Assembly (NCBI RefSeq): GCF_020150455.1
Contig: NZ_CP083740.1
Location: forward strand, 2,852,001-2,916,000
Length of the DNA: 64,000 nt
Source of the DNA: Bremerella sp. TYQ1
GTDB lineage: Bacteria > Planctomycetota > Planctomycetia > Pirellulales > Pirellulaceae
Direction of reading: 5' to 3'
This document shows positions 1-64,000 of the stretch, one piece after another. The notes beneath the pieces are model-generated. The model was not told the origin of the DNA. It saw only the letters and a list, made by a program, of their open reading frames with translations, and searched no databases. Made by a program: the position numbers and the translations under genes. Every line of letters starts with the position of its first letter. Position 1 is the stretch's first letter.

Positions 1-249
1 GACGAGCCGACCTGAGTCTCGAACCCTTCGGTAATTTGCTCGCAATTCGTACTGCCCCTGGGCTAGGTTCTTCCCTGGGGGTGGACGGAGTCGCCCCCGA
101 CGGGAAAAGTCGAAAAAGGGGACTTTGTTTCTTTCCGTGTCCGGCCGGACAAATCGAATCAGGCAACAGAAATTGACTTACCCAGAACACCAAGCTGAGA
201 ATGACGACACATCATTTCCGGTGACAGGTCGGAATCGCTCAAAGTGTGC

Positions 250-1266
250 CTACAGTTCTGTTGGAATACATAGTGGTGTATCCGCTTCTTCACGAACAAA
301 CTCGCGATGTCTCGGCAAACTTGGAAAGCATTCATTGTTGATAAAGTCGAAGATCAACGTGCCTGCGCAGCAATGGCCATTCTTCTTTCCAGCAGCAGCG
401 CTGTCAGTCAGGTGAGATTGGTCGAGTTCTCGCGTAATCGACGCAAGACAATTCTCGGAGATTTGAGTACATGCAATTTGAACTCTCGGGCCGAGTTCGC
501 GAACGGCGTTGACGACTTCAGGCCGCGGAGTAGAGTGTCGTCCCCTACCAATTGAGAAGAAGACAATCTCAGGACTCGCCGCCCTCATAAAATCGTTCAC
601 AAAACTTGCCAAATCACCAGCGCCCGCCCGGCCTCCATGGTGAGGAAAAACTACAATCTTTGCATTTAGTTCCTTTTCCTGCTCCACGATATTTTGAAGG
701 CCGACTATATCAACATCCCCAGGCAGCAAAGCAAACGGATTGCCACCGTATAGCAGTCGTATAACGCCACTGTTGCTATTAGTACCGAGAGTTCTACCCT
801 TGCGGTCAACGCTACCTGGGCCTTTCGATGCAAGATATGTGCTGGGTGCGACAATCTCGATTTCGACGTCCGTTGTATTGAAATCACCGGTTGATTCTGT
901 TGTCAATATTGGCTGAAAGTCGATTCCTGGATTTTGTGACAACTCGAAAACGAGATCATCCCAAGTGCTGCTCGTCTTTGCGGAGTCAGTGTTCGCTCGA
1001 ACGACGCCAACCGAAACTGTGTCGCTCGCTAACAGTCCAATTAATCCGCCAATGTGATCAGTATCAGCGTGGGATAATAGAATTGTGTCAATATGTTTGA
1101 TTTCTTGCTCTCTTAGAAACTCAAGCAGTATTGCTCCCTGCCCTGTGTCAATAACGACGGTCACACCACCGTTTATTAGTACGGCAGAATTTCCGTGCCC
1201 AACGTCAAGAACAACGAAAGCGTCTTTCAACCGTTTGACTCCCGTCACGGCTTCTAAATCTCCCAA
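250..1266 (-). CDS. ComEC-type metallo-beta-lactamase-fold hydrolase, last gene of a four-gene cassette
   Basis: A 338-residue stand-alone MBL-fold hydrolase like the C-terminal domain of ComEC/Rec2, without any membrane channel part. Visible elements are LDVGHGNS (20-27), VIDTGQG (38-44), the metal motif LLSHADTDHIGG (63-74, HxDxDH), LLPGDVD (180-186), PHHGG (208-212) and a Ser/Arg-rich GRGRHSTPRPE (240-250). In this family two metals usually hydrolyse phosphodiester bonds, so nuclease or nucleotide phosphodiesterase activity is the likely chemistry; the substrate is not visible. There is no signal peptide, so it should be cytoplasmic. Its start overlaps the end of the receiver gene upstream by 13 bp, which implies translational coupling. 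I infer that it is the effector of the cassette. The C-terminal 50 residues look poorly conserved. Confidence 0.85.
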   Translation of the reverse strand: MGDLEAVTGVKRLKDAFVVLDVGHGNSAVLINGGVTVVIDTGQGAILLEFLREQEIKHIDTILLSHADTDHIGGLIGLLASDTVSVGVVRANTDSAKTSSTWDDLVFELSQNPGIDFQPILTTESTGDFNTTDVEIEIVAPSTYLASKGPGSVDRKGRTLGTNSNSGVIRLLYGGNPFALLPGDVDIVGLQNIVEQEKELNAKIVVFPHHGGRAGAGDLASFVNDFMRAASPEIVFFSIGRGRHSTPRPEVVNAVRELGPRVQIACTQISENCLASITRELDQSHLTDSAAAGKKNGHCCAGTLIFDFINNECFPSLPRHREFVREEADTPLCIPTEL

Positions 1267-1922
1267 TCTGAAAAATAAAGGTCTTCGTCTGATTCCGCGC
1301 CCAAATTTACTTGCGCGTGAAACCGTTGCTCTCCCTGTTTGACTTTGTTGACAACTTCTGAGGGACAGTCACTAATTTGAAGTCTTATTCGTTTCTTTGT
1401 ATCCCAAGCTGGAACGACAGCATATGCATAGCTGCAGCCGTCCTCGAAATCTTCAATTCGAACTAGCGCTCTCCAAGGCCGCCGAGGCACGATAAACTCT
1501 CCTCGAAACTCACGAACGCATAAGTTGAACGCTTCGAGAATATTCTCTGGCTCTGCCTCATCGTAGGAGATAACACGAGGAATGTACCGCCTGCGCCGTC
1601 GCAATAGACTCGCTTCCCAGTCCGTATACTTTGTGCATAGGACTACAGGTACCTTCGCTAAATAAAGAGAAGAAGCAAGTTCATCCCCATCAAACACGGC
1701 ATAGTTCCCATGTTTTTTAAGATGATAGTCGCAAAACGCCGCATCGACTCGGGGCCGCAGGTTCGCCACGTAACTGTCTAGAACATCCAATGGACCATCT
1801 TCAACAACCGGTGTGCAGTCCATATCTTCAATGGCAAGCTTGTAGGTATTCCGCCCACCGAGATCATCATCAATGACGGCAACTCTCGAGAATATTTTTT
1901 TGGACAAGGCCATGTCCGACAT
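1254..1922 (-). CDS. Receiver-domain (response-regulator-like) protein with novel C-terminal domain
   Basis: 222 residues. The N-terminal half reads as a CheY-like receiver: hydrophobic strand then acidic cluster DDD (18-20), predicted phospho-acceptor D65 in AFCDYHL, and VVLCTKYTD around 93-101 holding the conserved Thr. The usual switch Lys-Pro seems replaced by Arg in YIPRVI, so the phospho-switch may be atypical. The C-terminal 85 residues (from about 140) match no DNA-binding domain I recognise: no helix-turn-helix, with apparent beta strands and many acidic residues. It lies 3 bp after the GHKL gene and overlaps the MBL gene by 13 bp. I infer that it receives phosphate from the kinase-like neighbour and controls the MBL protein rather than transcription. 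The start could also be Met4 at 1913. Confidence 0.75.
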   Translation of the reverse strand: MSDMALSKKIFSRVAVIDDDLGGRNTYKLAIEDMDCTPVVEDGPLDVLDSYVANLRPRVDAAFCDYHLKKHGNYAVFDGDELASSLYLAKVPVVLCTKYTDWEASLLRRRRRYIPRVISYDEAEPENILEAFNLCVREFRGEFIVPRRPWRALVRIEDFEDGCSYAYAVVPAWDTKKRIRLQISDCPSEVVNKVKQGEQRFHAQVNLGAESDEDLYFSDWEI

Positions 1923-1925
1923 TAC

Positions 1926-4007
1926 TCACCTTCCGATAATTGGGATTTCAATGATGATTTCAACTCCACCTAATTCAGACGATTCACTAGCGTTAACTTT
2001 TCCTCCAACATCCACTACAGTATCACGAACTATCGTCAGTCCTAAACCAGTTCCTCCGTCGCGAGTCGATTGACCTGGCAGCCAAATGTCCCGCGGCCTT
2101 ATGTCGACAAGTCCCGGTCCGTTATCAGAAACCGAAAGTACAAGTACATCCTTCACAACTTGTGTATTGATTGCAATTCTTCGGTTCTGGGTACCTGCCT
2201 TTTCAAAAAACGCAAGGCTGTTATTAATGAGGTTTGTGATGATCGACTCGAAAGCAGCATCACTGCCGCGAAAATATGGCTCACCCGAACAAAGGATAAG
2301 TTGAACTTCCACTCCACGCCCATTCAAAAATGGCTGAAACGTGTTTAAGATCTTTTGAATCAGAGTATGAGGGTTTACGCGTCCCAATCTTCGCTTCTCG
2401 TGATCCAAGAGTTCAAGTGTTGCCGCCCCAAGCACTCCCAGACTCTCCGTTGCATTTTCGACATTAGATACTGGTTCTTCAAACTTTTCGTCGAAGACAT
2501 CTCTAAAAAGTCTCATGCCACGTCTTCTAATCGCCCTGATGCTTCCGCGAATAACCTTGATCGGACTCGCACTGCTTTCGTGCGCAAACGTCGCTGCCAT
2601 GATGCCCGCAGTCGCCAACGTACGGTACAGCTGTATTTCCTTTTTTAGTCGGTCGACTTCCTTTTCGCGACTTCGGTCATATGCCTTGGCCGCTTCAGTA
2701 AGTTCTTCACGAACAGGCTCCGGAGTTGTCTGAATAACTTCATCCAGCTTTTTCTTCGATCTTCTAGTCTTGCGTTGGGCTTGGGTACGCTCGCTTGCCC
2801 TTCTTTTTTCGGCAACTTCCATTCGCCGTCGGGCCATCCATTCGAGGGCATCCATTGCAAATCGCCGCAGATCGGTAAAAGCCTCTGTCTCGATGAAACC
2901 GGAACGATCCGTTTTCTGAACGAGCACTGCATTTCGATCGATTACTTCAACTTTTCCAATCGAAGTATGTGTACCAGGTCTTTCCTCTGGATTCCTGTTT
3001 CGCAATAGATTTATATCTAACCAGTCATGACCAGGATTTCCGTAAGGGCTTACTCGTAATCCGTTGCTATATAAGTGAACACCGCCGAATGCTCCCAGCC
3101 ACTCTTTCACTTGGGCAAGAGAGACTGGTCGAGTTTGAAAAGACGTATGACTCAGAAGGAAGACCCAAAACTCGAATCTAGCATCAGGACAGGCATAGTT
3201 CGGCTTTTCTGCATCCTCAATGATATCTTCGTGTTCCGCTTCGAAGAGGGGTTCTCCTTTCGAGTCGAGAACGCTTGCCGTTGCTTTTCCATTCCGAACC
3301 TTAGCTACAAGGTGATAATCGGCTTCGGAGAAGTAACGTTGCCGTACTAGCTTCTCAAGATCGGAGTATGCCGTCGCGATCAATCGCGGCTTAAAAGCTG
3401 TAGGGTCATCCAAAAATGGGTCTGCGAGCAGAATCATTGCTCGTGCGAGGCGTTTTACATCCCATCGTCCAATACGCTGTTTGAGCTGACCAATCTCGAT
3501 CTCAGTGCCATGCGGAACTGAAGCCTCACGATTTTGTGAACGGACAGAAAGGGGGACGTTTTCAATTAGATCTGCATTCTGAAAGCTATTCCAGTCGATC
3601 TCCAAAAGGTGTTCCCGGCTTCGATCTGATCGTGGTCTAGTTAGTAGCCGAGCAGTTTTCCCCATACGGAGAGCAGCGAGTCGTCCAAGGCCTTTGTTAC
3701 CGGCCGGGATTCTTTTCAATCGAGTCAATCGCCGTGTGTTCTTTGACGACTTTCCGAGAACCAGCCATCCATCAACGATATCGTCACGAGCCATTCCGTC
3801 ACCATCGTCCCGGATTCGTACGGTACCGCCAGGAGTATCCGTATCGATTAACTCCACAACGCATTCGCTTGCATTCGCATCAAATGAGTTCTTGACGAGT
3901 TCCAAAAGCCCCTGATCAGGTGACGGATTTAATTCCTCTCCCAAGCGTTGCAGAATATCGGTTGCAAACCGGAATGTTGCGGTCGAATTGGTGCTTTGCT
4001 CACTCAC
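1926..4007 (-). CDS. Double-GHKL ATPase: N-terminal HSP90/MORC-like ATPase fused to a histidine-kinase module
   Basis: 693 residues with two ATP sites of the Bergerat fold. The first is N-terminal: ELVKNSFDANA (36-46, N box), DDGDGM (67-72) and GNKGLGRLA (103-111), followed by a long MutL/HSP90-like middle region. A charged coiled-coil linker follows (about 390-460). Next come a HisKA-like helix with the H box FAHE (His about 476) and a second ATPase, with NLINNSLAFFEKA (592 on), VSDNGPGL (626-633) and GGTGLGL (651-657), as in sensor kinases. No membrane segments or PAS domain are seen, so it is a cytoplasmic sensor. Its start overlaps the methylase stop in ATGA; the receiver gene starts 3 bp after its stop. 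Inference: the N-terminal ATPase senses a target such as DNA and drives autophosphorylation of the C-terminal part. Confidence 0.85.
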   Translation of the reverse strand: MSEQSTNSTATFRFATDILQRLGEELNPSPDQGLLELVKNSFDANASECVVELIDTDTPGGTVRIRDDGDGMARDDIVDGWLVLGKSSKNTRRLTRLKRIPAGNKGLGRLAALRMGKTARLLTRPRSDRSREHLLEIDWNSFQNADLIENVPLSVRSQNREASVPHGTEIEIGQLKQRIGRWDVKRLARAMILLADPFLDDPTAFKPRLIATAYSDLEKLVRQRYFSEADYHLVAKVRNGKATASVLDSKGEPLFEAEHEDIIEDAEKPNYACPDARFEFWVFLLSHTSFQTRPVSLAQVKEWLGAFGGVHLYSNGLRVSPYGNPGHDWLDINLLRNRNPEERPGTHTSIGKVEVIDRNAVLVQKTDRSGFIETEAFTDLRRFAMDALEWMARRRMEVAEKRRASERTQAQRKTRRSKKKLDEVIQTTPEPVREELTEAAKAYDRSREKEVDRLKKEIQLYRTLATAGIMAATFAHESSASPIKVIRGSIRAIRRRGMRLFRDVFDEKFEEPVSNVENATESLGVLGAATLELLDHEKRRLGRVNPHTLIQKILNTFQPFLNGRGVEVQLILCSGEPYFRGSDAAFESIITNLINNSLAFFEKAGTQNRRIAINTQVVKDVLVLSVSDNGPGLVDIRPRDIWLPGQSTRDGGTGLGLTIVRDTVVDVGGKVNASESSELGGVEIIIEIPIIGR

Positions 4008-5362
4008 GGAAGGTTAGCCCAGGGGATAGAATTGATAGTAGAAATGGTGAGATGACGACAACGCATCACTTTATTGACGTAGTCTGTTGTAGCAGTATTT
4101 TTAAATAGTTTAAGTAAGCGTCTGCAACTACTTAGCTTTCCATCTCTTGGCTTAAGAACAATAAGGTGATTTTCTACAGCGTATTCTTCCTGTCCAGATA
4201 CGATGGTTCCCACTACTCGATAAGTGTCCTCTGGACGAGAGGTTCTTCGAACTACGACAAAAGGGCCTGCGATTCGGCGTCCACGAAAACGCCGTTTGGG
4301 GAGATCACAGCTCTCAACCGATGACCAACGAGGTAGATTTCTTGCTTGGAGATACGGCAACCACTGGCCCAACCTAGGCTCTCGATATTCAACAACAGGT
4401 CCAACCGAGGCGACAAAGAAATCGCTTACCGAGAGTTCTTTTGGGGACTGCTGATCGATGTATGCCTGGTTACGACAAGAATCCTGCCACGACGCTTTAG
4501 TAATACGTTTTTCGTGGGCGATTCGAGGTTGAATAGTTACGATCGTATTCTTCGCCCTCTTCACAGCGACGAGCATAAATACATGTACGTCAGTGGTTGG
4601 ATCGAATTTTTTAAGCGGAATAACACGGCTGATATTTGCCAATCGCTCTATCTCTATTCGCCACTTTCTGTATCGAGAACCACTGCGGAGTACATCGGGA
4701 AGAATCGCAACCATTTTTGCATCGGAGCGCATTTGAGCCAAAACATGATGAGTGAAAAGCGCACTCGCATTTATCTTGCCGTTACCCCACCCTATGTGTT
4801 CCGGTGACTTCACTGAAGTAAACGGGGGATTCATAATCACTCCCCCAAGCGAACCTAGGTGTACAGATTGTGCGAGCCCGTCGGCCTGTTGAATGTTTGA
4901 GAAAAGTTCAGATGGAGATGGGCAAACCTGAACTCCATCTTGCCTCTGAGCAATTGCCCTAAGCAACAGCCTTATCTGGCACGCTCGGACAAACGACGGC
5001 TGCAGATCCCACCCCATCAGGGATGAGTTCCAAGTTTCGATTTTCTGTTTTATGCTTCCGCCCCTGGGCAGGTATTGCGTGCAAGCTAGTAGTAGATCGC
5101 CAGCACCGCAGGCAGGATCACAGATCCTTTCTCCTCGCTTGATCACAGGCTCCAAAAACTTGGCAGCAGTTTTTGCAAGCGATTCGTCAGTAAAGAAAGC
5201 GCCGTGTTTTCTGCGTAATGAAGTAGGGACAAGTCGATAGAGTTCACTTTTTGCCAGCCCATTGGTGGCAATTTCTATTTCCTTACGGAAGCTCTGTGGA
5301 TTGGCATGTGAGGAGGCCAACAGTGATTCGAGCTGATGAACAAATGTATCGTAACTCTTCAT
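4004..5362 (-). CDS. N6-adenine DNA methyltransferase (HsdM/Eco57I-like), first gene of cassette
   Basis: 452 residues. Motif X-like GAFFTDE (54-60), the SAM-binding motif I DPACGAG (82-88), GWDLQPS (117-123) and the catalytic motif IV NPPF (178-181) define a gamma-class N6-adenine methylase. The C-terminal part from about 335, with YLQARNLPRW and a basic stretch, resembles a TaqI/type I specificity (target-recognition) segment, so it may recognise its site without a separate HsdS. No restriction endonuclease or helicase lies next to it, so this is not a standard restriction-modification unit. It is the promoter-proximal gene; the stop overlaps the GHKL start by 4 bp. Alternatives are a solitary modification enzyme or a self-marking component of a defence system. 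Confidence 0.88.
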   Translation of the reverse strand: MKSYDTFVHQLESLLASSHANPQSFRKEIEIATNGLAKSELYRLVPTSLRRKHGAFFTDESLAKTAAKFLEPVIKRGERICDPACGAGDLLLACTQYLPRGGSIKQKIETWNSSLMGWDLQPSFVRACQIRLLLRAIAQRQDGVQVCPSPSELFSNIQQADGLAQSVHLGSLGGVIMNPPFTSVKSPEHIGWGNGKINASALFTHHVLAQMRSDAKMVAILPDVLRSGSRYRKWRIEIERLANISRVIPLKKFDPTTDVHVFMLVAVKRAKNTIVTIQPRIAHEKRITKASWQDSCRNQAYIDQQSPKELSVSDFFVASVGPVVEYREPRLGQWLPYLQARNLPRWSSVESCDLPKRRFRGRRIAGPFVVVRRTSRPEDTYRVVGTIVSGQEEYAVENHLIVLKPRDGKLSSCRRLLKLFKNTATTDYVNKVMRCRHLTISTINSIPWANLP

Positions 5363-5483
5363 AGCTCAACATGTCCCTAATACTTTTTTGTCCAACCCAC
5401 GCATTCTACATAATCGGCACAATCGAATTGGATCTTGGGTTTAAGCATCACAGCACGATAATCTAGCTACATTCTGGTCAATT

Positions 5484-5562
<79 letters not shown>

Positions 5563-5578
5563 CTTTTTAAAGCGAAAT

Positions 5579-5614
5579 GGCAGTTATCAGATCTTCTGGT
5601 GACTGCCTTTTTTT
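5579..5614 (+). terminator. Intrinsic terminator after tRNA-Asp-like segment
   Basis: A 12-bp stem, GGCAGTTATCAG against CTGGTGACTGCC with two G-U pairs, is followed by seven T. It lies 16 nt after the tRNA-like 3' end, as expected for the original host flank of a tRNA gene. Confidence 0.8.
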
Positions 5615-6987
5615 ATGCGCAGTAGGGATCTGGACGGCTCTTTTACGTCACGACAAGCAAGCGCTGCCATTGCCTGCATGCACCCCACACGCGTGGTCGC
5701 TCGTTTGTGGGAATTGATTTTTTTTCCAGCTTGAGCACTCGAACCGTTCGACTGGGCCCTTCTTACCCCCCGGCCATCTAAAATTTGCCATAAACAGTGT
5801 TGAAACGGGCATTTGTGGTTTGACTTACCGTGGGGCGTAACCGATCTTCATTCCATAACGCACTAACTATTTCGCGAATTCTAGGGACAGTGGAAGTCGT
5901 GATGCGCAATGCAAAAGCAGTCGATCCTGTTATCGCTGAAGGCATTATCCAATGCCCTCGGTACCAGAGATTTTCCCGAGGCAAATGATGCCTGTCCCAT
6001 TCAATCGATTCGCTCTCTTCGGAGTGCTCTCCATCACCAGCGTGAGTCTGATCGGCTTCCTATGGAACCGTCGGAACTTGTGGGCGATAAGAACGAGCAG
6101 TTTGTTCAGCTCATCTTGGTGAAGATCGAAAGCCTGCTGACGATCCAACGTCCGCTGACATTCAACGAATTGGTCACCGCTTCCAGCGCGATCAGCACGC
6201 TTGCCAAGCAGTTGTTGCCGCGGGAAGAAGAAGCCACGCTGTTCGCTGTCACGGAAAAGCAAGTCCCTGACTGCGCGTTCTAGAAATCAATGCCCTGGAC
6301 CCAAGCCTTATGCCATTGGGGCAACGCCTTGGCCGATGCATTGTGACGTCGTGGACCGATTGAAGCGGCGGCCTAAGCGGCTCGCGGTTCCGATCCGGAT
6401 CTAGGACCTAAATGAATCGAAAAGGCCCCCCATTGAATGACATCTGCAATGGAGGGCCAGCTATCCCATGAAAAATCGAAAAACGCAACCATCTGTGATT
6501 ACCATGTCCTTTTAAGCGGTTAAACCGAATTCGGACAGGACGCAAGACAGTTGGATGCGTTAGGCCTTCTGAAAAGGTTGTTCGCTGCTGTCCCTCGAAC
6601 GCCTTGAAGTTGGCCGGGCTGGCCACAGCAATGTGGCCAGCCTCCTTTTCATGGGTTTGCTCTTTCTATCGGCCAAGAAGTGAATCTTGGACCTTCATGA
6701 CATTCGACATTCTTTCACGGTTTCGCCAACGTATCCACGCGTTGCCCCCTGATTCCAGAACTTTGTCGAAAGAATAAATATTTACCTCCTGGGGATGGAC
6801 CGGGACAGCTCATTTGACCAGGGCAGTGGTCACCGATTGCTCACATCGAACCAACGGTGCGCTGCTGGGAGCCATCTTCTTCGCGATGAATCTCCTCTAG
6901 AGTTCCTGCAAAAGTTCTAGTCGCATCACTCGACGGGGTGGGATAGAATCGCCCTAATCTATTCAAATCGATTGATGAGTTGCCGCG
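5615..6987. other. Low-coding stretch between the island border and the next clear gene
   Basis: No convincing full-length gene. It holds the broken small ORF pair described at 5985-6283 and a hairpin at 6424-6458 (12-bp stem GGCCCCCCATTG, one mismatch, no T tract). Otherwise I see no domain, RNA gene or mobile-element end. It may be decayed sequence next to an integration site. Confidence 0.5.
5985..6283 (+). pseudogene. Possible frameshifted small membrane-protein gene
   Basis: A GAGG ribosome site precedes ATG at 5985, which opens a 45-codon frame with one clear membrane helix (FALFGVLSITSVSLIGFLW) and stops at 6122. In another frame an overlapping ORF, usable from ATG 6062 to 6283, continues with an amphipathic sequence (VQLILVKIESLLTIQ, FNELVTASSAISTLAKQLL). 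The two pieces join naturally at about 6070, as one protein of roughly 100 residues with a single frameshift. Alternatives are two overlapping coupled genes or chance ORFs. No family is recognised. Confidence 0.3.
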
Positions 6988-7860
6988 ATGAATTACCCTC
7001 GTTTCGATCAAGAGCCAGAGAAGCCGAGCAACGCATTTGCTGCAGCTGGGTTTGCTTTATCGCTGTTTTCGCTGGTGGTTTGCGGTATCTTCTCGCCGAT
7101 CGCATTGATCCTATGCCTGGTCGGTTTGCTGTACCAACCCAAGAAGCTGGCAATCGTCGGCACGGTGATTAGCGGGATCTCTACCATCCTAGTGATCGCC
7201 ATGGTCTGGTCCATCTACAGCAAATTCTCCGAAGCCTTCCACGGCTTTAACGAAGAGTACGAGACCCGTCTGGTGTTCGAGGACGCGAACCGCAAGATCG
7301 TGAAGCACTACTACGAAAACGGGCAAGTCCCTGACGATGTCGAGGGAGACAAACTAATCGAGGAAGATCCCACGATCGACCCACCTCAACGATACGAGAT
7401 GCTAGGCAGGGAGGTGTATCGCCTGACGAGCGCCGGCGAAGACGGGGTTTTCGATACCGACGACGATGTCTCGAAGGACTACGACGTCGACGATACGCTT
7501 ATCTATTACATCGATGAGATCCAAGAAGAATCGTTCGATGACTATTGGGAATACGAGGAAGGGACCGAGGACGTACCTGAGGAGCAACCTTCCGCAGATG
7601 TGACTGAAACTCGGCCAGCCCAACCGTTCGTGCCGCCGAAGAAAGAAGAGCCCCAGATCACAACGTTGCAGAACATGACGCAGCGTACGTGGACGAGCCA
7701 TGACGGATCGTTCACATCGGAAGCGACGTTAGTTTCGTACGACAAAACAAACGACCGCGTCGAGCTCCGCCGGCCAGACGATTCCAAGATGATCGTGCCG
7801 ATGTCGCAGCTTTCTCTTGAGGACCAAGGCTACGTCCGCGGGAAACTCTCTTCCCAATAA
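6988..7860 (+). CDS. DUF4190-like membrane protein with C-terminal SHD1 (SLA1 homology) domain
   Basis: 290 residues. After a short cytoplasmic start, residues about 12-75 form two membrane helices joined by a short turn, in the DUF4190 style (FAAAGFALSLFSLVVCGIFS, then VGTVISGISTILVIAMVW). The middle (about 90-185) is very acidic, with an Asp-rich DTDDDVSKDYDVDDT. After a Pro-rich linker, the last 58 residues (RTWTSHDGSFTSEATLVSYD to the end) match the SHD1 domain, a small beta fold frequent in planctomycete proteins. No catalytic residue is visible. It is a single gene with no close co-oriented neighbour. The function is unknown; a membrane-anchored scaffold is a guess. Confidence 0.8.
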   Translation: MNYPRFDQEPEKPSNAFAAAGFALSLFSLVVCGIFSPIALILCLVGLLYQPKKLAIVGTVISGISTILVIAMVWSIYSKFSEAFHGFNEEYETRLVFEDANRKIVKHYYENGQVPDDVEGDKLIEEDPTIDPPQRYEMLGREVYRLTSAGEDGVFDTDDDVSKDYDVDDTLIYYIDEIQEESFDDYWEYEEGTEDVPEEQPSADVTETRPAQPFVPPKKEEPQITTLQNMTQRTWTSHDGSFTSEATLVSYDKTNDRVELRRPDDSKMIVPMSQLSLEDQGYVRGKLSSQ

Positions 7861-8157
7861 ATACGCCCCATGGCCACAAGCGACCACATGCGCGATTCGT
7901 CGCATGAATTGCTATCTGATAGATGGGTTAGACCGAAGAATTGAGACGAAAGTTATCATTTCGACAACTTGCTTGCCCTTCTTCTCTCATCGCCAATATC
8001 GCTGCAAGCATTTATAGCATAAACACTTACGCGATTTCAGTACTCTTTGGCATAGGGTCTGCTTTTTATTAATGCAGACGAAAGTTGGGGCCGCCACCGA
8101 GAACAAAGGGTTTTCGCTGGCGATCAGAAATAGTTCAGAAGTCCAGGAGAAAGAGCA

Positions 8158-8442
8158 ATGTTGAAGTCACTAATGCTTGCTGCCGTTGTTGCCGTGGGTT
8201 TGATGTTTGGTGCCGCAGGCACCGCTGAAGCAGGCGGGCCACACTATCGTGGCGGCCATGGCCATCATCATCATCACCACCACCGCCACCATGGCTACTA
8301 CCAACACCGCGGTTATCACAACCACTACTACCGCAGCCCGTATCGCTACCGTTCGTATCGTTACGCCCCACGTCCGGCTTACTACCGCGGCAACGGGATC
8401 TATTACGGTAGCCCCGGATTCTCGTTCGGTATCCGCTTCTAA
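8158..8442 (+). CDS. Small secreted His/Tyr/Arg-rich protein
   Basis: 94 residues with a clear signal peptide (helix LMLAAVVAVGLMFGAAGTAEA, cleavage near Ala24-Gly26). The mature part is almost entirely low complexity: an early run of His (HGHHHHHHHRHHG, about 34-46), then Tyr, Arg and His repeats, ending in a small Gly/Phe-rich tail. The ribosome site AGGAGAAAGAG sits just before ATG, and a strong terminator follows, so it is a single-gene unit. The His tract could bind nickel, zinc or copper in the periplasm or cell surface; this is inference. Similar short HHH-rich secreted peptides occur in planctomycetes with no assigned role. Confidence 0.75.
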   Translation: MLKSLMLAAVVAVGLMFGAAGTAEAGGPHYRGGHGHHHHHHHRHHGYYQHRGYHNHYYRSPYRYRSYRYAPRPAYYRGNGIYYGSPGFSFGIRF

Positions 8443-8478
8443 ACGAAGCTGACCGCGCGTAACATCCACATCGCAAGG

Positions 8479-8509
8479 CCCCTTGGTCCCTCGGGACTGA
8501 GGGGTTTTT
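8479..8509 (+). terminator. Intrinsic terminator after the His-rich peptide gene
   Basis: An 11-bp stem (CCCCTTGGTCC against GGGACTGAGGGG, with G-U pairs) is followed by five T, 36 nt after the stop codon. Confidence 0.8.
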
Positions 8510-8598
8510 CGTTGCGCCGGCGATTCCCTTCACCCCTCGTTTTTCAGCTCAAAGAGCACTAAATTGGGAGAGACCCATAAACGAGGAAAGCTGGACAA

Positions 8599-9174
8599 AT
8601 GTTGCACCTGAAATCGGAAACAAGCCAACGGTGGCTGGATCAAGTCGACAAGCAAACCGACTTAATCCTGATCGACCATGCCCACTGCGAAAAGAAAGCA
8701 GCCGGCACCGCGCTGAACTTAATGTTCGCTTACGTCGAGAACGACGAACTATGCCGCGAAATGACGTCGATCGTCAACGAAGAGCTGGAACACTTCCACA
8801 TGGTGCGCGATCTGCTGAAGCGTCGCGGGATCGAGTTTCGCCGAATTAAACCGAGCAGCTACGGCAACAAGCTACACGATCTGATTCGCAACGAGGAACC
8901 GCGGCGAGCCGTTGATCGGCTGCTGGTCGCTGGACTGATCGAGGCGCGCAGCTGCGAACGTTTCGGCAAGCTACGAACCCACCTGCCGGACGAAGAACTA
9001 CGCGACTTCTACGACAGCTTATTCGAGTCGGAAGCCCGGCATCATGCCGTGTATGTCCGTCTGGCGAAGCATTACGCTCCGGAAAAAGAAGTCCTGAAGC
9101 GGCTCGATGAGTTGGCCGACGCCGAAGCGGCGATCATTGCCGCGGGGGACGAAATCGCTAGGATGCATAGCTAG
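8599..9174 (+). CDS. miaE: tRNA 2-methylthio-N6-isopentenyladenosine-37 hydroxylase
   Basis: 191 residues, the usual MiaE size. MiaE is a non-haem di-iron monooxygenase that hydroxylates the isopentenyl group of ms2i6A at tRNA position 37. The ferritin-like four-helix di-iron site is visible as EKKAAG (31-36), NEELEHFH (60-67), E115 in LIEARSCERF and ESEARHH (143-149). It starts at ATG 8599, after a GAGGAAAG ribosome site. It is transcribed alone, after the terminator of the His-rich gene. Confidence in the family is high; activity would need MiaA and MiaB elsewhere in the genome. Confidence 0.93.
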   Translation: MLHLKSETSQRWLDQVDKQTDLILIDHAHCEKKAAGTALNLMFAYVENDELCREMTSIVNEELEHFHMVRDLLKRRGIEFRRIKPSSYGNKLHDLIRNEEPRRAVDRLLVAGLIEARSCERFGKLRTHLPDEELRDFYDSLFESEARHHAVYVRLAKHYAPEKEVLKRLDELADAEAAIIAAGDEIARMHS

Positions 9175-9309
9175 AGGCCATGCCCTGCCAGCTGGCGAGT
9201 TGATGCCGCATACCGATTTGCTACACTCAACCTTTTTGGCCCCACTCACGGACGTCGACCGGCAAAGCTGCCGCAATGCTTGGTCCTCGCGAAAGAATCC
9301 ACACACGCC

Positions 9310-10020
9310 ATGAGCACCGATACTGAACTCAAGAGTTCTCCTTCCCACCCTGCCCTCTCCGGCGCGGATAAAGCCATTAAGGGGCTACGGGAAACGGGCC
9401 AATACTTCTTCCAACGTGGTTGGTCGGTCGGCACGAGCAGCAATTACAGCGTCGTCGTCAATCGAAGTCCGCTTCAGTTGCTGGTCACCGCCAGCGGTAT
9501 GGACAAAGGGAACCTGGCCGCTGGGGACTTCGTTCGTTGCAATTACGACGGCAACCAGGTCGACGCCGAAAACATGCCGACCACCGATCAGCCACGCTCG
9601 TCGGCCGAGACGCAACTGCACGTGATTCTCGCACGCATGGAAGATGTCGGCTCGGTGCTGCATACGCACTCGGTCTGGGGAACGCTGTTGTCCGACACGT
9701 TCGGCGACGACGGCGGCTTCGACATCGAAGGCTACGAGATGCTCAAAGGCCTCGCCGGCGTGAAGACCCACCAGCACACCGAACATGTTCCGATTTTCGA
9801 GAACACCCAGGATATTCCAAAGCTGGCCGAGAAAGTCGAGAAACGCCTGCAAGACGAATCGCTTCCGCCGATCCATGGTTTTCTGATTCGGAACCATGGC
9901 TTGTACACGTGGGGCGAAGATCTGGCCGAAGCACGACGCCATATCGAGATCTACGAGTTCCTGTTTGAAGTTCTCGGACGCAAGCTCGCCGCCCAAGGCA
10001 AGCTTTGCCCAGCAACTTAA
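9310..10020 (+). CDS. mtnB: Methylthioribulose-1-phosphate dehydratase
   Basis: 236 residues from ATG 9310; an in-frame GTG 30 nt upstream would add ten unlikely residues. MtnB is a zinc class II aldolase-fold enzyme that dehydrates 5-methylthioribulose-1-phosphate in the methionine salvage pathway. Zinc ligands are visible in HTH (118-120) and the later His in [10 protein letters not shown] (about 196); SGMDKG (62-67) is the N-terminal phosphate-binding part. It is the first gene of mtnB-mtnD-mtnC; mtnD starts 74 bp after its stop. Cytoplasmic. No riboswitch or clear Shine-Dalgarno is visible in front of it. Confidence 0.93.
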
Positions 10021-10094
10021 CCTACCGCACCTACTTTTCGCACACGTCACCTCGCAACAGCATCGCCGCCACGGCGAAGGGAGAAATCGGCACC

Positions 10095-10676
10095 ATGGCC
10101 AGTATTTCCGTACCTGACGAAAACCGTACCATCACCGATGTCCAGGAAATCAGCGACTTCCTCCAACCGTTCGGCATTTGGTACGAAAAGTGGGAAGTCG
10201 CCGGACGCATCGGCGAGACCGCAACCAACGAAGAGATCCTGGATGCCTACCAGCCAGAGATCGATCGCCTGAAAGAAAAGGGTGGTTTCGTTACCGCCGA
10301 CGTCATTAACGTTTCGCCAGAAACGCCGAACCTTGACGCTATGCTCGAGAAGTTCAACAAAGAGCACACCCACGACGAGGACGAAGTTCGCTTCACCGTC
10401 GAAGGACGAGGCGTCTTTCATATTCATCCGGAAAATGGCCCGGTCTTCGCCGTGCTCGTCGAATCAGGCGACCTGATCAACGTGCCGCGCGACATGCAGC
10501 ACTGGTTCAACTTGTGCAGCGATCGCCACATCCGTTGCATTCGCTTGTTCGAGGATCCTTCCGGCTGGACGCCTCACTACATCGACCAAGGCGTACACAC
10601 CAAGTACTCGCCACTTTGCTGGGGCCCTGACTATCTGCCCAAAGCAGACGACATCGATCCTGTGGTGAACGTCTAA
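10095..10676 (+). CDS. mtnD: Acireductone dioxygenase
   Basis: 193 residues from ATG 10095, preceded by AAGGGAGAAA. This cupin-fold metalloenzyme cleaves 1,2-dihydroxy-3-keto-5-methylthiopentene, giving the methionine precursor ketoacid and formate (Fe form) or methylthiopropionate and CO (Ni form). The ligands are H91, H93 and E97 in [10 protein letters not shown], and H136 in PRDMQHWF. A longer frame from 10005 overlaps mtnB and adds a non-conserved tail, so I reject that start. Its stop shares one base with the mtnC start (TAATG), which indicates coupling. Confidence 0.94.
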
Positions 10677-11407
10677 TGGCGTATCCTTGGAATGTTATTT
10701 TGCTGGACATCGAAGGAACGACCTCCAGCGTTTCCTTTGTGTACGACGTGATGTTCCCGTACGTGCTGCGGGAACTGGATGCCTATCTCGATGCGGCATG
10801 GAATGATCCGAGCCTCGCTCCGGTGCTCGATCAAATCGCGAAAGATGCCGGCAGCGAAGACTTCGCCACTTGGACAGCCGACCGCAGCGACGAAGCGGAA
10901 CGGCGAGCGCAAGTTGCCACCGAGATTCGCCGCTTGATGGACAACGACGTTAAAGCGACCGGCTTGAAAGCCTTACAAGGGATGATCTGGAAGGATGGCT
11001 TCGAGCGCGGCGAAATGGTCGCTCAAGTCTTCGACGATGTCCCGGAAGCGCTGGAAGCATGGACGTCGGCAGGGCTTCGCGTTTATATCTATTCCTCAGG
11101 CAGCATCGCTGCGCAGAAATTGTTCTTCGGACACTGCGAAGCTGGCAACTTGCTGAAGTACTTCTCTGGCCATTTCGACACGACGACTGGCCCGAAGAAG
11201 GAAGCGAAGAGCTACGACACGATTGCCGCCGAAGTAGGCGAAGCCGCGGAGAAGGTGCTCTTCATCAGCGATATCGTTGCAGAGCTGGAAGCAGCGAAAG
11301 CAGTCGGCATGGACACGCGGCTGAGCATCCGCCCCGGCAACAAACCGGTGGAAGATGGCCACATGCACGAAGCGATCACAAGCTTTGCCCAGGTTTCCTC
11401 GGGCTAG
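10676..11407 (+). CDS. mtnC: Enolase-phosphatase (methionine salvage)
   Basis: 243 residues. It is a HAD-family bifunctional enzyme that enolises 2,3-diketo-5-methylthiopentyl-1-phosphate and removes the phosphate. HAD motif I is LLDIEGTTSS with D11 and E13, the DxE form typical of MtnC; motif II is YSSGS; then Lys in GPKKEAKSY and motif IV FISDIVAELEAA. The gene begins within the mtnD stop (TAATG). With MtnB and MtnD it gives three consecutive steps. MtnA, the nucleoside phosphorylase and the final aminotransferase are not in this window. Confidence 0.94.
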   Translation: MAYPWNVILLDIEGTTSSVSFVYDVMFPYVLRELDAYLDAAWNDPSLAPVLDQIAKDAGSEDFATWTADRSDEAERRAQVATEIRRLMDNDVKATGLKALQGMIWKDGFERGEMVAQVFDDVPEALEAWTSAGLRVYIYSSGSIAAQKLFFGHCEAGNLLKYFSGHFDTTTGPKKEAKSYDTIAAEVGEAAEKVLFISDIVAELEAAKAVGMDTRLSIRPGNKPVEDGHMHEAITSFAQVSSG

Positions 11408-11624
11408 CGGTGCATCGCCAGCAGGCGGAGAAATCCGCAAATCTTGCCATGTTTTGGCCCTCTTGGAGCCAACACTTGTCGCTGCCGATGCGTACCGTAC
11501 CATGACCACTGATCGAATTGGATTCGGCAAGCACGGAAGGACGGGACTCTCACTTTCGCATGGAATGCGACCTGCTTTGACGCCGCGATGACCCAACGGA
11601 CTCGCATCGAAAAGGCTAGCAAAC

Positions 11625-12698
11625 ATGGTACGCATTCTTTACACGCTGATGGCAGTCAGTATTCTTGCCACCTCCCCTGCCCTGACTTGGGCTGCTTCTC
11701 CCGTTCAGTTTGATGTCGGCTATCTGACACCGGCCAACGATGTTACCACGCCGGAGTTTCAAAACGCGCGGCCTGGTTATCGTCTCTTGCAGATGGACGT
11801 GATGATCTCGACGATGGTCGACTCGCGGATCTCGGAAGACCTGATCGAGACGACGTTCTTCATTGAACCGCACAACCCACGCATTCAAATCGAAGACTTC
11901 TCGCCGCAAACAACGCTGCAAAGTCCCTACGCGGGGAACATTTCGAAGGAGAATCGCACCGAACTCGATATCAACGGCAAGCTTTCGGCGAACGAGCGGT
12001 TCGACAAGAGCCTCGGTGCCGACGCGACGGTTGGTTTTAATCGTAAGCATGCCACCGTCGAAAAAATGGACATTCTGCCCGAACTGAAACTGGTGGCGGC
12101 CAGCGGTACGATCCATCGCGGCCGAGGGGTTTACTTCCGCTTCAATCGCACCAAACAAACGAGCCTGGAAGGAACGACCATCCTGGGCATTGTGCTGGCC
12201 GTTCCTGAAAGCTGGTCAGCCGACACCATGACCGTTCGCTGCCAGGCCAAGATTCGTCAGCCGGTCGTTCCAGGCGGTCCTTCCAAAGAAACTGACTTGC
12301 CGGAAACGCGTTACACGGTGGCGATCTATCAAACCGGCGACCGCTATGCGGCAAGCGTGGCCGATCGCTACATTCAGGAAGAGTCACGCTGGCAAAGTAC
12401 CAAGCGGAAGTATGCCGACGAGATTCAGCATCGCCGAAAAGATTCGCCGCTCGATTACCTGACGTCGATCGTCCGTCCGAGTCGCCCGACCGGGAACGTC
12501 GATCAATGGTTGGCCACTTCGCCCAAAGAAGCCGCCAATCAACTGCCGCCCCCGGTCGTCGATGCCTATTACCGATTTCAGGAAGCGAAGTCGCTAATGG
12601 ACAAATGCAGCGGCACGCGTCCACTGCTCAGCAAACGCGTAACCGACGAACACGCCATCGCCAACTCGCCGGTAACGATCGAACTTACCGACGATTAA
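11625..12698 (+). CDS. Secreted protein of unknown function
   Basis: 357 residues with a signal peptide (about 1-24; hydrophobic LYTLMAVSILATSPALTWAA). The mature protein has mixed alpha/beta composition, with no cysteine cluster, repeats or catalytic motif I recognise. Recognisable stretches are an N-terminal beta-rich part (FDVGYLTPANDVTTPEF), a centre with IHRGRGVYFRFNR, and a C-terminal Arg/Lys-rich helical part. I recognise no family. It stands alone between mtnC and a palindromic repeat. Confidence 0.7.
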   Translation: MVRILYTLMAVSILATSPALTWAASPVQFDVGYLTPANDVTTPEFQNARPGYRLLQMDVMISTMVDSRISEDLIETTFFIEPHNPRIQIEDFSPQTTLQSPYAGNISKENRTELDINGKLSANERFDKSLGADATVGFNRKHATVEKMDILPELKLVAASGTIHRGRGVYFRFNRTKQTSLEGTTILGIVLAVPESWSADTMTVRCQAKIRQPVVPGGPSKETDLPETRYTVAIYQTGDRYAASVADRYIQEESRWQSTKRKYADEIQHRRKDSPLDYLTSIVRPSRPTGNVDQWLATSPKEAANQLPPPVVDAYYRFQEAKSLMDKCSGTRPLLSKRVTDEHAIANSPVTIELTDD

Positions 12699-12718
12699 AG
12701 CGAGCAAAGCTTTCGGCC

Positions 12719-12872
12719 AGGGTGGTCCCGGTTTTTAAACCGGGATCGGCGTAGCCGACAGGAAGCCATTGCAAGGAGAAGACGCGATGGCAATGTCTCT
12801 ACCAGGGACAAGCTCGATACAATGGCTTCTTGTGGCCTTCGGCCATCCCGGTTTAAAAACCGGGACCACCCT
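12719..12872. repeat. 154-bp REP/BIME-like inverted-repeat element
   Basis: Two perfect 27-nt inverted arms (12719-12745 and 12846-12872) carry AGGGTGGTCCCGG followed by the palindromic TTTTTAAACCGGGA. Each arm folds on itself (CCCGGTTT/AAACCGGG) and pairs with the other. Inside lie two mini hairpins (TCGGCgtaGCCGA and TGGCCttcGGCCA) and a further inverted pair (GAAGCCATTG/CAATGGCTTC). There is no ORF, so it is non-autonomous. The layout resembles REP doublets mobilised by RAYT transposases; none is seen nearby. Confidence 0.8.
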
Positions 12873-12947
12873 GTACCGAGCTGAGTTCGAGTCGCGTTGC
12901 CACTGGGTTCCAGCTTTCGATTGGCAACGGAACACGCCGGCGGGAAG

Positions 12948-14192
12948 TTACCCGGTCGTTTCCAGATCGAGATATTCGACCGGAATGCTCTTGAACACTT
13001 CTTCCATGCTCGTTTCGCCTTGGGCGACTTTCAGCATGGCCGCTTTGCGGAACGTGATCATGCCCATCTCTTCGGCGAGCTGCTCAAGTTCGAGAGTCGG
13101 CTTGCGATTGATGATCGCATCGCGCAATGTGCGATTGATCGTGACCATCTCGAAGATCGCCGTTCGTCCGCAGTAGCCTTCGTTTTCGGCGGATGGATCT
13201 GGTCCATAGAAGTAGGTCCCTTGCCCCTCTTCCAACAGCGGCTCGATATCGGCAAACGTGTTGCCAGTCGCGCCGAGCTCGTACTTCATCCGTGATTCGG
13301 GATCGAGCACACGCACTAAACGCTGAGCGATCACACCCCGCAGGCAGCTGGCGAGAAAGTAAGGATGAATGTCGAACGACAACATGCTTTGCACGGCCCC
13401 AGTTGCGACAGGAGCATGCAGCGTGGCGAAGACCAGGTGGCCACTGTTGGCCGCACGAACGGCGGTTACGGCGGTTTCTTTGTCGCGAATTTCGCCCACC
13501 ATGATAATGTCGGGCTGCTGACGAATCACACCGCGAAGCAGTTCGGGAAAGTCGAGTCCGACTTTGGTGTTCACTTGCGATTGCCGAATACCTGGCAACG
13601 AGAATTCGATCGGATCTTCCAGCGTGTTAATCTTGCGGTTGCCATCGTTAAGATGCTGCAGACACGCATAGAGCGTCGTCGTTTTCCCGGTGCCAGTTGG
13701 TCCGGTGACTAACACCAAACCAGATTCCGACTGCAGCATTTCCATCAACGCGTTGCGGTCGTGCCGGCCGAGACCAATCTGATCGATCGAGAGCAAGTTA
13801 TTCTTACGATCGAGCAAGCGAATCGTCAGGTCTTCTCCTTCGCGCGTCGGGATCAGATTCAAGCGAAGATCGATCACCTTTTCGTCGTCGCGGTAGATCC
13901 AACGACCATCCTGCGGACGGCGACGCTCGGTGATATCGATGCCGGCGAGCGCCTTCACATAGTTCAGCAGCTGTTTGCCTTCGGAAGCAGGAAGCCGGGT
14001 GATGTTCCGCATCCGCCCCCACAAACGCATTGCCACTTGATATTCCGGCTCTCCGGCGAAGATAAACAAGTCGCTTGCGCCGGTCATGGAAGCGTGCTCG
14101 ATCAGAAGCCGCATTTGGGCTTCCGGGTCGAGGCTGGCCAGATCGACGTGAGAGAAGTCAATTCCGTGCGAGTTATTCTTGTACGTTGACAC
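12948..14192 (-). CDS. GspE/PilB-family type II secretion/type IV pilus ATPase
   Basis: 414 residues. It has the N2-like domain and the C-terminal secretion ATPase core: Walker A GPTGTGKTTT (about 162-171), the Asp box region TLEDPIEFSLPG, Walker B DIIMVGEIRD (about 228-237) and the His box FATLHAP. These hexameric ATPases power pseudopilus or pilus assembly at the inner membrane. It is short: the usual N1 domain is missing and the tetracysteine zinc motif of GspE/PilB is absent (a single Cys in GYCGRTAIFEM). It overlaps the STAS gene by 20 bp. It could also be a PilT-like or regulatory homologue. No pilin or secretin lies adjacent, though DUF1559 prepilin-type genes are in the window. Confidence 0.85.
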   Translation of the reverse strand: MSTYKNNSHGIDFSHVDLASLDPEAQMRLLIEHASMTGASDLFIFAGEPEYQVAMRLWGRMRNITRLPASEGKQLLNYVKALAGIDITERRRPQDGRWIYRDDEKVIDLRLNLIPTREGEDLTIRLLDRKNNLLSIDQIGLGRHDRNALMEMLQSESGLVLVTGPTGTGKTTTLYACLQHLNDGNRKINTLEDPIEFSLPGIRQSQVNTKVGLDFPELLRGVIRQQPDIIMVGEIRDKETAVTAVRAANSGHLVFATLHAPVATGAVQSMLSFDIHPYFLASCLRGVIAQRLVRVLDPESRMKYELGATGNTFADIEPLLEEGQGTYFYGPDPSAENEGYCGRTAIFEMVTINRTLRDAIINRKPTLELEQLAEEMGMITFRKAAMLKVAQGETSMEEVFKSIPVEYLDLETTG

Positions 14193-14532
14193 CAGCTAAT
14201 TTCTCCGCTTCCGAGGCATTCGCCGCGTTATCAAAGACCAAATCCATCCGCATCAACTTGAAAACGTTGGCTACGGCCGGGGGTGCCGAGTAGCAGATCA
14301 TGCGTCCGCCATGTTCGGCAAATCGTTTGTGACACACCAACAGCCACCCAATTCCACTGGAATCGATAACTTCGGCATCTTTCAGATCCAACAGCACCGT
14401 CAACGTGTAAGCATCTGGCCCCAGCAGCCCGGCAATCGGCTCTTTATCTCGGGGAATGCCGTCCTGGCTCACTTTGCCAGAGATGGCGATGTGTACGTGG
14501 CTGTCTTTCGTCGAGATGATCTGTAGATTCAT
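14173..14532 (-). CDS. STAS-domain protein (anti-sigma factor antagonist-like)
   Basis: About 119 residues from ATG 14532; a TTG two codons upstream is less likely. The SpoIIAA-like STAS fold is visible in LLDLKDAEVIDSSGIGWLL, where a Ser of the DSSG motif would be the phosphorylation site, and in the C-terminal helix ANVFKLMRMD. Such proteins bind a kinase or anti-sigma partner and are switched by serine phosphorylation. It is translationally coupled to the GspE-like ATPase by a 20-bp overlap, which suggests that it regulates or localises that ATPase rather than a sigma factor; this is inference. No anti-sigma kinase is adjacent. Confidence 0.8.
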   Translation of the reverse strand: MNLQIISTKDSHVHIAISGKVSQDGIPRDKEPIAGLLGPDAYTLTVLLDLKDAEVIDSSGIGWLLVCHKRFAEHGGRMICYSAPPAVANVFKLMRMDLVFDNAANASEAEKLAGVNVQE

Positions 14533-14669
14533 GAGCAAGCCAAATCGTCAGGCCCCGCGTTAGCAAAGCCGTGCGTCTTTAAGTGGTCACATCTTGTTGT
14601 TCGATTTGCTCGAGTGCAGGACGAGACTCGCTTCATGTTCCAGAATGGGAACGATGTCAGCAGAGCATG

Positions 14670-15446
14670 TTAATCAAACGTTCGGCAAATCAGTCCACCA
14701 TCGGCAAGGATGGTACTACCTGTAATGTAGGCGCCCGCATCACTACCAAGCAACAACGCAGGCCCTACCATATCGATTGTTTCGCCCCACCTTTTTACGG
14801 CGGTCCGCTCGGCGAAACGCTGTTTTTGCTCGTCGTTTAACAAGCTCATCGGCAGGTCGGTGGCAATCGGGCCAGGGCAAATGCAGTTGACGGTAATCCC
14901 GAAAGGGCCCAACTCCAACGCATGAGCCCGAGCCATCCCGATCAGTGCTGCCTTCGTCCCGGAATACAGTCCGCGTCCAGGATTGGAAGCCAGTGCCATG
15001 ACACTCGAAAGATGGATGATTCGTCCCCAGTTCTTTTCCTTCATTCCAGGGACGACATGTCGAGCCAAACGCATGCATGCAGTGAAGTTAAGTTCTAACA
15101 CCTCATCCCAAACTTCGTCGGTAGTTTCCGTTAAGTTTTCGGGTTTGTTGGTGCCTGCGTTGTTGATCAGAATGTCGACGCCCTGGAAGGCCTGCATCAC
15201 GTCGATCGCCATGGCATCGACCGCAGCCCGATCGGACATGTCACAAACACGGTACTCGACTTGGACACTCAGTCCCTGGGCAATCTCGTCGGCGGCTCCT
15301 TTGAGCTCATCTTCATGCCGCGCGGTAATGCAGACATTGGCTCCGCTTTCAGCGAAGGCTCTGGCAATCGCTTTGCCGATTCCCTTACTTCCCCCGGTAA
15401 TCAGCGCGGTACGATCGGTCAGGCTGAATAGACTTTTCACGGACAT
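14670..15446 (-). CDS. Short-chain dehydrogenase/reductase
   Basis: 258 residues, the classical SDR length. TGGSKGIG (about 17-24) binds NAD(P), NNAG lies at about 95-98, and the catalytic Ser, Tyr and Lys are in HLSSV and LYSGTKAA. PGPIATDLP near the end is the usual substrate-loop region. The closest types are 3-oxoacyl-ACP reductase and gluconate 5-dehydrogenase, and the sequence alone cannot decide. It is cytoplasmic. It sits between the STAS gene and the leuB-like gene on the same strand, but gaps of more than 100 bp argue against tight coupling. Confidence 0.88.
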   Translation of the reverse strand: MSVKSLFSLTDRTALITGGSKGIGKAIARAFAESGANVCITARHEDELKGAADEIAQGLSVQVEYRVCDMSDRAAVDAMAIDVMQAFQGVDILINNAGTNKPENLTETTDEVWDEVLELNFTACMRLARHVVPGMKEKNWGRIIHLSSVMALASNPGRGLYSGTKAALIGMARAHALELGPFGITVNCICPGPIATDLPMSLLNDEQKQRFAERTAVKRWGETIDMVGPALLLGSDAGAYITGSTILADGGLICRTFD

Positions 15447-15516
15447 CGTCGTTCACTCCTGGCGAAATAGGAATCGGTGGAAAACGCTTACGCCACAACG
15501 GCGGTCCGGACACGAA

Positions 15517-15551
15517 AGATGGCTAGCCGGCGCTCGCGCCGGTAGCCATCT
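15517..15551. repeat. Stable hairpin between SDR and leuB-like genes
   Basis: AGATGGCTAGCCGGCG pairs with CGCCGGTAGCCATCT, with one bulged G and a CTCG loop. There is no T tract on either strand. It may be a REP-type palindrome or a structured 3' end of the leuB-like transcript. Confidence 0.6.
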
Positions 15552-15579
15552 CGCATGATTTCAATTAAACGCCAGGCGA

Positions 15580-16653
15580 CTAGGAGCCGAGCGCGTCGAC
15601 GACCAAATCGCCCACTTCGGAAGTGCCGTAGCCCATCTTGCCGGCGCTTTGGCTCTTCATCTTCGTACCGGTGACAGTTTGAATCGCCTTCAACACGCGA
15701 GCCCCAGCCGCTGGCTGACCGCTGTGTTCCAGCAGCATCGCCGCAGCACTGATCGCCGCAATCGGGTTGATCACGTTTTGACCGGTGTACTTCGGAGCAC
15801 TACCACCCATCGGTTCGTACATGCTGGTACCACCGGCGTCTGGGTTGATGTTACCACCTGCTGCAACCCCCATGCCACCTTGCAGGATGCCTGCGAGGTC
15901 GGTGATGATGTCGCCGAACATGTTCGTCGTCGCGATCACGTCGTAGTATTCCGGATTCTTGACCATCCACATGCAGCATGCATCGACGTGATTGTAATCT
16001 GGTTCGACGTCTGGGTAATCTTTGGCAACTTCCTGGAATGTACGCCAAACCAAATCGTGACCGTAAGTCAGCACGTTGGTTTTAGCGACGAGCGTCAGCT
16101 TCTTGCCTTTAGGGTTGTTTCGCTTTTGGGTGTATTCAAACGCCCAGCGTAGCCATCGTTCGCATCCCTTACGGGTATACATAGCGGTCTGCGTGGCGAC
16201 TTCGTCCGCGGTTCCCTTCTTCAGGAAACCACCCACACCGGCATAAAGGTCTTCGGTGTTTTCACGCACAACGACGAAATCGATCTCTTCGGGACCTTTG
16301 TCCTTCAGCGGCGTGTCGACGCCGGGGTAGAGCTTCACCGGACGCAAATTGATGTACTGATCCAATTGGAAACGAAGTTGCAGCAGCAAACCCTTTTCCA
16401 AAATACCAGGGGCGACGTCAGGATGACCGATCGCACCGAGGAAGATGGCGTCGAACTTACGCAACTCGTCGACGGCACCCTCAGGCAGAATTTCGCCGGT
16501 CTTCAGATAGTGGTCACCACCGAATCCAAATTCGGTCTTTTCAATGCTGAAACCTTCCAGCTTCGCAGCCGCGTCCATCACTTTCAGGGCTTCTGCGGTA
16601 ACTTCGGGCCCGGTTCCATCTCCACCAATAACGGCAATTTTCATGTTCGACAT
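15580..16653 (-). CDS. leuB: 3-isopropylmalate dehydrogenase-like (LeuB) beta-decarboxylating dehydrogenase
   Basis: 357 residues from ATG 16653, or 16644 if starting MKIAV. It is an isocitrate/isopropylmalate dehydrogenase family member: GGDGTGPEV near the N-terminus, [11 protein letters not shown], the substrate stretch [13 protein letters not shown], Lys in VAKTNVL, the metal aspartates in [12 protein letters not shown], and NAD-binding [15 protein letters not shown] oxidises and decarboxylates 3-isopropylmalate in leucine synthesis. Tartrate or isocitrate dehydrogenase relatives are possible, but planctomycete LeuB proteins look like this. It is not in an operon with leuA, 7.4 kb away on the other strand. 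Confidence 0.85.
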
Positions 16654-17177
16654 CTTTTCGGAAGGTAGGGTGCTGTTCGAGTTGACCAGATTCTGACCGA
16701 TCGCCGCTTGCTTAGTCGATTAAGCCTGGGCTCGATCAAACTTCCAGTTTATCCATGAATTCACGGAGGAACAACGGGACCAGAATCGTCCTCAGCCGAG
16801 CGCAACTTGCCCTCAATGTGCCATTCCCCCGCTTTCTCTGGCCTCTTGAATGGCGATTTCTTACATCGGAAGTCAAAGCGGTTTCTCGGCCACGCTCAAA
16901 CAGAACTCGTTCCACCGACCAGGCCCCCACCAGCCCATGAAGAGGGTGTGAAGAAAGTATGATTTAAATGTTTCCTGTAAGTCAACTTTGTTGGATTCCA
17001 TAACGAGGCCCCCTTACACTGAAACAAGTCAGCAGCCGAGTCACGATGACATGCTCTGTTTGTAGTCCCAGGAAGCGGTACGCGGATACGAACGGAACTG
17101 ATTATAGGGCAGAAAAAGCCTGTATTTCACACGTTTTTCTCGAATCGTTCTCAATTATTCATCGCTTGGAGAGTCTC
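16654..17177. other. Long intergenic region between divergent leuB-like and DUF1559 genes
   Basis: 524 bp holding both 5' ends. Short ORFs here have no signal or domain. No riboswitch fold or repeat was recognised. Confidence 0.5.
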
Positions 17178-18173
17178 ATGACGTTTCATCTTCGGAAGAC
17201 CGGTTTCACGCTCGTCGAGCTGCTGGTGGTCATCGCCATTATCGGCATTCTCATTGCTCTTTTGTTGCCTGCGGTTCAACAAGCTCGTGAAGCCGCACGA
17301 CGCATGCAGTGCACCAACAACTTCAAACAAATTGGCTTGGCTCTGCACAACTATCACGATACCCACGGTAATTTTCCGTATGGTTTTCGCCTGGGAAACA
17401 TTGGCAATCGCGACTGCTGGTTCCAGCGTCTGCTTCCTTTTGTGGAACAGACGGCCCTGCAGGATGTTTACGAAGAATGTATCCGCACGCCGTCAGCCGA
17501 TGGTGGTAACTTGAGCGGCGGTGTTTCGTACGTTTATACGATTCCGTCAAAGTTCCAAGGCAGCCTGCTCGGCGGTGCGGTGATCGACATGTTCAATTGC
17601 CCTTCCGAGCCGAACAATCCTGCCTACTGCCGCGGCAATCAGGTCGGTAACTACGTGCTGTGTAACGGAAGCGATTTCTTCAAGCGAACGGCGAATCCTC
17701 CAAACAACACCAAGGGGATGTTCTACTACGAATCCAGCACCGGTTTTAACAACCTGACCGACGGTAGCTCGAACACGGCAATGGGTAGCGAAGCAATCAT
17801 CCGTGGAGCGAACCGCGCTGGACATATCTACGATGCCGGCGGTTACTGGCAAGGCGCCAATCATGGCGAAGGTTTCTTCTCGACACAGCAAGCCCCGAAT
17901 ACAACGCTGCCAGACTTGATCGTACGTAGCGACACCAACGACAACGAATGCACCAACGGTCAGTGGGATCAAATCGCTCCGTGCGAAGACGTTGGCTACG
18001 ACGACAACAACTCTAGTGGCGGCTACCGCAACTCGGCACGCAGCTACCATCCAGGCGGCGTGAATGTTGTGCTGGGCGACGCATCGGTTCGTTTCATTCC
18101 GGAAACGATCAACTTGGAAACGTGGCGAAACCTGGGCTCGACCAGCGACGGTCAGGTCTTAGGCAGCTTCTAA
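17178..18173 (+). CDS. DUF1559 prepilin-type (type II secretion/pseudopilin-like) protein
   Basis: 331 residues from ATG 17178, which has GGAGAG just upstream; the longer frame from 17046 adds an unlikely N-terminus. The start carries a class III prepilin signal, [16 protein letters not shown], to be cut by PilD after Gly. A helical region follows ([20 protein letters not shown]) and then the DUF1559 beta-rich domain with its closing [16 protein letters not shown]. This family is hugely expanded in planctomycetes and its role is not established; surface pseudopili are suspected. A hairpin and a small lipoprotein gene follow. Confidence 0.92.
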
Positions 18174-18196
18174 TGGCACGCGGTATGTGAATGGAC

Positions 18197-18244
18197 AACC
18201 AGCTTTGCCGAGATTTGGAGTTCCTGTCTCGGCAAGGCTTGGTT
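18197..18244 (+). terminator. Long imperfect hairpin between the DUF1559 gene and its lipoprotein gene
   Basis: AACCAGCTTTGCCGAGA pairs with TCTCGGCAAGGCTTGGTT with one bulge and one G-U, around a 13-nt loop. It is followed by TTTC only, so it may be a weak or partial terminator that lowers expression of the next gene, or an mRNA-stabilising stem. Confidence 0.55.
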
Positions 18245-18287
18245 TCATAGCCAGGCAAACGTTACACCTTCTAACACGAGACTTACC

Positions 18288-18734
18288 ATGAACCGACTTC
18301 TCCCAAATCGTTCCTGCACCGCGGTGATGTTTTCTTTGGCGTTAGCCGTTTCGTTGATCGGTGGTTGCTCGAATGGAAGCGCCGACGGTACCGTTGCTGT
18401 CTCCGGTAATATCACCTTCGACGGACAGCCATTGTCGAGCGGTAAGATCATCCTCGAGCCAACGGAACCTGGCGGACGTCCTTACGCGGGATCGATTCAT
18501 GATGGACATTTCCAGATGTATGTGTCGCCTGGACAGAAGGTCGTTCGGATCACATCGACACGCTACGAAGCACCTCAAGGGCTTTCCAAGAAGGCGAAGA
18601 CCTCCATGGAAGTGGGCATGACGCAAACGATTCCGGTGCAGTTCATTCCCAAACGTTACAACCAGCAGTCGGAGCTGAAGATCAAAATCGACGAAGTAGG
18701 CAATGGCGACTTGGCGTGGGACTTGAAAAACTAG
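18288..18734 (+). CDS. Small lipoprotein with transthyretin/carboxypeptidase-regulatory-like domain
   Basis: 148 residues. The signal peptide ends at the lipobox LIGGC with lipidated Cys27. The rest is one Ig/transthyretin-like beta domain (VAVSGNITFDGQPLSSGKI, then YAGSIHDGHFQMYVSPG and VRITSTRYEAP). It lies 114 bp after the DUF1559 gene, the same pairing found at 34691-36060, which supports a linked surface role. Exposure in the periplasm or outer membrane is inferred. No enzyme motif is present. Confidence 0.85.
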   Translation: MNRLLPNRSCTAVMFSLALAVSLIGGCSNGSADGTVAVSGNITFDGQPLSSGKIILEPTEPGGRPYAGSIHDGHFQMYVSPGQKVVRITSTRYEAPQGLSKKAKTSMEVGMTQTIPVQFIPKRYNQQSELKIKIDEVGNGDLAWDLKN

Positions 18735-18787
18735 CAAGCCCTCGTTCATCGCGATAACGACCAACACGTAGAAGAAGAAATCAAGCC

Positions 18788-19756
18788 ATGGGGCATTCCA
18801 CCACTCGACGCCACTTTCTTGGCACTTCGTTAGGACTCACGCTCGGGGCCGCCGCAACGACGGCAGAAGCACGACCGTTTGCTGCCACCCCGCTCGAGAA
18901 ACCGCACGAAGCACTGCGGATATTGCACCTGACCGATATCCACATTCGCCCGGAAGTGGTAGCACCGCAGCGCTGCGAAAGATTGCTCGCCGCTGCGATT
19001 GCTCAGTCTGGTGAGATCGACTTGGTGCTCAATGGCGGCGATTCGATTTATGCGGCCGATTACGGCGACATCAGCCGGGAACGCGTGCTTGAACAGTGGA
19101 AGCTCTGGGACGAGGTAGTCGCAAAACCGTTGAGCCCATGGCGAATGCTCTCCGCACTAGGCAATCACGACATGTGGTGGGCAGCACCCGACAAGCAAGA
19201 TCCGATGTACGGCAAGGACTACGTCCTGAAACGGCTCCATCAAGAGTCGCGTTACTTAAGCATTGTCGAAGGTGGCTGGTTGATTGTCGTACTCGATTGC
19301 AACAACTCAGGCCTTCTCGATGAAAAGCAACTCGCCTGGCTGCATGTCCAAGCCAACCAGCACTCCGAACTGCCGATGTTGATCATGAGTCATCAGCCGA
19401 TTTGCATGGCTCAGCAATGGATCGGCAGCGGGATGTCTCAACGGCAACATCAGATCGTCGATCCGTTGGTCGACAAGCGATTGAGTGCCCGACCGGTTTA
19501 TTTTCTTTCAGGTCACGAGCACGTGATCGATACGCTTTCGTACGCCAACGTAAGCTTCCTGTGCAATGGCGCGTTCAGCGGCGCGTGGTGGCAGTACGAA
19601 CTCGTCAAGCCAGGCCACTACGAAGGAAACAACAGCGTTTCCGGAACACCGATGGGTTTCGCAACGATCGATTTGAACCGAGACGGGACGTTGATCAACA
19701 GCTATGTCGATATGACCGACAGCCAGGATGGCAAGCTTCTCGAACCCTTTGCGTAG
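18788..19756 (+). CDS. Secreted calcineurin-like metallophosphatase
   Basis: 322 residues. The N-terminus TTRRHFLGTSLGLTLGAAA is a twin-arginine-type signal (Arg7-Arg8). The metallophosphatase motifs are all in order: LHLTDIHIRPE (DxH), NGGDSIY (GD), ALGNHDMWW (GNHD), IMSHQPI and LSGHEHV. A di-metal phosphatase or phosphodiesterase acting outside the cytoplasm is expected; the substrate is unknown. It starts 53 bp after the lipoprotein gene, so it could be co-transcribed, and a terminator follows. Confidence 0.9.
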   Translation: MGHSTTRRHFLGTSLGLTLGAAATTAEARPFAATPLEKPHEALRILHLTDIHIRPEVVAPQRCERLLAAAIAQSGEIDLVLNGGDSIYAADYGDISRERVLEQWKLWDEVVAKPLSPWRMLSALGNHDMWWAAPDKQDPMYGKDYVLKRLHQESRYLSIVEGGWLIVVLDCNNSGLLDEKQLAWLHVQANQHSELPMLIMSHQPICMAQQWIGSGMSQRQHQIVDPLVDKRLSARPVYFLSGHEHVIDTLSYANVSFLCNGAFSGAWWQYELVKPGHYEGNNSVSGTPMGFATIDLNRDGTLINSYVDMTDSQDGKLLEPFA

Positions 19757-19798
19757 CGGCAAGAATTCCAGAAAACCTGCCTCGGTGCTCTGAAATGC

Positions 19799-19830
19799 AA
19801 ACGCATCCTGACAATCAGGGTGCGTTTTCT
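19799..19830 (+). terminator. Intrinsic terminator after the metallophosphatase gene
   Basis: A 13-bp stem AAACGCATCCTGA against TCAGGGTGCGTTT (one G-U), a 3-nt loop, then TTTTCT. Confidence 0.8.
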
Positions 19831-19851
19831 AATGCGCGCTGACGAACGTGC

Positions 19852-20166
19852 TTAGTTCTCGCTGAAAGAGATCGATGCCGCGGATGCTTCGCGACCTACG
19901 GGATCTCGCATGAACTGTTGGTAGCATTCGCGACAAAGACGAAAGTCGCGGGGCGACTGATCTTCGTGTAGCGTCGGGTCTTCGATCGGATAAACCTGTT
20001 CGAGCGTATCGGCGAGCACCGACAGGTTGTCTCGGTCGGTATCGTCGTAGTCGACTTCATCGAAGTAAGGCTCAATCTCGAGAAACGCAGTGACACGAAC
20101 TACAAAGCACGGATCACTGCTTTTGTCAAAAACTTGCTGGCAGCACTGGCAAGTAAATTGACTCAT
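19852..20166 (-). CDS. Small CxxC zinc-ribbon-like protein
   Basis: 104 residues from ATG 20166, which has a strong AAGGAAGG site; upstream in-frame codons are ignored. Cys pairs at the start (FTCQCCQQVF) and near the end (RLCRECYQQF) would bind one zinc, with an acidic middle (EIEPYFDEVDYDDTD) between them. No known family is recognised. It lies convergent to the metallophosphatase gene and 294 bp from the ferredoxin gene. Confidence 0.7.
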   Translation of the reverse strand: MSQFTCQCCQQVFDKSSDPCFVVRVTAFLEIEPYFDEVDYDDTDRDNLSVLADTLEQVYPIEDPTLHEDQSPRDFRLCRECYQQFMRDPVGREASAASISFSEN

Positions 20167-20398
20167 CAGATAGGTCCTTCCTTTTTCACTGGATAAGGCC
20201 GCAACGGTCGCGGCGAGTAAGCAGTTTTTCATCCTAACCTTGGCCAACAATGCGAAGCAATACGAGTCTGGCGAATAAACCACAAGACATGATGTCTCGC
20301 GAAAATAAGACCTAATTCGGCTTGACTTCTTTGCGCCGCGAGACTTATGCGCTCACGCCCAGTCGCGGACCGCATTTCCAGAAGGGATGCCAAGAAAC

Positions 20399-20433
20399 GA
20401 AAGAAGCCACAACGCTCGGTCGTGGCTTCTTTC
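20399..20433 (-). terminator. Hairpin terminator for the ferredoxin gene
   Basis: GAAAGAAGCCAC pairs with GTGGCTTCTTTC perfectly around an 11-nt loop. On the minus strand it follows the ferredoxin stop by 27 nt and is followed by a T-rich stretch. Confidence 0.7.
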
Positions 20434-20460
20434 GTATAGTGCAAGTGGCCCGAGTGGCGA

Positions 20461-20739
20461 TTAGTCTTCCGCCAGCGGCTCTTTCTTTTCGGTGATCGAT
20501 TCACACTGCGGTGCCATTTCGGCATTCAATTCGACGAAGCCGTTCCATTCTTCCGGAACGTTGTCTTCGTGGAAGATCGCCTCGACAGGGCATTCCGGAA
20601 CACACGCTTCGCAGTCGATGCATTCTTCAGGATGGATGTAGAGAATCTTGTCCCCTTCGTAGAAACACTCGACGGGGCACACCACAACGCAGTCCGTATA
20701 CTTGCAGTTGAAGCACGGTTCGCAGACGACGTGAGTCAT
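20461..20739 (-). CDS. fdxA: 7Fe-8S ferredoxin (FdxA family)
   Basis: 92 residues. The N-terminal cluster pattern [20 protein letters not shown] and the second set [16 protein letters not shown] fit a [3Fe-4S][4Fe-4S] ferredoxin of the FdxA type, with a short acidic C-terminal tail. It is a cytoplasmic one-electron carrier whose partners cannot be read from the context. It is a single gene with its own terminator. Confidence 0.9.
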
Positions 20740-21020
20740 CCTATCTATCTCCTAGCCAGTAAAGGCAGTGTTGAAAACTCAATTCTCGTTTCGGGTCGAC
20801 ACGCACTTGGTCTTGCCCCGGATCGCAAGTCACGACTATGAATGGAAGCGTGAATCCGACCGTCCTTTCGTTTTTTATTCCTGTCTCAATAAGGTGTCAA
20901 GGCAGCTAGGGCTCATTTGCCCTGATATCGGAACCTAAAACCTGTATTGAGCTTAAGTCTCAAGTTGTTTAGTTTCCTCCAGTCTCAATTTCCCTGCTTT
21001 TGCCCCTAAAGTGTATCCCT

Positions 21021-21395
21021 ATGAAAACCGACTCCACCGACCGGCAACTGCTCGAAGATCTCTTCGATTCCCCTGCCCTCCACTGGCGGCGTTTTATCGA
21101 CCGCTATGCCAGCACGGTGGTTCAAGTAGTTCAGCACGCCCGGCAAACTCAGAAGTGGACGCTTACCCCCAAAGAGGCTGACGCGGTGGTCGTCGCAACG
21201 TTTGAGCGTCTCGCAGAGAACGACCTGGAGATACTCCGTCGTTTTGATGGCTCTTCCCGCTTCACGACATTTCTAACGGTCGCTGCCCGCCGAATTGTTC
21301 TGCAGGAACTCCAAGACCGCGGTGCCGAACAGCGGCTGCAAACGGCCTTGCAAGATGCTTCGGCCGAACGGCTTCAGATTCCCGGCATGTCTTAA
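21021..21395 (+). CDS. Sigma-70 region 2-like protein without region 4
   Basis: 124 residues from ATG 21021; the frame also allows TTG 21000. The pattern WRRFIDRYASTVVQVV, then an acidic helix DAVVVATFERLAEND and FTTFLTVAARRIVLQEL, resembles region 2 of ECF sigma factors (core binding and -10 melting). The protein ends shortly afterwards, with no helix-turn-helix region 4. It may be a truncated sigma factor, a one-domain regulator or a decayed gene. It stands alone, convergent with a lipoprotein gene. Confidence 0.6.
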   Translation: MKTDSTDRQLLEDLFDSPALHWRRFIDRYASTVVQVVQHARQTQKWTLTPKEADAVVVATFERLAENDLEILRRFDGSSRFTTFLTVAARRIVLQELQDRGAEQRLQTALQDASAERLQIPGMS

Positions 21396-21409
21396 GAAGC
21401 GATAGACGC

Positions 21410-22642
21410 TCATCGCAGCCCGCGAATCGGTGGCGAATTAAAGTCTTGCTGCGCGGCCGTTTCATAGACCGGTCGCACGGCGCTCGTGTTCCCTGCCGGG
21501 ATGTTGCTTCCCAGAGGAACACCACCGGAAGTGGGATAGTTTGGCGTCGCTTGCGGATAACCGCTCGGCGGCGTCTGCTGGACAGGAGCAAAGTTCCCTC
21601 CTGGCACTGGCTGACCTGAGGGCAGCATCTGACCATTGCTTTGAATCGGCTGCGGATTGGCCGGGTACTGATTTCCTGGGTACTGCCCATTTGGGTACTG
21701 ACCCGTTGAGTAATCTGGCTGGCCGCTGGGAAGTGGCTGACCGCTTGGCAACGGTTGCCCACTGCCGTAAGCCTGACTCGTCGGCATCGATTGCCCGGCG
21801 TTACCCACCAGGTTGATCTCCGGCACATCAGGTCGACGCGGTCGGGTGAACGTTCCCGTTCCTTCGGTCAGCTGATTGATACGATATCCAATAACCGAAA
21901 CCGAGAAGTCGATGCCAGACTTCGGTAGGCGAATATCGACTTTGTAGGGAAGCGAAACGCCATAGCTTGGATCGTACCGATAATTCGAGGCCAACGCCGA
22001 AGCGATCGGTTGCCCCGCGGAGTCGTACATATGCTGCTCCAGCACGTAGCCGTACTGCTTGTCGATCACGGTCACTTTGGTGATTTGACCAGCGGACGAA
22101 TTCATCGTCGTGCGAATTTCGTAGTTGCCTGATGCCGTCGGGAATGGCCCTTGATGGAAGTCGTTCGGGTCGAAGTGAGCCAAGCCCATCGCCTGGGCAA
22201 CCCAGCTCGGTTCGACCGGAAGCATTGTCTTTGCCATCGAGCGATTGAATTCATCATGCCGAGCATACATCAGCCCAGGCGAGTTGAATCCGCGGCCCCA
22301 GACCCAAAATTCTTGTTCGTTACTACCAATGTCGAGAAGCTGCCCAGTCAGTGCGGTCTCGCCGATCATGCGAAACTTCATCGGCGGCATCATAAAGATC
22401 TGAGCACGAATCGAAGGAAAGCCCTTTAAGCCGAGCGTCGCCCCTGTCGATTCGAGCGACTGGACTTTCTGGGTGTTCAAGTTGACTTGCGCCATCAACT
22501 GCTCCATGGTGGGCGGAGCATTGAACACGACCGGGGCCTGATACATGGGATCGACCGGCTGCGTGAACTGCGGACACCCTGCCCCACAGGCCAATCCGAC
22601 CAGCAAGATCGCGGCAATCCACTTCAATTTGAATTGTGTCAC
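21410..22642 (-). CDS. Lipoprotein with Pro/Gly/Gln repeat tail
   Basis: 410 residues. A signal peptide ends in LACGAGC, giving a likely lipid anchor at Cys19 or Cys23. Residues about 45-270 form a beta-rich domain that resembles LolA/LolB-type or outer-membrane lipoprotein-sorting folds (IRAQIFMMPPMKFRMIGETA, EFWVWGRGFNSPG, YGVSLPYKVDIRLPKSGIDF). From about 285 the tail is low complexity with repeats such as GQPLPSGQP and QYPNGQYPGNQYP. It follows the hypothetical gene at 22667 by 24 bp and is probably co-transcribed with it. Function unknown; the LolA-like reading is weak. Confidence 0.7.
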   Translation of the reverse strand: MTQFKLKWIAAILLVGLACGAGCPQFTQPVDPMYQAPVVFNAPPTMEQLMAQVNLNTQKVQSLESTGATLGLKGFPSIRAQIFMMPPMKFRMIGETALTGQLLDIGSNEQEFWVWGRGFNSPGLMYARHDEFNRSMAKTMLPVEPSWVAQAMGLAHFDPNDFHQGPFPTASGNYEIRTTMNSSAGQITKVTVIDKQYGYVLEQHMYDSAGQPIASALASNYRYDPSYGVSLPYKVDIRLPKSGIDFSVSVIGYRINQLTEGTGTFTRPRRPDVPEINLVGNAGQSMPTSQAYGSGQPLPSGQPLPSGQPDYSTGQYPNGQYPGNQYPANPQPIQSNGQMLPSGQPVPGGNFAPVQQTPPSGYPQATPNYPTSGGVPLGSNIPAGNTSAVRPVYETAAQQDFNSPPIRGLR

Positions 22643-22666
22643 AGTCGCATCCTTGCGTTACGTGAG

Positions 22667-23176
22667 TTACTCGTCGGCGGGTTCGTCCCCGGTTTGCAAC
22701 AGCGATGTCAGTTCGTCCTGAATCTGCACGATCCGCTGGGCGGTTGGTTCGACGACCGGAATCTTGTAGTTGCCTTCCCGCTTGAGGCCGACAAGCACGA
22801 GACGTTCGATCCCGTCGTCTCCTTTTTCCGAATCTTCCAGTCGGACAATCTTGCGGCGGACCATCAACAACGCCACCACGTAGGCGGCATCTTGCTGCTG
22901 CGGATCTTGCAGGAGACGCTCGAAATGATCGAGCATGATATCGTGCGGAGCCCAATTGACCTTGGTCGACTGCGGATCTGGGACGGTGGCTTTCCACCAG
23001 CAGATGACGTCCTCAGGCGGGCCTTCCCATGCCTCTTTACTGAAATCTCGCCGAACGACTTCCGCTCCTTCGGGCACAAGGACCGAGAAGTACTCGTCGC
23101 CAGGTCGCAGCTCGCGCTCGGTTGCGTGGCATTTCTTGGTACAGCGTTGGATGTCGAAGTCGATCATGGCAGCCAA
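22667..23176 (-). CDS. Conserved-looking protein of unknown function
   Basis: 169 residues from 23176, or 166 from Met4 at 23167. The start has two Cys (IQRCTKKCHATERELRPGDEYF, read as CTKKC then a charged stretch), followed by WKATVPDP and VVALLMVRRKIVRLEDSEK, and it ends acidic. There is no signal peptide or membrane helix. It lies 24 bp upstream of the lipoprotein gene on the same strand, so an operon is likely. No family recognised. Confidence 0.65.
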   Translation of the reverse strand: MAAMIDFDIQRCTKKCHATERELRPGDEYFSVLVPEGAEVVRRDFSKEAWEGPPEDVICWWKATVPDPQSTKVNWAPHDIMLDHFERLLQDPQQQDAAYVVALLMVRRKIVRLEDSEKGDDGIERLVLVGLKREGNYKIPVVEPTAQRIVQIQDELTSLLQTGDEPADE

Positions 23177-23283
23177 ATTCCAAAAAGTTGGGGCGGCAGA
23201 TCGTACGTAAATTGGTTCGACGACTCAAGATGGACGTCGAATGGGGTGCTATCACCCACGATAGCATCAACGGCCGGCGACTT

Positions 23284-23526
23284 CTAATACGCCGTAAAGA
23301 AGCGATTGCTGCTGCCGCCGTAGCCGATCCGGATGCGGATTTGCTTGGCACATTTGGGGCAATTACCAACGTAGTGTGTACCGGCTTTATTCTGATAGAT
23401 CCGCGAATAGATCCCGCAGCAATCGAACTTAACCCCTAGATACGGGCGGGGTTTACGCGCTGGGTCCTCGCTCGGCTGAGACTTGCCGAATTCAGGTTCG
23501 TTGGTGATGTCCAAGCGTTCGGACAT
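23284..23526 (-). CDS. Small zinc-ribbon-like protein
   Basis: 80 residues from ATG 23526. The cysteines CC in KFDCCGIYSRIY and the CPKC of VGNCPKCAKQIRI fit a rubredoxin- or ribbon-like zinc site. The tail is Gly/Arg-rich. It is divergent from the leuA leader region. Function unknown. Confidence 0.6.
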   Translation of the reverse strand: MSERLDITNEPEFGKSQPSEDPARKPRPYLGVKFDCCGIYSRIYQNKAGTHYVGNCPKCAKQIRIRIGYGGSSNRFFTAY

Positions 23527-23670
23527 GGTCCGGTATACTCGTGGTTTATGCGGAAAAAGGACGTGCGAAAGAAGTCCCACTGCTGGAACTAATCGGCAAT
23601 TCGGCCCCCAGGTTTTCCTCAAATTGCCGTTAAGGTCTGACGAAACCTAATCTTGCGAAAATACGCCGGG

Positions 23671-23699
23671 TTGACCGAACCCAGCCCTGGGAGTAGAGT
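23671..23699 (+). promoter_or_regulatory. Sigma-70-type promoter of the leuA leader transcript
   Basis: TTGACC (23671-23676), a 17-bp spacer and TAGAGT (23694-23699) give a near-consensus housekeeping promoter. The start point would be about 23706, some 35 nt before the leader peptide ATG. Confidence 0.6.
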
Positions 23700-23740
23700 C
23701 ATTCATAGCAAAACCAAATGCCTGCGAGCAAGATTTAACT

Positions 23741-23794
23741 ATGAATCAAAACCTCCTACTGCTGCCACTGCTGCTGATCACCCCCGGGTGTTAG
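23741..23794 (+). CDS. Leucine-rich leader peptide of leuA
   Basis: 17 residues, MNQNLLLLPLLLITPGC, with seven Leu codons (CTC CTA CTG CTG, then CTG CTG CTG after Pro). This is the composition expected of a leucine attenuation peptide: scarcity of charged tRNA-Leu stalls the ribosome there. Its TAG stop (23792-23794) lies inside the arm that can form the antiterminator, exactly as in classical leaders. The upstream ribosome site is weak. It could in theory be a small lipoprotein or toxin, but the terminator and leuA downstream make the attenuator reading far better. Confidence 0.7.
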   Translation: MNQNLLLLPLLLITPGC

Positions 23795-23863
23795 GGAAGG
23801 TTTCACGTTCGCACAAAACGAGATCACCAAAAGCCCTAAGGCCCAACACCTTAGGGCTTTTTT
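23787..23863 (+). promoter_or_regulatory. Leucine attenuator: antiterminator arms and terminator upstream of leuA
   Basis: The terminator is AAAAGCCCTAAGG (23829-23841) pairing with CCTTAGGGCTTTT (23849-23861), followed by T. A competing arm GGTGTTAGGG (23787-23796) can pair with CCCTAA (23834-23839) plus CACC (23847-23850), which blocks the terminator. The same arm can pair upstream with CACCC (23779-23783) as a protector. The leader stop codon overlaps the competing arm. A ribosome stalled on Leu codons would leave it free and permit read-through into leuA, while one reaching the stop would cover it. Confidence 0.7.
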
Positions 23864-23955
23864 CGTTGACGTAAGTTACCCTCAAACCTAAACCAACGTC
23901 CGATGACTCATCCGATCGTTCAACCAGGAGTGGTCAGCGTGCCGTGCCTCCTCCT

Positions 23956-23979
23956 AGCCGGGCCGGCTTGCGGCCGGCT
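23956..23979. repeat. GC-rich hairpin in the leuA leader
   Basis: AGCCGGGCCG pairs with CGGCCGGCT with one bulged G, between the attenuator and leuA. There is no T tract. The TAGCCGG core also occurs in the hairpin at 15517. Confidence 0.5.
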
Positions 23980-24077
23980 TTGAGATTGGTTGCGGCCTGT
24001 TCACGTACAGCCCGCGCAATTCCGATGCACGTTTCGAGCATTTTGCCTGTACACTCCTGTATAATACCTGAACACTT

Positions 24078-25589
24078 ATGAATAACTCACACATCAAAAT
24101 CTTCGATACCACTCTCCGCGACGGCGAACAGTCGCCTGGCGCCAGCATGAATCGCGCAGAGAAAATGGAGATCGCTCAAGCGCTTGTCGACCTCGGTGTC
24201 GACATCATCGAAGCGGGCTTCCCGATCGCTTCGCCGGGCGACTTCGAGTCGGTCAAAGAAATCGCCACCAACATTCGGGGCGCTTCGATCTGCGGTTTGG
24301 CTCGCTGCAATCCCAAAGATATCGAGCGAGCTTGGGAAGCCCTCAAGCATTCCGAGCAGCCTCGCATCCATGTCTTTCTCGCCACGAGTGCCATTCATCG
24401 CGAATTCAAACTTCGCATGACGCCGGACGAGATCATTACCCGCGGGGTCGATGGCGTGAAGCTTGCCGCTTCGTTCTGCGACGACGTCGAGTTCTCGCCG
24501 GAAGATGCTTCGCGTACCGAGCCCGACTTCCTTTGCCGAGTGGTTGAAGCGGCGATCGATGCCGGGGCGACCACCGTCAACATTCCCGATACGGTCGGCT
24601 ACGCCACGCCGAATCATATGTTTAAGGTCATCTCCGATCTTAAGAACCGCGTCCCTAACATCGACAAAGCGGTGATCAGCGTTCACTGCCACGACGATCT
24701 CGGCATGGCGGTCGCCAACAGCTTGGCAGGCGTCGAAGCAGGCGCCGGTCAGATCGAGTGCACCATCAACGGCATCGGCGAACGTGCCGGCAATGCTTCG
24801 TTGGAAGAAGTCGTGATGGCTCTTCGCACGCGGCACGACTACTACAACGTCGAGACCAAGATCAACACCAAGCGACTTGTTCCGACCAGCCGTTTGTTGT
24901 CCAACATTACCGGGCTTCAAGTCCAGCGCAACAAAGCGATCGTCGGTCGCAACGCGTTCGCGCACGAGTCCGGCATTCACCAGGATGGGATGCTCAAAGA
25001 GCCGACCACTTACGAAATCATGCGTCCGGAAGATGTCGGGCTCGAAAAGACCGATCTCGTTCTCGGCAAGCACAGCGGCCGCGCGGCGTTGTCCGATCGT
25101 GCGAAAGCGCTCGGTTACCATCTCACCGCCGAACAATTGCAAGAGGTGTTCGACGAGTTCAAGAAGTTGGCCGATAAGAAGAAAGACATCTACGACGGCG
25201 ACATCGCGTCGCTCTGCGATCAACAGATCCGCGGCGAAGTTCGTCACGGCTGGGTCCTCGATTACCTGGACGTCAGCCACGGCACCGGCAAAGAACCGCA
25301 AGTCACCATGACCCTCAAGCGTGGCGACGAATCGAAGACCGCCGAGGTTTCCGAAGGCGATGGCCCGATCGACGCTGCCTTTTGGGCGATCGAACGGATC
25401 ACCGGCGTGCCGATTACCTGTAAAGATTTCCAAGTCCACAGCGCGACGCTCGGCCGAGACGCGTTGGGCGAAGTGACCGTCGAAATCGAGTCTGACAAAA
25501 AGACAGCACGCGGACGAGGCAGTTCGACCGACACCGTCGAAGCAACCGTCCACGCCATCCTGGACGCAGTAAACCGAATCTGCGGTTAG
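24078..25589 (+). CDS. leuA: 2-isopropylmalate synthase
   Basis: 503 residues, the full long-form length. LeuA condenses 2-oxoisovalerate and acetyl-CoA, the first committed step of leucine synthesis. The TIM-barrel part begins with FDTTLRDGEQSPG and has the metal site HCHDDLGMAVANS and the closing HESGIHQDGML. The C-terminal domain (from about 385, GDIASLCDQQIRGE onward) is the leucine-binding allosteric domain, so feedback inhibition is expected. A 200-nt leader with an attenuator precedes it and a terminator follows. No other leu gene is joined to it. Confidence 0.95.
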   Translation: MNNSHIKIFDTTLRDGEQSPGASMNRAEKMEIAQALVDLGVDIIEAGFPIASPGDFESVKEIATNIRGASICGLARCNPKDIERAWEALKHSEQPRIHVFLATSAIHREFKLRMTPDEIITRGVDGVKLAASFCDDVEFSPEDASRTEPDFLCRVVEAAIDAGATTVNIPDTVGYATPNHMFKVISDLKNRVPNIDKAVISVHCHDDLGMAVANSLAGVEAGAGQIECTINGIGERAGNASLEEVVMALRTRHDYYNVETKINTKRLVPTSRLLSNITGLQVQRNKAIVGRNAFAHESGIHQDGMLKEPTTYEIMRPEDVGLEKTDLVLGKHSGRAALSDRAKALGYHLTAEQLQEVFDEFKKLADKKKDIYDGDIASLCDQQIRGEVRHGWVLDYLDVSHGTGKEPQVTMTLKRGDESKTAEVSEGDGPIDAAFWAIERITGVPITCKDFQVHSATLGRDALGEVTVEIESDKKTARGRGSSTDTVEATVHAILDAVNRICG

Positions 25590-25622
25590 AAACCGACCTG
25601 CGAAATCAATCCCAAAGAAAAG

Positions 25623-25653
25623 AAGCCTGGCGATAACTCGCCGGGCTTTTTTT
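25623..25653 (+). terminator. Intrinsic terminator after leuA
   Basis: GCCTGGCGA pairs with TCGCCGGGC around TAAC, with one G-U, followed by seven T. Confidence 0.85.
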
Positions 25654-25669
25654 ATATACCCTCACCCAC

Positions 25670-25823
25670 CCTGGGTGCCATGCCGTCGTCTTCGTCGGCA
25701 TGTGAATCACACTCGACCTAACTAACCGAACGAGGTTTGTCCCAGACCATTACCGGACACATACCTCGGATTGCTTTCAACTCGGAACAGCATGCCGACG
25801 CGGACGGCGGCATGGCACCCAGG
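25670..25823. repeat. 154-bp REP/BIME-like inverted-repeat element
   Basis: Two 33-nt inverted arms (25670-25702, 25791-25823) match with three mismatches and carry CCTGGGTGCCATGCCG. Each arm also folds on itself (CATGCCG/CGGCATG). An inner pair CGAGGTTTGTCC / GGACACATACCTCG extends the fold. No ORF is inside. The total length equals that of the element at 12719 although the arm sequence differs. Confidence 0.75.
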
Positions 25824-25878
25824 CGTTTGAAAGAGATTCGATCGTAGGACCGGATCACTTGCGAGTTGCCCTTTCCCC

Positions 25879-26322
25879 TTATCGAAACGCGTCGCGGACT
25901 TCTGGTTTTCCTAGGACGATGATGGCCCAGATGCCGAAGGGGATGCCTAGCACACAGCAAGGGCCGAGCAAGGGGATCATGGCGACGATCGCGGCCGCTT
26001 TGGCGATGGAGTAGTTGGTCAGCGACTTCATCTGCACGGCGCCATACAGCACGAAGGTGGCGGCGACCAGAAGCAAGATGCCCCAGACGGTGCGGACCAA
26101 GATAGATGTGTAACGCGAAACCGCGCGGGCATCGTTCTCTTCCAGACGTTCGATCGCGCCGGAGAGTATCAAAAAGACATCGCCGACCAATCCAAGCAGG
26201 CCGAGCACGATGGCAATGATCGAAACCACCATCAGAGCAATGGCCGGGGCCGATACGGCTCCCTTGGCAGTCGAGTTGTGCGACGGGTTGTTCGAGCTGG
26301 GACTGGAGTAAGGATTCGACAT
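25879..26322 (-). CDS. Small multi-pass membrane protein of unknown function
   Basis: 147 residues. A Ser/Asn/Pro-rich cytoplasmic start (MSNPYSSPSSNNPSH) is followed by about four membrane helices (ALMVVSIIAIVLGLLGLVGD; VWGILLLVAATFVLYGAVQM; AAAIVAMIPLLGPCCVLGIP; GIWAIIVLG). This layout recurs in planctomycete inner-membrane proteins of no known role. Single gene. Confidence 0.75.
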   Translation of the reverse strand: MSNPYSSPSSNNPSHNSTAKGAVSAPAIALMVVSIIAIVLGLLGLVGDVFLILSGAIERLEENDARAVSRYTSILVRTVWGILLLVAATFVLYGAVQMKSLTNYSIAKAAAIVAMIPLLGPCCVLGIPFGIWAIIVLGKPEVRDAFR

Positions 26323-26824
26323 GCCATTACTTTCGGCTAGGTAGTCTTCGTTGCGTGCTCAATGAGTCCGGCATAAACCGTTCGTCGTAGGCGGCCGGGC
26401 AATAGTGGCTCTATCTTACTGGGTCGATCAGGCCGGCTGCCAGCGGGAAACACTCAACGAGAAAGATTTCGTTTTGTGCATTTCTGACGCGAGCCGAGAC
26501 CACCTTCCTATGGCAACCATACTCAAGCCGATCAAACATGTCGGCGCGTCGATGTTAGTTCAACCGACACCCACGTAATTTCACTCGACAGATGATACGC
26601 GTGCGGCATGGGCGATGGGGACGAAGCTGGCTGAAATCGACGATTCTTGCTGGGGAATACAGCATGGTACTGCATTTGCTTTCTGGAGATCCCCTTCCTG
26701 CGTCGTGCTTGCGGACGAACGTTTCGCATGCCTACGAAGCGAGGAAGGCGAGGCCCAAGCGAGTGTTTCGCTAACGAAAATCGCCTCGCAGTCTGTCACA
26801 TTGTTTTTCCTGTTTTAGAGATTT
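26323..26824. other. Intergenic region upstream of the second DUF1559 gene
   Basis: 502 bp between divergent genes. Several short ORFs overlap on both strands but none has a ribosome site plus sensible composition. No repeat or RNA fold recognised. Confidence 0.5.
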
Positions 26825-27745
26825 ATGACCATTCGCCGTCACGGTTTTACGCTGGTTGAGTTGCTCGTTGTGATTGCCATTATTGGGATTCTGATTGCTT
26901 TGTTGTTGCCGGCCGTTCAGTCGGCTCGCGAAGCGGCGCGGCGGATGCAATGCTCGAACAACCTCAAGCAAATCTGCCTCGCTTTTCACAACTATGCCGA
27001 CGTCCACAAAGGGTTTCCTCAAGCACGAATCACTGGCGTGTACGACGGCGCGAACTCTGTTTTCTCTGGCTGGCCGACCGCCATTTTGCCCTACATCGAA
27101 CAAGGCAACCTGGCCGAGTTATACAACGAGAACCTGCCCCACTTTCATGAAGACAACCAAGACTTAGTGCGAACGCAGGTCGACTTGTTCGTCTGCCCTT
27201 CGACACCCAACGGTGACCGCCAGGTTCAGCTTTCGACAGGGCCGACTGAATCGACATTGATCGCAGATCGTTACGGCGGACCAGGCGACTATTACGTGCG
27301 CCTGCAAACGTGGGTCTGGCCTGGGGGCGACACGCTGGACGTGGGACTCGACTCGAACGCGGCGACTCCGATGGCCAAGTTCACCGACGGGCTATCGAAC
27401 ACAGTACTGCTGGGCGAAGTGAGTGCTCGACCGGTGCTGTATATCAATGGCAAAGCTCAAACGACGCCGATGACCACGCAGCCTGGCTGGTCGGCCTGGG
27501 CAGGTCCTCAAGCATTGCGACTTCGCAGTTACAACGACGATTGCTCGGCCGAGTCGGACGGAACGACGACCTATCAACAGGTGATCAACGTTTGCAATCA
27601 GCAAGGGCTGTACAGCTTTCATCCTGCGGGCGCGATGGTTTCGTTGGGGGATGGCAGCGTGCGATTCCTTTCGGAAACTACCGACCTGGAAACGGTTGTC
27701 GCGATGCATACACGTTCCGGCGGCGAAGTTTTCACGATGCCGTAG
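26825..27745 (+). CDS. DUF1559 prepilin-type protein (second copy)
   Basis: 306 residues. The prepilin signal [18 protein letters not shown] is followed by [20 protein letters not shown] and the DUF1559 domain, closing with [19 protein letters not shown]. It is shorter than the copy at 17178 and has no lipoprotein partner; it stands alone with its own terminator. The start ATG at 26825 is preceded by a weak AGAGAT site. Probable assembly by a PilD/type II-like machinery, possibly using the GspE-like ATPase, is inference. Confidence 0.92.
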
Positions 27746-27778
27746 TGTAATCTCCAAGCATTACATAAGTCGAAACGG

Positions 27779-27817
27779 GGTGGCATTGCCGTGGGCCTGG
27801 CATGTCACCTTTTTTTA
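27779..27817 (+). terminator. Intrinsic terminator after the second DUF1559 gene
   Basis: GGTGGCATTGCC pairs with GGCATGTCACC with one bulged T and one G-U, followed by eight T. Confidence 0.75.
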
Positions 27818-27892
27818 TTGCGTGAACTCCCCCGATGAATGTGGTATACCAGGGATGCGTCAATGGCAGACATGGTACAGGGGACGTGATTG

Positions 27893-28468
27893 ATGAGCAT
27901 GAACGAAACGGATTGGACGGCATTCTTACAGTCGTATTCGGCCGAACTGGCTTCGCGTGAAGAGCGTTTGAACTGGGCCGAAGTGCCTCAAGAAGCACGC
28001 GACAAACGCTGGCTCGGTTACCCGCCGGCCACCGACGATCAAATCGAGGCAACCGAATCGCGCCTGGGAATTACGCTGCCGGAAGATGTCCGCGCGTTCT
28101 ATCGCGTCTCGAACGGATGGATGCTTTGCGACAACAGCATCTACGACCTTCGACCGCTGGAAGATTGGTGCTGGCTTCGCGAGGGCGATTCCGACTTGTG
28201 GGAGCTTTGCCAGAGCGATGAGTTCGCGATCGAAGATGACGACGACTATGGGCACGAACAAGGGACCAAAGTTTGCCGCTCGTTGCTGCTCAACACACGT
28301 GGTGACGACGCCAGCATGCTGTACGACCCCTTCGCCAAGGAAGATGACTTGAAGCTTTGCTTTGGTACCTGGGCGTCATGGAATCCGGCAATGGAGTGGA
28401 CGGCGACGACGCTTTCTGAATACTTCGTCAACGAACGCGAGATCACCAATCAGGTTGATTCGGCCTGA
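27893..28468 (+). CDS. SMI1/KNR4 (SUKH) family protein
   Basis: 191 residues from ATG 27893, with AGGGGACG upstream. The SUKH signature is visible as GYPPATDDQIEATESRLG, then ITLPEDVRAFYRVSNGW, and the C-terminal TWASWNPAMEW. A central stretch is very acidic (AIEDDDDYGHEQ). Many bacterial SUKH proteins are immunity proteins to polymorphic toxins, while others are housekeeping. No toxin gene is adjacent, so the role is open. It overlaps the convergent gene at its 3' end by 19 bp. Confidence 0.85.
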   Translation: MSMNETDWTAFLQSYSAELASREERLNWAEVPQEARDKRWLGYPPATDDQIEATESRLGITLPEDVRAFYRVSNGWMLCDNSIYDLRPLEDWCWLREGDSDLWELCQSDEFAIEDDDDYGHEQGTKVCRSLLLNTRGDDASMLYDPFAKEDDLKLCFGTWASWNPAMEWTATTLSEYFVNEREITNQVDSA

Positions 28469-28884
28469 GCCGCTTCCGGGGAGGAATGTTCTTCCGCGTC
28501 GCAGGCTTCGACGTTCGGCTGGACATCCTTCGGCTGAAACACGAGGCATTCGGAAAGCTTCCCTTTCGCCGCCTCCAACTGTTGCGGCGTAATCTCGCAA
28601 TCGAATGCCACCGCCACAATTCCGCGCGGTGGCAGCAAGTTGAGAACGGTCAGCCGGTCGAGTTCTTCCGGCGTCAGCGGGCGGGTAAACTTGATATTAA
28701 ACTCTTGCCGCAGCGGCCAGCCTCCTAGGCCGAACGCCTTACCACCGAGATCGGATACGACCTCCATCGCGTCGGTTTTGCGCGCTTTCCACGCATAATA
28801 ATCGGCCGTACAACCGATCATCATCAGCCCGACCAATCCATAGATCGCGTGCCGGATACGAAACTGCTTTGGAAAGAATTCCAT
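28450..28884 (-). CDS. Membrane-anchored protein of unknown function
   Basis: 144 residues from ATG 28884; upstream in-frame codons are unlikely. One N-terminal membrane segment (IYGLVGLMMIGCTADYYAW) could also be read as a lipobox (MMIGC). A small alpha/beta domain follows with FTRPLTPEELDRLTVLN, LPPRGIVAVAFDC and an acidic tail. No family recognised. It is 45 bp downstream of another membrane protein gene on the same strand, probably one operon. Confidence 0.65.
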   Translation of the reverse strand: MEFFPKQFRIRHAIYGLVGLMMIGCTADYYAWKARKTDAMEVVSDLGGKAFGLGGWPLRQEFNIKFTRPLTPEELDRLTVLNLLPPRGIVAVAFDCEITPQQLEAAKGKLSECLVFQPKDVQPNVEACDAEEHSSPEAAQAEST

Positions 28885-28929
28885 GGCAGACCTTACACAA
28901 TGGCAACGAATTGAAAGCCGCAACGCAGA

Positions 28930-29397
28930 TCATTTCCCACGGCATCCCCAGCGGATGCTGTACCATGCGGCGACAGCCCAAGCCGCGCTGAAGGCTGCTC
29001 CGAGAACAGCTTGCAGAACGCCTTCTTTCGCCCCTTCACCGACAGAAACCAAAGCGATTACCGGCGCGGCAATCAACATTATCCAGCCATTGAAGCGAGA
29101 GGTTTTACGCGCGTTGACTTGCTGCTTGTGGTACTGCTTTTCGAGACGCCTCTGCGTTTGAACAGGGTCTTTGCTTCTCCGGAAAAGAATGAAGTGATTG
29201 TGCAACAAGCCAATAACGGGAAATATTGCATAGAACAGGAAACCATAAAAATGGTTTACATTCCCCGTTATCAGCCAAACGACGAGCCCCACCACTGCGA
29301 GCAACATCGCAAAGCCAAGCCACAAAACATCTGCAATCCACCGCCACTGCGAATGGATCTGAGCAAGGTGTTCAGGATCTTCCGTCGAGTCATCCAT
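28930..29397 (-). CDS. Four-helix membrane protein of unknown function
   Basis: 155 residues. Membrane helices are at about 22-43 (VLWLGFAMLLAVVGLVVWLI), 50-70, 103-120 and 125-146. A basic loop (RRSKDPVQTQRRLEKQYHKQ) lies between helices 2 and 3 and would face the cytoplasm. No known domain. First of two co-oriented genes. Confidence 0.7.
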   Translation of the reverse strand: MDDSTEDPEHLAQIHSQWRWIADVLWLGFAMLLAVVGLVVWLITGNVNHFYGFLFYAIFPVIGLLHNHFILFRRSKDPVQTQRRLEKQYHKQQVNARKTSRFNGWIMLIAAPVIALVSVGEGAKEGVLQAVLGAAFSAAWAVAAWYSIRWGCRGK

Positions 29398-29545
29398 AAC
29401 TCTATTGTATCGCCGCAGGCCTGGGCGTCATCGTTTTTGCCAGACAATACCAGCCATCGATTTGTTCCGACATTCGACTGCGTGCCGAATAACCGGCAGG
29501 AACGCAAGCGAACCAAAGGTTTCTCCACTTCCGATGTGCCGACGA

Positions 29546-29914
29546 TTAGCCGGCGGAGCTCTCAGCTTTCACTTCCTTGGCCGTATCGACGTACGACCAC
29601 AGCACGAGCGTCGTCAAAATCGAGGCATTGACGCTCAAAGCCCAGAAACGCCAGTCTTGATTGGCAGCACCATACTGGCTGTCATAAATCGACAAAGCGA
29701 TCATCAAGATAGACCCCAGCGTTGCCAACTGCCAACGCAGCCAGTTACCTATGCCGAACAAGATAGATAGGCAACCACTCACGATGTAGGTCCAAGGGCT
29801 ATCAATCAGTTGGCTGACGTACGACGCCCCTTGTTCCAACATCAGATAGCCCAGGGCGATACGCCCACTTCCTACAACAATATTTAAAACGGCCATGGCC
29901 TGAAACGGATTCAT
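29546..29914 (-). CDS. Small membrane protein of unknown function
   Basis: 122 residues from ATG 29914, preceded by GAGGAGAA, which fixes the start. Four membrane helices fill most of the protein (FQAMAVLNIVVGSGRIALGY; WTYIVSGCLSILFGIGNW; LATLGSILMIALSIYD; FWALSVNASILTTLVLWSYV). No catalytic residues or known family. Confidence 0.75.
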   Translation of the reverse strand: MNPFQAMAVLNIVVGSGRIALGYLMLEQGASYVSQLIDSPWTYIVSGCLSILFGIGNWLRWQLATLGSILMIALSIYDSQYGAANQDWRFWALSVNASILTTLVLWSYVDTAKEVKAESSAG

Positions 29915-30121
29915 GAAGGGTTCTCCTCGTCTCAAAAATTCGTGCAACGACTCACTCGCTGAAGGCCGCAAATGGTATGCCCAGAACGAAAACGGAGAAT
30001 TCCTCGGAACGGACGTCGATTTCGTCCTATATTAGGTGGGTTATTTTCAGCCCAGAGCGACCGTGCAGACACGCGTTATTTCCGGTTAATAACCATCGCT
30101 TCCGCATGAAAAGGGGTTCTC

Positions 30122-30583
30122 ATGATTCGGTTTCTACAGTGCTTGGTAGTTTCGTGTTCGTTTCTCGTGCTCGCGGGACTCGGCATCGCGATGGCACACG
30201 ATAACGAAGGGCCTTTGAAGGTCACCACGCTGGTGAAGTCAACCGACGCGTGGGATGGCAAGCCGCTGCCGAGCTATCCGAAAGGGCAGCCAGAGATCAC
30301 GATCTTGAGGATCATCATTCCCGCAGGGGAAAGAACGCCGCTGCATATTCATCCGGTCATCAACGCTGGCGTGCTGCTACGTGGAGAACTGGATGTCCAC
30401 ATGGAGAACGGCAAGCACTTGAAGATGAACGCAGGCGACTCCCTGATCGAAGTGGTCGACAAGCCGCACTGGGGTCAGAACAACGGACGTGTCGACGCCG
30501 AGATCGTTGTCTTTTATGCTGGCGTCAAAGGCGAATCGCTCACCGAAAAACTGGATGAGCACGACCACCCCATCAAGCCATGA
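30122..30583 (+). CDS. Secreted cupin-domain protein
   Basis: 153 residues with a signal peptide (about 1-25). One cupin barrel follows: RTPLHIHPVINAGVLLRGEL supplies two metal-binding His, and LKMNAGDSLIEVVDKPHWGQN completes the second cupin motif. This suggests a periplasmic metal-binding sugar- or quercetin-type cupin; the substrate is unknown. A gene for a membrane protein follows after 27 bp on the same strand. Confidence 0.85.
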   Translation: MIRFLQCLVVSCSFLVLAGLGIAMAHDNEGPLKVTTLVKSTDAWDGKPLPSYPKGQPEITILRIIIPAGERTPLHIHPVINAGVLLRGELDVHMENGKHLKMNAGDSLIEVVDKPHWGQNNGRVDAEIVVFYAGVKGESLTEKLDEHDHPIKP

Positions 30584-30610
30584 TCTTCTTCCTGGGAATT
30601 GAAACTGAGC

Positions 30611-31207
30611 ATGAACAATCCATTTCAGTCCCCGTCCGATCTCCCCCACGAAATGACGCCGGCGCCGTGGTGGTATCTGTGGTTCTATCAGATCGTATAC
30701 CCGGCCCAATACCTGGGCACGCTGATGCTGGTGCTCTATTGGTTCGGAGCATTGACCGAGCTTGCCGGCGGGATTGCCGTTGGTATGATCGCTGTCGCTT
30801 GGGGCGGCTCGTATCTTCTGCCGAAGCTGGCCGGTAACCCGCCGGAAGCGTATGCAGTGCTCGATAGTCGATTGCTGAAGACCCGGGAACCGTACTACCG
30901 CCACGTCATGCAGCAGTTCCTCAATGGCGCGACGCTTGTTTACGATGGCGTCGCGTTTGGAATTCAGCCAAGCGGAGAGCTTAACGCTGGCATCTTTACC
31001 CGGTTCGAAGAACTTGGAGAAACCGAAGCGAAAGTCATCACCGACCATGCTCAAGCGATGTACGACTTCCTAGTTGAGCAGTCCGCTGAGTTCGAATCCG
31101 CCGCGCAAGGCCGAGCATTTCGTATCTGGGTAATGTCCGGACTCGATCCGCACGCCGCAGTCGTCTGCAGGATGAGCGACGGCAAGCTTTATTGGCAAGA
31201 TACCTGA
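30611..31207 (+). CDS. Membrane protein of unknown function
   Basis: 198 residues from ATG 30611. Two or three membrane helices lie near the start (YQIVYPAQYLGTLMLVLYW; ALTELAGGIAVGMIAVAWGG). The last 110 residues form a soluble mixed domain (YYRHVMQQFLNGATLVYDG, AQAMYDFLVEQSAEFESA). No family recognised. Likely co-transcribed with the cupin gene. Confidence 0.65.
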   Translation: MNNPFQSPSDLPHEMTPAPWWYLWFYQIVYPAQYLGTLMLVLYWFGALTELAGGIAVGMIAVAWGGSYLLPKLAGNPPEAYAVLDSRLLKTREPYYRHVMQQFLNGATLVYDGVAFGIQPSGELNAGIFTRFEELGETEAKVITDHAQAMYDFLVEQSAEFESAAQGRAFRIWVMSGLDPHAAVVCRMSDGKLYWQDT

Positions 31208-31234
31208 GCTTGAGGCGCCGTTGGAACGGCGAGC

Positions 31235-32200
31235 CTAGTCTTCAGGGAAGAACGGAAACAGTTCTCGCAATTCTTCCGGCGTGACCTGACGGCCGTATTC
31301 GCATACCTCGAACGTTTCGGCAAAGTCGATTTGACTGCCTGCTTCTTCTCCGTACCACTGCTGCAATACGCCGCGGAATCGCTTGGCTTCCGCGCCTTGG
31401 CGTTCGACCCAGCGGTCGTGCAGCCATTTGCGCCGCAGCTCTGGCTTCGAAGCTGGAGGAACTTGAGCGACGAACTCTGGACTGCCGAGCGCGCCCCCTT
31501 CGTACGCTTGTGATTCGAGCGCCGACAGGGCATCAATCTTGGCGTCGAACACATCGTCTAGAGCGACGGCGACGTCGGGTCGAAACGGATAAGGCTTCAG
31601 GAATCGGTCGCTCGAATAAAGAAAGACCGGATTCTCTTTCAAAGCCGGGCTATCGGGACAGAAGTAAGGAACCATCACCATGAACGCAGCATCTTGGACC
31701 AATTCGCCGACGCTACGGTGGTCGGGATGATAGTCCCAAGGACGGTGACTGATCACAATGTCCGCTTTCCAATCCCGAATCAGGCGTGTGATCGTACGGC
31801 GGTTTTCGAGCGTTGGCATCAGCTCGCCGTCATGAATATCGAGCACCTCCGACACCACGCCCATTCGCTTGGCCGCTTCGGCCGACTCCTTAGCACGCCG
31901 TTGGGCCAGTTCTCCGCCGGCCATCTGCCAATGTCCAATATCGCCATTGGTAACGGAAACCAACTTCACGTGATGCCCCTGCTGGGCCCACTTGATGGCC
32001 GTGCCGCCACACTTGTATTCGGCATCGTCCGGATGAGCCCCGAAACAAATGATCCGCAGCTTCTTATCATCCTGCCGATGGGTACCATCGGTGGTGGATT
32101 GAGCTGAGGCCTGTTGAGCGACCGCCACTTGAAAACTGACAGCCGCAACCACGACCGACAACAACGAACAAACGAACATTTTTCGCGTCAACAACTGCAT
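31235..32200 (-). CDS. Secreted PIG-L/LmbE-type deacetylase
   Basis: 321 residues. The signal peptide covers about 1-33. The zinc site is in ICFGAHPDDAEYKCGG (HPDD at 56-59) with the later His in HRPWDYHPDHRS. PIG-L enzymes remove N-acetyl groups from GlcNAc-type sugars. Export suggests action on extracellular glycans, in line with the sulfatase-rich lifestyle of planctomycetes. Its C-terminal part (FAETFEVCEYGRQVTPEEL) is the usual planctomycete extension. Single gene. Confidence 0.9.
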   Translation of the reverse strand: MQLLTRKMFVCSLLSVVVAAVSFQVAVAQQASAQSTTDGTHRQDDKKLRIICFGAHPDDAEYKCGGTAIKWAQQGHHVKLVSVTNGDIGHWQMAGGELAQRRAKESAEAAKRMGVVSEVLDIHDGELMPTLENRRTITRLIRDWKADIVISHRPWDYHPDHRSVGELVQDAAFMVMVPYFCPDSPALKENPVFLYSSDRFLKPYPFRPDVAVALDDVFDAKIDALSALESQAYEGGALGSPEFVAQVPPASKPELRRKWLHDRWVERQGAEAKRFRGVLQQWYGEEAGSQIDFAETFEVCEYGRQVTPEELRELFPFFPED

Positions 32201-32527
32201 AGGAAAGTCACTGCGAGGAGAGAGAACCGGAGACGTTTAATTGGCCATTAGCTTCCCAGCATAGCCACGCCAGGCCAACAAAGTCGAGCCCTGAAACCGT
32301 CAAACCAACTCGATTTATTCCATTTTAAGCCAGGAAATAGATCGTGACATCATTTTAAGGAAAGTCGGAGATCCGCATACCTACCTGGTGGCAAATAGCA
32401 AGCCGAAGAAAATATCGAGCATGAAACGTTGAGCGGCGTGAATTTCGCTCTTACACTGGCGGTGACATCGGCGATGCTATCCAGAGCTTGCCCATCGACA
32501 GCGGGTTTCCCCTTAGAAGAGGCAAAC
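32201..32527. other. Intergenic region between divergent deacetylase and membrane-protein genes
   Basis: About 327 bp. No convincing gene, hairpin with T tract or repeat. It may hold both promoters. Confidence 0.4.
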
Positions 32528-33382
32528 GTGGACTGGCTCGATCAATTGAACGCTCAACGTCGCGCCGAACGTGGCGAAGAGGAGCCTCCGACGCCGAAAA
32601 CTGCTGCTCCGAAGCCTTTCGCGATTGTAACGCTATGTCTTCTGGCAGTCGCCCATATTGGGCTCATCGATTGGGCGCGCAACGCGGTCCATGAATATCG
32701 CTTGGCGATAATGCTTCATGGCATCATGCTCGGTTTTTGGATCGGCGTCGGCCGTGGTCCGTTTTGGCTTCGTTGGGCAAGCTTAGGTTTTCTGGCAATC
32801 TATTGCCGGCTGTTGGACGATCCTGATCCAATTCTCTTTAGAAACCTTCACACAAGACTGCACTATTCAACGCTGGAAATCGGCTTGCTGGTGGCATTCG
32901 TCGCGATTAACAGTTACATCGTACCGAGAGTCCTTGGCCCTGGCAGAAAATGGAGTGTGCCACAGTTTTCGATCGGACGTATGCTGCTTGGAATCGGAGC
33001 GGTCGCGTTCGTTTGCCAGATGTGGCGTTTTGCTTTGGCAGAAATCTCACCGGACGAAAAGTACTGGCCCGGCTATGCTGCCGACGTTTGCACACTGCTT
33101 ACAGTTGCCGTGACCGTTGCGGTCGTTGCCAGTCCGCTTCTTTATGGAGAGAAGCGGACACGTCGTAAGATTTACTGGAGAGCATTCGGTGCCGTGATCA
33201 CCATTCCCCTTGCCTATGCCGTACTACATTGGTTGTTTACCGGCTATGGTGATGCCGACGTACCGATCGGGGTGATAACATTGGTTCCGATCTTTGTCCT
33301 GCTGCTCTATCCCATGACGTACGGAACCCGTGGCGTTGGCTATCCTTGGATTAAGCGATTGGACGAGCCGGTGGATGCGTGA
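32528..33382 (+). CDS. Multi-pass membrane protein of unknown function
   Basis: 284 residues from GTG 32528, chosen because AGAAGAGG sits just upstream and the protein then begins MDWLDQLNAQRRAERGEEE. An in-frame TTG at 32429 would add 33 residues. After a Pro-rich linker, about seven membrane helices follow (FAIVTLCLLAVAHIGLI, AIMLHGIMLGFWIGVG, LEIGLLVAFVAINSYIV, and so on to VITLVPIFVLLLYPM). No known transporter signature. Confidence 0.7.
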   Translation: MDWLDQLNAQRRAERGEEEPPTPKTAAPKPFAIVTLCLLAVAHIGLIDWARNAVHEYRLAIMLHGIMLGFWIGVGRGPFWLRWASLGFLAIYCRLLDDPDPILFRNLHTRLHYSTLEIGLLVAFVAINSYIVPRVLGPGRKWSVPQFSIGRMLLGIGAVAFVCQMWRFALAEISPDEKYWPGYAADVCTLLTVAVTVAVVASPLLYGEKRTRRKIYWRAFGAVITIPLAYAVLHWLFTGYGDADVPIGVITLVPIFVLLLYPMTYGTRGVGYPWIKRLDEPVDA

Positions 33383-33387
33383 CCAGG

Positions 33388-34008
33388 TTACTTAGCTTCG
33401 ACTGGAATTTGAACTTCCCAGAGACGCTTTTCTTGATCGGTCATGGGGCCGTGATAACCGAGCCGACGTGGGTCGCCGTTGCGTTTCCACTTAGGATGAT
33501 CGGCGAGCCAGTTTTCTAGTTTCTCGAGCGAGGCTTGGTAGACCTTCTCATTCATTTTTCCCTGGACGCCGATGGTGACGAATGTTCGACCGGGATGATC
33601 CAAGACGTCGACCTGACCGAGTCCGTCACCGGTGCTGCCCTGCTTCGTGGTGCGGTAGAGAAACTCCATCTCCACTTTGCGGTCGTCTTTTGATTCGCCG
33701 CTGTAGGTGTTGACGACGGGGGCAGTCATGGCGATGTCGTTCGCTTTGATATGAGCGAACAACTGCCAGAAGAGAAGATTGTCAGCCCGATCCATCTTCA
33801 TGCCGCTTTGGGCGACCGCACTGCGATAGGCGGGATACTCCTTCACGGCGATCTCGCCAGGCGCGGTTGGTTCCGGCCAGCCTTCAGGAAGCGGCGCGTC
33901 GACTTCGGCGGGCTTGGCATGCCCAGGCGCATCGTCGGCCGATGCCACTGCCGAAGAAACCAATAAGATTCCTAGCGAGCATAATCCAGCTATGAGCGCG
34001 GTCTTCAT
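33388..34008 (-). CDS. Secreted SOUL-family heme-binding-like protein
   Basis: 206 residues from ATG 34008, with a signal peptide ending near ASA. The SOUL fold is visible: EIAVKEYPAYRSAVAQSG, the hallmark NDIAMTAPVVNTY, and VEMEFLYRTT. Members bind haem or small amphiphiles; here it is periplasmic. The 3' end faces the membrane-protein gene across 5 bp. Alternative upstream start codons are not supported. Confidence 0.85.
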   Translation of the reverse strand: MKTALIAGLCSLGILLVSSAVASADDAPGHAKPAEVDAPLPEGWPEPTAPGEIAVKEYPAYRSAVAQSGMKMDRADNLLFWQLFAHIKANDIAMTAPVVNTYSGESKDDRKVEMEFLYRTTKQGSTGDGLGQVDVLDHPGRTFVTIGVQGKMNEKVYQASLEKLENWLADHPKWKRNGDPRRLGYHGPMTDQEKRLWEVQIPVEAK

Positions 34009-34114
34009 CGTCCGATTCCTTATCTGGTGGCCTAAATTGCGGTTCTGAAAATCCAAAACCGCAAACGAGCGCACCAGATAACACCGGTTTCAACCGCTGG
34101 AATCCATGGAAGCT

Positions 34115-34522
34115 TTACTCTTCCACGGTTCCAAACTTAAAGCCTTCGTAGATCGCGATCCCGTAGAAGACCAAGTCCATCGGCGAGAAGGTATCGTACA
34201 TCAGTTGGAAGGTGTAGCTGTAGTCGAAACCGAACAGCGCCGAGACGTAGCTGACGTCGGCACTGTCAGCCACCATGCCGATGATGGCCAGGAAGTTCCC
34301 CAGAACACAGCCAAACAAGGAAAGCCCGGCTCCGACAATCCCGAACACCGGCGATCCACCGTTGCCGCCCAGACGCACGGCAATCCCCACGAGAAAACCG
34401 ATACCGACGGCGATGATGCCAAGTTGATAACCAGTCACCAACGTAACGGTGGCCCAGATAGCGGCACCAATCACCGCGGCGATGGTCCCGGCGATGATTG
34501 CCAAGGGCAAATTGCTTGTCAT
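34115..34522 (-). CDS. Small Gly/Ala-rich membrane protein
   Basis: 135 residues with about three membrane helices (LAIIAGTIAAVIGAAIWATV; LGIIAVGIGFLVGIAVRLG; GIVGAGLSLFGCVLGNFLAI) and a C-terminal soluble tail (SYTFQLMYDTFSPMDLVFYG). Similar proteins recur in planctomycetes without assigned function. Single gene. Confidence 0.75.
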   Translation of the reverse strand: MTSNLPLAIIAGTIAAVIGAAIWATVTLVTGYQLGIIAVGIGFLVGIAVRLGGNGGSPVFGIVGAGLSLFGCVLGNFLAIIGMVADSADVSYVSALFGFDYSYTFQLMYDTFSPMDLVFYGIAIYEGFKFGTVEE

Positions 34523-34690
34523 GGAACTTTTCTCTTAATGCCAAGAAGTACTATGGCAAGCGTATACTACGTTCGCCCCGTATGGGGGTGATTTTTAGCA
34601 GATGGAGGAAGCTATTACTAGCATTTTATTCGTATCATAACGAAGCCACCCCACGTCTCTTCGCCATCTGCGCACCGCAAGCGACCGCGT

Positions 34691-35089
34691 TTACGACTTG
34701 CTCTTCAATTCGATGGCCGGAATGGTCGTTTGGTCCGCAGAGATCGACACCTTTAGCGGAGTTTTCTCTTGACTACGGTACTGATTCGGCACGATGCTTT
34801 GGCCGCCCATTTCGGCAGGCACTTTATCGACGACCACCGAGTACTCGCCAGCGGTGATGGGATTGTTGGGATCGCTGGCAATGGTGAACTTTCCACTGGA
34901 ATCGGTCGTGCTGTAGTGTTCGCCGCGAGCCGAACTACTATTCGCAATGAGCTGAACGCCGGCGTTCTCGAGGGGATTGCCGTCGAGGCTGACGGTGCCA
35001 GAATAAACTTTTGCTTCGCTAGTACAACCGACACAAAGCAAAGCTACGAGCAGCGCGCACAGCGAACCGGAGAGGATTGAGGACTTCAT
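34691..35089 (-). CDS. Small lipoprotein, partner of the DUF1559 gene at 35176
   Basis: 132 residues. The lipobox LLCVGC places the lipid on Cys22. A single transthyretin-like beta domain follows (KVYSGTVSLDGNPLENAGV, TDSSGKFTIASDPN, AGEYSVVVDKVP). It has the same build as the lipoprotein at 18288 and the same position after a DUF1559 gene, 86 bp downstream. This repeated pairing suggests that the two act at one surface structure. Confidence 0.85.
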   Translation of the reverse strand: MKSSILSGSLCALLVALLCVGCTSEAKVYSGTVSLDGNPLENAGVQLIANSSSARGEHYSTTDSSGKFTIASDPNNPITAGEYSVVVDKVPAEMGGQSIVPNQYRSQEKTPLKVSISADQTTIPAIELKSKS

Positions 35090-35175
35090 GGTTCCATCCT
35101 GTTGGGAGGTGAAAGTCCCGCCGCGATGAAATGGCTCACCGCGATGGGCAAATTGGATTAAGAATCAGCCGAGCA

Positions 35176-36060
35176 TTAGTATTCGCCAACCACGTTTCCA
35201 TCGATTGGGTTGGTCAGGTTTTGCCAGACAGCAGCTTCCACGGTGCCGGCGACGCCGCGCACGCTTCCGTCGCCCAGGCCGATGTTCATCGTGCCAGGGT
35301 GAGGCGAACTTCCACCGCTGCTCGAATCGCCGGCACTGGTATAAACCGGCGTGATCTGGGGAACAGGACATGCTCCGCCATTTGGATTGCGTCCGCGACA
35401 GATCTGCGGAGCCCATGTTCCTGACGAGTTCGCCCACAAGCTCGACTTGCTTGAAGTGCACTGGCCGTATCGTTCTCCAAAGAAAACTGTATTGGAAAGA
35501 CCATCGGTGATCGAAGCAATGTTCGACGCCCCTTCCTGGTTGTTGTTCGACTGGTCGCAAAACGCCATGAAGTTCACGCCGTAGTTACATACTGCGTGCG
35601 TTCCATCAGGCCCTGTCGGGTAACCATACCCACTTGCCCCCGCCGGGCTGCGTTCCGAAGGGCAACGATACGCTTCGATGATATAGTTGTTCACACGTCG
35701 GCTATTAACGGTGCTATCCATGTTGCCGCCGGCGTCAATCGCTTTGTCGTAGAGGGCGTTTTCTTCGATGTATGGCAGCAAATGAAAGAAGAACGATCCA
35801 GCCAGGTTGTTGAAAGGACCCTTACGTTCGACTCGAGCATTGTGCGCACCAGACTTACCACCAGCCGGCGGAAAGACACGGTACGTATCGTGAACGTTAT
35901 GCGAAGCGATCAGCAACTGCTTGATCTTGTTGGTGCATTCCATTCTTCGAGCAGCTTCACGAGCCTGCTGCACGGCAGGAAGCAATAAGGCAATTAGAAC
36001 TCCGATAATCGCAATGACGACTAGAAGTTCGACGAGTGTAAAACCTCGGCGCAATGCCAT
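35176..36060 (-). CDS. DUF1559 prepilin-type protein (third copy)
   Basis: 294 residues. The prepilin signal [20 protein letters not shown] is followed by [20 protein letters not shown] and a DUF1559 domain with the closing HPGTMNIGLGDGSVRGVAG. Its partner lipoprotein lies 86 bp downstream. A secreted or surface pseudopilin-like role is expected from the family signal. Confidence 0.92.
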   Translation of the reverse strand: MALRRGFTLVELLVVIAIIGVLIALLLPAVQQAREAARRMECTNKIKQLLIASHNVHDTYRVFPPAGGKSGAHNARVERKGPFNNLAGSFFFHLLPYIEENALYDKAIDAGGNMDSTVNSRRVNNYIIEAYRCPSERSPAGASGYGYPTGPDGTHAVCNYGVNFMAFCDQSNNNQEGASNIASITDGLSNTVFFGERYGQCTSSKSSLWANSSGTWAPQICRGRNPNGGACPVPQITPVYTSAGDSSSGGSSPHPGTMNIGLGDGSVRGVAGTVEAAVWQNLTNPIDGNVVGEY

Positions 36061-36463
36061 AGAAACTCCTTCAAGTGCATGATGATGAGATAGGAGATAA
36101 GACTTCTATTCCGAAGCCCCGGAATAGCAATTTCGTGATCCGTTCATGGAATGGGGTTATGAGTGCGGGAATCACGCTTGACTCAATGTTCGCATCAACC
36201 AAGTTTTTTTATTCCCAATATCATTAGAATTTTTATTGCATATACCAGTCAGGCGATTCCCTTTTCCTTGAGAGGTGAGTCGCCTGACAATCTTTCGCAA
36301 TCGGCAAAGGCATTAAAGTTAGCCACCGCTGGGCCACGATACCGCGTAGTAGGCCATTGCGCGCGGACTGCGGCCAGGCAGTTGCTAGCGGAGTTTTCCA
36401 GTAAGGAGCGCCTCCGCGGCGTGGGCCAATTCCCTGTGGACTTACCGTTGAAGTTGATGCTGT
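36061..36463. other. Intergenic region with an isolated hairpin
   Basis: 403 bp between divergent DUF1559 and porin genes. It holds one clear inverted repeat, CAGGCGATTC/GAGTCGCCTG, at 36250-36286 (10-bp stem, one G-U, 17-nt loop, no T tract). No gene is recognised. Confidence 0.5.
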
Positions 36464-37957
36464 ATGCCTCTTTCATGGATGAACAGAAGCACTGCGATCT
36501 GCTATCTCGCCCTGCTGGCGTGTTCTGCCAGTATGCGCGGAGCGGTAGCCGAAACTTGGTTTCATGACACCCCACCGGTCTACGAAGACTTTCTCTCAGA
36601 GTTTGGGCAACCGGCGAGTGCCTCGGCTAGGTCTCGAACGTGGAACGGTAATGTTCGCCCGGTCGCTTACGTCGAACCGGTCTTGCTAGACGAAACGCCT
36701 GACTTGCAGCCAGCCCAGCTGACGCCCCCTGCCCCGCCGACGTTGCGTTCGATCGGAATCGCCTATCGCCAACCGAGTGCTGAGACACTTCCGGAGGTGC
36801 CTGATTCGGTAGATCCGGTACTGCAGAATTTCGACTCCAGCCGGTTTCTCAGTGAGTCCAACAGTTTGAACGTCGGCTTCGACTTTTACTCTGCCCCATC
36901 ATTTGATGATGGTTTGATCATCTATGGGGACAACGTTGCAATGAAGATTGGCGGGTATGTGAAAGCCGACTTCATTTACGACTTTAATCCGATCGATTCG
37001 ACCGATTCGTTTGTCACAACGACCATTCCGGTTGGGGCACCACCGAGAACGAACTCTCGCTTCCATGCGCGGCAGACACGTATGAGTTTTGATACCCGTT
37101 GGTTGACTAGTTTCGATCAAACAGTGCGGATCTATGTGGAAGGTGACTTCTTCAGCGACGACGACCAGTTTCGCCTTCGGCATGCTTACGGCGAGTCAGG
37201 TTCGCTTCTGGTTGGACGAACATTTACGACATTTACCGATACGTCAGCCGCTCCAGCAACACTCGACTTTGAAGGGTCGGTTTCGTCCGTGAATCGTCGA
37301 CAAGCTCAAGCACGCTGGACGACACCGATTCTGCACGATGAATGGGAACTGGCGTTAGCCGTAGAAGATACCCGGTTTATTGTGGTCGCCCCGCCAGGCA
37401 TCGTTGGCGAATCGCGTTCCCCTTCGCCAGACTTCGTGGGGCACCTTCGTTTGGACAAAGACTGGTGTCAATTTCAAGTGGCAAGCTTGCACCGGATTGG
37501 TGGTTTCCAACCGGATGGGCAAGAGGTGCTGACCAAGTACGCATGGGGCTTCAACTTCACCGGAGTTGCCAAAGTGCGTCCCAATACCAAAGCGTATTAT
37601 CAGATTGTCTTTGGCGAAGGGATCGGCAGTTATCGTGGTCTGCCCGATGCGGCGCCTGTCTCGGCAACGCAAAGCGATTTATTGGGCCTGATGGGCTGGA
37701 TGGTTGGTGTGACTCACGACTGGAACGACCGTTGGAGTTCTAACTTTACCTATGCGGAAAACAGCCTCGACAACACGCCCGGCCAGGCCCCCGACGATGT
37801 GCATCGAACGACCTACTTGGCCGCCAACATCATTTGGCAACCGACCGAACGATTCCGCGTCGGTACAGAATACCTCTACGGTATTCGCGAAAACGTGAAC
37901 GGCGATACCGGAGCGGCGAATCGTTTGCAAACGTCGTTTATTTTTGATCTTCCGTAA
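36464..37957 (+). CDS. Outer-membrane porin (DcaP-like)
   Basis: 497 residues with a signal peptide (Met6 at 36479 is an alternative start). A Pro-rich spacer (about 60-125) precedes a beta-barrel typical of DcaP/phosphate-selective-type porins: GYVKADFIYDFNPID at the barrel start, RQTRMSFDTR, QARWTTPILHDEWELALAVE and a final aromatic Phe strand LQTSFIFDLP. It should form a substrate channel in the outer membrane; the substrate is not visible. The 3' end overlaps the convergent dehydrogenase gene by 20 bp. Confidence 0.85.
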   Translation: MPLSWMNRSTAICYLALLACSASMRGAVAETWFHDTPPVYEDFLSEFGQPASASARSRTWNGNVRPVAYVEPVLLDETPDLQPAQLTPPAPPTLRSIGIAYRQPSAETLPEVPDSVDPVLQNFDSSRFLSESNSLNVGFDFYSAPSFDDGLIIYGDNVAMKIGGYVKADFIYDFNPIDSTDSFVTTTIPVGAPPRTNSRFHARQTRMSFDTRWLTSFDQTVRIYVEGDFFSDDDQFRLRHAYGESGSLLVGRTFTTFTDTSAAPATLDFEGSVSSVNRRQAQARWTTPILHDEWELALAVEDTRFIVVAPPGIVGESRSPSPDFVGHLRLDKDWCQFQVASLHRIGGFQPDGQEVLTKYAWGFNFTGVAKVRPNTKAYYQIVFGEGIGSYRGLPDAAPVSATQSDLLGLMGWMVGVTHDWNDRWSSNFTYAENSLDNTPGQAPDDVHRTTYLAANIIWQPTERFRVGTEYLYGIRENVNGDTGAANRLQTSFIFDLP

Positions 37958-38864
37958 TCAATCCCATCGAGCTGATGCACCGCTTCACCGCATCGGCAGA
38001 ACGGTGAAACGCCGCTTGTTCTTCTTCCGAAAGTGGTGGCTGCAAGACCCGTGTGATCCCCTGTCGGCCGATCACCGCTGGCAAGCTTAAACAGACATCG
38101 TTCACCCCAAATTGTCCGTCGATCAGCACGCTGACCGGCATGGTGTGGCGAAGGTCGTATACGATGCTATCCAAGATCATCATCGTTCCCAGCGCAATAC
38201 CATAGCTGGTATGCCCTTTGAGACGCGAGACTTCGTAGCCAACGTTCACCGTCCGTTCAAACAGCTGACGCGACGTGTCACTCGGATAAAACCGCTCACC
38301 TCCGGTCACGGAAATGGAATGCGCCGCAAACTGCGTATCGCCATGTTCGCCGAGAATATACGCGCGGATATCGTCGGCATGGATCTCCAATTCGGTCGAA
38401 AGCATTGCTCGATAACGAACGCTATCCAGTAGCGTGCCGGTACCGATGACGCGATTGGCAGGAAACTGGGAAAGCTTCCACGCGGCATAGGTCAACGCAT
38501 CGACCGGGTTGCTCACCATAATAATGATGGCGTTGGGACTTGCTTCGGCCAGCGGTGGGATCCAATGCTTGAGTATGGCTAGGTTATCGCCGGCAAGCTC
38601 CGAGCGTTTTCGGTTAGGATCGCCATACGGTACCGATGCGGTGAAGATGATTACATCGGAACCGGCCGAATCGGGAATGTCGCCGGCACGGATTCGCATG
38701 CTGCTGTTTTGCGTGGCCGTGGCATGCATGAGGTCGATCGCTTCTCCCTCAGCCGTATCGCGTGTCCGGTTGAGGAGCAGCAGTTCGTTGGCCATCGGGT
38801 TAATAGTTGCAGCAAACGCAATTGCCGCCCCGACTCGACCGGTGCCGACGATGGTGATTTTCAT
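37938..38864 (-). CDS. L-lactate/malate dehydrogenase family protein
   Basis: 308 residues from ATG 38864. VGTGRVGAA (5-13) binds NAD; NPVDALTYAAW and the catalytic GEHGDTQFAAHS are present. The substrate loop reads VPYGDPNRKRSELAG: neither the Gln of lactate dehydrogenase nor the Arg of malate dehydrogenase is at the usual place, and there is one extra residue, so the substrate is uncertain. The next gene upstream overlaps its start in ATGA. Cytoplasmic. Confidence 0.85.
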   Translation of the reverse strand: MKITIVGTGRVGAAIAFAATINPMANELLLLNRTRDTAEGEAIDLMHATATQNSSMRIRAGDIPDSAGSDVIIFTASVPYGDPNRKRSELAGDNLAILKHWIPPLAEASPNAIIIMVSNPVDALTYAAWKLSQFPANRVIGTGTLLDSVRYRAMLSTELEIHADDIRAYILGEHGDTQFAAHSISVTGGERFYPSDTSRQLFERTVNVGYEVSRLKGHTSYGIALGTMMILDSIVYDLRHTMPVSVLIDGQFGVNDVCLSLPAVIGRQGITRVLQPPLSEEEQAAFHRSADAVKRCISSMGLITEDQK

Positions 38865-39058
38865 TTGAAGTCTTCTTCGTCCTGCTTGAGCTTTTGAGTG
38901 ATAAACTCCCACGCTCCCTCAAGACTATCGAAGATTGCGGCCCATTCCCAGGCGTCCTTTGCCGAACGAATTTCGAAACTTAAACGACCAAGCCCTTGGG
39001 AACAAGGAATGTCACGCAGAACCTTCAATCGTATCATTCGCCAGGAAAGCGTCGTCAC
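38861..39058 (-). CDS. Small protein of unknown function coupled to the dehydrogenase gene
   Basis: 65 residues. The sequence LSFEIRSAKDAWEWAAIFDS, then LEGAWEFITQKLKQDEEDF, looks like a real small alpha/beta protein. Its stop overlaps the dehydrogenase start by 4 bp, typical of coupling. It lies just after the sulfatase gene on the same strand (3 bp), so it may belong to one transcript with it. The start may be a Met further in, at 39037. Confidence 0.55.
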   Translation of the reverse strand: MTTLSWRMIRLKVLRDIPCSQGLGRLSFEIRSAKDAWEWAAIFDSLEGAWEFITQKLKQDEEDFK

Positions 39059-39061
39059 GTT

Positions 39062-40522
39062 TTATTTCTTTTTCTTTCGCCGCTCTCCCTTGGCTTTCCA
39101 ATTGCCGTAGGTATCGGTCAACACCTGGTCCACCTTCGAGCGATCTTCGCGATGGAGAAAAGCTGCCAACATGGGGTCGTCCGACGATTTCATCTGAGCG
39201 ACAAGCTCATCTTGTAGTTGCTTGATGGTATCGGCGTATTTTTCATTCTCGATGAGATTATGAAGACAGTTCGGATCGCTCTGTAAATCGTAAAATTCTT
39301 CCGGCACGCGATGCCGAAACAGATCGACGCGGGCCTGAATGGCAGGGTCGTCTTGGGCGGCACGATTCATGGCGACCATCGTCTTGCCTTCATTGTTGTT
39401 ACGATACCAATACTTACCATCGCTGAAGGGATTATAGATGTAGCCGAACTTTTCGTTCTGCACGCAGCGCATTGGAACGGCGGCCCCGCCTGCTTTGGAA
39501 TCGATCTGCGTGAAGACGAATTCGCGTCCCTCTTGGTTTTGCCCCTTGAGTAGCGGCAGAAAAGACCGCCCGTCCAAGCCATCTGGCCCTGCGACCTGGG
39601 TGACATCCAAGAAGGTAGGAAAGAAGTCGACCACCGAAACGAAATGTTCGTCATCAACACTCCCCGCTTTGATCTTGCCAGGCCACCGAACCAGAAGCGG
39701 TGTTCGTGTGCTATGGAACCACGCATTGCACTTAGCGAACGGTACCGCGATTCCGTTATCCGTGATGAACAGCACGAGCGTATTGTCAGCTTCCCCTGAT
39801 TCCTTCAGGGCTTGCATCACTTTGCCGAAGGTATCGTCCAGGCGGCGAGTCGAATTCAGATAGGTGGCCAGTTCCTCGCGGATCCCTGGTAGATCGGGCA
39901 GGAAACCAGGCACGTCGACTTCCTCCGCGGAGTAAACCTTGGACGGCATCGCGGCTCCCTTCGTCAATCGCTTTGGGTTGCAATAAGGACGATGCGGATC
40001 GTGCGAATTGACCATGAAGTAGAACGGCTTACCGGCGTCGCGGCACTGCTTCAAGAACGTTTTCGTTCGCTGGTAATAGATCTCAGGGTTGCGACCGTTA
40101 CCGAGATCGTTTTGATCGAAGCTGTAGTCCCATACCATCGACTTCTTCGGTGTGGAATGCGAGACTTTACCTAGAATGCCGGTATGATAGCCGCCTGCTT
40201 TCAACGTCGTGACGATGTCAGGCACGTTCTCGCGAGCCGGCATAAACCCCATTGCCCCAGATCGGTGCCCGTAACGTCCCGTTGCGATGATCGCTCGGCA
40301 TGGAGCACAAATGGCGGCGTTCACATGGGCCCGATTGAACTTGATGCTTTCGGCCGCGAAAGCATCTAAGTGGGGCGTCAAACCTTCAGGCTTACCGCCA
40401 TAGGCCCCAAGTGACTCTGCGTGAAGATCATCGGCGGTGAAGAGCAAGATGTTCGGGCGATCCGCCGCAATCGAAGGGCTGGCAACGAGCACAAGGAGAA
40501 CGACCAGCAGTGAGGTTTTCAT
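39062..40522 (-). CDS. Secreted sulfatase
   Basis: 486 residues from ATG 40522, with a signal peptide ending at Ala20. Metal aspartates DD (31-32) and the formylglycine site CAPCRAIIATG (Cys72; C-x-P-x-R-x4-TG) are intact, with a Cys at the usual Ser position. Further sulfatase marks are LGKVSHSTPKK, NSHDPHRPY and LFITDNGIAV. It hydrolyses sulfate esters, probably of algal or extracellular glycans, outside the cytoplasm, and needs a maturase encoded elsewhere. Confidence 0.92.
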   Translation of the reverse strand: MKTSLLVVLLVLVASPSIAADRPNILLFTADDLHAESLGAYGGKPEGLTPHLDAFAAESIKFNRAHVNAAICAPCRAIIATGRYGHRSGAMGFMPARENVPDIVTTLKAGGYHTGILGKVSHSTPKKSMVWDYSFDQNDLGNGRNPEIYYQRTKTFLKQCRDAGKPFYFMVNSHDPHRPYCNPKRLTKGAAMPSKVYSAEEVDVPGFLPDLPGIREELATYLNSTRRLDDTFGKVMQALKESGEADNTLVLFITDNGIAVPFAKCNAWFHSTRTPLLVRWPGKIKAGSVDDEHFVSVVDFFPTFLDVTQVAGPDGLDGRSFLPLLKGQNQEGREFVFTQIDSKAGGAAVPMRCVQNEKFGYIYNPFSDGKYWYRNNNEGKTMVAMNRAAQDDPAIQARVDLFRHRVPEEFYDLQSDPNCLHNLIENEKYADTIKQLQDELVAQMKSSDDPMLAAFLHREDRSKVDQVLTDTYGNWKAKGERRKKKK

Positions 40523-40726
40523 GAAAAGCTCTCCATATCCGAAGCGTCTCTTAAAGGAGCAAAGAGCCTTATTGTAGATAGCTATTTCCATGAGAGCTAA
40601 TTGAATACTCCATGAATTGCGATTGATATTATGGCTCTATCAATTTGTTGATTTCTGCTTTGATCGCGTCTGGGGGATCGATAGAATGTGCGGCACCTAC
40701 CACACGGCCCCTCCCCAGAGCTTGGC

Positions 40727-41212
40727 ATGACGTTTGAAGACCGCCTTCTCGCACTTAATTTAGTTGGAATTTTGTTTGTCACATTTTTCCATGTGATCTT
40801 CTTTCGCGCGGCGATTGCGCTGTTTAATCGCTTGTTCGCAGAGAAAGAGGCGTCACCAGCCAAGGTGAACGCCGATAAGCAGAAAAACCCCAATGCACCG
40901 ATCGGTGAGCCTTCCTTTTTCGCGACCTACTTGTTCCTGGCCGGAGTGAGCATGGTGTTCGTGATCTTCTGGCGAGTCGTTGGCCCAAACGCGGTATTCA
41001 ACCTGGGGATCGACCCGAATAATGCGATGTTCAACTGGAAGATAGTGTTGCTGATGCTGTTCACCAACACCTTTCTGCTGGCGATCATGGTGACGCACTT
41101 CCTGGATACCACATACCCGAAAGCGTTGCTGATTTGCGTTTTCCAATCCTTGATTGGAGGCGCAACAGTAGGTGGCTTGATCGCGTTTTATCTGGTGACT
41201 AATCCAAGCTAG
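40727..41212 (+). CDS. Membrane protein of unknown function
   Basis: 161 residues from ATG 40727. About four membrane helices: LLALNLVGILFVTFFHVIFF, FFATYLFLAGVSMVFVIFWR, WKIVLLMLFTNTFLLAIMV and VFQSLIGGATVGGLIAFYLV. A polar loop with KEASPAKVNADKQKN follows helix 1. Not recognised. It is convergent with the DUF420 gene, 10 bp apart. Confidence 0.7.
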   Translation: MTFEDRLLALNLVGILFVTFFHVIFFRAAIALFNRLFAEKEASPAKVNADKQKNPNAPIGEPSFFATYLFLAGVSMVFVIFWRVVGPNAVFNLGIDPNNAMFNWKIVLLMLFTNTFLLAIMVTHFLDTTYPKALLICVFQSLIGGATVGGLIAFYLVTNPS

Positions 41213-41222
41213 AAAGTCACCG

Positions 41223-41717
41223 CTAGGCTACGAATGCCGCGTAGTAGAAAACCCACCCAGTGACCGCGGTCAGCAGCATGCCAATCGCCGCGAGTCGCGC
41301 CCAGAAAATATGCGTCAGGCTGTAAGGGCTTGGCTGGGCCGGATTCGGAAACTTCACCAGGCCATGCCAAATGACGAAGATCCACAGAAATGGCGTGGGG
41401 ATGGCAAACAGCAAGTGAAAGTAAAGCAGACCATGCACGGTCGCCGAGCCAAAGCTGGATGGTTCCGCTAACGCTTCCCAGTCGGTGAAGAAGCGGACGT
41501 CGATCTCGAACGCCGTCACCGCGACAAGCAGCACGATGCCGGTGATTATCTGGATCCACTTGTGCAATTCGTAGAGACGACGGTAACGCACGAGGTAAAT
41601 GCTCGCTCCGAGCACGAGAATAATGCCGAACATCGCCACGAAGACGAAGTCGATCATGATCGAGCCGCGCGTCGGTAAAAAACCAGCGTTCTGAGCAAGT
41701 AGTGGTAAAGCGTTCAT
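41223..41717 (-). CDS. DUF420 family membrane protein
   Basis: 164 residues from ATG 41717. Helices (VFVAMFGIILVLGASIYLV; WIQIITGIVLLVAVTAFEI; VHGLLYFHLLFAIPTPFLW; FWARLAAIGMLLTAVTGWVF) and conserved His residues in YELHKWIQ, VHGLLYFHLL and FVIWHGLV fit DUF420, a family often near cytochrome c oxidase assembly genes. A second DUF420 gene is at 63132. This copy is isolated from other respiratory genes. Confidence 0.8.
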   Translation of the reverse strand: MNALPLLAQNAGFLPTRGSIMIDFVFVAMFGIILVLGASIYLVRYRRLYELHKWIQIITGIVLLVAVTAFEIDVRFFTDWEALAEPSSFGSATVHGLLYFHLLFAIPTPFLWIFVIWHGLVKFPNPAQPSPYSLTHIFWARLAAIGMLLTAVTGWVFYYAAFVA

Positions 41718-41980
41718 CCATTCGCCCCATTGCGAGCCGATTGGTGGAAATTCAATGGTGGCTCGCACAGTTTTACTATCGTCATGATTCGATGATATCA
41801 GGGAAGAAAATCTTTCCTAGGTGACGCGAAGTTGGCGTTTCTTGACGAGTTACGTCGATTCGAGGGGTGCCTGCTAGCACTCTCGACTGGTCTTTAGAAA
41901 CTGACCTGTCGGTGATTGGGCAGTTTTGACATACTCTCGCCCGATTATTTCCCTGGATTCGCTTCTTCACGAGCAGTTCC

Positions 41981-42730
41981 ATGCGCCAGTTGTCCCTGTT
42001 TATTCCGTACGCCGATTGGAACGAATCGATCCGTCAGCAGGTGGAAACGATGGCGGACGTGCTATGCGCGATGGACATTCGTAGTGAAGTGATTCTGCTT
42101 TCTCTATCTGCCGATAGCCAGGACACCCCGAAGGTTTTCGACCATCGGGAGGGCATTCGTCGCGTAGAGATACACCGGCCGCGCACTTATTCTTCAGCCC
42201 TGTTTTGCGGGACTCAGGTCGCTGAAGGAGAATTGATTGTGCATTTACCGGCCGAGCAAAGCATTCCACGAGGCATGCTTCATGGTTTGTTACAGCAGTT
42301 GATCCAGCAAGATTTAGTCCTTGTAACGACAAGTCAGCATTATGCACCTGGCATGCGGATCGTGCCGGAATGGCTTGCTCGACACATGGGAGGTACGACA
42401 CGAATGGACGTTTCACGGCTGGTTTGGGGAGCTCGCCGCGAAGCCATGGTTCGCTTGCCGCAGATTCAAGGGCTTAGCCGAGGCTTACCCTTACTGGTCG
42501 GCATGCAAGGTTATCGCGTGGCCGTCTGTCCCTCGCACTTGATCGGTGGCCAGCCGATCGAATCCTCCCCACTTCCCGATTGTTGGTCCTGGAAAGATTG
42601 GGCCGGGCACCGCTGGCTTTCCCAGCGATGGACCCAAGTCGATTTCAGCGAAGCAAACGGGCCCGCAGACATTCATCCGAATCTGCGTGTCGCGTTCTTC
42701 GAAGACGAATCACGACGCAAGGCGGGCTAA
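41981..42730 (+). CDS. Glycosyltransferase-like protein upstream of lpxB
   Basis: 249 residues. The start MRQLSLFIPYADWNESIRQQ and VIVHLPAEQ-type stretches (GELIVHLPAEQSIPRG) resemble a GT-A family 2 fold, but I see no clear DxD motif, so it may be a degenerate glycosyltransferase. lpxB starts 17 bp after its stop, so both are probably co-transcribed and the protein may act in envelope lipid or sugar synthesis. This function is inferred from context. Confidence 0.6.
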   Translation: MRQLSLFIPYADWNESIRQQVETMADVLCAMDIRSEVILLSLSADSQDTPKVFDHREGIRRVEIHRPRTYSSALFCGTQVAEGELIVHLPAEQSIPRGMLHGLLQQLIQQDLVLVTTSQHYAPGMRIVPEWLARHMGGTTRMDVSRLVWGARREAMVRLPQIQGLSRGLPLLVGMQGYRVAVCPSHLIGGQPIESSPLPDCWSWKDWAGHRWLSQRWTQVDFSEANGPADIHPNLRVAFFEDESRRKAG

Positions 42731-42747
42731 AGAGGTTGACGGAACCG

Positions 42748-43968
42748 ATGGAAATATTTTTCAGCGTCGGCGAACCGAGCGGCGACTTGCACGGTGCGAA
42801 TTTAATTCGCGCGCTCAAGTCGCGCCGACCAGACATACAGTGTGTTGGCTACGGCGGGCCGAAGATGGCCGAAGCTGGTTGCCAACTCCATGAAGATCTT
42901 ACGCGTTGGGCCATCATGTGGTTCTTGCGTGCGATCTTGAATTTGCACAACTTCATTGGCCTGATGCTGCGGGCCAATCGCTACTTCCGCGATCACAAAC
43001 CTGACGCGGTCGTGCTCATTGACTATCCAGGCTTCAACTGGTGGATCGCCGGAAGAGCCAAAGCACATGGGATTCCGGTCTTTTATTACGGAACGCCTCA
43101 GCTGTGGGCGTGGGCCGAATGGCGTGTGAACAAAATGCGCCGCCTGGTCGATCACGCACTGTGCAAGCTTCCCTTCGAGGAAGATTGGTACCAAGCACGC
43201 GACTGTAATGCGACCTACGTCGGCCACCCTTACTTCGATGAACTCGAAAACCAGGTGCTCGACTCAGACTTCGTCCGTCAGCAAAACGAAAACAACGCTC
43301 CCCTAGTGACATTGTTGCCGGGGTCGCGAAGCCAGGAAGTCAGTTCGAACTTGCCGGTCTTCTTGGAAACGGCCAAGAAGATCAAAGAGCACGTTCCGGA
43401 CGTTCGCTTTGCGATTGCCGCGTTCAACGACAAGCATGCCGCGTTGGCCTTCGAGCATGTCCTTGCTTCCGGCGTAGAAGCAGAAGTTCATGTCGACTTG
43501 ACGCCGGAATTGATCCACAGTGCGACTTGCTGTCTGGCTTGCAGTGGCTCGGTATCCCTAGAGCTTCTGTACCACGAAAAGCCATCGGTCATTCACTATA
43601 AGATCAGCCGGTTCGCCCACTGGGTGCAAAGCCAATTCCGCAAAGTGAAGTACATCACGTTAGTGAATCTTCTCTCGCGGAAAGATTTGTTTTACGAGAA
43701 CGGCTATTACACCTACGACCCTGAAGCCGAAGGTGCCGAGGAAGTGGTCTTCCCTGAGTACCTGACATTCCGGAATCGTAGCGACGACATGGCCAAGCGA
43801 ATTGCTGCTTGGTTGAACGAGCCTGATTCCACCAAGCACACCGTAGCACAGCTTCGCGAATTGAAGCAGCGTGTCGTGGGCCAAGGCGCTTCCAGCCGAG
43901 GTGCCGACTATATCCTTTCGCATCTGCCAAAAGCCAACGCCGCTCCAGGTCAAACCAAAGCGGCGTAG
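42748..43968 (+). CDS. lpxB: Lipid-A-disaccharide synthase
   Basis: 406 residues from ATG 42748, after GGTTGACGGAACC; the longer frame from 42580 is not conserved. LpxB joins UDP-diacylglucosamine and lipid X in lipid A synthesis. Family marks: SVGEPSGDLHGANLIRALK, YGGPKMAEAGC, the YPGFNWW and PQLWAWAEWR stretches, and LLPGSRSQEV in the GT-B C-terminal half, with CSGSVSLELL. The inner membrane face is the site of action. This supports an LPS-type outer membrane. Confidence 0.93.
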   Translation: MEIFFSVGEPSGDLHGANLIRALKSRRPDIQCVGYGGPKMAEAGCQLHEDLTRWAIMWFLRAILNLHNFIGLMLRANRYFRDHKPDAVVLIDYPGFNWWIAGRAKAHGIPVFYYGTPQLWAWAEWRVNKMRRLVDHALCKLPFEEDWYQARDCNATYVGHPYFDELENQVLDSDFVRQQNENNAPLVTLLPGSRSQEVSSNLPVFLETAKKIKEHVPDVRFAIAAFNDKHAALAFEHVLASGVEAEVHVDLTPELIHSATCCLACSGSVSLELLYHEKPSVIHYKISRFAHWVQSQFRKVKYITLVNLLSRKDLFYENGYYTYDPEAEGAEEVVFPEYLTFRNRSDDMAKRIAAWLNEPDSTKHTVAQLRELKQRVVGQGASSRGADYILSHLPKANAAPGQTKAA

Positions 43969-43975
43969 GCCAACT

Positions 43976-44683
43976 CTAATGCAGATCGAACGTCTGCCCC
44001 GGCGTCAGAACGTGCGGGGTAGCGTTGGTCTCGTGGCGAACTTTACTTGCCCACGCCGTAGCATCTTGTTCGATAGGAGGCCACGTGTTGAAGTGGCCCG
44101 GCACGACATGCTTTGGCTGAAGTAGCTTCACCGCGCGGATCGAGTCTTCAATGCCCATCGTGAACAAGTCGCCGATCGGCAACACGGCAGCATCCAAGAC
44201 TATATCGCCGATCAGCTTCATGTCGCTGAACAAAGCCGTATCGCCTGCGAAGTAGATCTTTCGCCCCGCCGCTTCGACAACAAACCCAGTTGGCATACCA
44301 CCGTAGGTTCCATCCGGCAGGCCGTTGCTATGCAAAGCCAGGGTCATCTTAACGGAACCGAACGGCAACTTGAGTGTGCCTCCCAAGTTCATCCCGGTGA
44401 CTTCCTCCACCCCGTGAGCCGAAAGCCAGTTGGCCGTTTCATAAATGGTGACGACATGGGCTTTCGTACGTTTGGCAATGTCGACAATATCGTAGGTGCC
44501 ATCTCCCTTTGCTCCGACATGATCGCCATGCCCGTGGGTCAGCAGGATAGTATCGGCTTCAACTTCATCGGCCGAAACATCCGCAGCCGGATTCCCGGAA
44601 AAGAAAGGATCGATAAGGATCTTATGGTCTTCGGTATGAAGAGACCAAGTTCCATGTCCGTGCCAAATAAGCTTGAGTGCCAT
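43976..44683 (-). CDS. UPF0173 metal-dependent hydrolase (MBL fold)
   Basis: 235 residues, the full family length. WHGHGTW near the start, ILLTHGHGDHVG (HxHxDH), and a late GHFNTWPP give the zinc site of UPF0173 (YtkL-like) hydrolases. Cytoplasmic; substrate unknown. Convergent with lpxB across 7 bp. Confidence 0.9.
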   Translation of the reverse strand: MALKLIWHGHGTWSLHTEDHKILIDPFFSGNPAADVSADEVEADTILLTHGHGDHVGAKGDGTYDIVDIAKRTKAHVVTIYETANWLSAHGVEEVTGMNLGGTLKLPFGSVKMTLALHSNGLPDGTYGGMPTGFVVEAAGRKIYFAGDTALFSDMKLIGDIVLDAAVLPIGDLFTMGIEDSIRAVKLLQPKHVVPGHFNTWPPIEQDATAWASKVRHETNATPHVLTPGQTFDLH

Positions 44684-44919
44684 CGAGGTAGCTCCGTCGG
44701 TTCGTGTGCGGCGAGTGATTCTGTTTCAGCCGATTGAATACACCCACCATAACGGACGGCAATAATCGCTGCCAAGTCCCGCGTAGATGAAGCTTTAGGG
44801 TGTTTTCTCCAACCATCCACCATGGTTGTGAAGCGTGCGAAAAAGCCGATAATTGAGCGCTGAATGCATCATGCAATTACCCACCCACCAACTTGAAAGA
44901 TCGTAGAGAGAGCAACGCC

Positions 44920-46128
44920 ATGGACCAAATCGACCTGGTGCGCAGCCTGAAAACCAAGAACGATACCAAGATCGTCATGTTCGTTGGCGACGGCCTGGGT
45001 GGACTGCCGCACGAGCCAGGCGGAAAGACCGAACTGGAAGCGGCTAAGACGCCAAACCTCGATGCACTTGCAGCCCAAAGCGTTCAGGGCGGAAGTATTC
45101 CCGTCAAGCCAGGCATCAGCCCAGGAAGTGGCCCCGGTCACTTGGGTCTGTTTGGCTACGACCCGCTGAAGTTTCTGATCGGTCGTGGCGCGTTGGAAGC
45201 AACGGGGATTGGCCTTCCGCTACAAGAAGGTGACGTTGCCGTCCGTTGTAACTTCTGCACGATCGACGCTGATGGCAATATCACCGATCGTCGCGCCGGC
45301 CGTATTCCTACCGAAGAGAGCGGCCCGCTGGCGGAAAGCCTCAACGCGATCAAGATTCCTGGCGTGGAAGTCATTGTTAAGCCCGTCAAGGAACATCGCT
45401 TCGTGGTGATCTTCCGTGGTGGTGATGGTCTCGGCGGTAACGTTGCCGATACCGATCCTCAAGCAACCGGCGTTCAGCCACTCGATCCTGTCGGAGCCGA
45501 CGACGCGAGCAACAAGACTGCCGCGATCGCCAAGCAGTTCGTCGAAGAAGCAAAGAAGATGCTGAAGGACGAAAAGAAAGCCAACTGTCTGACGATGCGA
45601 GGCTTCTCGGCTAAACCGTCGATTCCATCGTACGAAGAAGTATACGGTTTGAAGGCTGGTGCGATTGCCGTATACCCAATGTACAAGGGTCTCGCGAGCC
45701 TGGTCGGCATGGACATTCTCGGAAACGCTCAGTCGTTGGACGAAGAACTGGAAGTACTCAAGCAGCACTGGGACGACTACGACTTCTTCTTTATCCACTT
45801 TAAGTACACCGACTCGAGTGGCGAAGATGGCGATTTCGACGCCAAGGTCAAGCGAACCGAAGAGTTCGATGCCCAGATTCCGAAGATCCTTGACTTGAAG
45901 CCAGACGTACTGATCGTCACCGGCGACCACAGCACGCCATCGTTCCTGGCAAGCCACAGCTGGCACCCGGTTCCTACGTTGCTACACTCGAACTGCTGTC
46001 GACCGGATGGACATACCACCTTCGGCGAAGCGACTGCCTGTCGAGGTGGACTGGGCTTGTTTGAAGCTCAGTACTTGATGACGCTGGCCATGGCCAACGC
46101 CGGTCGCTTGCAGAAGTACGGCGCTTAG
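44920..46128 (+). CDS. apgM: Cofactor-independent phosphoglycerate mutase, archaeal type
   Basis: 402 residues from ATG 44920, with AGAGAGAG upstream. It belongs to the alkaline-phosphatase superfamily ApgM branch: MFVGDGLGGLPHEPGGKTEL (metal Asp), then GISPGSGPGHLGLFGYDPL with the catalytic Ser, FFIHFKYTD and VTGDHSTPS. It interconverts 3- and 2-phosphoglycerate in glycolysis. The archaeal form is also found in some bacteria, planctomycetes included. Single gene with a bidirectional terminator. Confidence 0.93.
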   Translation: MDQIDLVRSLKTKNDTKIVMFVGDGLGGLPHEPGGKTELEAAKTPNLDALAAQSVQGGSIPVKPGISPGSGPGHLGLFGYDPLKFLIGRGALEATGIGLPLQEGDVAVRCNFCTIDADGNITDRRAGRIPTEESGPLAESLNAIKIPGVEVIVKPVKEHRFVVIFRGGDGLGGNVADTDPQATGVQPLDPVGADDASNKTAAIAKQFVEEAKKMLKDEKKANCLTMRGFSAKPSIPSYEEVYGLKAGAIAVYPMYKGLASLVGMDILGNAQSLDEELEVLKQHWDDYDFFFIHFKYTDSSGEDGDFDAKVKRTEEFDAQIPKILDLKPDVLIVTGDHSTPSFLASHSWHPVPTLLHSNCCRPDGHTTFGEATACRGGLGLFEAQYLMTLAMANAGRLQKYGA

Positions 46129-46152
46129 TCGCTGAGAGCACGAGCAAAACAC

Positions 46153-46189
46153 AAATTGGGACGCGGGTTAACCTCGTCCCAATTTTTTT
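46153..46189. terminator. Bidirectional terminator between apgM and the small minus-strand gene
   Basis: AAATTGGGACG pairs perfectly with CGTCCCAATTT around an 11-nt loop, with a T tract after it. It overlaps the last codons of the minus-strand gene ending at 46168, closing both operons. Confidence 0.85.
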
Positions 46190-46467
46190 GCGCAGTGGTT
46201 TAGAACCGCCAACAAGACTTCATCTGAACAAGTGGGATCATCCACGAAGAACCACCACTCGCCCAGTTGCGTGTTGCCAGCAAACGTGTGCTGTTGATAT
46301 TTGAAATGAATCCAGGCCTCGGTGACTCCATCGGAAACAAAGCTGGTGATCTTTGTACCAGGTAACTTTGTTAGGTGATCCCGGAGTTCCTCGAAGGGGA
46401 AACACTCTGGTAGCGAACCAAAGTGCCGCGAGCCGTCGTGCATCGATAGGTCGATTAGCTGAATCAC
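46168..46467 (-). CDS. Small protein of unknown function, last gene of the MoxR operon
   Basis: About 99 residues from GTG 46467, 7 nt after the previous stop; ATG 46497 (overlapping start) and ATG 46443 are alternatives. Composition is ordinary: GSLPECFPFEELRDHLTKL, ITSFVSDGVTEAWIHFKY, FAGNTQLGEWWFFVDDP. No signal peptide, helix or known domain. Confidence 0.55.
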   Translation of the reverse strand: MIQLIDLSMHDGSRHFGSLPECFPFEELRDHLTKLPGTKITSFVSDGVTEAWIHFKYQQHTFAGNTQLGEWWFFVDDPTCSDEVLLAVLNHCAKKLGRG

Positions 46468-46474
46468 GCGAAGT

Positions 46475-47683
46475 CTATTCCGACTCGAAGCGAGCATCGA
46501 ACCAGTTGGCATGGTCAAGCACGTCTGCGCCGTCGGCAAATTCAACGACCAACGCGATTCCCTTCATTCCGTCGACATAGACATCGACATCTAAGGGAGC
46601 TTGTCCCCCACGAACGATCGGGCTTTCGTAGAGATTCTTCCATGCTTTGCCATCTTCAGTAGCGAAGACTTTGAAGATCACGCTCCCACCGCCATCGGTG
46701 TCGTCGTCGATACCGACTTTCGCCCGAAAACGTTTGTCACTTTCCTCGACGCGATAAGCAAGCCGGGAAGTCGCGTGCAAGCCAAGCCCTTTCTGACTGA
46801 CAAAGCCATCGGACTTGAGCGTACCGCCGAGGACATTTCGGTCCTTCCGATAGTCCCAGTTCGTACTTAAAAAGCCGAGACTCTTGAAACCAATCGCCTT
46901 CAAATCGCTGAGGTACCGTACGCTGGTGCCGACAGGTCGCAAATAAGTGACGTAGTCGTAAGCATTTTCTAAGGAGGAAGACGTTAGCCGTTGCCCACTT
47001 GCCATACGCAATTTAAGGTGATCGTCGTCCAAGTGTAATTCTTCCGACAACAGCATCGAACCATCACTAAGCCCTAGCCAGACACCTCGGTCAGGCTTGG
47101 AACGACGCCCCACTGTTTGCGCGAACAAAATTTCAGAGACTCGATTCCGATCCAGCTTCAACGCGTTCTCGCCAAGTTGAAATTCGATTTGTAACGGGGT
47201 CAATCGGCGGAACGTTCCGTCGATGTAGTCGCCGTTGATAAGAACCAGACGATCGCGATTGCCGTCGTATTGTGCAATGCGGTCCAGCGAATGTTGCGTC
47301 TTGTCGGAATCGAGATAGGCCCTAAGCAAAAGCCCCCGCACGGAACGCAAGGGGAATGTCATGTCGTCCCAAATCGGATTGAACGCGTGCAGCGTTGTCC
47401 CTTCACTTCGGAGTTCCTTCGACACAATCTGGCTACCATCTTCGAGCAATATAACGCTGTCGTCACGAATCAGTTTCGGGTTTCCAAAGCGAACGACGTT
47501 TTTTGCATCGAGGGGACCTTCCACGGTCGTCCATTGATCGAGCGATTCAATCTGCAAGAGAGCGACGTTTTTATCAGGCTGACCGATGGACGTCACAACA
47601 CCACGAACGGTCGATTGACCGCAAGCAAACGAGACCGCAAGAGCAACCCAGGCAAACGAAATCGTGCGAGCAACAAACTGCAT
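46475..47683 (-). CDS. Secreted NPCBM/NEW2-domain protein
   Basis: 402 residues with a signal peptide to about 22. The last 140 residues (YLSDLKAIGFKSLGFLSTNW, GLGLHATSRLAYRVEE, FRAKVGIDDDTDGGGSVIFK) match the NPCBM jelly-roll that binds carbohydrate. The N-terminal part is beta-rich with no catalytic motif. Its start shares one base with the stop of the cyclase-like gene upstream, so it is coupled. A cell-surface glycan role is inferred. Confidence 0.85.
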   Translation of the reverse strand: MQFVARTISFAWVALAVSFACGQSTVRGVVTSIGQPDKNVALLQIESLDQWTTVEGPLDAKNVVRFGNPKLIRDDSVILLEDGSQIVSKELRSEGTTLHAFNPIWDDMTFPLRSVRGLLLRAYLDSDKTQHSLDRIAQYDGNRDRLVLINGDYIDGTFRRLTPLQIEFQLGENALKLDRNRVSEILFAQTVGRRSKPDRGVWLGLSDGSMLLSEELHLDDDHLKLRMASGQRLTSSSLENAYDYVTYLRPVGTSVRYLSDLKAIGFKSLGFLSTNWDYRKDRNVLGGTLKSDGFVSQKGLGLHATSRLAYRVEESDKRFRAKVGIDDDTDGGGSVIFKVFATEDGKAWKNLYESPIVRGGQAPLDVDVYVDGMKGIALVVEFADGADVLDHANWFDARFESE

Positions 47684-48750
47684 TATTTTTGGAAGATCGG
47701 TAGATAGTTGTTAGGTAACTGAAGCACGATGCATGCCATCGCGGTGCCATACTCGGGGCAGACGAAATCGGTCCAGAAACCTTGGGCCGTCTGACGTTCC
47801 TGTAAGACTTCGCGAATCATCCGGTAATACCGTTCCCATCGCTGAGTTCCAACATGCCAGAATGCCTGGGCCGCATAGTACTGACCGTAGAAGAAGTGAT
47901 TGTTTCCGCGGAAGGTGCTTTCCTGCGGCAAGTTGTCGTCGAGGTATTGCAGGGCCCGATCAACCACTTCCCCTTCATAAATCCCGGCACTGTAAAGAGC
48001 CACCACGCCTGCAGCCGAACGAGGAAACGCACTTGGGCCCCCGCTAAGCATGTAACTAAATCCACCGTCCGCATTTTGACTTCGTGTGACGTAATTGATG
48101 CAGCGGTCGACGGTTTCGTTTGGCACGAAGATACCTGCGTTGCGTGCCGCGCGAAGGGCCATCATCTGGCAAACTGTAACAGAGATATCGGCTTCGCTAC
48201 GAACCGGTTGATAACGCCATCCCCCATCGGCATTCTGAGTATCGACGATCAGCTTTACCGCAGCTCGTACGGTATCGCGAAGTTCTGCCGATTGGGTCAT
48301 GCCATAAACTTCGGCGAGAAAGAGCGTGGCAAAACCATGACCGTACATCGGCCCATGAGTTCGGGCATTCGGGACTGCCACGAAGCCACCGCTTTGCGTA
48401 TTCGCGAGCAGATAGTCTAAACAAGCAGAAATGTTGTTGCCGTACGGTCCACGATTCGGCGAACTTCCGGCGGCCATGAACGCGAGTCCAGCGAGCCCAA
48501 CGACTGCCGTATTCGCTCGATACCCATCGTTGCCAAACGCTCCTCGTTGGGCGCCATCCATCGTTTGCCGCTGAACAAGGTACTGAAGTCCACGGTCGAT
48601 ACTGGCTTGGACATCGCGAGTGATCAATCCCTTGGAACCACGACGTGATGTGCCACGCCACTCTTGCGCGGCCAGCAGCGAACCGAGGCCGCCAGTAGCG
48701 GCGGCAGCAACGGCCGATTTCAAGATGGTTCGACGGGGTAGTTCGTACAT
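47683..48750 (-). CDS. Prenyltransferase/squalene-cyclase-repeat protein, exported
   Basis: 355 residues. A Tat-like signal LPRRTILKSAVAAAATGG precedes repeated alpha/alpha units with QW-type marks: DGAQRGAFGNDGYRANTA, NTQSGGFVAVPNART, DTQNADGGWRYQPVRS, and SQNADGGFSYMLSGG. These form an alpha-6/alpha-6 barrel as in squalene-hopene cyclase, but the protein lacks the DxDD acid motif, so terpene cyclisation is doubtful. It is probably a binding or inactive relative. It lies in the middle of the MoxR operon. Confidence 0.85.
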   Translation of the reverse strand: MYELPRRTILKSAVAAAATGGLGSLLAAQEWRGTSRRGSKGLITRDVQASIDRGLQYLVQRQTMDGAQRGAFGNDGYRANTAVVGLAGLAFMAAGSSPNRGPYGNNISACLDYLLANTQSGGFVAVPNARTHGPMYGHGFATLFLAEVYGMTQSAELRDTVRAAVKLIVDTQNADGGWRYQPVRSEADISVTVCQMMALRAARNAGIFVPNETVDRCINYVTRSQNADGGFSYMLSGGPSAFPRSAAGVVALYSAGIYEGEVVDRALQYLDDNLPQESTFRGNNHFFYGQYYAAQAFWHVGTQRWERYYRMIREVLQERQTAQGFWTDFVCPEYGTAMACIVLQLPNNYLPIFQK

Positions 48751-48763
48751 GCTTCGATTCAGT

Positions 48764-49687
48764 TTATTCGTCTTCCAGTTCGGCCAACTTACGGAAGTAC
48801 TCCTGCGTTAGACGTTCGTACTTTGGCAGAAACCGTTCCATAGAACTGTTGGAAATTTGTTTGCGAAGGTGAGGCGGCAAGTTCCCCCAAGCTTTTTTGA
48901 TCAACGCGTCTTGTTCTTCCGGCGAGATGGCAAGCACTTTACCGTCGCGTAACTCGTCCGAACTCTCTTGGGAGTCTTGACTTGATTCGCCTTGCTGCAT
49001 CTCCGCTTCCGATGGCTGTGTATCGCTGCCTTGCTGGCCTTCAGGCATCGGCTGATTTTGCCCTTGCTGTTGACTTTGCGATTGTTCCTGCTGTTGCTGA
49101 CTGCCAGGCTGCTTCTGCTGCTGCGAACCTTTTTGCTGACCTTGCTGTTGGCTCTGGTTTTGATTCTGCTGTTGTTGGTTTTGCTGTTGGTTCTGTTGCT
49201 GCGAATTGCTATTGGACTGACTTTGGTTGTTTTGCTGGCTTTGCTGTTCCAGCAGCTTCTCAATCTCTTCAATGATCTCTTGCTGCATAGCGACCGTTCT
49301 CGATTCGGCTTGCCCGTCAGCGATACGCTGTTGAACTTGTCGCATCAGTCCACCAATTTTTGATAGCGGGTCTTCGCTCTGCATCTGCTCCGTTTGGTCT
49401 GCCCCAAACCCTCGCGGCCCTCCGTCGGAGTCAGCCGAAAGATCAGGCTGTAGGCCTTGCTCGGTGGGTGGCTTCGAGTCGTCGGGAGCCGTTTTCGCGT
49501 CTTCCGGCAAATCGATATCGTCGAATAGATCGCTTCCCAAATCGTTAAACAGTTCTTCGTCTAACGAAGACATGCCAGCGCCATCGTCGGCAGGCTCTTG
49601 TGCCGACACCGGCATTGCGAGCACCAACAGGGAAAAGATCATCCCCAGAAAAACAGGGGCTACGAAGCCGTTAAACTTCATTGTCAT
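48764..49687 (-). CDS. Secreted Gln/Ser-rich low-complexity protein
   Basis: 307 residues with a signal peptide (FLGMIFSLLVLAMPVSAQ). The middle (about 145-225) is nearly all Gln, Asn and Ser, for example SQQQNQQQNQQQQNQ. The C-terminus has an ordinary helical part, LIKKAWGNLPPHLRKQISN, then PKYERLTQEYFRKLAEL, a pattern found beside DUF4175 proteins. It overlaps the large coiled-coil gene by 17 bp. Its short charged C-terminus may be the interaction part. Confidence 0.75.
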   Translation of the reverse strand: MTMKFNGFVAPVFLGMIFSLLVLAMPVSAQEPADDGAGMSSLDEELFNDLGSDLFDDIDLPEDAKTAPDDSKPPTEQGLQPDLSADSDGGPRGFGADQTEQMQSEDPLSKIGGLMRQVQQRIADGQAESRTVAMQQEIIEEIEKLLEQQSQQNNQSQSNSNSQQQNQQQNQQQQNQNQSQQQGQQKGSQQQKQPGSQQQQEQSQSQQQGQNQPMPEGQQGSDTQPSEAEMQQGESSQDSQESSDELRDGKVLAISPEEQDALIKKAWGNLPPHLRKQISNSSMERFLPKYERLTQEYFRKLAELEDE

Positions 49688-52600
49688 CCTCCTGCGATGG
49701 CTCGGCCGGTTCTGGCTCGGCTGGTTCGATGTCGGGAAGATTGTCAGGATCGAACATCTCTTCCTCGGTATTCTTAATCAAGTTCAACGTCATCTCGGAC
49801 AACCGCCCCTGCTCTGCCGAGAGGCGAGCGAGTTCCGCTTGGTCGATTTCTTCGGCTGCAGCCTCAAGACGCTTGCCGATCGATTCCGTCCGAGCCTTGA
49901 GCGACTGCTGCATCATCTTCAGTAGACGGAGCTGAGCTGTTTGGCTGATTCCATCTTGGCTGCCGGACGCTTGTTGTTGCCCTTGCTCTTGTTGTTCCTG
50001 GTTTTCCTGTTGCTCTTGATTTTGCGTTGGCGATTGCTTCTGCTCTTCTTCCATCGCAGCAATCAACTGCTCAAGCCGATCGACCGCTTCGTTTGCGAGG
50101 GAAAGCATTTGGGCGTCGACTTTTCCGGTATCGAGCAAACGCGACAAATCGGTCGTGACTTCCGCCGTCAACTGCAACGACAAGTAATAGACCTCTGCTT
50201 TCGCAATCGAATCGGCAAACAACCGGATTTCGTCGGTTAACATTGCTTGCTCAAGCGCCGTCCCGGCGAGCGTCTGCTGTTGCCCGGCAGTGAGCTGCCC
50301 GTTAGCAGTGTTGAATTCATCCAAGCGAACCAGTTCGTCGCGAATGCGTGTTTGACGAATAATGAGCTGTTCGATCGATTGCTTCAACTTCGCCGCTTGT
50401 TCCTGGGCTAGATCTTGTTGAACTTGCTCTTGCTGCTTTTGAAGCTCCTGTTGGGCATCTTCTAAGTCCTGCTGAGCTTGATCGATTTCATCTTGTAGCT
50501 GCTGAGCGTCCATGTTCTGGGCGTTTTGCGCCGCATCCTCCAGTCGCTGGGCAGCGTCGCGAACTTTTTCGGCGGCTTTGTTGGCAGACAGACGCTCTAA
50601 CTTTCGTGCAAGTTGCTCGGCTTGTTCCTGAAGCTGCTTGGCCTGTTGCGAGAGTTTCTCCATCTGCCGCTGTTGAGACTGCCGCTGTTGAGACTGCTGC
50701 GATTGGGAATCATTCGCCGATTGCGATTGAGCATCCTCCGCTTTCCGCTTTAGTTCTTTTTGCTGATTCTGCAGTTCCTCGAGCTCTTGCGACGTTTCTG
50801 CTAGCTTGCGAAGTAACTCTTTTTTGTCGGTCTCGCGACGATTTTGCAACGTATCGAGCACATCCTCCAAAGATTTGGCTACTTGCTCTTGCGACTCTTT
50901 GGCAGACGAAAGCTGGTTCTCTTCAATCCGTTGGCTGGCCTGACGCATTCTTTGAGATACGGCTGAGTCACGATTTTCACTTACCGCATCCTTAAGCGTG
51001 TCGGCCACCTCTTCGCTTTCCGGATTGTTTTCCAGCATGTCACGCATCCGCGATTGAATACGATCCAGTTCACCGGCCAGGTTCGCTTGCTGTTCGGCCA
51101 TTTGCTTGAGATCGGCGCGTTCCTCCGGCGTCATCCGCTCGACATCTTGCCCCAATGTTTCGGCCTGTTTCGCTTCGACGTTTTTGCTGAGATCTTGTTG
51201 TCGGTTCGCCAGCTCTCGGACATCCATGGCGAATCGGCGGAACGTATCCCACTTGTTGAGATCGTTCTGCCAGTCTTGCAACTCGCCAGCGACTTTTTCC
51301 TGCCGCTTGCCGATTTCTTCCAGCTGATCTTTCGTACGTTTACCTGGCTCTTCCTTCTCCTCCGAAGGACTCATCGGATTCTCAGATGCTTCCGAATCAG
51401 GCGAGTCGCTACTTTCTGAAGGCTCATCGCCATTTGACTGTTCTTCCCCAGAGCGTGAATCACCACTGGGCGTGTTTGCCTGGGAGGACTCACTTGTCTC
51501 AGATTCGCCTGACGAAGCTTCCCCTGACTTTGGTGCCTGGCGTCGCAGTTCCGTTATTTCGGATTCGATCGGCGACAACTCGGAATTGGCAACGGCTTCG
51601 ATCTTCTCTTTGAGGTCTTGTAAAATTTCCGAGGCGTCATGATCGGCTTGCCGATTCTGCTTTAGTTCCTCGAGCAGTTCGTCAATTTGCTGAGCAGCGC
51701 TGTCGCGACCTCCGGTAAGCTTTTCACGGACGCTCTTCTGGTTTTGCTCGCCATTTTGAAGATTGGCGAGTTCAGCTGGACCAAGCTCCGATCCTTCTTC
51801 CAACTTTATCTCAACACTACGCGTCTGCTGCCGGGCATCTTGTTGAAGCCGACGAGCTTCGGCGATCTTGGTAATGATCTCTCGCTGTTGACGATTGACA
51901 CGTTGATCCAACTGTTCTTCGGAGATAATCGTAATTACTCGTGGCAAGCTCTTTCCTTGCTGCGGCCGGTAATCGTCCGCCAAAATCGTCAGTTCCAACA
52001 CGTCGCCTGGCACAAGATTTTCGAGCTTTGCCAGATCAAGGGCATAGCTGATCTCCAAATCCTGACTGGCCCCCATCACCAGGTTGCTGGGGGCGGACTC
52101 GAACGGCCGATCTTCCGGGCCTTCGTAGAGAAGTTCCTCCAAGAGAACGGAATCATCCGCCGACTTCTTAACCAACAACTTTACGTTTTGTGTTTGAAGA
52201 TCGTCCCGTACACCAGCAGAAAGCTCGAGCAATGCCGACGAGGTCAACGAACGATTTCTATCTGGTTGAATCCAAGAAACAACGGGAGCCTTGTCTGGGA
52301 TGACTCGCACCGGGTAACGCTGCCCCTCGGCCTTCTTTAGCCCTGACTCGACGGTCACTTCAATCCAATAGTTGCCACTTTTGGCAAGCGTAGGGAGTGG
52401 CGTGCCCTCGTCCAATTCATCTGGCTGAGGCGTTGAAAACTGGTATCCGTCTTCAGCGATGTTTAATGGATAGGAATTCGACTTGCCGCCTGCTTCCAGC
52501 ACCAAGTTGGCCTGGGTAATTTTCTGGTCGACTTTGCCGAATAGCTGAATGCTGGTTCCTTCGATCGCGATAATTGACCGAGGCGATTGACTTGGTAACC

Positions 52601-53540
52601 AGCGTGTATAGGCAGGCGGAGCCAATGTAACTTGTACGTCCGAGAACTTCGGCGGACGAACTACATTGACCGCATGCCAGGTCATCGTGTCGTCATCCCC
52701 CCCTTGGACGCGAAACTCGAACGGCTGCTGAATTCCGTCCAGCTGATACACCATCCGATTCGCTTCTCGATCTAACTGCATCGGATGCGTCATCGGACGA
52801 ACACCAGATTCGTAACGCACCTGGAGTTCTACCATCTCTGGCAGGCGTTGATTGAGGTCCTCCACTTCGATCGTCGCGCGACCTCCCAGGGGGACAACCT
52901 CCGGAGGATCGACCAACGCTAAGTTATTTTGCCGAGGCCACTCGACCGACTTCCAAGGCATGGCCAAGCGACTGACCGCGGTGCCAAACTGCTGAGGAGA
53001 GAATAACAGTACCGAGGCAAGTACGAACGCAATGCCGAGCAACGCATAGATCGCACGCGTTGCCAGTTGTCGATTGAGAGCCACCGACAAGTCGGTATAC
53101 GTTAACGTGTCGGCCATTTCGTTGATATGTTTTCGACGGAAGTAAGGCGAACTTCCGTTGGCATCTTCTTCGTCTTGCTCCAAGAAAAACAAGGCGCTCG
53201 AAATCTTGTCTTTCAGTTCTGGAAAGAACTGCTCGATCCGTTTAGCAATCTGCAGAAGCGACGGTGACCACTTCCACGCCGGCACGATCCACCAAAGGAT
53301 CGAAAAGATGATTCCACCGATAGTTACCAGCGAAAGAAACCAACGCGTACCGATATCGTTTTGGCGAAGCAAGAAATCGAACAGGGCCATCCCAAGCAAA
53401 ATCGAGAGGATCGTTACGATTCCCCAGGCGGTTCCGCGCATACGAACCCGACGCATCGCCCCATGGCGAGCTTCTTCCACACGCTTGACGACCACGTGAT
53501 GGATAGGTGCGGGATTCGAGTTTTGAGGATCTGAGGTCAT
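49671..53540 (-). CDS. DUF4175-like large coiled-coil membrane protein
   Basis: 1289 residues. Three membrane helices lie at about 34-55, 66-90 and 163-183 (GIVTILSILLGMALFDFLL; LVTIGGIIFSILWWIV; IYALLGIAFVLASVLLF). A beta-rich middle (about 210-560) follows. A long coiled coil rich in Gln, Glu and Ala then fills the remainder, with Ser/Glu-rich linkers (SGESETSESSQANTPSGDS) and Gln runs. It ends in helices and an acidic tail. Family DUF4175 sits in MoxR/VWA operons. It is predicted to be an inner-membrane scaffold; function unknown. Confidence 0.85.
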   Translation of the reverse strand: MTSDPQNSNPAPIHHVVVKRVEEARHGAMRRVRMRGTAWGIVTILSILLGMALFDFLLRQNDIGTRWFLSLVTIGGIIFSILWWIVPAWKWSPSLLQIAKRIEQFFPELKDKISSALFFLEQDEEDANGSSPYFRRKHINEMADTLTYTDLSVALNRQLATRAIYALLGIAFVLASVLLFSPQQFGTAVSRLAMPWKSVEWPRQNNLALVDPPEVVPLGGRATIEVEDLNQRLPEMVELQVRYESGVRPMTHPMQLDREANRMVYQLDGIQQPFEFRVQGGDDDTMTWHAVNVVRPPKFSDVQVTLAPPAYTRWLPSQSPRSIIAIEGTSIQLFGKVDQKITQANLVLEAGGKSNSYPLNIAEDGYQFSTPQPDELDEGTPLPTLAKSGNYWIEVTVESGLKKAEGQRYPVRVIPDKAPVVSWIQPDRNRSLTSSALLELSAGVRDDLQTQNVKLLVKKSADDSVLLEELLYEGPEDRPFESAPSNLVMGASQDLEISYALDLAKLENLVPGDVLELTILADDYRPQQGKSLPRVITIISEEQLDQRVNRQQREIITKIAEARRLQQDARQQTRSVEIKLEEGSELGPAELANLQNGEQNQKSVREKLTGGRDSAAQQIDELLEELKQNRQADHDASEILQDLKEKIEAVANSELSPIESEITELRRQAPKSGEASSGESETSESSQANTPSGDSRSGEEQSNGDEPSESSDSPDSEASENPMSPSEEKEEPGKRTKDQLEEIGKRQEKVAGELQDWQNDLNKWDTFRRFAMDVRELANRQQDLSKNVEAKQAETLGQDVERMTPEERADLKQMAEQQANLAGELDRIQSRMRDMLENNPESEEVADTLKDAVSENRDSAVSQRMRQASQRIEENQLSSAKESQEQVAKSLEDVLDTLQNRRETDKKELLRKLAETSQELEELQNQQKELKRKAEDAQSQSANDSQSQQSQQRQSQQRQMEKLSQQAKQLQEQAEQLARKLERLSANKAAEKVRDAAQRLEDAAQNAQNMDAQQLQDEIDQAQQDLEDAQQELQKQQEQVQQDLAQEQAAKLKQSIEQLIIRQTRIRDELVRLDEFNTANGQLTAGQQQTLAGTALEQAMLTDEIRLFADSIAKAEVYYLSLQLTAEVTTDLSRLLDTGKVDAQMLSLANEAVDRLEQLIAAMEEEQKQSPTQNQEQQENQEQQEQGQQQASGSQDGISQTAQLRLLKMMQQSLKARTESIGKRLEAAAEEIDQAELARLSAEQGRLSEMTLNLIKNTEEEMFDPDNLPDIEPAEPEPAEPSQEDDNEV

Positions 53541-53565
53541 CCGTTTCGATCTTTACTCAGGAAAA

Positions 53566-55968
53566 TTAGACCAGGCCCATTCGTTTCCGAAGTACCCATT
53601 CACCAATTAATAGTGTGACGAACAATAAGGCAAGTTTCCAGGAATTCCAAAGCGGTTCGGGAGGTAACGTCTGAATCCTTACCTGTCTGCCGCGTGGCAA
53701 TGCTTCTAAGAGCGAATCCGCCTCCAAAAACGAAAAATACTGCCCCCGCGTCGTAGTCGCCGTTTGGCGAAGTTCGTCAATATCCATATCCAAACGAGTC
53801 ATTTCACCTGCGACAGGCTCTACCATGAACTGTGTAGAGGGAGGCTCGGATTCTCCGGAGTCGCCTCTCAGGAGGGGCTGAACAACCCACAATCGATGTT
53901 CTCCGGCGGTCAAACCTGGCAGCGTCGCCTCAAATAAATCGCGATTCCCAGCGACGCGCGACATCGTAATCGTTCTCGTTCGACCATCAGGCTTTTCAAG
54001 CGTCAGTTGGACACCGTCATCTTCCGGAGGAGCTTCCCCTTCGTCAAAAAAACGAACCCTGGCAGTCGCCGATTCGCCGGTTCGATAGGTGGCGCGATCA
54101 ACGGTGATTTCGACCGATCCGTCTGAATCGAGCAAGCTCGAACGCGCGAGGTAGCGAATCATTTGCATCCAGAATTCATCGTGATAGTCCCATCGCCATA
54201 GATCGTCGCTTCCGAGGAACATGACTTTACCGCGACCGATAAACTGCTGCGTCAGAAAGGGCTGTTTCGTACCGTCCGGCCGCGTTGCATTGGCAAGTAC
54301 CTGAGCTCCGGGGCGAAGCCGTTCAATTGGAACATGCCAATAGACTTGATCCAGACCTCGCCAGGCCGCAATCGCGTCAGCCGGCATCTCCGTTACCTGC
54401 AAAGGTACGGTATTGAGTCCTAAATCAGTTAGCTCGACAGGAACAGGGTTGATGTACGATTGATCTGGATCGGCTCGACGAGCGTCGTCCAGCGAGAACG
54501 GCAAAAGAGTATCCAAGGGCGTGGAGCGGTAGTCCCACGGCAAATAGAACTGTCCGCCGATGAAGACCAAACCGCCTCCTTTCACCTGCACGAAGTCCTG
54601 CAGGTTTTGAAGTTGCTCGCGGCTTAGAAATGCAGAATTCACATCGCCCAGGATCACGACATCGTAATCGAACAATTCTTCCCGAGTTGCAGGAAAAGCA
54701 ATCTCCGCAGTCTCGTCTTGGTCGGCGTACGACTGATCAGCATCCTGTAGGATCGTCGTCAACTCGAATGCTCTTTCGTCCTGACCACTGGTAGGGCTTC
54801 GTTTCAGCTGACGTTCCAGAAGCATTTTCAGGAAACGAAATTGAAAGCGTGGATAGGCTTGCACATAGAGAACACGAATGGTCGCGTCGAGCACTTTGAC
54901 CTTCCGGCTGACGGCGTTATTATCGCCTGCCAGATCTTCCGCATCGGTTTCCGCTTTGACCACGTAGTTGAATTCACCGACTTTGTCCGGACGAAACTGC
55001 AAACGAATCTCTCTTGTTGCTCGCTCGGTTGGCAAGACGATCTCTTGTTGATCGAGTACAACGCTCTCATTTTCCTGATCAGCAACGGATAGACGAACAG
55101 CCTCTCCGGTCATCCCTTGGGCAGAGAGCCGCACAACAAACGTCAGGGTATCCCCCACGAATGCAATAGGATCGACAGTAACTTCTTCGATTCGCAGATC
55201 GCGTGTCAGCTGCTGACTTCCAATGCCAATAGGAAAAATCGGCACCCCACGCAGCGATGCTTGTTGAGCACTTTCGGATAGCCCCGGCCCTTCAATCGTC
55301 ACGCCATCCGACAACATGACGATTGCGGCCGTAGGTCGGCCACGTTGTTGTTCCAGAATCTGTGAAAGGCTTGTGCCTAAACGGCTGACACTCCCTTCGG
55401 GATTTGTTTCTCGAAGAAGATCAGCGAACTGTTCGTCAGGCACGGTTAACGAGCGGCCTGATTCCCCCATCCAATAGGCTCGTACGTTGTAACGTTCACG
55501 AAGCTTAGTGAGCAGTTCCGCGTTATTTTCCAGCAGCAAAGTGCGAGCCTGATTCCAACGACTCACTTCCCCCAAGCCTGCCGCTTCGACGCGAGCACGA
55601 GTTAACGATTCGTCTCCAGGCGAAAAGGAATCGACGTGCGACATACTTTGAGTATCGTCAACAGCGATGACCAAGTCGGGAGCATCTGTCTGAAACGGTT
55701 GCTGCTGGAGGCCGTACAGCATGAACAGCACAATCCCCACAAGGACCAACCGGGCACCCAGTAGAAATGCCCATTTGGGGATTGCCCGTTGGAAATTTTC
55801 ACGACGATAAATCCAACCAAAGAAGCAAACCGAAGCAATCACGATGACCAACGTCACCCATGCAGCCCACGGAGGTGCCCATTGAAGCGTGACTTCCATG
55901 GTCGAATCAGTGGCAGGATTTTCATCGGCCAACGTCCAGCGAACGAATTGTTTCCACGTTTCGCTCAT
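53566..55968 (-). CDS. Membrane protein with VWA-like domain and GATase1-like fold
   Basis: 800 residues. Helices near the start (WAAWVTLVIVIASVCFFGW; LLGARLVLVGIVLFMLYGL) and near the end (WKLALLFVTLLIGEWVLRK) anchor it. A VWA region has the metal-ion site VIAVDDTQSMS and MLSDGVTIEG. A GATase1-like segment follows (YDVVILGDVNSAFLSREQL, GGGLVFIGG). It overlaps the preceding VWA gene in ATGA. Together with MoxR it resembles the BatB/BatA-type membrane module. Confidence 0.85.
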   Translation of the reverse strand: MSETWKQFVRWTLADENPATDSTMEVTLQWAPPWAAWVTLVIVIASVCFFGWIYRRENFQRAIPKWAFLLGARLVLVGIVLFMLYGLQQQPFQTDAPDLVIAVDDTQSMSHVDSFSPGDESLTRARVEAAGLGEVSRWNQARTLLLENNAELLTKLRERYNVRAYWMGESGRSLTVPDEQFADLLRETNPEGSVSRLGTSLSQILEQQRGRPTAAIVMLSDGVTIEGPGLSESAQQASLRGVPIFPIGIGSQQLTRDLRIEEVTVDPIAFVGDTLTFVVRLSAQGMTGEAVRLSVADQENESVVLDQQEIVLPTERATREIRLQFRPDKVGEFNYVVKAETDAEDLAGDNNAVSRKVKVLDATIRVLYVQAYPRFQFRFLKMLLERQLKRSPTSGQDERAFELTTILQDADQSYADQDETAEIAFPATREELFDYDVVILGDVNSAFLSREQLQNLQDFVQVKGGGLVFIGGQFYLPWDYRSTPLDTLLPFSLDDARRADPDQSYINPVPVELTDLGLNTVPLQVTEMPADAIAAWRGLDQVYWHVPIERLRPGAQVLANATRPDGTKQPFLTQQFIGRGKVMFLGSDDLWRWDYHDEFWMQMIRYLARSSLLDSDGSVEITVDRATYRTGESATARVRFFDEGEAPPEDDGVQLTLEKPDGRTRTITMSRVAGNRDLFEATLPGLTAGEHRLWVVQPLLRGDSGESEPPSTQFMVEPVAGEMTRLDMDIDELRQTATTTRGQYFSFLEADSLLEALPRGRQVRIQTLPPEPLWNSWKLALLFVTLLIGEWVLRKRMGLV

Positions 55969-58184
55969 CGTGCACCGGCCCCAAATCGAAAGGCCAGGAA
56001 ACTCTCCAAAAACAATAAACCTAAGACAAGGACTAACGCGTAACGAAACAGCTCGATCGAAAACGGCATCGACGCGATCTGCCCTCGCCCGTCAGGCCCT
56101 AATCCGCGATCCCCTGGCTGTAATGCCGCTGGTAAATCGTCGAACGCTACTCGCGTAAGATCACTTTCACGCGGATCAACATTGACCGCAAATTCGACCA
56201 CTTCTTCCGATCCATCCGTAAGAGACTTCGACTGATAGATGCCCACCTGATCAGTTGAATCAAACGCCCAAAACAAGCGATCATCTCTCGCGATAGGCTC
56301 GACGCGACTTGTCTGCCCATCAGGAAGAATGATTTCGATCAGACTTGCTCCAGCGTTCCCCTCAATTACGCCCTCGAATGCCTCGCCGAGCTTCCGATTA
56401 CGTCGATCGACCTGAGAGGACATCGCCATCGCGAGCGACTCTTGGACCAATGGAGGAAAACTAGGCCAAGTTGGAAATACGGTCCATGCCTCTGGCGGAT
56501 CGAGTGATCGGTCCACAGAGTCCGTGCTTGCTGGCAAACTAAATAGAATGACGTTCCCGCCTAGTCGAGCTGAAGTTTCCTCCTCGGCATCTGCTGGCGG
56601 TTGATAACGCCACGAGAGGATCGCAGGATCACCACTGCCAAACCACAAGTCGGTTTGAATCGGTGAATCCTCTGGAACAGATACTTGGTAGTAATTCCAA
56701 ATGGGAGTCGTCAGAAGACCACCTGCTTGCTGACCTCGAAATGGTTCGAGCAAGTCACTTTCATATTGCCGCGGATCAAAGAAGTATTCTCCTCGGGCCG
56801 AGGGTCCAGCAAACTTGCAGGGAAGCAACGTTTCTGCAGCATCATTGCTGCTACCTGCCACGTTGGCGTTGTAGCTTGCTGCTTGGACCCGATCGCCGAG
56901 AAAAAAGACCAATCCTCCACCGCGCTGTGCGAAGCTCCGCAGTACCTTCGATTCCTCCGGGGAAATCTGAGCAACATTGGAAACGTAGACGGCATCGTAT
57001 GCGAGCAAATCGATATCCATCATCGCGGAAGCATTCATCGTATCGACTTTGATCGACGATTGAATCGAATCGGACGGATCAAGGGCGAACTGCAAGAACT
57101 TAAGCGACGGCACATCGTCCGCAAGGCAAAGCACGCGAATCTGCTGCTTTACTTCCACGACGACATACCAGCGATTGTCCACCTCCAGCAGATCGTCATC
57201 CAGGCGAAACTCGACTTGGTGCGTGCCTGGCTCATTGAAGACCGAAGTCATTTCTACAGACACGACTTGATCATCTACAAACGGTACTACCTTTTGGGAC
57301 ACCAGTCGTCCGTCGACGATCATCTGTAGAACCTGACTTGGCAACTCCGAAGCGTTGTCGCAAGACACATCAACTCGGAATCGCACGCCTTCGTCGGGCG
57401 TCACATAAGGCGTCAGTTGTTTAGCACCTATAATCGCACTGTTGGTTGTTTGTGTCTGTCCAAAATCAAACATACGGACGACTGCCTGCTCTTCGATCTT
57501 GGAGAGAAGTTGTTCACTGGTTTGCGAAGCGGCATCTTTCCAGGTAACGTCACCGTAGTCTGTCAGGACACAAACTTGAGCACGTCGCAGACGAGGAAAA
57601 TCGCGTGATGCAATTCGTAGCGTTCCCTCGATTTCTGCCAACGCGAGATCTAAAACGGCAACGCCAGGATCAATGGTTATCTGATCGAGTTCTCGCAACA
57701 CATCGTCAGGATCGAACGCAGGTTCGGAAATCACGCCCTTTGTAATTCTTCCCATCGTCAGCAGCGTGAACCCATCTCCTTCGGCTGCTTCACTGATAAT
57801 GCGTCTCGCCATTTCCTTCGCTTTATCTAGGCGAGTCTGCCCCTCTTCTCCATAGGCCATGCTAAAAGAGTGATCAATAACTAAAACAGTATGCGTCGAT
57901 GAACCGGGGCCGCCAAAGTTTGCCAGTCCAGAACCGCCGACACAGGAGATGTCCGCTAAAGCAATCGCAAAGAACAACAGGATCGCACATCGAACGATCA
58001 ACAACAGAAGCTGCTCGACTTGGATGCGTCGTCGATTTTTCTTCATCGCCGCCAAAAGAAACTTCATTGCAGCCCAATCGGTTTCGCGGTAGCGACGACG
58101 ATTCCATAGATGAATGAGAATCGGCGCAGCGGCTGCCAATCCCCACAAGAGCATCGTCGCACTAGAAAACGCGAAAGGGTTCAC
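55965..58184 (-). CDS. BatA-type VWA membrane protein
   Basis: 739 residues. The N-terminus is the aerotolerance-regulator type (SATMLLWGLAAAAPILIHLW with RRRYRETDWAAMKFLL, then a second helix). A VWA domain follows, with MIDAS VLVIDHSFSMAYG and VCVLTDYGDV, then GATase1-like and beta-rich parts with a C-terminal helix (FRYALVLVLGLLFLESFLA). Such proteins act with MoxR and DUF58 in envelope stress or protein maturation. It overlaps the next VWA gene by 4 bp. Confidence 0.87.
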   Translation of the reverse strand: MNPFAFSSATMLLWGLAAAAPILIHLWNRRRYRETDWAAMKFLLAAMKKNRRRIQVEQLLLLIVRCAILLFFAIALADISCVGGSGLANFGGPGSSTHTVLVIDHSFSMAYGEEGQTRLDKAKEMARRIISEAAEGDGFTLLTMGRITKGVISEPAFDPDDVLRELDQITIDPGVAVLDLALAEIEGTLRIASRDFPRLRRAQVCVLTDYGDVTWKDAASQTSEQLLSKIEEQAVVRMFDFGQTQTTNSAIIGAKQLTPYVTPDEGVRFRVDVSCDNASELPSQVLQMIVDGRLVSQKVVPFVDDQVVSVEMTSVFNEPGTHQVEFRLDDDLLEVDNRWYVVVEVKQQIRVLCLADDVPSLKFLQFALDPSDSIQSSIKVDTMNASAMMDIDLLAYDAVYVSNVAQISPEESKVLRSFAQRGGGLVFFLGDRVQAASYNANVAGSSNDAAETLLPCKFAGPSARGEYFFDPRQYESDLLEPFRGQQAGGLLTTPIWNYYQVSVPEDSPIQTDLWFGSGDPAILSWRYQPPADAEEETSARLGGNVILFSLPASTDSVDRSLDPPEAWTVFPTWPSFPPLVQESLAMAMSSQVDRRNRKLGEAFEGVIEGNAGASLIEIILPDGQTSRVEPIARDDRLFWAFDSTDQVGIYQSKSLTDGSEEVVEFAVNVDPRESDLTRVAFDDLPAALQPGDRGLGPDGRGQIASMPFSIELFRYALVLVLGLLFLESFLAFRFGAGAR

Positions 58185-58214
58185 GAGCGTATTAAGCTTC
58201 CTTTGTTGGCCTTG

Positions 58215-59108
58215 CTAAACGAGGCGGGCATTTCGGTGATTAAAAAAGTTTCTCAGGACAGCATCCAGCGGCTGATCTGTGCGGACTTGTACATAGTCCA
58301 TCTGATTGGCCAATGCCTGACTTCGCAAATCGGTGACAAACGATTCCACCTCTTCTCGATATGCTTTCCTCACTGACGTTGGATCCGCCAATAGTTCTGG
58401 AAAAGCTTCCAAGCCATGGAACATCGTCGGCCGATCAAACGGAAAGTCGAGTTCGGCAGGATCGAGCACGTGCATCAAAATGATATCGTGCTTGCGAAAA
58501 CGCAGATGCTTCAAGCCGGCCATGATCGAGTCGACATCGTCAAAGAAGTCGCTAAGCACGATCACTAAGCCACGACGACTGAGCCGGCCAGATAGTTCGT
58601 GCAAAAGAGGTCCAATCTGGGTTTTCTCCTTCGATTCGGCCGATTGCAATACATCAATCACCTGTTGCAATTGAACAGGGCTGCCGCTGGGAGGAACCAG
58701 CGAGCGTACTTGCTCGTCAAAAGTCACCAGGCCTACGGCATCTTGTTGCTGCAACACCAACCAGGCCAGCGTCGCTGAAATACATTGAGCGTATTCCAAC
58801 TTGGAAAGGGCCGACTCAGGTCCCTTGTATTGCATACTTTCGCTGACATCGACGACCAAATTACAGATCAGGTTGGTCTCGTCTTCGAACTGCTTGATGT
58901 AGTATTTGTCAGTTCGCCCGAGCACTTTCCAGTCGAGATAGCGCAGATCATCCCCTGGGGCATAATCGCGATGCTCGGCGAATTCGATCGAGAAACCACG
59001 ATGCGGACTACGATGCGAACCGGCGATCAGCCCTTCTACGATGTGCTTGGCTCGGAGGCGTAACCCCTGAACGTTAGCCAGCGTCTGAGGATCTAAAAGC
59101 GTCGACAA
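58215..59108 (-). CDS. DUF58-domain protein
   Basis: 297 residues. The N-terminal stretch ([20 protein letters not shown], then [20 protein letters not shown]) is the family hallmark, followed by a VWA-like core with [12 protein letters not shown] and [17 protein letters not shown]58 proteins usually stand between a MoxR ATPase and VWA proteins. It overlaps the MoxR gene by 35 bp. Confidence 0.92.
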
Positions 59109-60114
59109 ATTGCGTATCCTCTACCGTGGTGGAAACGTTATCTAAAAGCTGCTGAACAACGTGATCGGTTGTAATGCCCTCGGCATCGGCATTAAAGCTA
59201 GTTCGAATTCGATGGCGCAAAACAGGAAGTGCCACTGCTTTTACGTCGTCGGTAGTCGCAAACTCGCGGCCATGCAAAATGGCTCGAGCCTTGGCCCCTA
59301 AGATGAGGAACTGACTGGCCCGAGGGCCTGCTCCCCACTGGATGTATGGCTCCATCTGCGATGGAATATCATTGCCTCGACGCGTCATACGCACCAAGCG
59401 AATAGCGTACTGAGCCACAGGATCGGCCACCGGAACACGTCGCACTACCTGCGAAAGCTGCAAGATCTCATCTCCGGACAACAACGGCGAGATCTCTGTA
59501 CGCACATCGGCAGTCGTGCGTTTGACGATTTCCAGCTCTTCCATTTCCGTAGGGTAATCAATCCGCACGTTGAACATAAAGCGGTCCAACTGAGCCTCAG
59601 GAAGTGGATAGGTACCTTCTTGTTCAATCGGGTTCTGTGTTGCTAAAACGAAAAACGGAGAGGGCAACGCATGCTTCGATCCACCGGCAGTGACTTGCTT
59701 TTCCTGCATCGACTCAAGCAGCGCCGCTTGGGTCTTGGGTGGAGTACGATTGATTTCGTCCGCTAGGATCACATTGCTGAAAATGGGCCCAGGGATGAAT
59801 CGGTAAGCTCGTTCGCCAGTCGAACGATTCTCTTGAATGATTTCTGTCCCTGTAATATCTGACGGCATCAGATCTGGCGTGAACTGGATTCGGTTGAACT
59901 CCAAATGCAACGCACTGGCCAACGATCGCACCATTAACGTTTTAGCGAGTCCTGGGACCCCTTCCAGCAAGCAGTGCCCTCCGGCGAACAAGGCAATCAA
60001 CAACTGCTCGACCACCTCTTCCTGGCCCACGATCACGCGGCCAATCTCACGCTGAAGAAGTTCGTAAGCTTCAGCCAACCGTGCTGCTGCGGCGGCATCA
60101 TTCTCGCTACTCAT
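59074..60114 (-). CDS. MoxR-family AAA+ ATPase
   Basis: 346 residues. Walker [12 protein letters not shown], Walker [10 protein letters not shown] with [14 protein letters not shown], sensor 1 in [18 protein letters not shown] and the later lid are all intact. MoxR chaperone-type ATPases help mature partner VWA proteins. It starts 52 bp after the PQQ-like gene. The short overlap with DUF58 fits strict co-production. Confidence 0.94.
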
Positions 60115-60166
60115 ATTTTTGATCTCCGTGAGGAGTGGATCATTGGATAATATTGGGTGAGGCCCA

Positions 60167-62635
60167 TTACTCAGGTGTTTTGTCCGGTGGAGCGATCAAT
60201 TGAGTTGGGGTGTAAACCGTCATTCGACTTGGCGAGGCAACGATCATTTGCCCGCCAGCGACAACGACGTTACCACCTTCTTCACCGAATTGAGATAAAT
60301 CAATTGGCTTCGCTGCCTCGACGACAGAGCCATCGCCGGATAATTTGATATTGAGTCGAAAAATGGTTTCCCGAGTTGGCCAGTAAACCTGGTCTCCGAC
60401 CAATGCTCCGCGGCCGTACCCTCTATCGCGATACGAGTTCTCTTCGGCCGGAAACTCTGCACGAATCTTGCCGGAATGTAGCTGGACCCAAAACAGTTGC
60501 TCACCGCTGACCAGCACATCTTCTTCGGTTGCGCCGATCAAATGAACGGGATCGATCCCGCCAGGAACCGTTTGCCACACAAGCTGCCCCGTGGCAGCAT
60601 CCAGCGCGAACAGTCTCTCGCTATCGAGCGGCATGGAAATCACTAAACCACGAGTGACCAGGCATGGATTAGCGTTGCGCTGCACTTGCTGATGCGATTG
60701 CTCTAATGAGCTGGGAATCAAGTCTCGACGAGGATAATGGGTCAACCAAAGCAGGCTCCCTCGATCGGCTTCCAATGCCGCGATAACGCCGTGATTCGAG
60801 TTGTAGTACAACACGCCATCTTTTAGCGTCAGCAAGTTGTGGGAGCGGAATCCGTATTCCCCTTCCGTTACCAACCCACTGCCGTACGGCTGAGTGAGGC
60901 AGACCGTTCTTCGCCATAGCATCTGCGACGTGGTCCAGTCGAAGCAGGCAACGGCTGACTCATCGCGCACACCGGACTTTGTCATGCCGCAATAAAGACG
61001 CTCGCCTTGCAGGATGGCCGTGCCCTCGAAGGACCATGGCCCAGAAAGCTCGGTCACAGGAGGAATTTTCGCCTCCATTTTCCCTTCTTTCCGCATATCG
61101 AAGACGACCATATCGGCTGGGTCTTGGAACTGAGCTTGAGCGTAAGGAACGCCAATCGCAGTGGTTCCAACTCGAGCAACCAACTTTGTGTCTTTAGACG
61201 CCAGCGTGAAACGTGCCGGGCCGAGCGCATGAATCAATTTCAACTGCATGGCAGAAAGTGGCGAACCTCGACGGCGACCACTTCCCATGCTAAAGCTGAA
61301 GTCGCCAGATCGGTTGGTTGTATGGAACATTCCATAGTCGAGATCGGCTCGCTCGAATACTTGACTTCCTCCGGAAGGAAATGCCGGCAGACCGCTCGCT
61401 AACTCAAATGCGCGAACCCTTTGCTCGTCGGCAACGACGACATTCTCACCGATCACAATAGGAAATGTGCTGTTCAGCGCGTCAAACGATTCCGTCGTTA
61501 AATCTGCCGCCGTACGACTTCGCCCTTCATCGGCGAAGCCATTACGAGGCACACCTCGGGAAAGAGAATGAGGCTCGAGCGAGATGCTCCAATTAGGTTC
61601 ATAAGTCTCGGCACCTTTCGGTAGCGACGCATCGGCGGTCCGAGCATACGCTCCGGCGAATGTGGGCCAGTTCTTTTTAGTTGCCGCCTCTAGCTCACCG
61701 GGAGAAGACTTCAATAAAGTCGCTAGATAGTCGGAATAATTCACTTCGCGGCCGCCCAAGTAACCTCGCTCTTGGGGATACAACTGCTGAAGCAACTTGA
61801 GCTCGACACGTGCTCTTTCTGAACTTCCTTCTAACCACGATGCCAAGCAAAGACGTACCCAGACCGCGGCCGGGTCGACGTCGCTATCGGCTGCTGTTTC
61901 GAGCGAGCTTGAACTATCGCTGTCATTTAGAAGCTGACGAACGTAATCGCGATGTTCCTCCCAGTCGATTCCATCCACGGCAACCCAAAGCGATTGCCCT
62001 GGCATCGCTAAGAGAATTCCATTGGGATCCTCGGGGGTACGAAAACGAGGGGCGATTCTCTCCCATGCAGTTCGAGCCTCGTTCAATCTTCCTTGCTCTA
62101 GAAGTAGATCTCCCAAGCTGAGCAAAGCGTCGTCAGCATATTGGCTTAAGAAATAGTTATCGATGACCGCAGCCAGTAAAGCTGGATTCCTCGATTGTGT
62201 GGCTCTCTCGAACTCTTCCTGAGCGAGTGCGTCGATCCGCGATCGATAAACGTCTAAAAACTCGGGGGACTTTCGTGCATACTCCGAGATGCGTCGCTGC
62301 AGGTAGGTCTTCAGTTCGACATAATAGACGTACTCGCTACCTAGATCGACTTGATCACGTCCTTGGGCGATCAGTTCGCTCCCATGGCTGGCAATCAAGC
62401 GTTCGAGCGTGTCGATTGCATCTTGCCACTTTTTCTGCTGAAGCTGCTGATCGACTTGAGCGAGAAGATTCTTGGTATCGTTCTTCGTTTCCGGCAGGTC
62501 GACCGTTAACGAAAATTCAGCTCGGGCAAAGATATCCCCGACTTGGCCCTTCACTGGCGATGCGCCCAGGAGCAAGAGGGAAAGGACCCAAACAAGTCCT
62601 GCGGACCGCGATGTAAGCATTGGCCTAAGAATCAT
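60167..62635 (-). CDS. Secreted PQQ-like beta-propeller repeat protein
   Basis: 822 residues from ATG 62635; the frame runs further upstream without support. A signal peptide ([17 protein letters not shown]) leads to a helical TPR-like part (about 50-280), then a beta-propeller with repeats such as [33 protein letters not shown] and [14 protein letters not shown]. The propeller lacks a clear PQQ cofactor site and probably binds protein or sugar. It is the first gene of the ten-gene operon and periplasmic. Confidence 0.85.
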
Positions 62636-62809
62636 GCACTCGCTATTCCTGACGGTGTGACTGCCTTCCAAATTACAGTATAGAAGGCCTCTTCCCCCCA
62701 GAAAAGCAAAGCGATTGCAGTACGCCACGGAATCCACCATCTAACGGGGGAGGCGTAGCGATTAGCGTGACCAAAACTATCAGGCAATGCGTAGAGAATC
62801 GGGCCGAAA

Positions 62810-63127
62810 TCAGTCCCAGGCCGGCGGTTGAGTAGGAATGCCCTGTTCCGCTTTTTTCAATGCAATTTCCGTTAATTCATCGGCGGACAGTTCTTTTCGC
62901 TCGCTTTTAGGCTTACGCAAATAGCAAACAACGATGTAAGCAAAAAAGCCCGCTAAGAGGATATAAGGAACCGTCATCATGAACATGATGCTGAACGCGT
63001 ACGCACTGACGTAGTTTTCACTCAAGCCATCTTTGCACGTCGGGCATGCCCAAGCCCACGAAGGGACCGCGAGAAGCAAATAGCCCGTGAGCAAAAATAT
63101 CGCAGTGATGGATTGAATCTTACGCAT
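62810..63127 (-). CDS. Small CPTC-motif membrane protein next to SCO/DUF420
   Basis: 105 residues from ATG 63127. A signal-like helix (ITAIFLLTGYLLLAVPSWA) precedes ACPTCKDGLSENYVSAYA, with a CPTC motif just outside the membrane, then a second helix (VPYILLAGFFAYIVVCYL) and a charged tail. Position beside DUF420 and SCO1 suggests a part in copper delivery to cytochrome c oxidase; this is inferred. It starts 4 bp after the DUF420 stop. Confidence 0.7.
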   Translation of the reverse strand: MRKIQSITAIFLLTGYLLLAVPSWAWACPTCKDGLSENYVSAYAFSIMFMMTVPYILLAGFFAYIVVCYLRKPKSERKELSADELTEIALKKAEQGIPTQPPAWD

Positions 63128-63131
63128 GATG

Positions 63132-63581
63132 CTAGGCCGGAACTTCGGCTGGAAAAAACTGATACAAGCAAAGATACACCAAGACGCCGGTAATGGAAAC
63201 GTAAAGCCAAATTGGGAACGTCCACTTCGCAAACTTCCGGTGCGCCTCACGACGGTCTTTCAGGCCCAGGTAAATCGTAATGACGGCGAGAAACGGAACA
63301 ACCGCAGCCAAAACCACGTGCGTCAGCAGCATCAAATAGTAGGCGTAACGAACCACATCGGGCGGGTACGCCGGAAAGGTTTTGCTATGCCCCTCCATCA
63401 ATCCATGATAAAGGAGATAACAAACTAAAAAGATGACCGAGACGCCAAAGCACCCCAGCATCGTCCATTTGTGCGCCTCGACTTTGCCCTGCTTGATCAG
63501 GACAAAACCGATCACCAAGAGCAAAGTCGCCAAACCATTGAGCGAAGCATTGACGTGCGGCAAGATCGTTACCAAGTCCAC
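63132..63581 (-). CDS. DUF420 family membrane protein (second copy)
   Basis: 149 residues. Helices (GLATLLLVIGFVLIK; WTMLGCFGVSVIFLVCYLLY; YYLMLLTHVVLAAVVPFLAV; WTFPIWLYVSITGVLVYLCL) with His in EAHKWTMLG and LLTHVVLA match DUF420. It lies 3 bp after the SCO1 gene, a common pairing in oxidase assembly loci. Distinct from the isolated copy at 41223. Confidence 0.85.
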   Translation of the reverse strand: MDLVTILPHVNASLNGLATLLLVIGFVLIKQGKVEAHKWTMLGCFGVSVIFLVCYLLYHGLMEGHSKTFPAYPPDVVRYAYYLMLLTHVVLAAVVPFLAVITIYLGLKDRREAHRKFAKWTFPIWLYVSITGVLVYLCLYQFFPAEVPA

Positions 63582-63584
63582 GCG

Positions 63585-64000
63585 TTATTCCTTCTCTTCC
63601 GTTACCGCATTAGAAGTCGGTTCTTCGCCAGGTGGTAGCAGTTCATCCAGCTTCTCATTCAGCGATTTCATCTGATCAGCTTGACTCGTGCGAAAGGAGT
63701 CGATGACTTTGCCATCTCTGCCAACTAGGAATACTCGATCGCTGTGATACTGCTCAGCAACTTCGATGTTGAAAAACTCGTCACCGATCTGCTTGATGTA
63801 ATCAAATTTGCCGGTACAGAAGTACCATCGATCTGGATCTGCCTGAAAACGCTCGGCATACCCGGCTAATGCGGCAGGCGTATCGTTTTCTGGATCGCAC
63901 GTGATGCTGACAAGCTTCAAGTCGCGATCTTTGAACTCGTTCCGAAGTTTCGCTTTCTCCATATTCTGCATGACGCAACTACCGGGGCACGACGTATAGA
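63585..64000 (-). CDS. SCO1/SenC copper chaperone, cut by the window end
   Basis: About 138 residues are visible; the N-terminal part lies beyond the window. The first residues read from the edge give TSCPGSCVMQNM, the copper CxxxC site, then SITCDPENDTPAAL, a thioredoxin-fold core and the ligand His in EQYHSDRVFLVGRDG. SCO proteins deliver copper to the CuA site of cytochrome oxidase. The reading frame continues to the edge without a stop, so this is the C-terminal part. It ends in a short acidic tail. Confidence 0.85.
   Translation of the reverse strand, partial: YTSCPGSCVMQNMEKAKLRNEFKDRDLKLVSITCDPENDTPAALAGYAERFQADPDRWYFCTGKFDYIKQIGDEFFNIEVAEQYHSDRVFLVGRDGKVIDSFRTSQADQMKSLNEKLDELLPPGEEPTSNAVTEEKE

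Follow-up and report, generated by a model that had tools for sequence, protein, structure and literature searches.

Do four tightly packed genes near one end of a 64,000-nucleotide stretch of the Bremerella sp. TYQ1 genome (the window) form a phage defence system and, if so, one of a new kind? The genes encode a DNA methylase (MT), a kinase with two GHKL ATPase domains (HK), a receiver protein (RR) and a metallo-β-lactamase-fold hydrolase (MBL), and they fill positions 250-5362 of the window as a single minus-strand block, just as an initial annotation of this DNA had observed. The genes and their key sites are as follows.

4004..5362, minus strand: MT gene, gamma-class N6-adenine DNA methyltransferase, 452 aa (Pfam, PDB sequence matches, motifs)
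5090..5119, minus strand: MT motif I, DPACGAGDLL, residues 82-91 (residue counts, 43 copies)
4820..4831, minus strand: MT motif IV, NPPF, residues 178-181 (residue counts, 43 copies)
1926..4007, minus strand: HK gene, histidine kinase, 693 aa (Pfam, profile and PDB sequence matches, alignment)
3888..3902, minus strand: N-box of the HK N-terminal GHKL domain, E36...N40 (residue counts)
2580..2582, minus strand: H476 of HK, candidate phospho-acceptor in FAHES (H in 58/58 copies)
1254..1922, minus strand: RR gene, receiver protein, 222 aa (Pfam, alignment, structure model)
1728..1730, minus strand: D65 of RR, candidate phospho-acceptor (57/57 copies)
250..1266, minus strand: MBL gene, ComEC-like metallo-β-lactamase-fold hydrolase, 338 aa (Pfam, PDB, fold, residues)
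1054..1071, minus strand: MBL metal motif HADTDH, residues 66-71, the HxDxDH variant typical of ComEC (residue counts)

The block is kept as a unit well beyond this genome. Of 62 loci analysed, 41 have the order MT-HK-RR-MBL on one strand; they fall under 12 phylum-level labels, namely Candidatus Aminicenantes and 11 NCBI phyla, so the conservation in unrelated genomes that the initial annotation had named as a check is indeed found. Bearers of all four genes include the non-pathogenic Massilia mucilaginosa and a Chryseolinea sp. Twelve further loci lack an adjacent MT, 11 of them cyanobacterial, and clustering of the locus neighbours found no conserved fifth gene. The protein distance matrices of the four genes correlate, with Mantel r of 0.49-0.83 when locus L017 is left out, each value exceeding all 999 permutations; with L017 included, r for MT and HK is 0.13 and not significant. 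That locus holds a second, distant HK copy, which was the one taken in the first Mantel run; the HK tree and the residue counts use the correct copy. Rows outside set length limits, as well as L060 and L066-L071, were dropped before residues were counted.

The predicted working parts are intact. MT matches N6_Mtase in Pfam and, among PDB sequences, BseCI and HsdM. Its DPACG and NPP are near-invariant among 43 copies: D82 and G86 of motif I and N178, P179 and P180 of motif IV are each present in 43/43, while position 181 is F in 35 and Y in 8. We read the C-terminal region, about residues 313-448, as resembling a target-recognition domain (TRD), and this TRD-like end is the best-conserved part of MT across these copies, which come from many phyla. 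Unlike that of ordinary restriction-modification (RM) systems, it lacks the divergence expected of RM in an arms race.

HK comprises an N-terminal MORC/MutL-type GHKL ATPase (HATPase_c_3), a transducer-like middle, DHp helices read from the alignment around the invariant H476 with no Pfam match behind them, and a C-terminal HATPase_c. By residue counts both GHKL sites are intact, and E36 and N40 of the N-box are each found in 58/58 copies. The input half, made of the N-terminal GHKL domain and the transducer, is the most conserved part of the protein (mean pairwise identity 0.54 and 0.52, against 0.44 for the DHp and 0.48 for the kinase ATPase). HK also matches the NF050001 profile with E 1.4e-17 and a score of 63.5, where the model cut-off is 550, and MORC2 in the PDB with E 1.1e-4. 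RR is predicted to have a receiver fold, with D65 and D19 in 57/57 copies and D18 in 56/57. Its small, beta-rich C-terminal domain has no Pfam match and, judged by strand order alone, may look OB-like; the matches listed in a structure search cover the receiver part and give little information on this domain, and the best matches in a viral fold library are receivers and kinases.

The MBL is closest to the DNA-uptake protein ComEC, both by sequence (1e-19 to 9e-13 over six PDB sequences) and by predicted fold (the ComEC beta-lactamase-like domain, 9ic4, 5e-16). H66, D68, D70, H71, H209 and H210 are each present in 57/57 copies, and the C terminus carries a conserved Cys/His cluster (C266, C273, C300, H320 and C333). 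The ComEC domain is an Mn-dependent nuclease that requires its motif II aspartates (PMC8579336), and systems of the Hachiman, AVAST, Lamassu and DRT types use ComEC-like MBL nucleases (PMC12799240). Given its HxDxDH metal motif and modelled ComEC fold, the MBL is a nuclease candidate, and Pfam finds no known restriction-nuclease domain and no protease domain in any of the four proteins. Its substrate need not be DNA, because the second-best fold match is the phosphorylcholine esterase CbpE; an MBL protein with bound cAMP is also among the fold matches.

The cassette is mobile. In this genome it sits at the right, attachment end of a prophage of about 41.4 kb integrated in tRNA-Asp, and the 'putative island border' suspected beside the block is real, being the attR of that prophage.

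5514..5567, no strand: attR, 54 bp identical to the 3' part of tRNA-Asp together with the bases that follow (repeat against attL)
G000:C1:2816194-2816247, no strand: attL, outside the window (matching 54-bp copy)
1..5567 of the window, no strand: right end of the prophage, an element spanning G000:C1:2816194-2857567 and lying mostly left of the window (att sites, empty sites)

Of eight congeners, three have an empty integration site, and in one the site is taken by a related prophage. All four genes also occur on three viral contigs, adjoined by tail, lysis, phage-methylase or integrase genes, and on two plasmids; a full-length HK relative was found in 0 of 50,697 GenBank phage records. This carriage suggests that phages may trade such a system as cargo. 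Its distribution in the genomes sampled is sporadic. Full-length RR occurs in at least 2 of 294 genomes of Planctomycetota and at least 6 of 194 of Cyanobacteria, of which three or more were already among the loci examined; both counts are lower bounds, with up to 10 and 15 candidates, respectively, scored per genome. Within the genus of the window, one of nine genomes has RR and all eight congeners lack the gene.

How might these parts work together? Our preferred reading, which we put at roughly 45%, is a phage-carried, two-component-controlled, restriction-like system that in this genome protects prophage and host against other phages. We infer its wiring, DNA signal, nuclease substrate and biological role as follows. 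MT would methylate adenines at a fixed target, marking resident DNA. Foreign or unmarked DNA would be engaged by the HK input module, the MORC/MutL-type ATPase with its transducer; ATP binding there would switch on the C-terminal kinase half, leading to phosphorylation of H476 and transfer of the phosphate to D65 of RR. Phosphorylated RR would then, through its small C-terminal domain, bind and activate the MBL rather than bind promoters, and the MBL, as a ComEC-like metal-dependent phosphodiesterase, would degrade invading DNA (all DNA if unchecked), shielding prophage and host from other phages. The sensor, receiver and effector residues that such a methylase-sensor-receiver-effector wiring needs, as proposed in the initial annotation, are conserved throughout (H476 58/58, D65 57/57, metal ligands 57/57). 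Its suggestion that methylation marks self is kept in our proposal, but such a mark cannot be essential to every version: at the 11 cyanobacterial loci whose upstream sequence is long enough to judge, no MT lies beside HK, and none of full length was found elsewhere in the nine of those genomes searched. The proposal is also weakened by the TRD-like end of MT, which does not diverge as in an arms race, by the esterase among the best fold matches of the MBL and by the lack of full-length HK relatives in the 50,697 GenBank phage records.

Other roles would fit some of the same facts. RM systems are known to act as selfish stabilisation modules, and the cassette could be one, with MT as antidote, the MBL as killer and HK/RR as gate, such that cells losing the element die or rivals are excluded and defence is a by-product. 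Carriage at a prophage attachment end, on plasmids and on viral contigs, where integrase or late genes adjoin it, is what one would see, and such behaviour of RM systems is also argued in PMC8011034; we nonetheless think this rather unlikely, as the cassette lasts in cyanobacteria with no MT next to it and a two-protein phosphorelay is odd in a simple addiction module. Phage and plasmid carriage and the sporadic occurrence of RR speak, in turn, against a housekeeping role without defence, in which a two-component system senses DNA state or a nucleotide level and, in response, uses an MBL phosphodiesterase to adjust methylation or a metabolite. We consider that role unlikely too, despite the 13 cyanobacterial HK copies that form one starred clade with mostly short branches, as for inherited chromosomal genes, and the many small substrates of MBL-fold enzymes, CbpE and the cAMP-bound protein included.

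The MBL could instead serve counter-defence, removing a signalling nucleotide, in the manner of the anti-Pycsar protein Apyc1, to let the prophage evade the immunity of its host. Phage carriage fits, as do matches to Apyc1 that are weak in Pfam (Anti-Pycsar_Apyc1, E 0.12) and reach E 6.6e-5 in the PDB sequence search, but ComEC is far closer, and we know of no Apyc1-like enzyme accompanied by a methylase and a kinase, making this a very improbable reading. Control of DNA uptake by a competence-like system, with the MBL processing incoming DNA, is scarcely credible: the MBL resembles the ComEC nuclease domain, but Pfam finds no membrane-channel domain in it and no further gene is conserved beside the cassette.

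The neighbourhood of the cassette does not lend the restriction-like reading the enrichment near defence genes anticipated in the initial annotation: PADLOC (E ≤ 1e-15) showed no clear excess of neighbours over controls, in a comparison that is weak, with ORFs crudely picked and several control stretches being contig starts. The search covered 128 of the 209 neighbour ORFs at 20 paired loci (all 59 loci together have 501 neighbour ORFs) and 121 of the 196 control ORFs, which come from 18 stretches in 18 of the 20 genomes; ORFs of ≥1500 aa had been removed before sampling, and a 19th control stretch, of 1.6 kb, gave no ORF. Neighbours matched 87 PADLOC families and controls 52, counts in which many models match one protein. 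Among the best 25 families listed for each set, neighbours include a type I restriction enzyme (L008), a type I specificity subunit, MzaB, MzaC, mad5 and two RecD-like proteins, and controls include GajB, HEC-01A, a type II enzyme, a type IIG enzyme, AriA and two mad3. No common partner domain appears among the best 25 Pfam families listed for either set.

Is the system new? The closest known kind are pairs of HEF_HK (PF19191) kinases and Response_reg_2 (PF19192) receivers beside RM genes, which were added to Pfam alongside a 2021 paper that did not settle what they do (PMC8011034, Bellieny-Rabelo et al. 2021). They share with the cassette a HATPase_c_3, DHp-like and HATPase_c kinase, an adjacent receiver without a known output domain and an upstream methylase, and the middle region of one HEF_HK kinase aligns with HK over 161 columns at 29% identity (hhalign probability 98). 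Their methylase is predominantly, though not universally, C5, whereas ours is N6_Mtase; their partner is Vsr/HNH, whereas ours is a ComEC-like MBL in a fixed four-gene order, and 'lactamase' and 'MBL' are absent from that main text. PF19191 has no match in the window (E up to 1) and only one among 20 genomes that carry the cassette or its HK, off the cassette at G318:C1:837377; PF19192 has no Pfam match on RR in the window and one among 21 genomes (these 20 and the window's own), beside that same HEF_HK gene. A C5 methylase does accompany the distant kinases L060 and L017:2376-4493.

Other relatives share single features. The paraMORC/MORC proteins of RM operons (Iyer et al. 2008, PMC2292703) and BbrUII/HgiDII-type enzymes (NF050001) likewise have a MORC-like GHKL ATPase at the N terminus and belong to methylase operons, but in the cassette a complete histidine kinase follows this module in the same protein. 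Detocs, made of the kinase DtcA, phosphate buffer DtcB and response regulator DtcC, also uses two-component logic in phage defence (PMC11728103); the cassette has a single receiver, no conserved buffer gene, a separate MBL effector candidate and an added methylase, which bears out the earlier claim that it does not match the Detocs arrangement. Hachiman, AVAST, Lamassu and DRT also place a ComEC-like MBL hydrolase beside an immune sensor, but theirs is activated by a fused trypsin-like protease (PMC12799240), whereas ours would be activated by phosphorelay and differs in its tail with the conserved Cys/His cluster. The gamma-class N6 methylase domain is common to MT, MAD2 of MADS and type I/II N6 methylases, yet MT scores 40.7 bits against NF047738 (MAD2), below its cut-off of 720 bits, and no other MADS protein is among the matches listed for HK, RR or MBL. 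Compared with type I/II RM, the predicted MT has the methylase domain and motifs, and the nuclease candidate is the MBL. We found no paper naming the N6-methylase/HK/RR/MBL set in the open PMC literature (subscription papers and preprints excluded) and no name for an N6-methylase/MBL set in the model libraries searched. The kind is partly known already, since a double-GHKL kinase with a receiver beside RM genes was described in 2021 (PMC8011034). The N6-methylase/MBL version, whose proteins fail the HEF_HK and Response_reg_2 models, is probably an undescribed form of protection against foreign DNA.

Here the HEF_HK-like pair is always joined by the same kind of methylase, outside the loci that lack it, and by one constant effector candidate, in a compact operon of four genes that occurs across many phyla and on phages and plasmids. 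This opens the questions of whether His-Asp signalling controls restriction and whether a MORC-like ATPase reads DNA for it. More tentatively, restriction might be phosphorelay-gated with a near-universal self mark, in which the MORC-fused HK reads DNA state and signals through the receiver to a ComEC-like nuclease, and all bearers share one MT target, as the strong conservation of the recognition-like region might suggest; we regard this as possible but doubtful. If true, it would be, to our knowledge, the first case of restriction-type immunity under the control of His-Asp phosphotransfer, and the cassette would work as a compatible club badge on entering new hosts, phages and plasmids, not as an arms-race barcode.

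The four adjacent minus-strand genes proposed in the initial annotation were confirmed as open reading frames in the window (G000:C1:2852001-2916000 of a 6.66-Mb single-contig genome), and Pfam backs the classes given to MT, HK and MBL.

Genes of the cassette (window positions)
4004-5362, minus strand: MT, N6-adenine DNA methyltransferase, 452 aa (N6_Mtase, 2.7e-11)
1926-4007, minus strand: HK, double-GHKL histidine kinase, 693 aa (HATPase_c_3, 7.3e-20; HATPase_c, 5.3e-19)
1254-1922, minus strand: RR, receiver, 222 aa (Pfam search without any match)
250-1266, minus strand: MBL, ComEC-like hydrolase, 338 aa (Lactamase_B, 1.1e-13); start codon TTG, or alternatively GTG six codons downstream

PADLOC returned just generic methylase and MBL likeness for the four proteins, plus one weak REase_II match for HK (for MT, among the best 25 of 28 matches), and none of the NCBIfam matches listed reached its cut-off (best 25 of 77 for HK, best 25 of 28 for MBL).

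Conservation of the gene order in unrelated genomes, an expectation of the initial annotation, was borne out. A protein search with HK found 2327 proteins at E <= 1e-3 (7997 scored), with identity of at least 54% in the best 120 of 2327, and the HK alignment A1 matched at least 59 loci in GTDB-species contigs and nine viral loci in IMG/VR, of which L063-L065 were retained and L066-L071 (identity <= 32%) left out. The order counts rest on 62 loci (L004-L065) and, as the GTDB total is a minimum, do not express prevalence. MT-HK-RR-MBL occurs in this order on one strand in 41 of the 62: 37 scored by script (one, L033, with an MBL frame of just 131 aa), L007 and L008, where RR was seen on inspection, and L046 and L057, which have split frames. 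These carry 12 phylum-level labels, namely 11 NCBI phyla and Candidatus Aminicenantes, the three viral contigs not being counted; many of the loci are bins, and records of Chryseolinea, Demequina, Amnibacterium, Albitalea, Massilia and Schaalia bear no MAG mark. A further 15 loci have HK-RR-MBL without MT, an absence that can be stated for the 12 with enough upstream sequence (11 cyanobacteria and the acidobacterium L043); in L036, L039 and L050 the contig begins <0.45 kb from HK or within it. MT is convergent behind MBL in L051, and RR and MBL lie on the opposite strand in L053. Four loci are incomplete or of another kind: L026 (no upstream MT) and L054 run to contig ends, L059 is degraded, and L060 is a 28% relative within a C5-methylase operon. 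Clustering of ORFs over the loci gave no fifth gene common to more than a few of them.

The cassette is a sister of the HEF_HK/Response_reg_2 systems. Bellieny-Rabelo et al. describe 174 of 222 HEF_HK kinases as HATPase_c_3 + HEF_HK + HATPase_c, connect the family with Response_reg_2 receivers and with R-M genes, among which C5 methylases and Vsr/HNH are prominent, and in that account leave its function unknown (PMC8011034). The middle region of HK is homologous to that of HEF_HK and the logic is alike, but cassettes in the genomes tested match neither PF19191 nor PF19192, and both the methylase class and the partner enzyme are different. The candidate new system of the initial annotation is therefore not wholly outside known kinds, its kinase/receiver/R-M logic being one that the study describes. 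A C5-methylase version occurs at distant kinases in L060 and L017 (L017:2376-4493), in L017 close to an N6/MBL cassette. Both operons (L017:78-4493 and L060:4122-9681) combine a C5 methylase, a double-GHKL kinase and a long protein of 429-455 aa that resembles a receiver; the L060 operon also includes DUF6998-like and Vsr genes. At E 0.001 none of these kinases and receivers has a match to PF19191 or PF19192, so the operons may represent a further unnamed branch.

The cassette is prophage cargo. The putative island border beside it proved to be an attachment site: a 54-base stretch, window 5514-5567, has a second, identical copy at G000:C1:2816194-2816247, and that copy overlaps the 3' portion of a tRNA-Asp that is intact (L003:4169-4243). 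The ~41 kb between the copies encode an integrase, replication initiator, terminase, portal, head protease/capsid, tape measure and DNA methyltransferase (PHROGs matches for 7 of 10 proteins), a seemingly complete prophage.

Prophage in tRNA-Asp
G000:C1:2816194-2857567; its right end occupies window 1-5567

In congeners, this tRNA-Asp is a busy integration hotspot. The tRNA left flank and the right-flank gene are only ~0.9 kb apart at the empty site of G515, G518 and G520, ~8 kb apart in G516 and ~39.5 kb apart in G205; in G517, G519 and G521 they lie on separate contigs, with an extra att copy in the last two. The G205 element is a diverged relative of the prophage (terminase 42%, phage methyltransferase 59%), and its last slot, from phage methyltransferase to attR, spans ~1.1 kb, versus 7.5 kb including the cassette here. 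Measured in 1-kb windows, the cassette has a GC content of 46-50%, and the DNA beyond attR on its right 52-58%.

The same cargo slot also encodes, adjoining the cassette, a protein of 360 aa that has hydrophobic segments near its N-terminus and no Pfam match (L002:18695-19777; G000:C1:2850695-2851777). SHD1-domain proteins of 290 and 340 aa are encoded outside attR (window 6988-7860) and just inside attL (L003:4867-5889), the latter looking like a host-type gene inside the element. A terminator-like hairpin (13-bp stem and T run; window 5579-5607) comes after the attR/tRNA tail; such hairpins are no commoner across the region than in shuffled sequence.

Other mobile carriers exist. On viral contigs, where neighbour identification gave matches for 9 of 10 proteins, phage tail, endolysin and phage-type DNA methyltransferase genes lie upstream in L063 and L065, with a spanin gene in L063, and an integrase adjoins the cassette in L064; no full-length relative of HK was found among 50,697 GenBank phages. 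Eight of 72,556 plasmid records show HK similarity, four over >= 80% of its length. All four genes stand in order on plasmids of Burkholderia aenigmatica and Hymenobacter volaticus; a Pseudanabaena plasmid (NZ_AP017563.1, L136) has the three-gene form, keeping HK and RR, with MBL annotated in two pieces flanking an IS982 transposase gene, and a Deinococcus plasmid encodes a 23% HK relative.

Distribution is patchy. Full-length RR relatives occur in at least two of 294 Planctomycetota genomes (the window's and G265; three more match the receiver part alone) and at least six of 194 cyanobacterial genomes (three or more of which were already in the locus set), lower bounds from scoring at most 10 and 15 candidates per genome, respectively. 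With every candidate scored, only the window's genome among 20 relatives had one, and none of eight congeners, one 68% complete, did. A quick HK tree of 58 rows requires 21 phylum-label changes against a minimum of 11; cyanobacteria form one clade (SH-aLRT 99) and Rhodothermota another. Enrichment near defence genes, which the initial annotation had raised, was not seen in a weak test.

Across 57-58 copies both GHKL sites of HK are kept, with H476 in 58/58; D19 and D65 of RR, like H66, D68, D70, H71, D184, H209 and H210 of MBL, are present in 57/57, and D82, N178, P179 and P180 of MT in 43/43. The MBL tail keeps C266, C273 and C300 (54/57), C333 (56/57) and H320 (53/57), which suggests a metal knuckle. 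The predicted RR structure is a receiver with a small beta-rich domain, and that of MBL (pLDDT 93.6) most resembles the beta-lactamase-like domain of ComEC. It is usually sensor inputs and target-recognition regions that vary. Here they are the fixed parts: mean pairwise identity is higher in the GHKL-N (0.54) and transducer (0.52) regions of HK than in its kinase ATPase (0.48) and DHp (0.44), and higher in the MT C-terminus, which we read as a putative target-recognition domain (0.45), than in the catalytic part (0.38). This suggests that the input is generic and the target shared, or else that protein contacts are fixed.

Residues and gene set fit a relay-controlled phosphodiesterase with a self-marking methylase. 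HK, sensing through its GHKL domain, would pass a His-Asp relay to RR, which would control MBL, with DNA as the presumed substrate, while MT would supply the self mark. The ComEC domain is reported as a Mn-dependent nuclease (PMC8579336), and immune systems that already employ ComEC-like MBL nucleases have been described (PMC12799240). Because the cyanobacterial three-gene form exists, MT is separable from HK-RR-MBL; eight of nine such genomes searched had partial methylase-domain matches only, and the ninth none. The cyanobacterial form may respond to an input other than methylation, or may rely on a substitute methylase.
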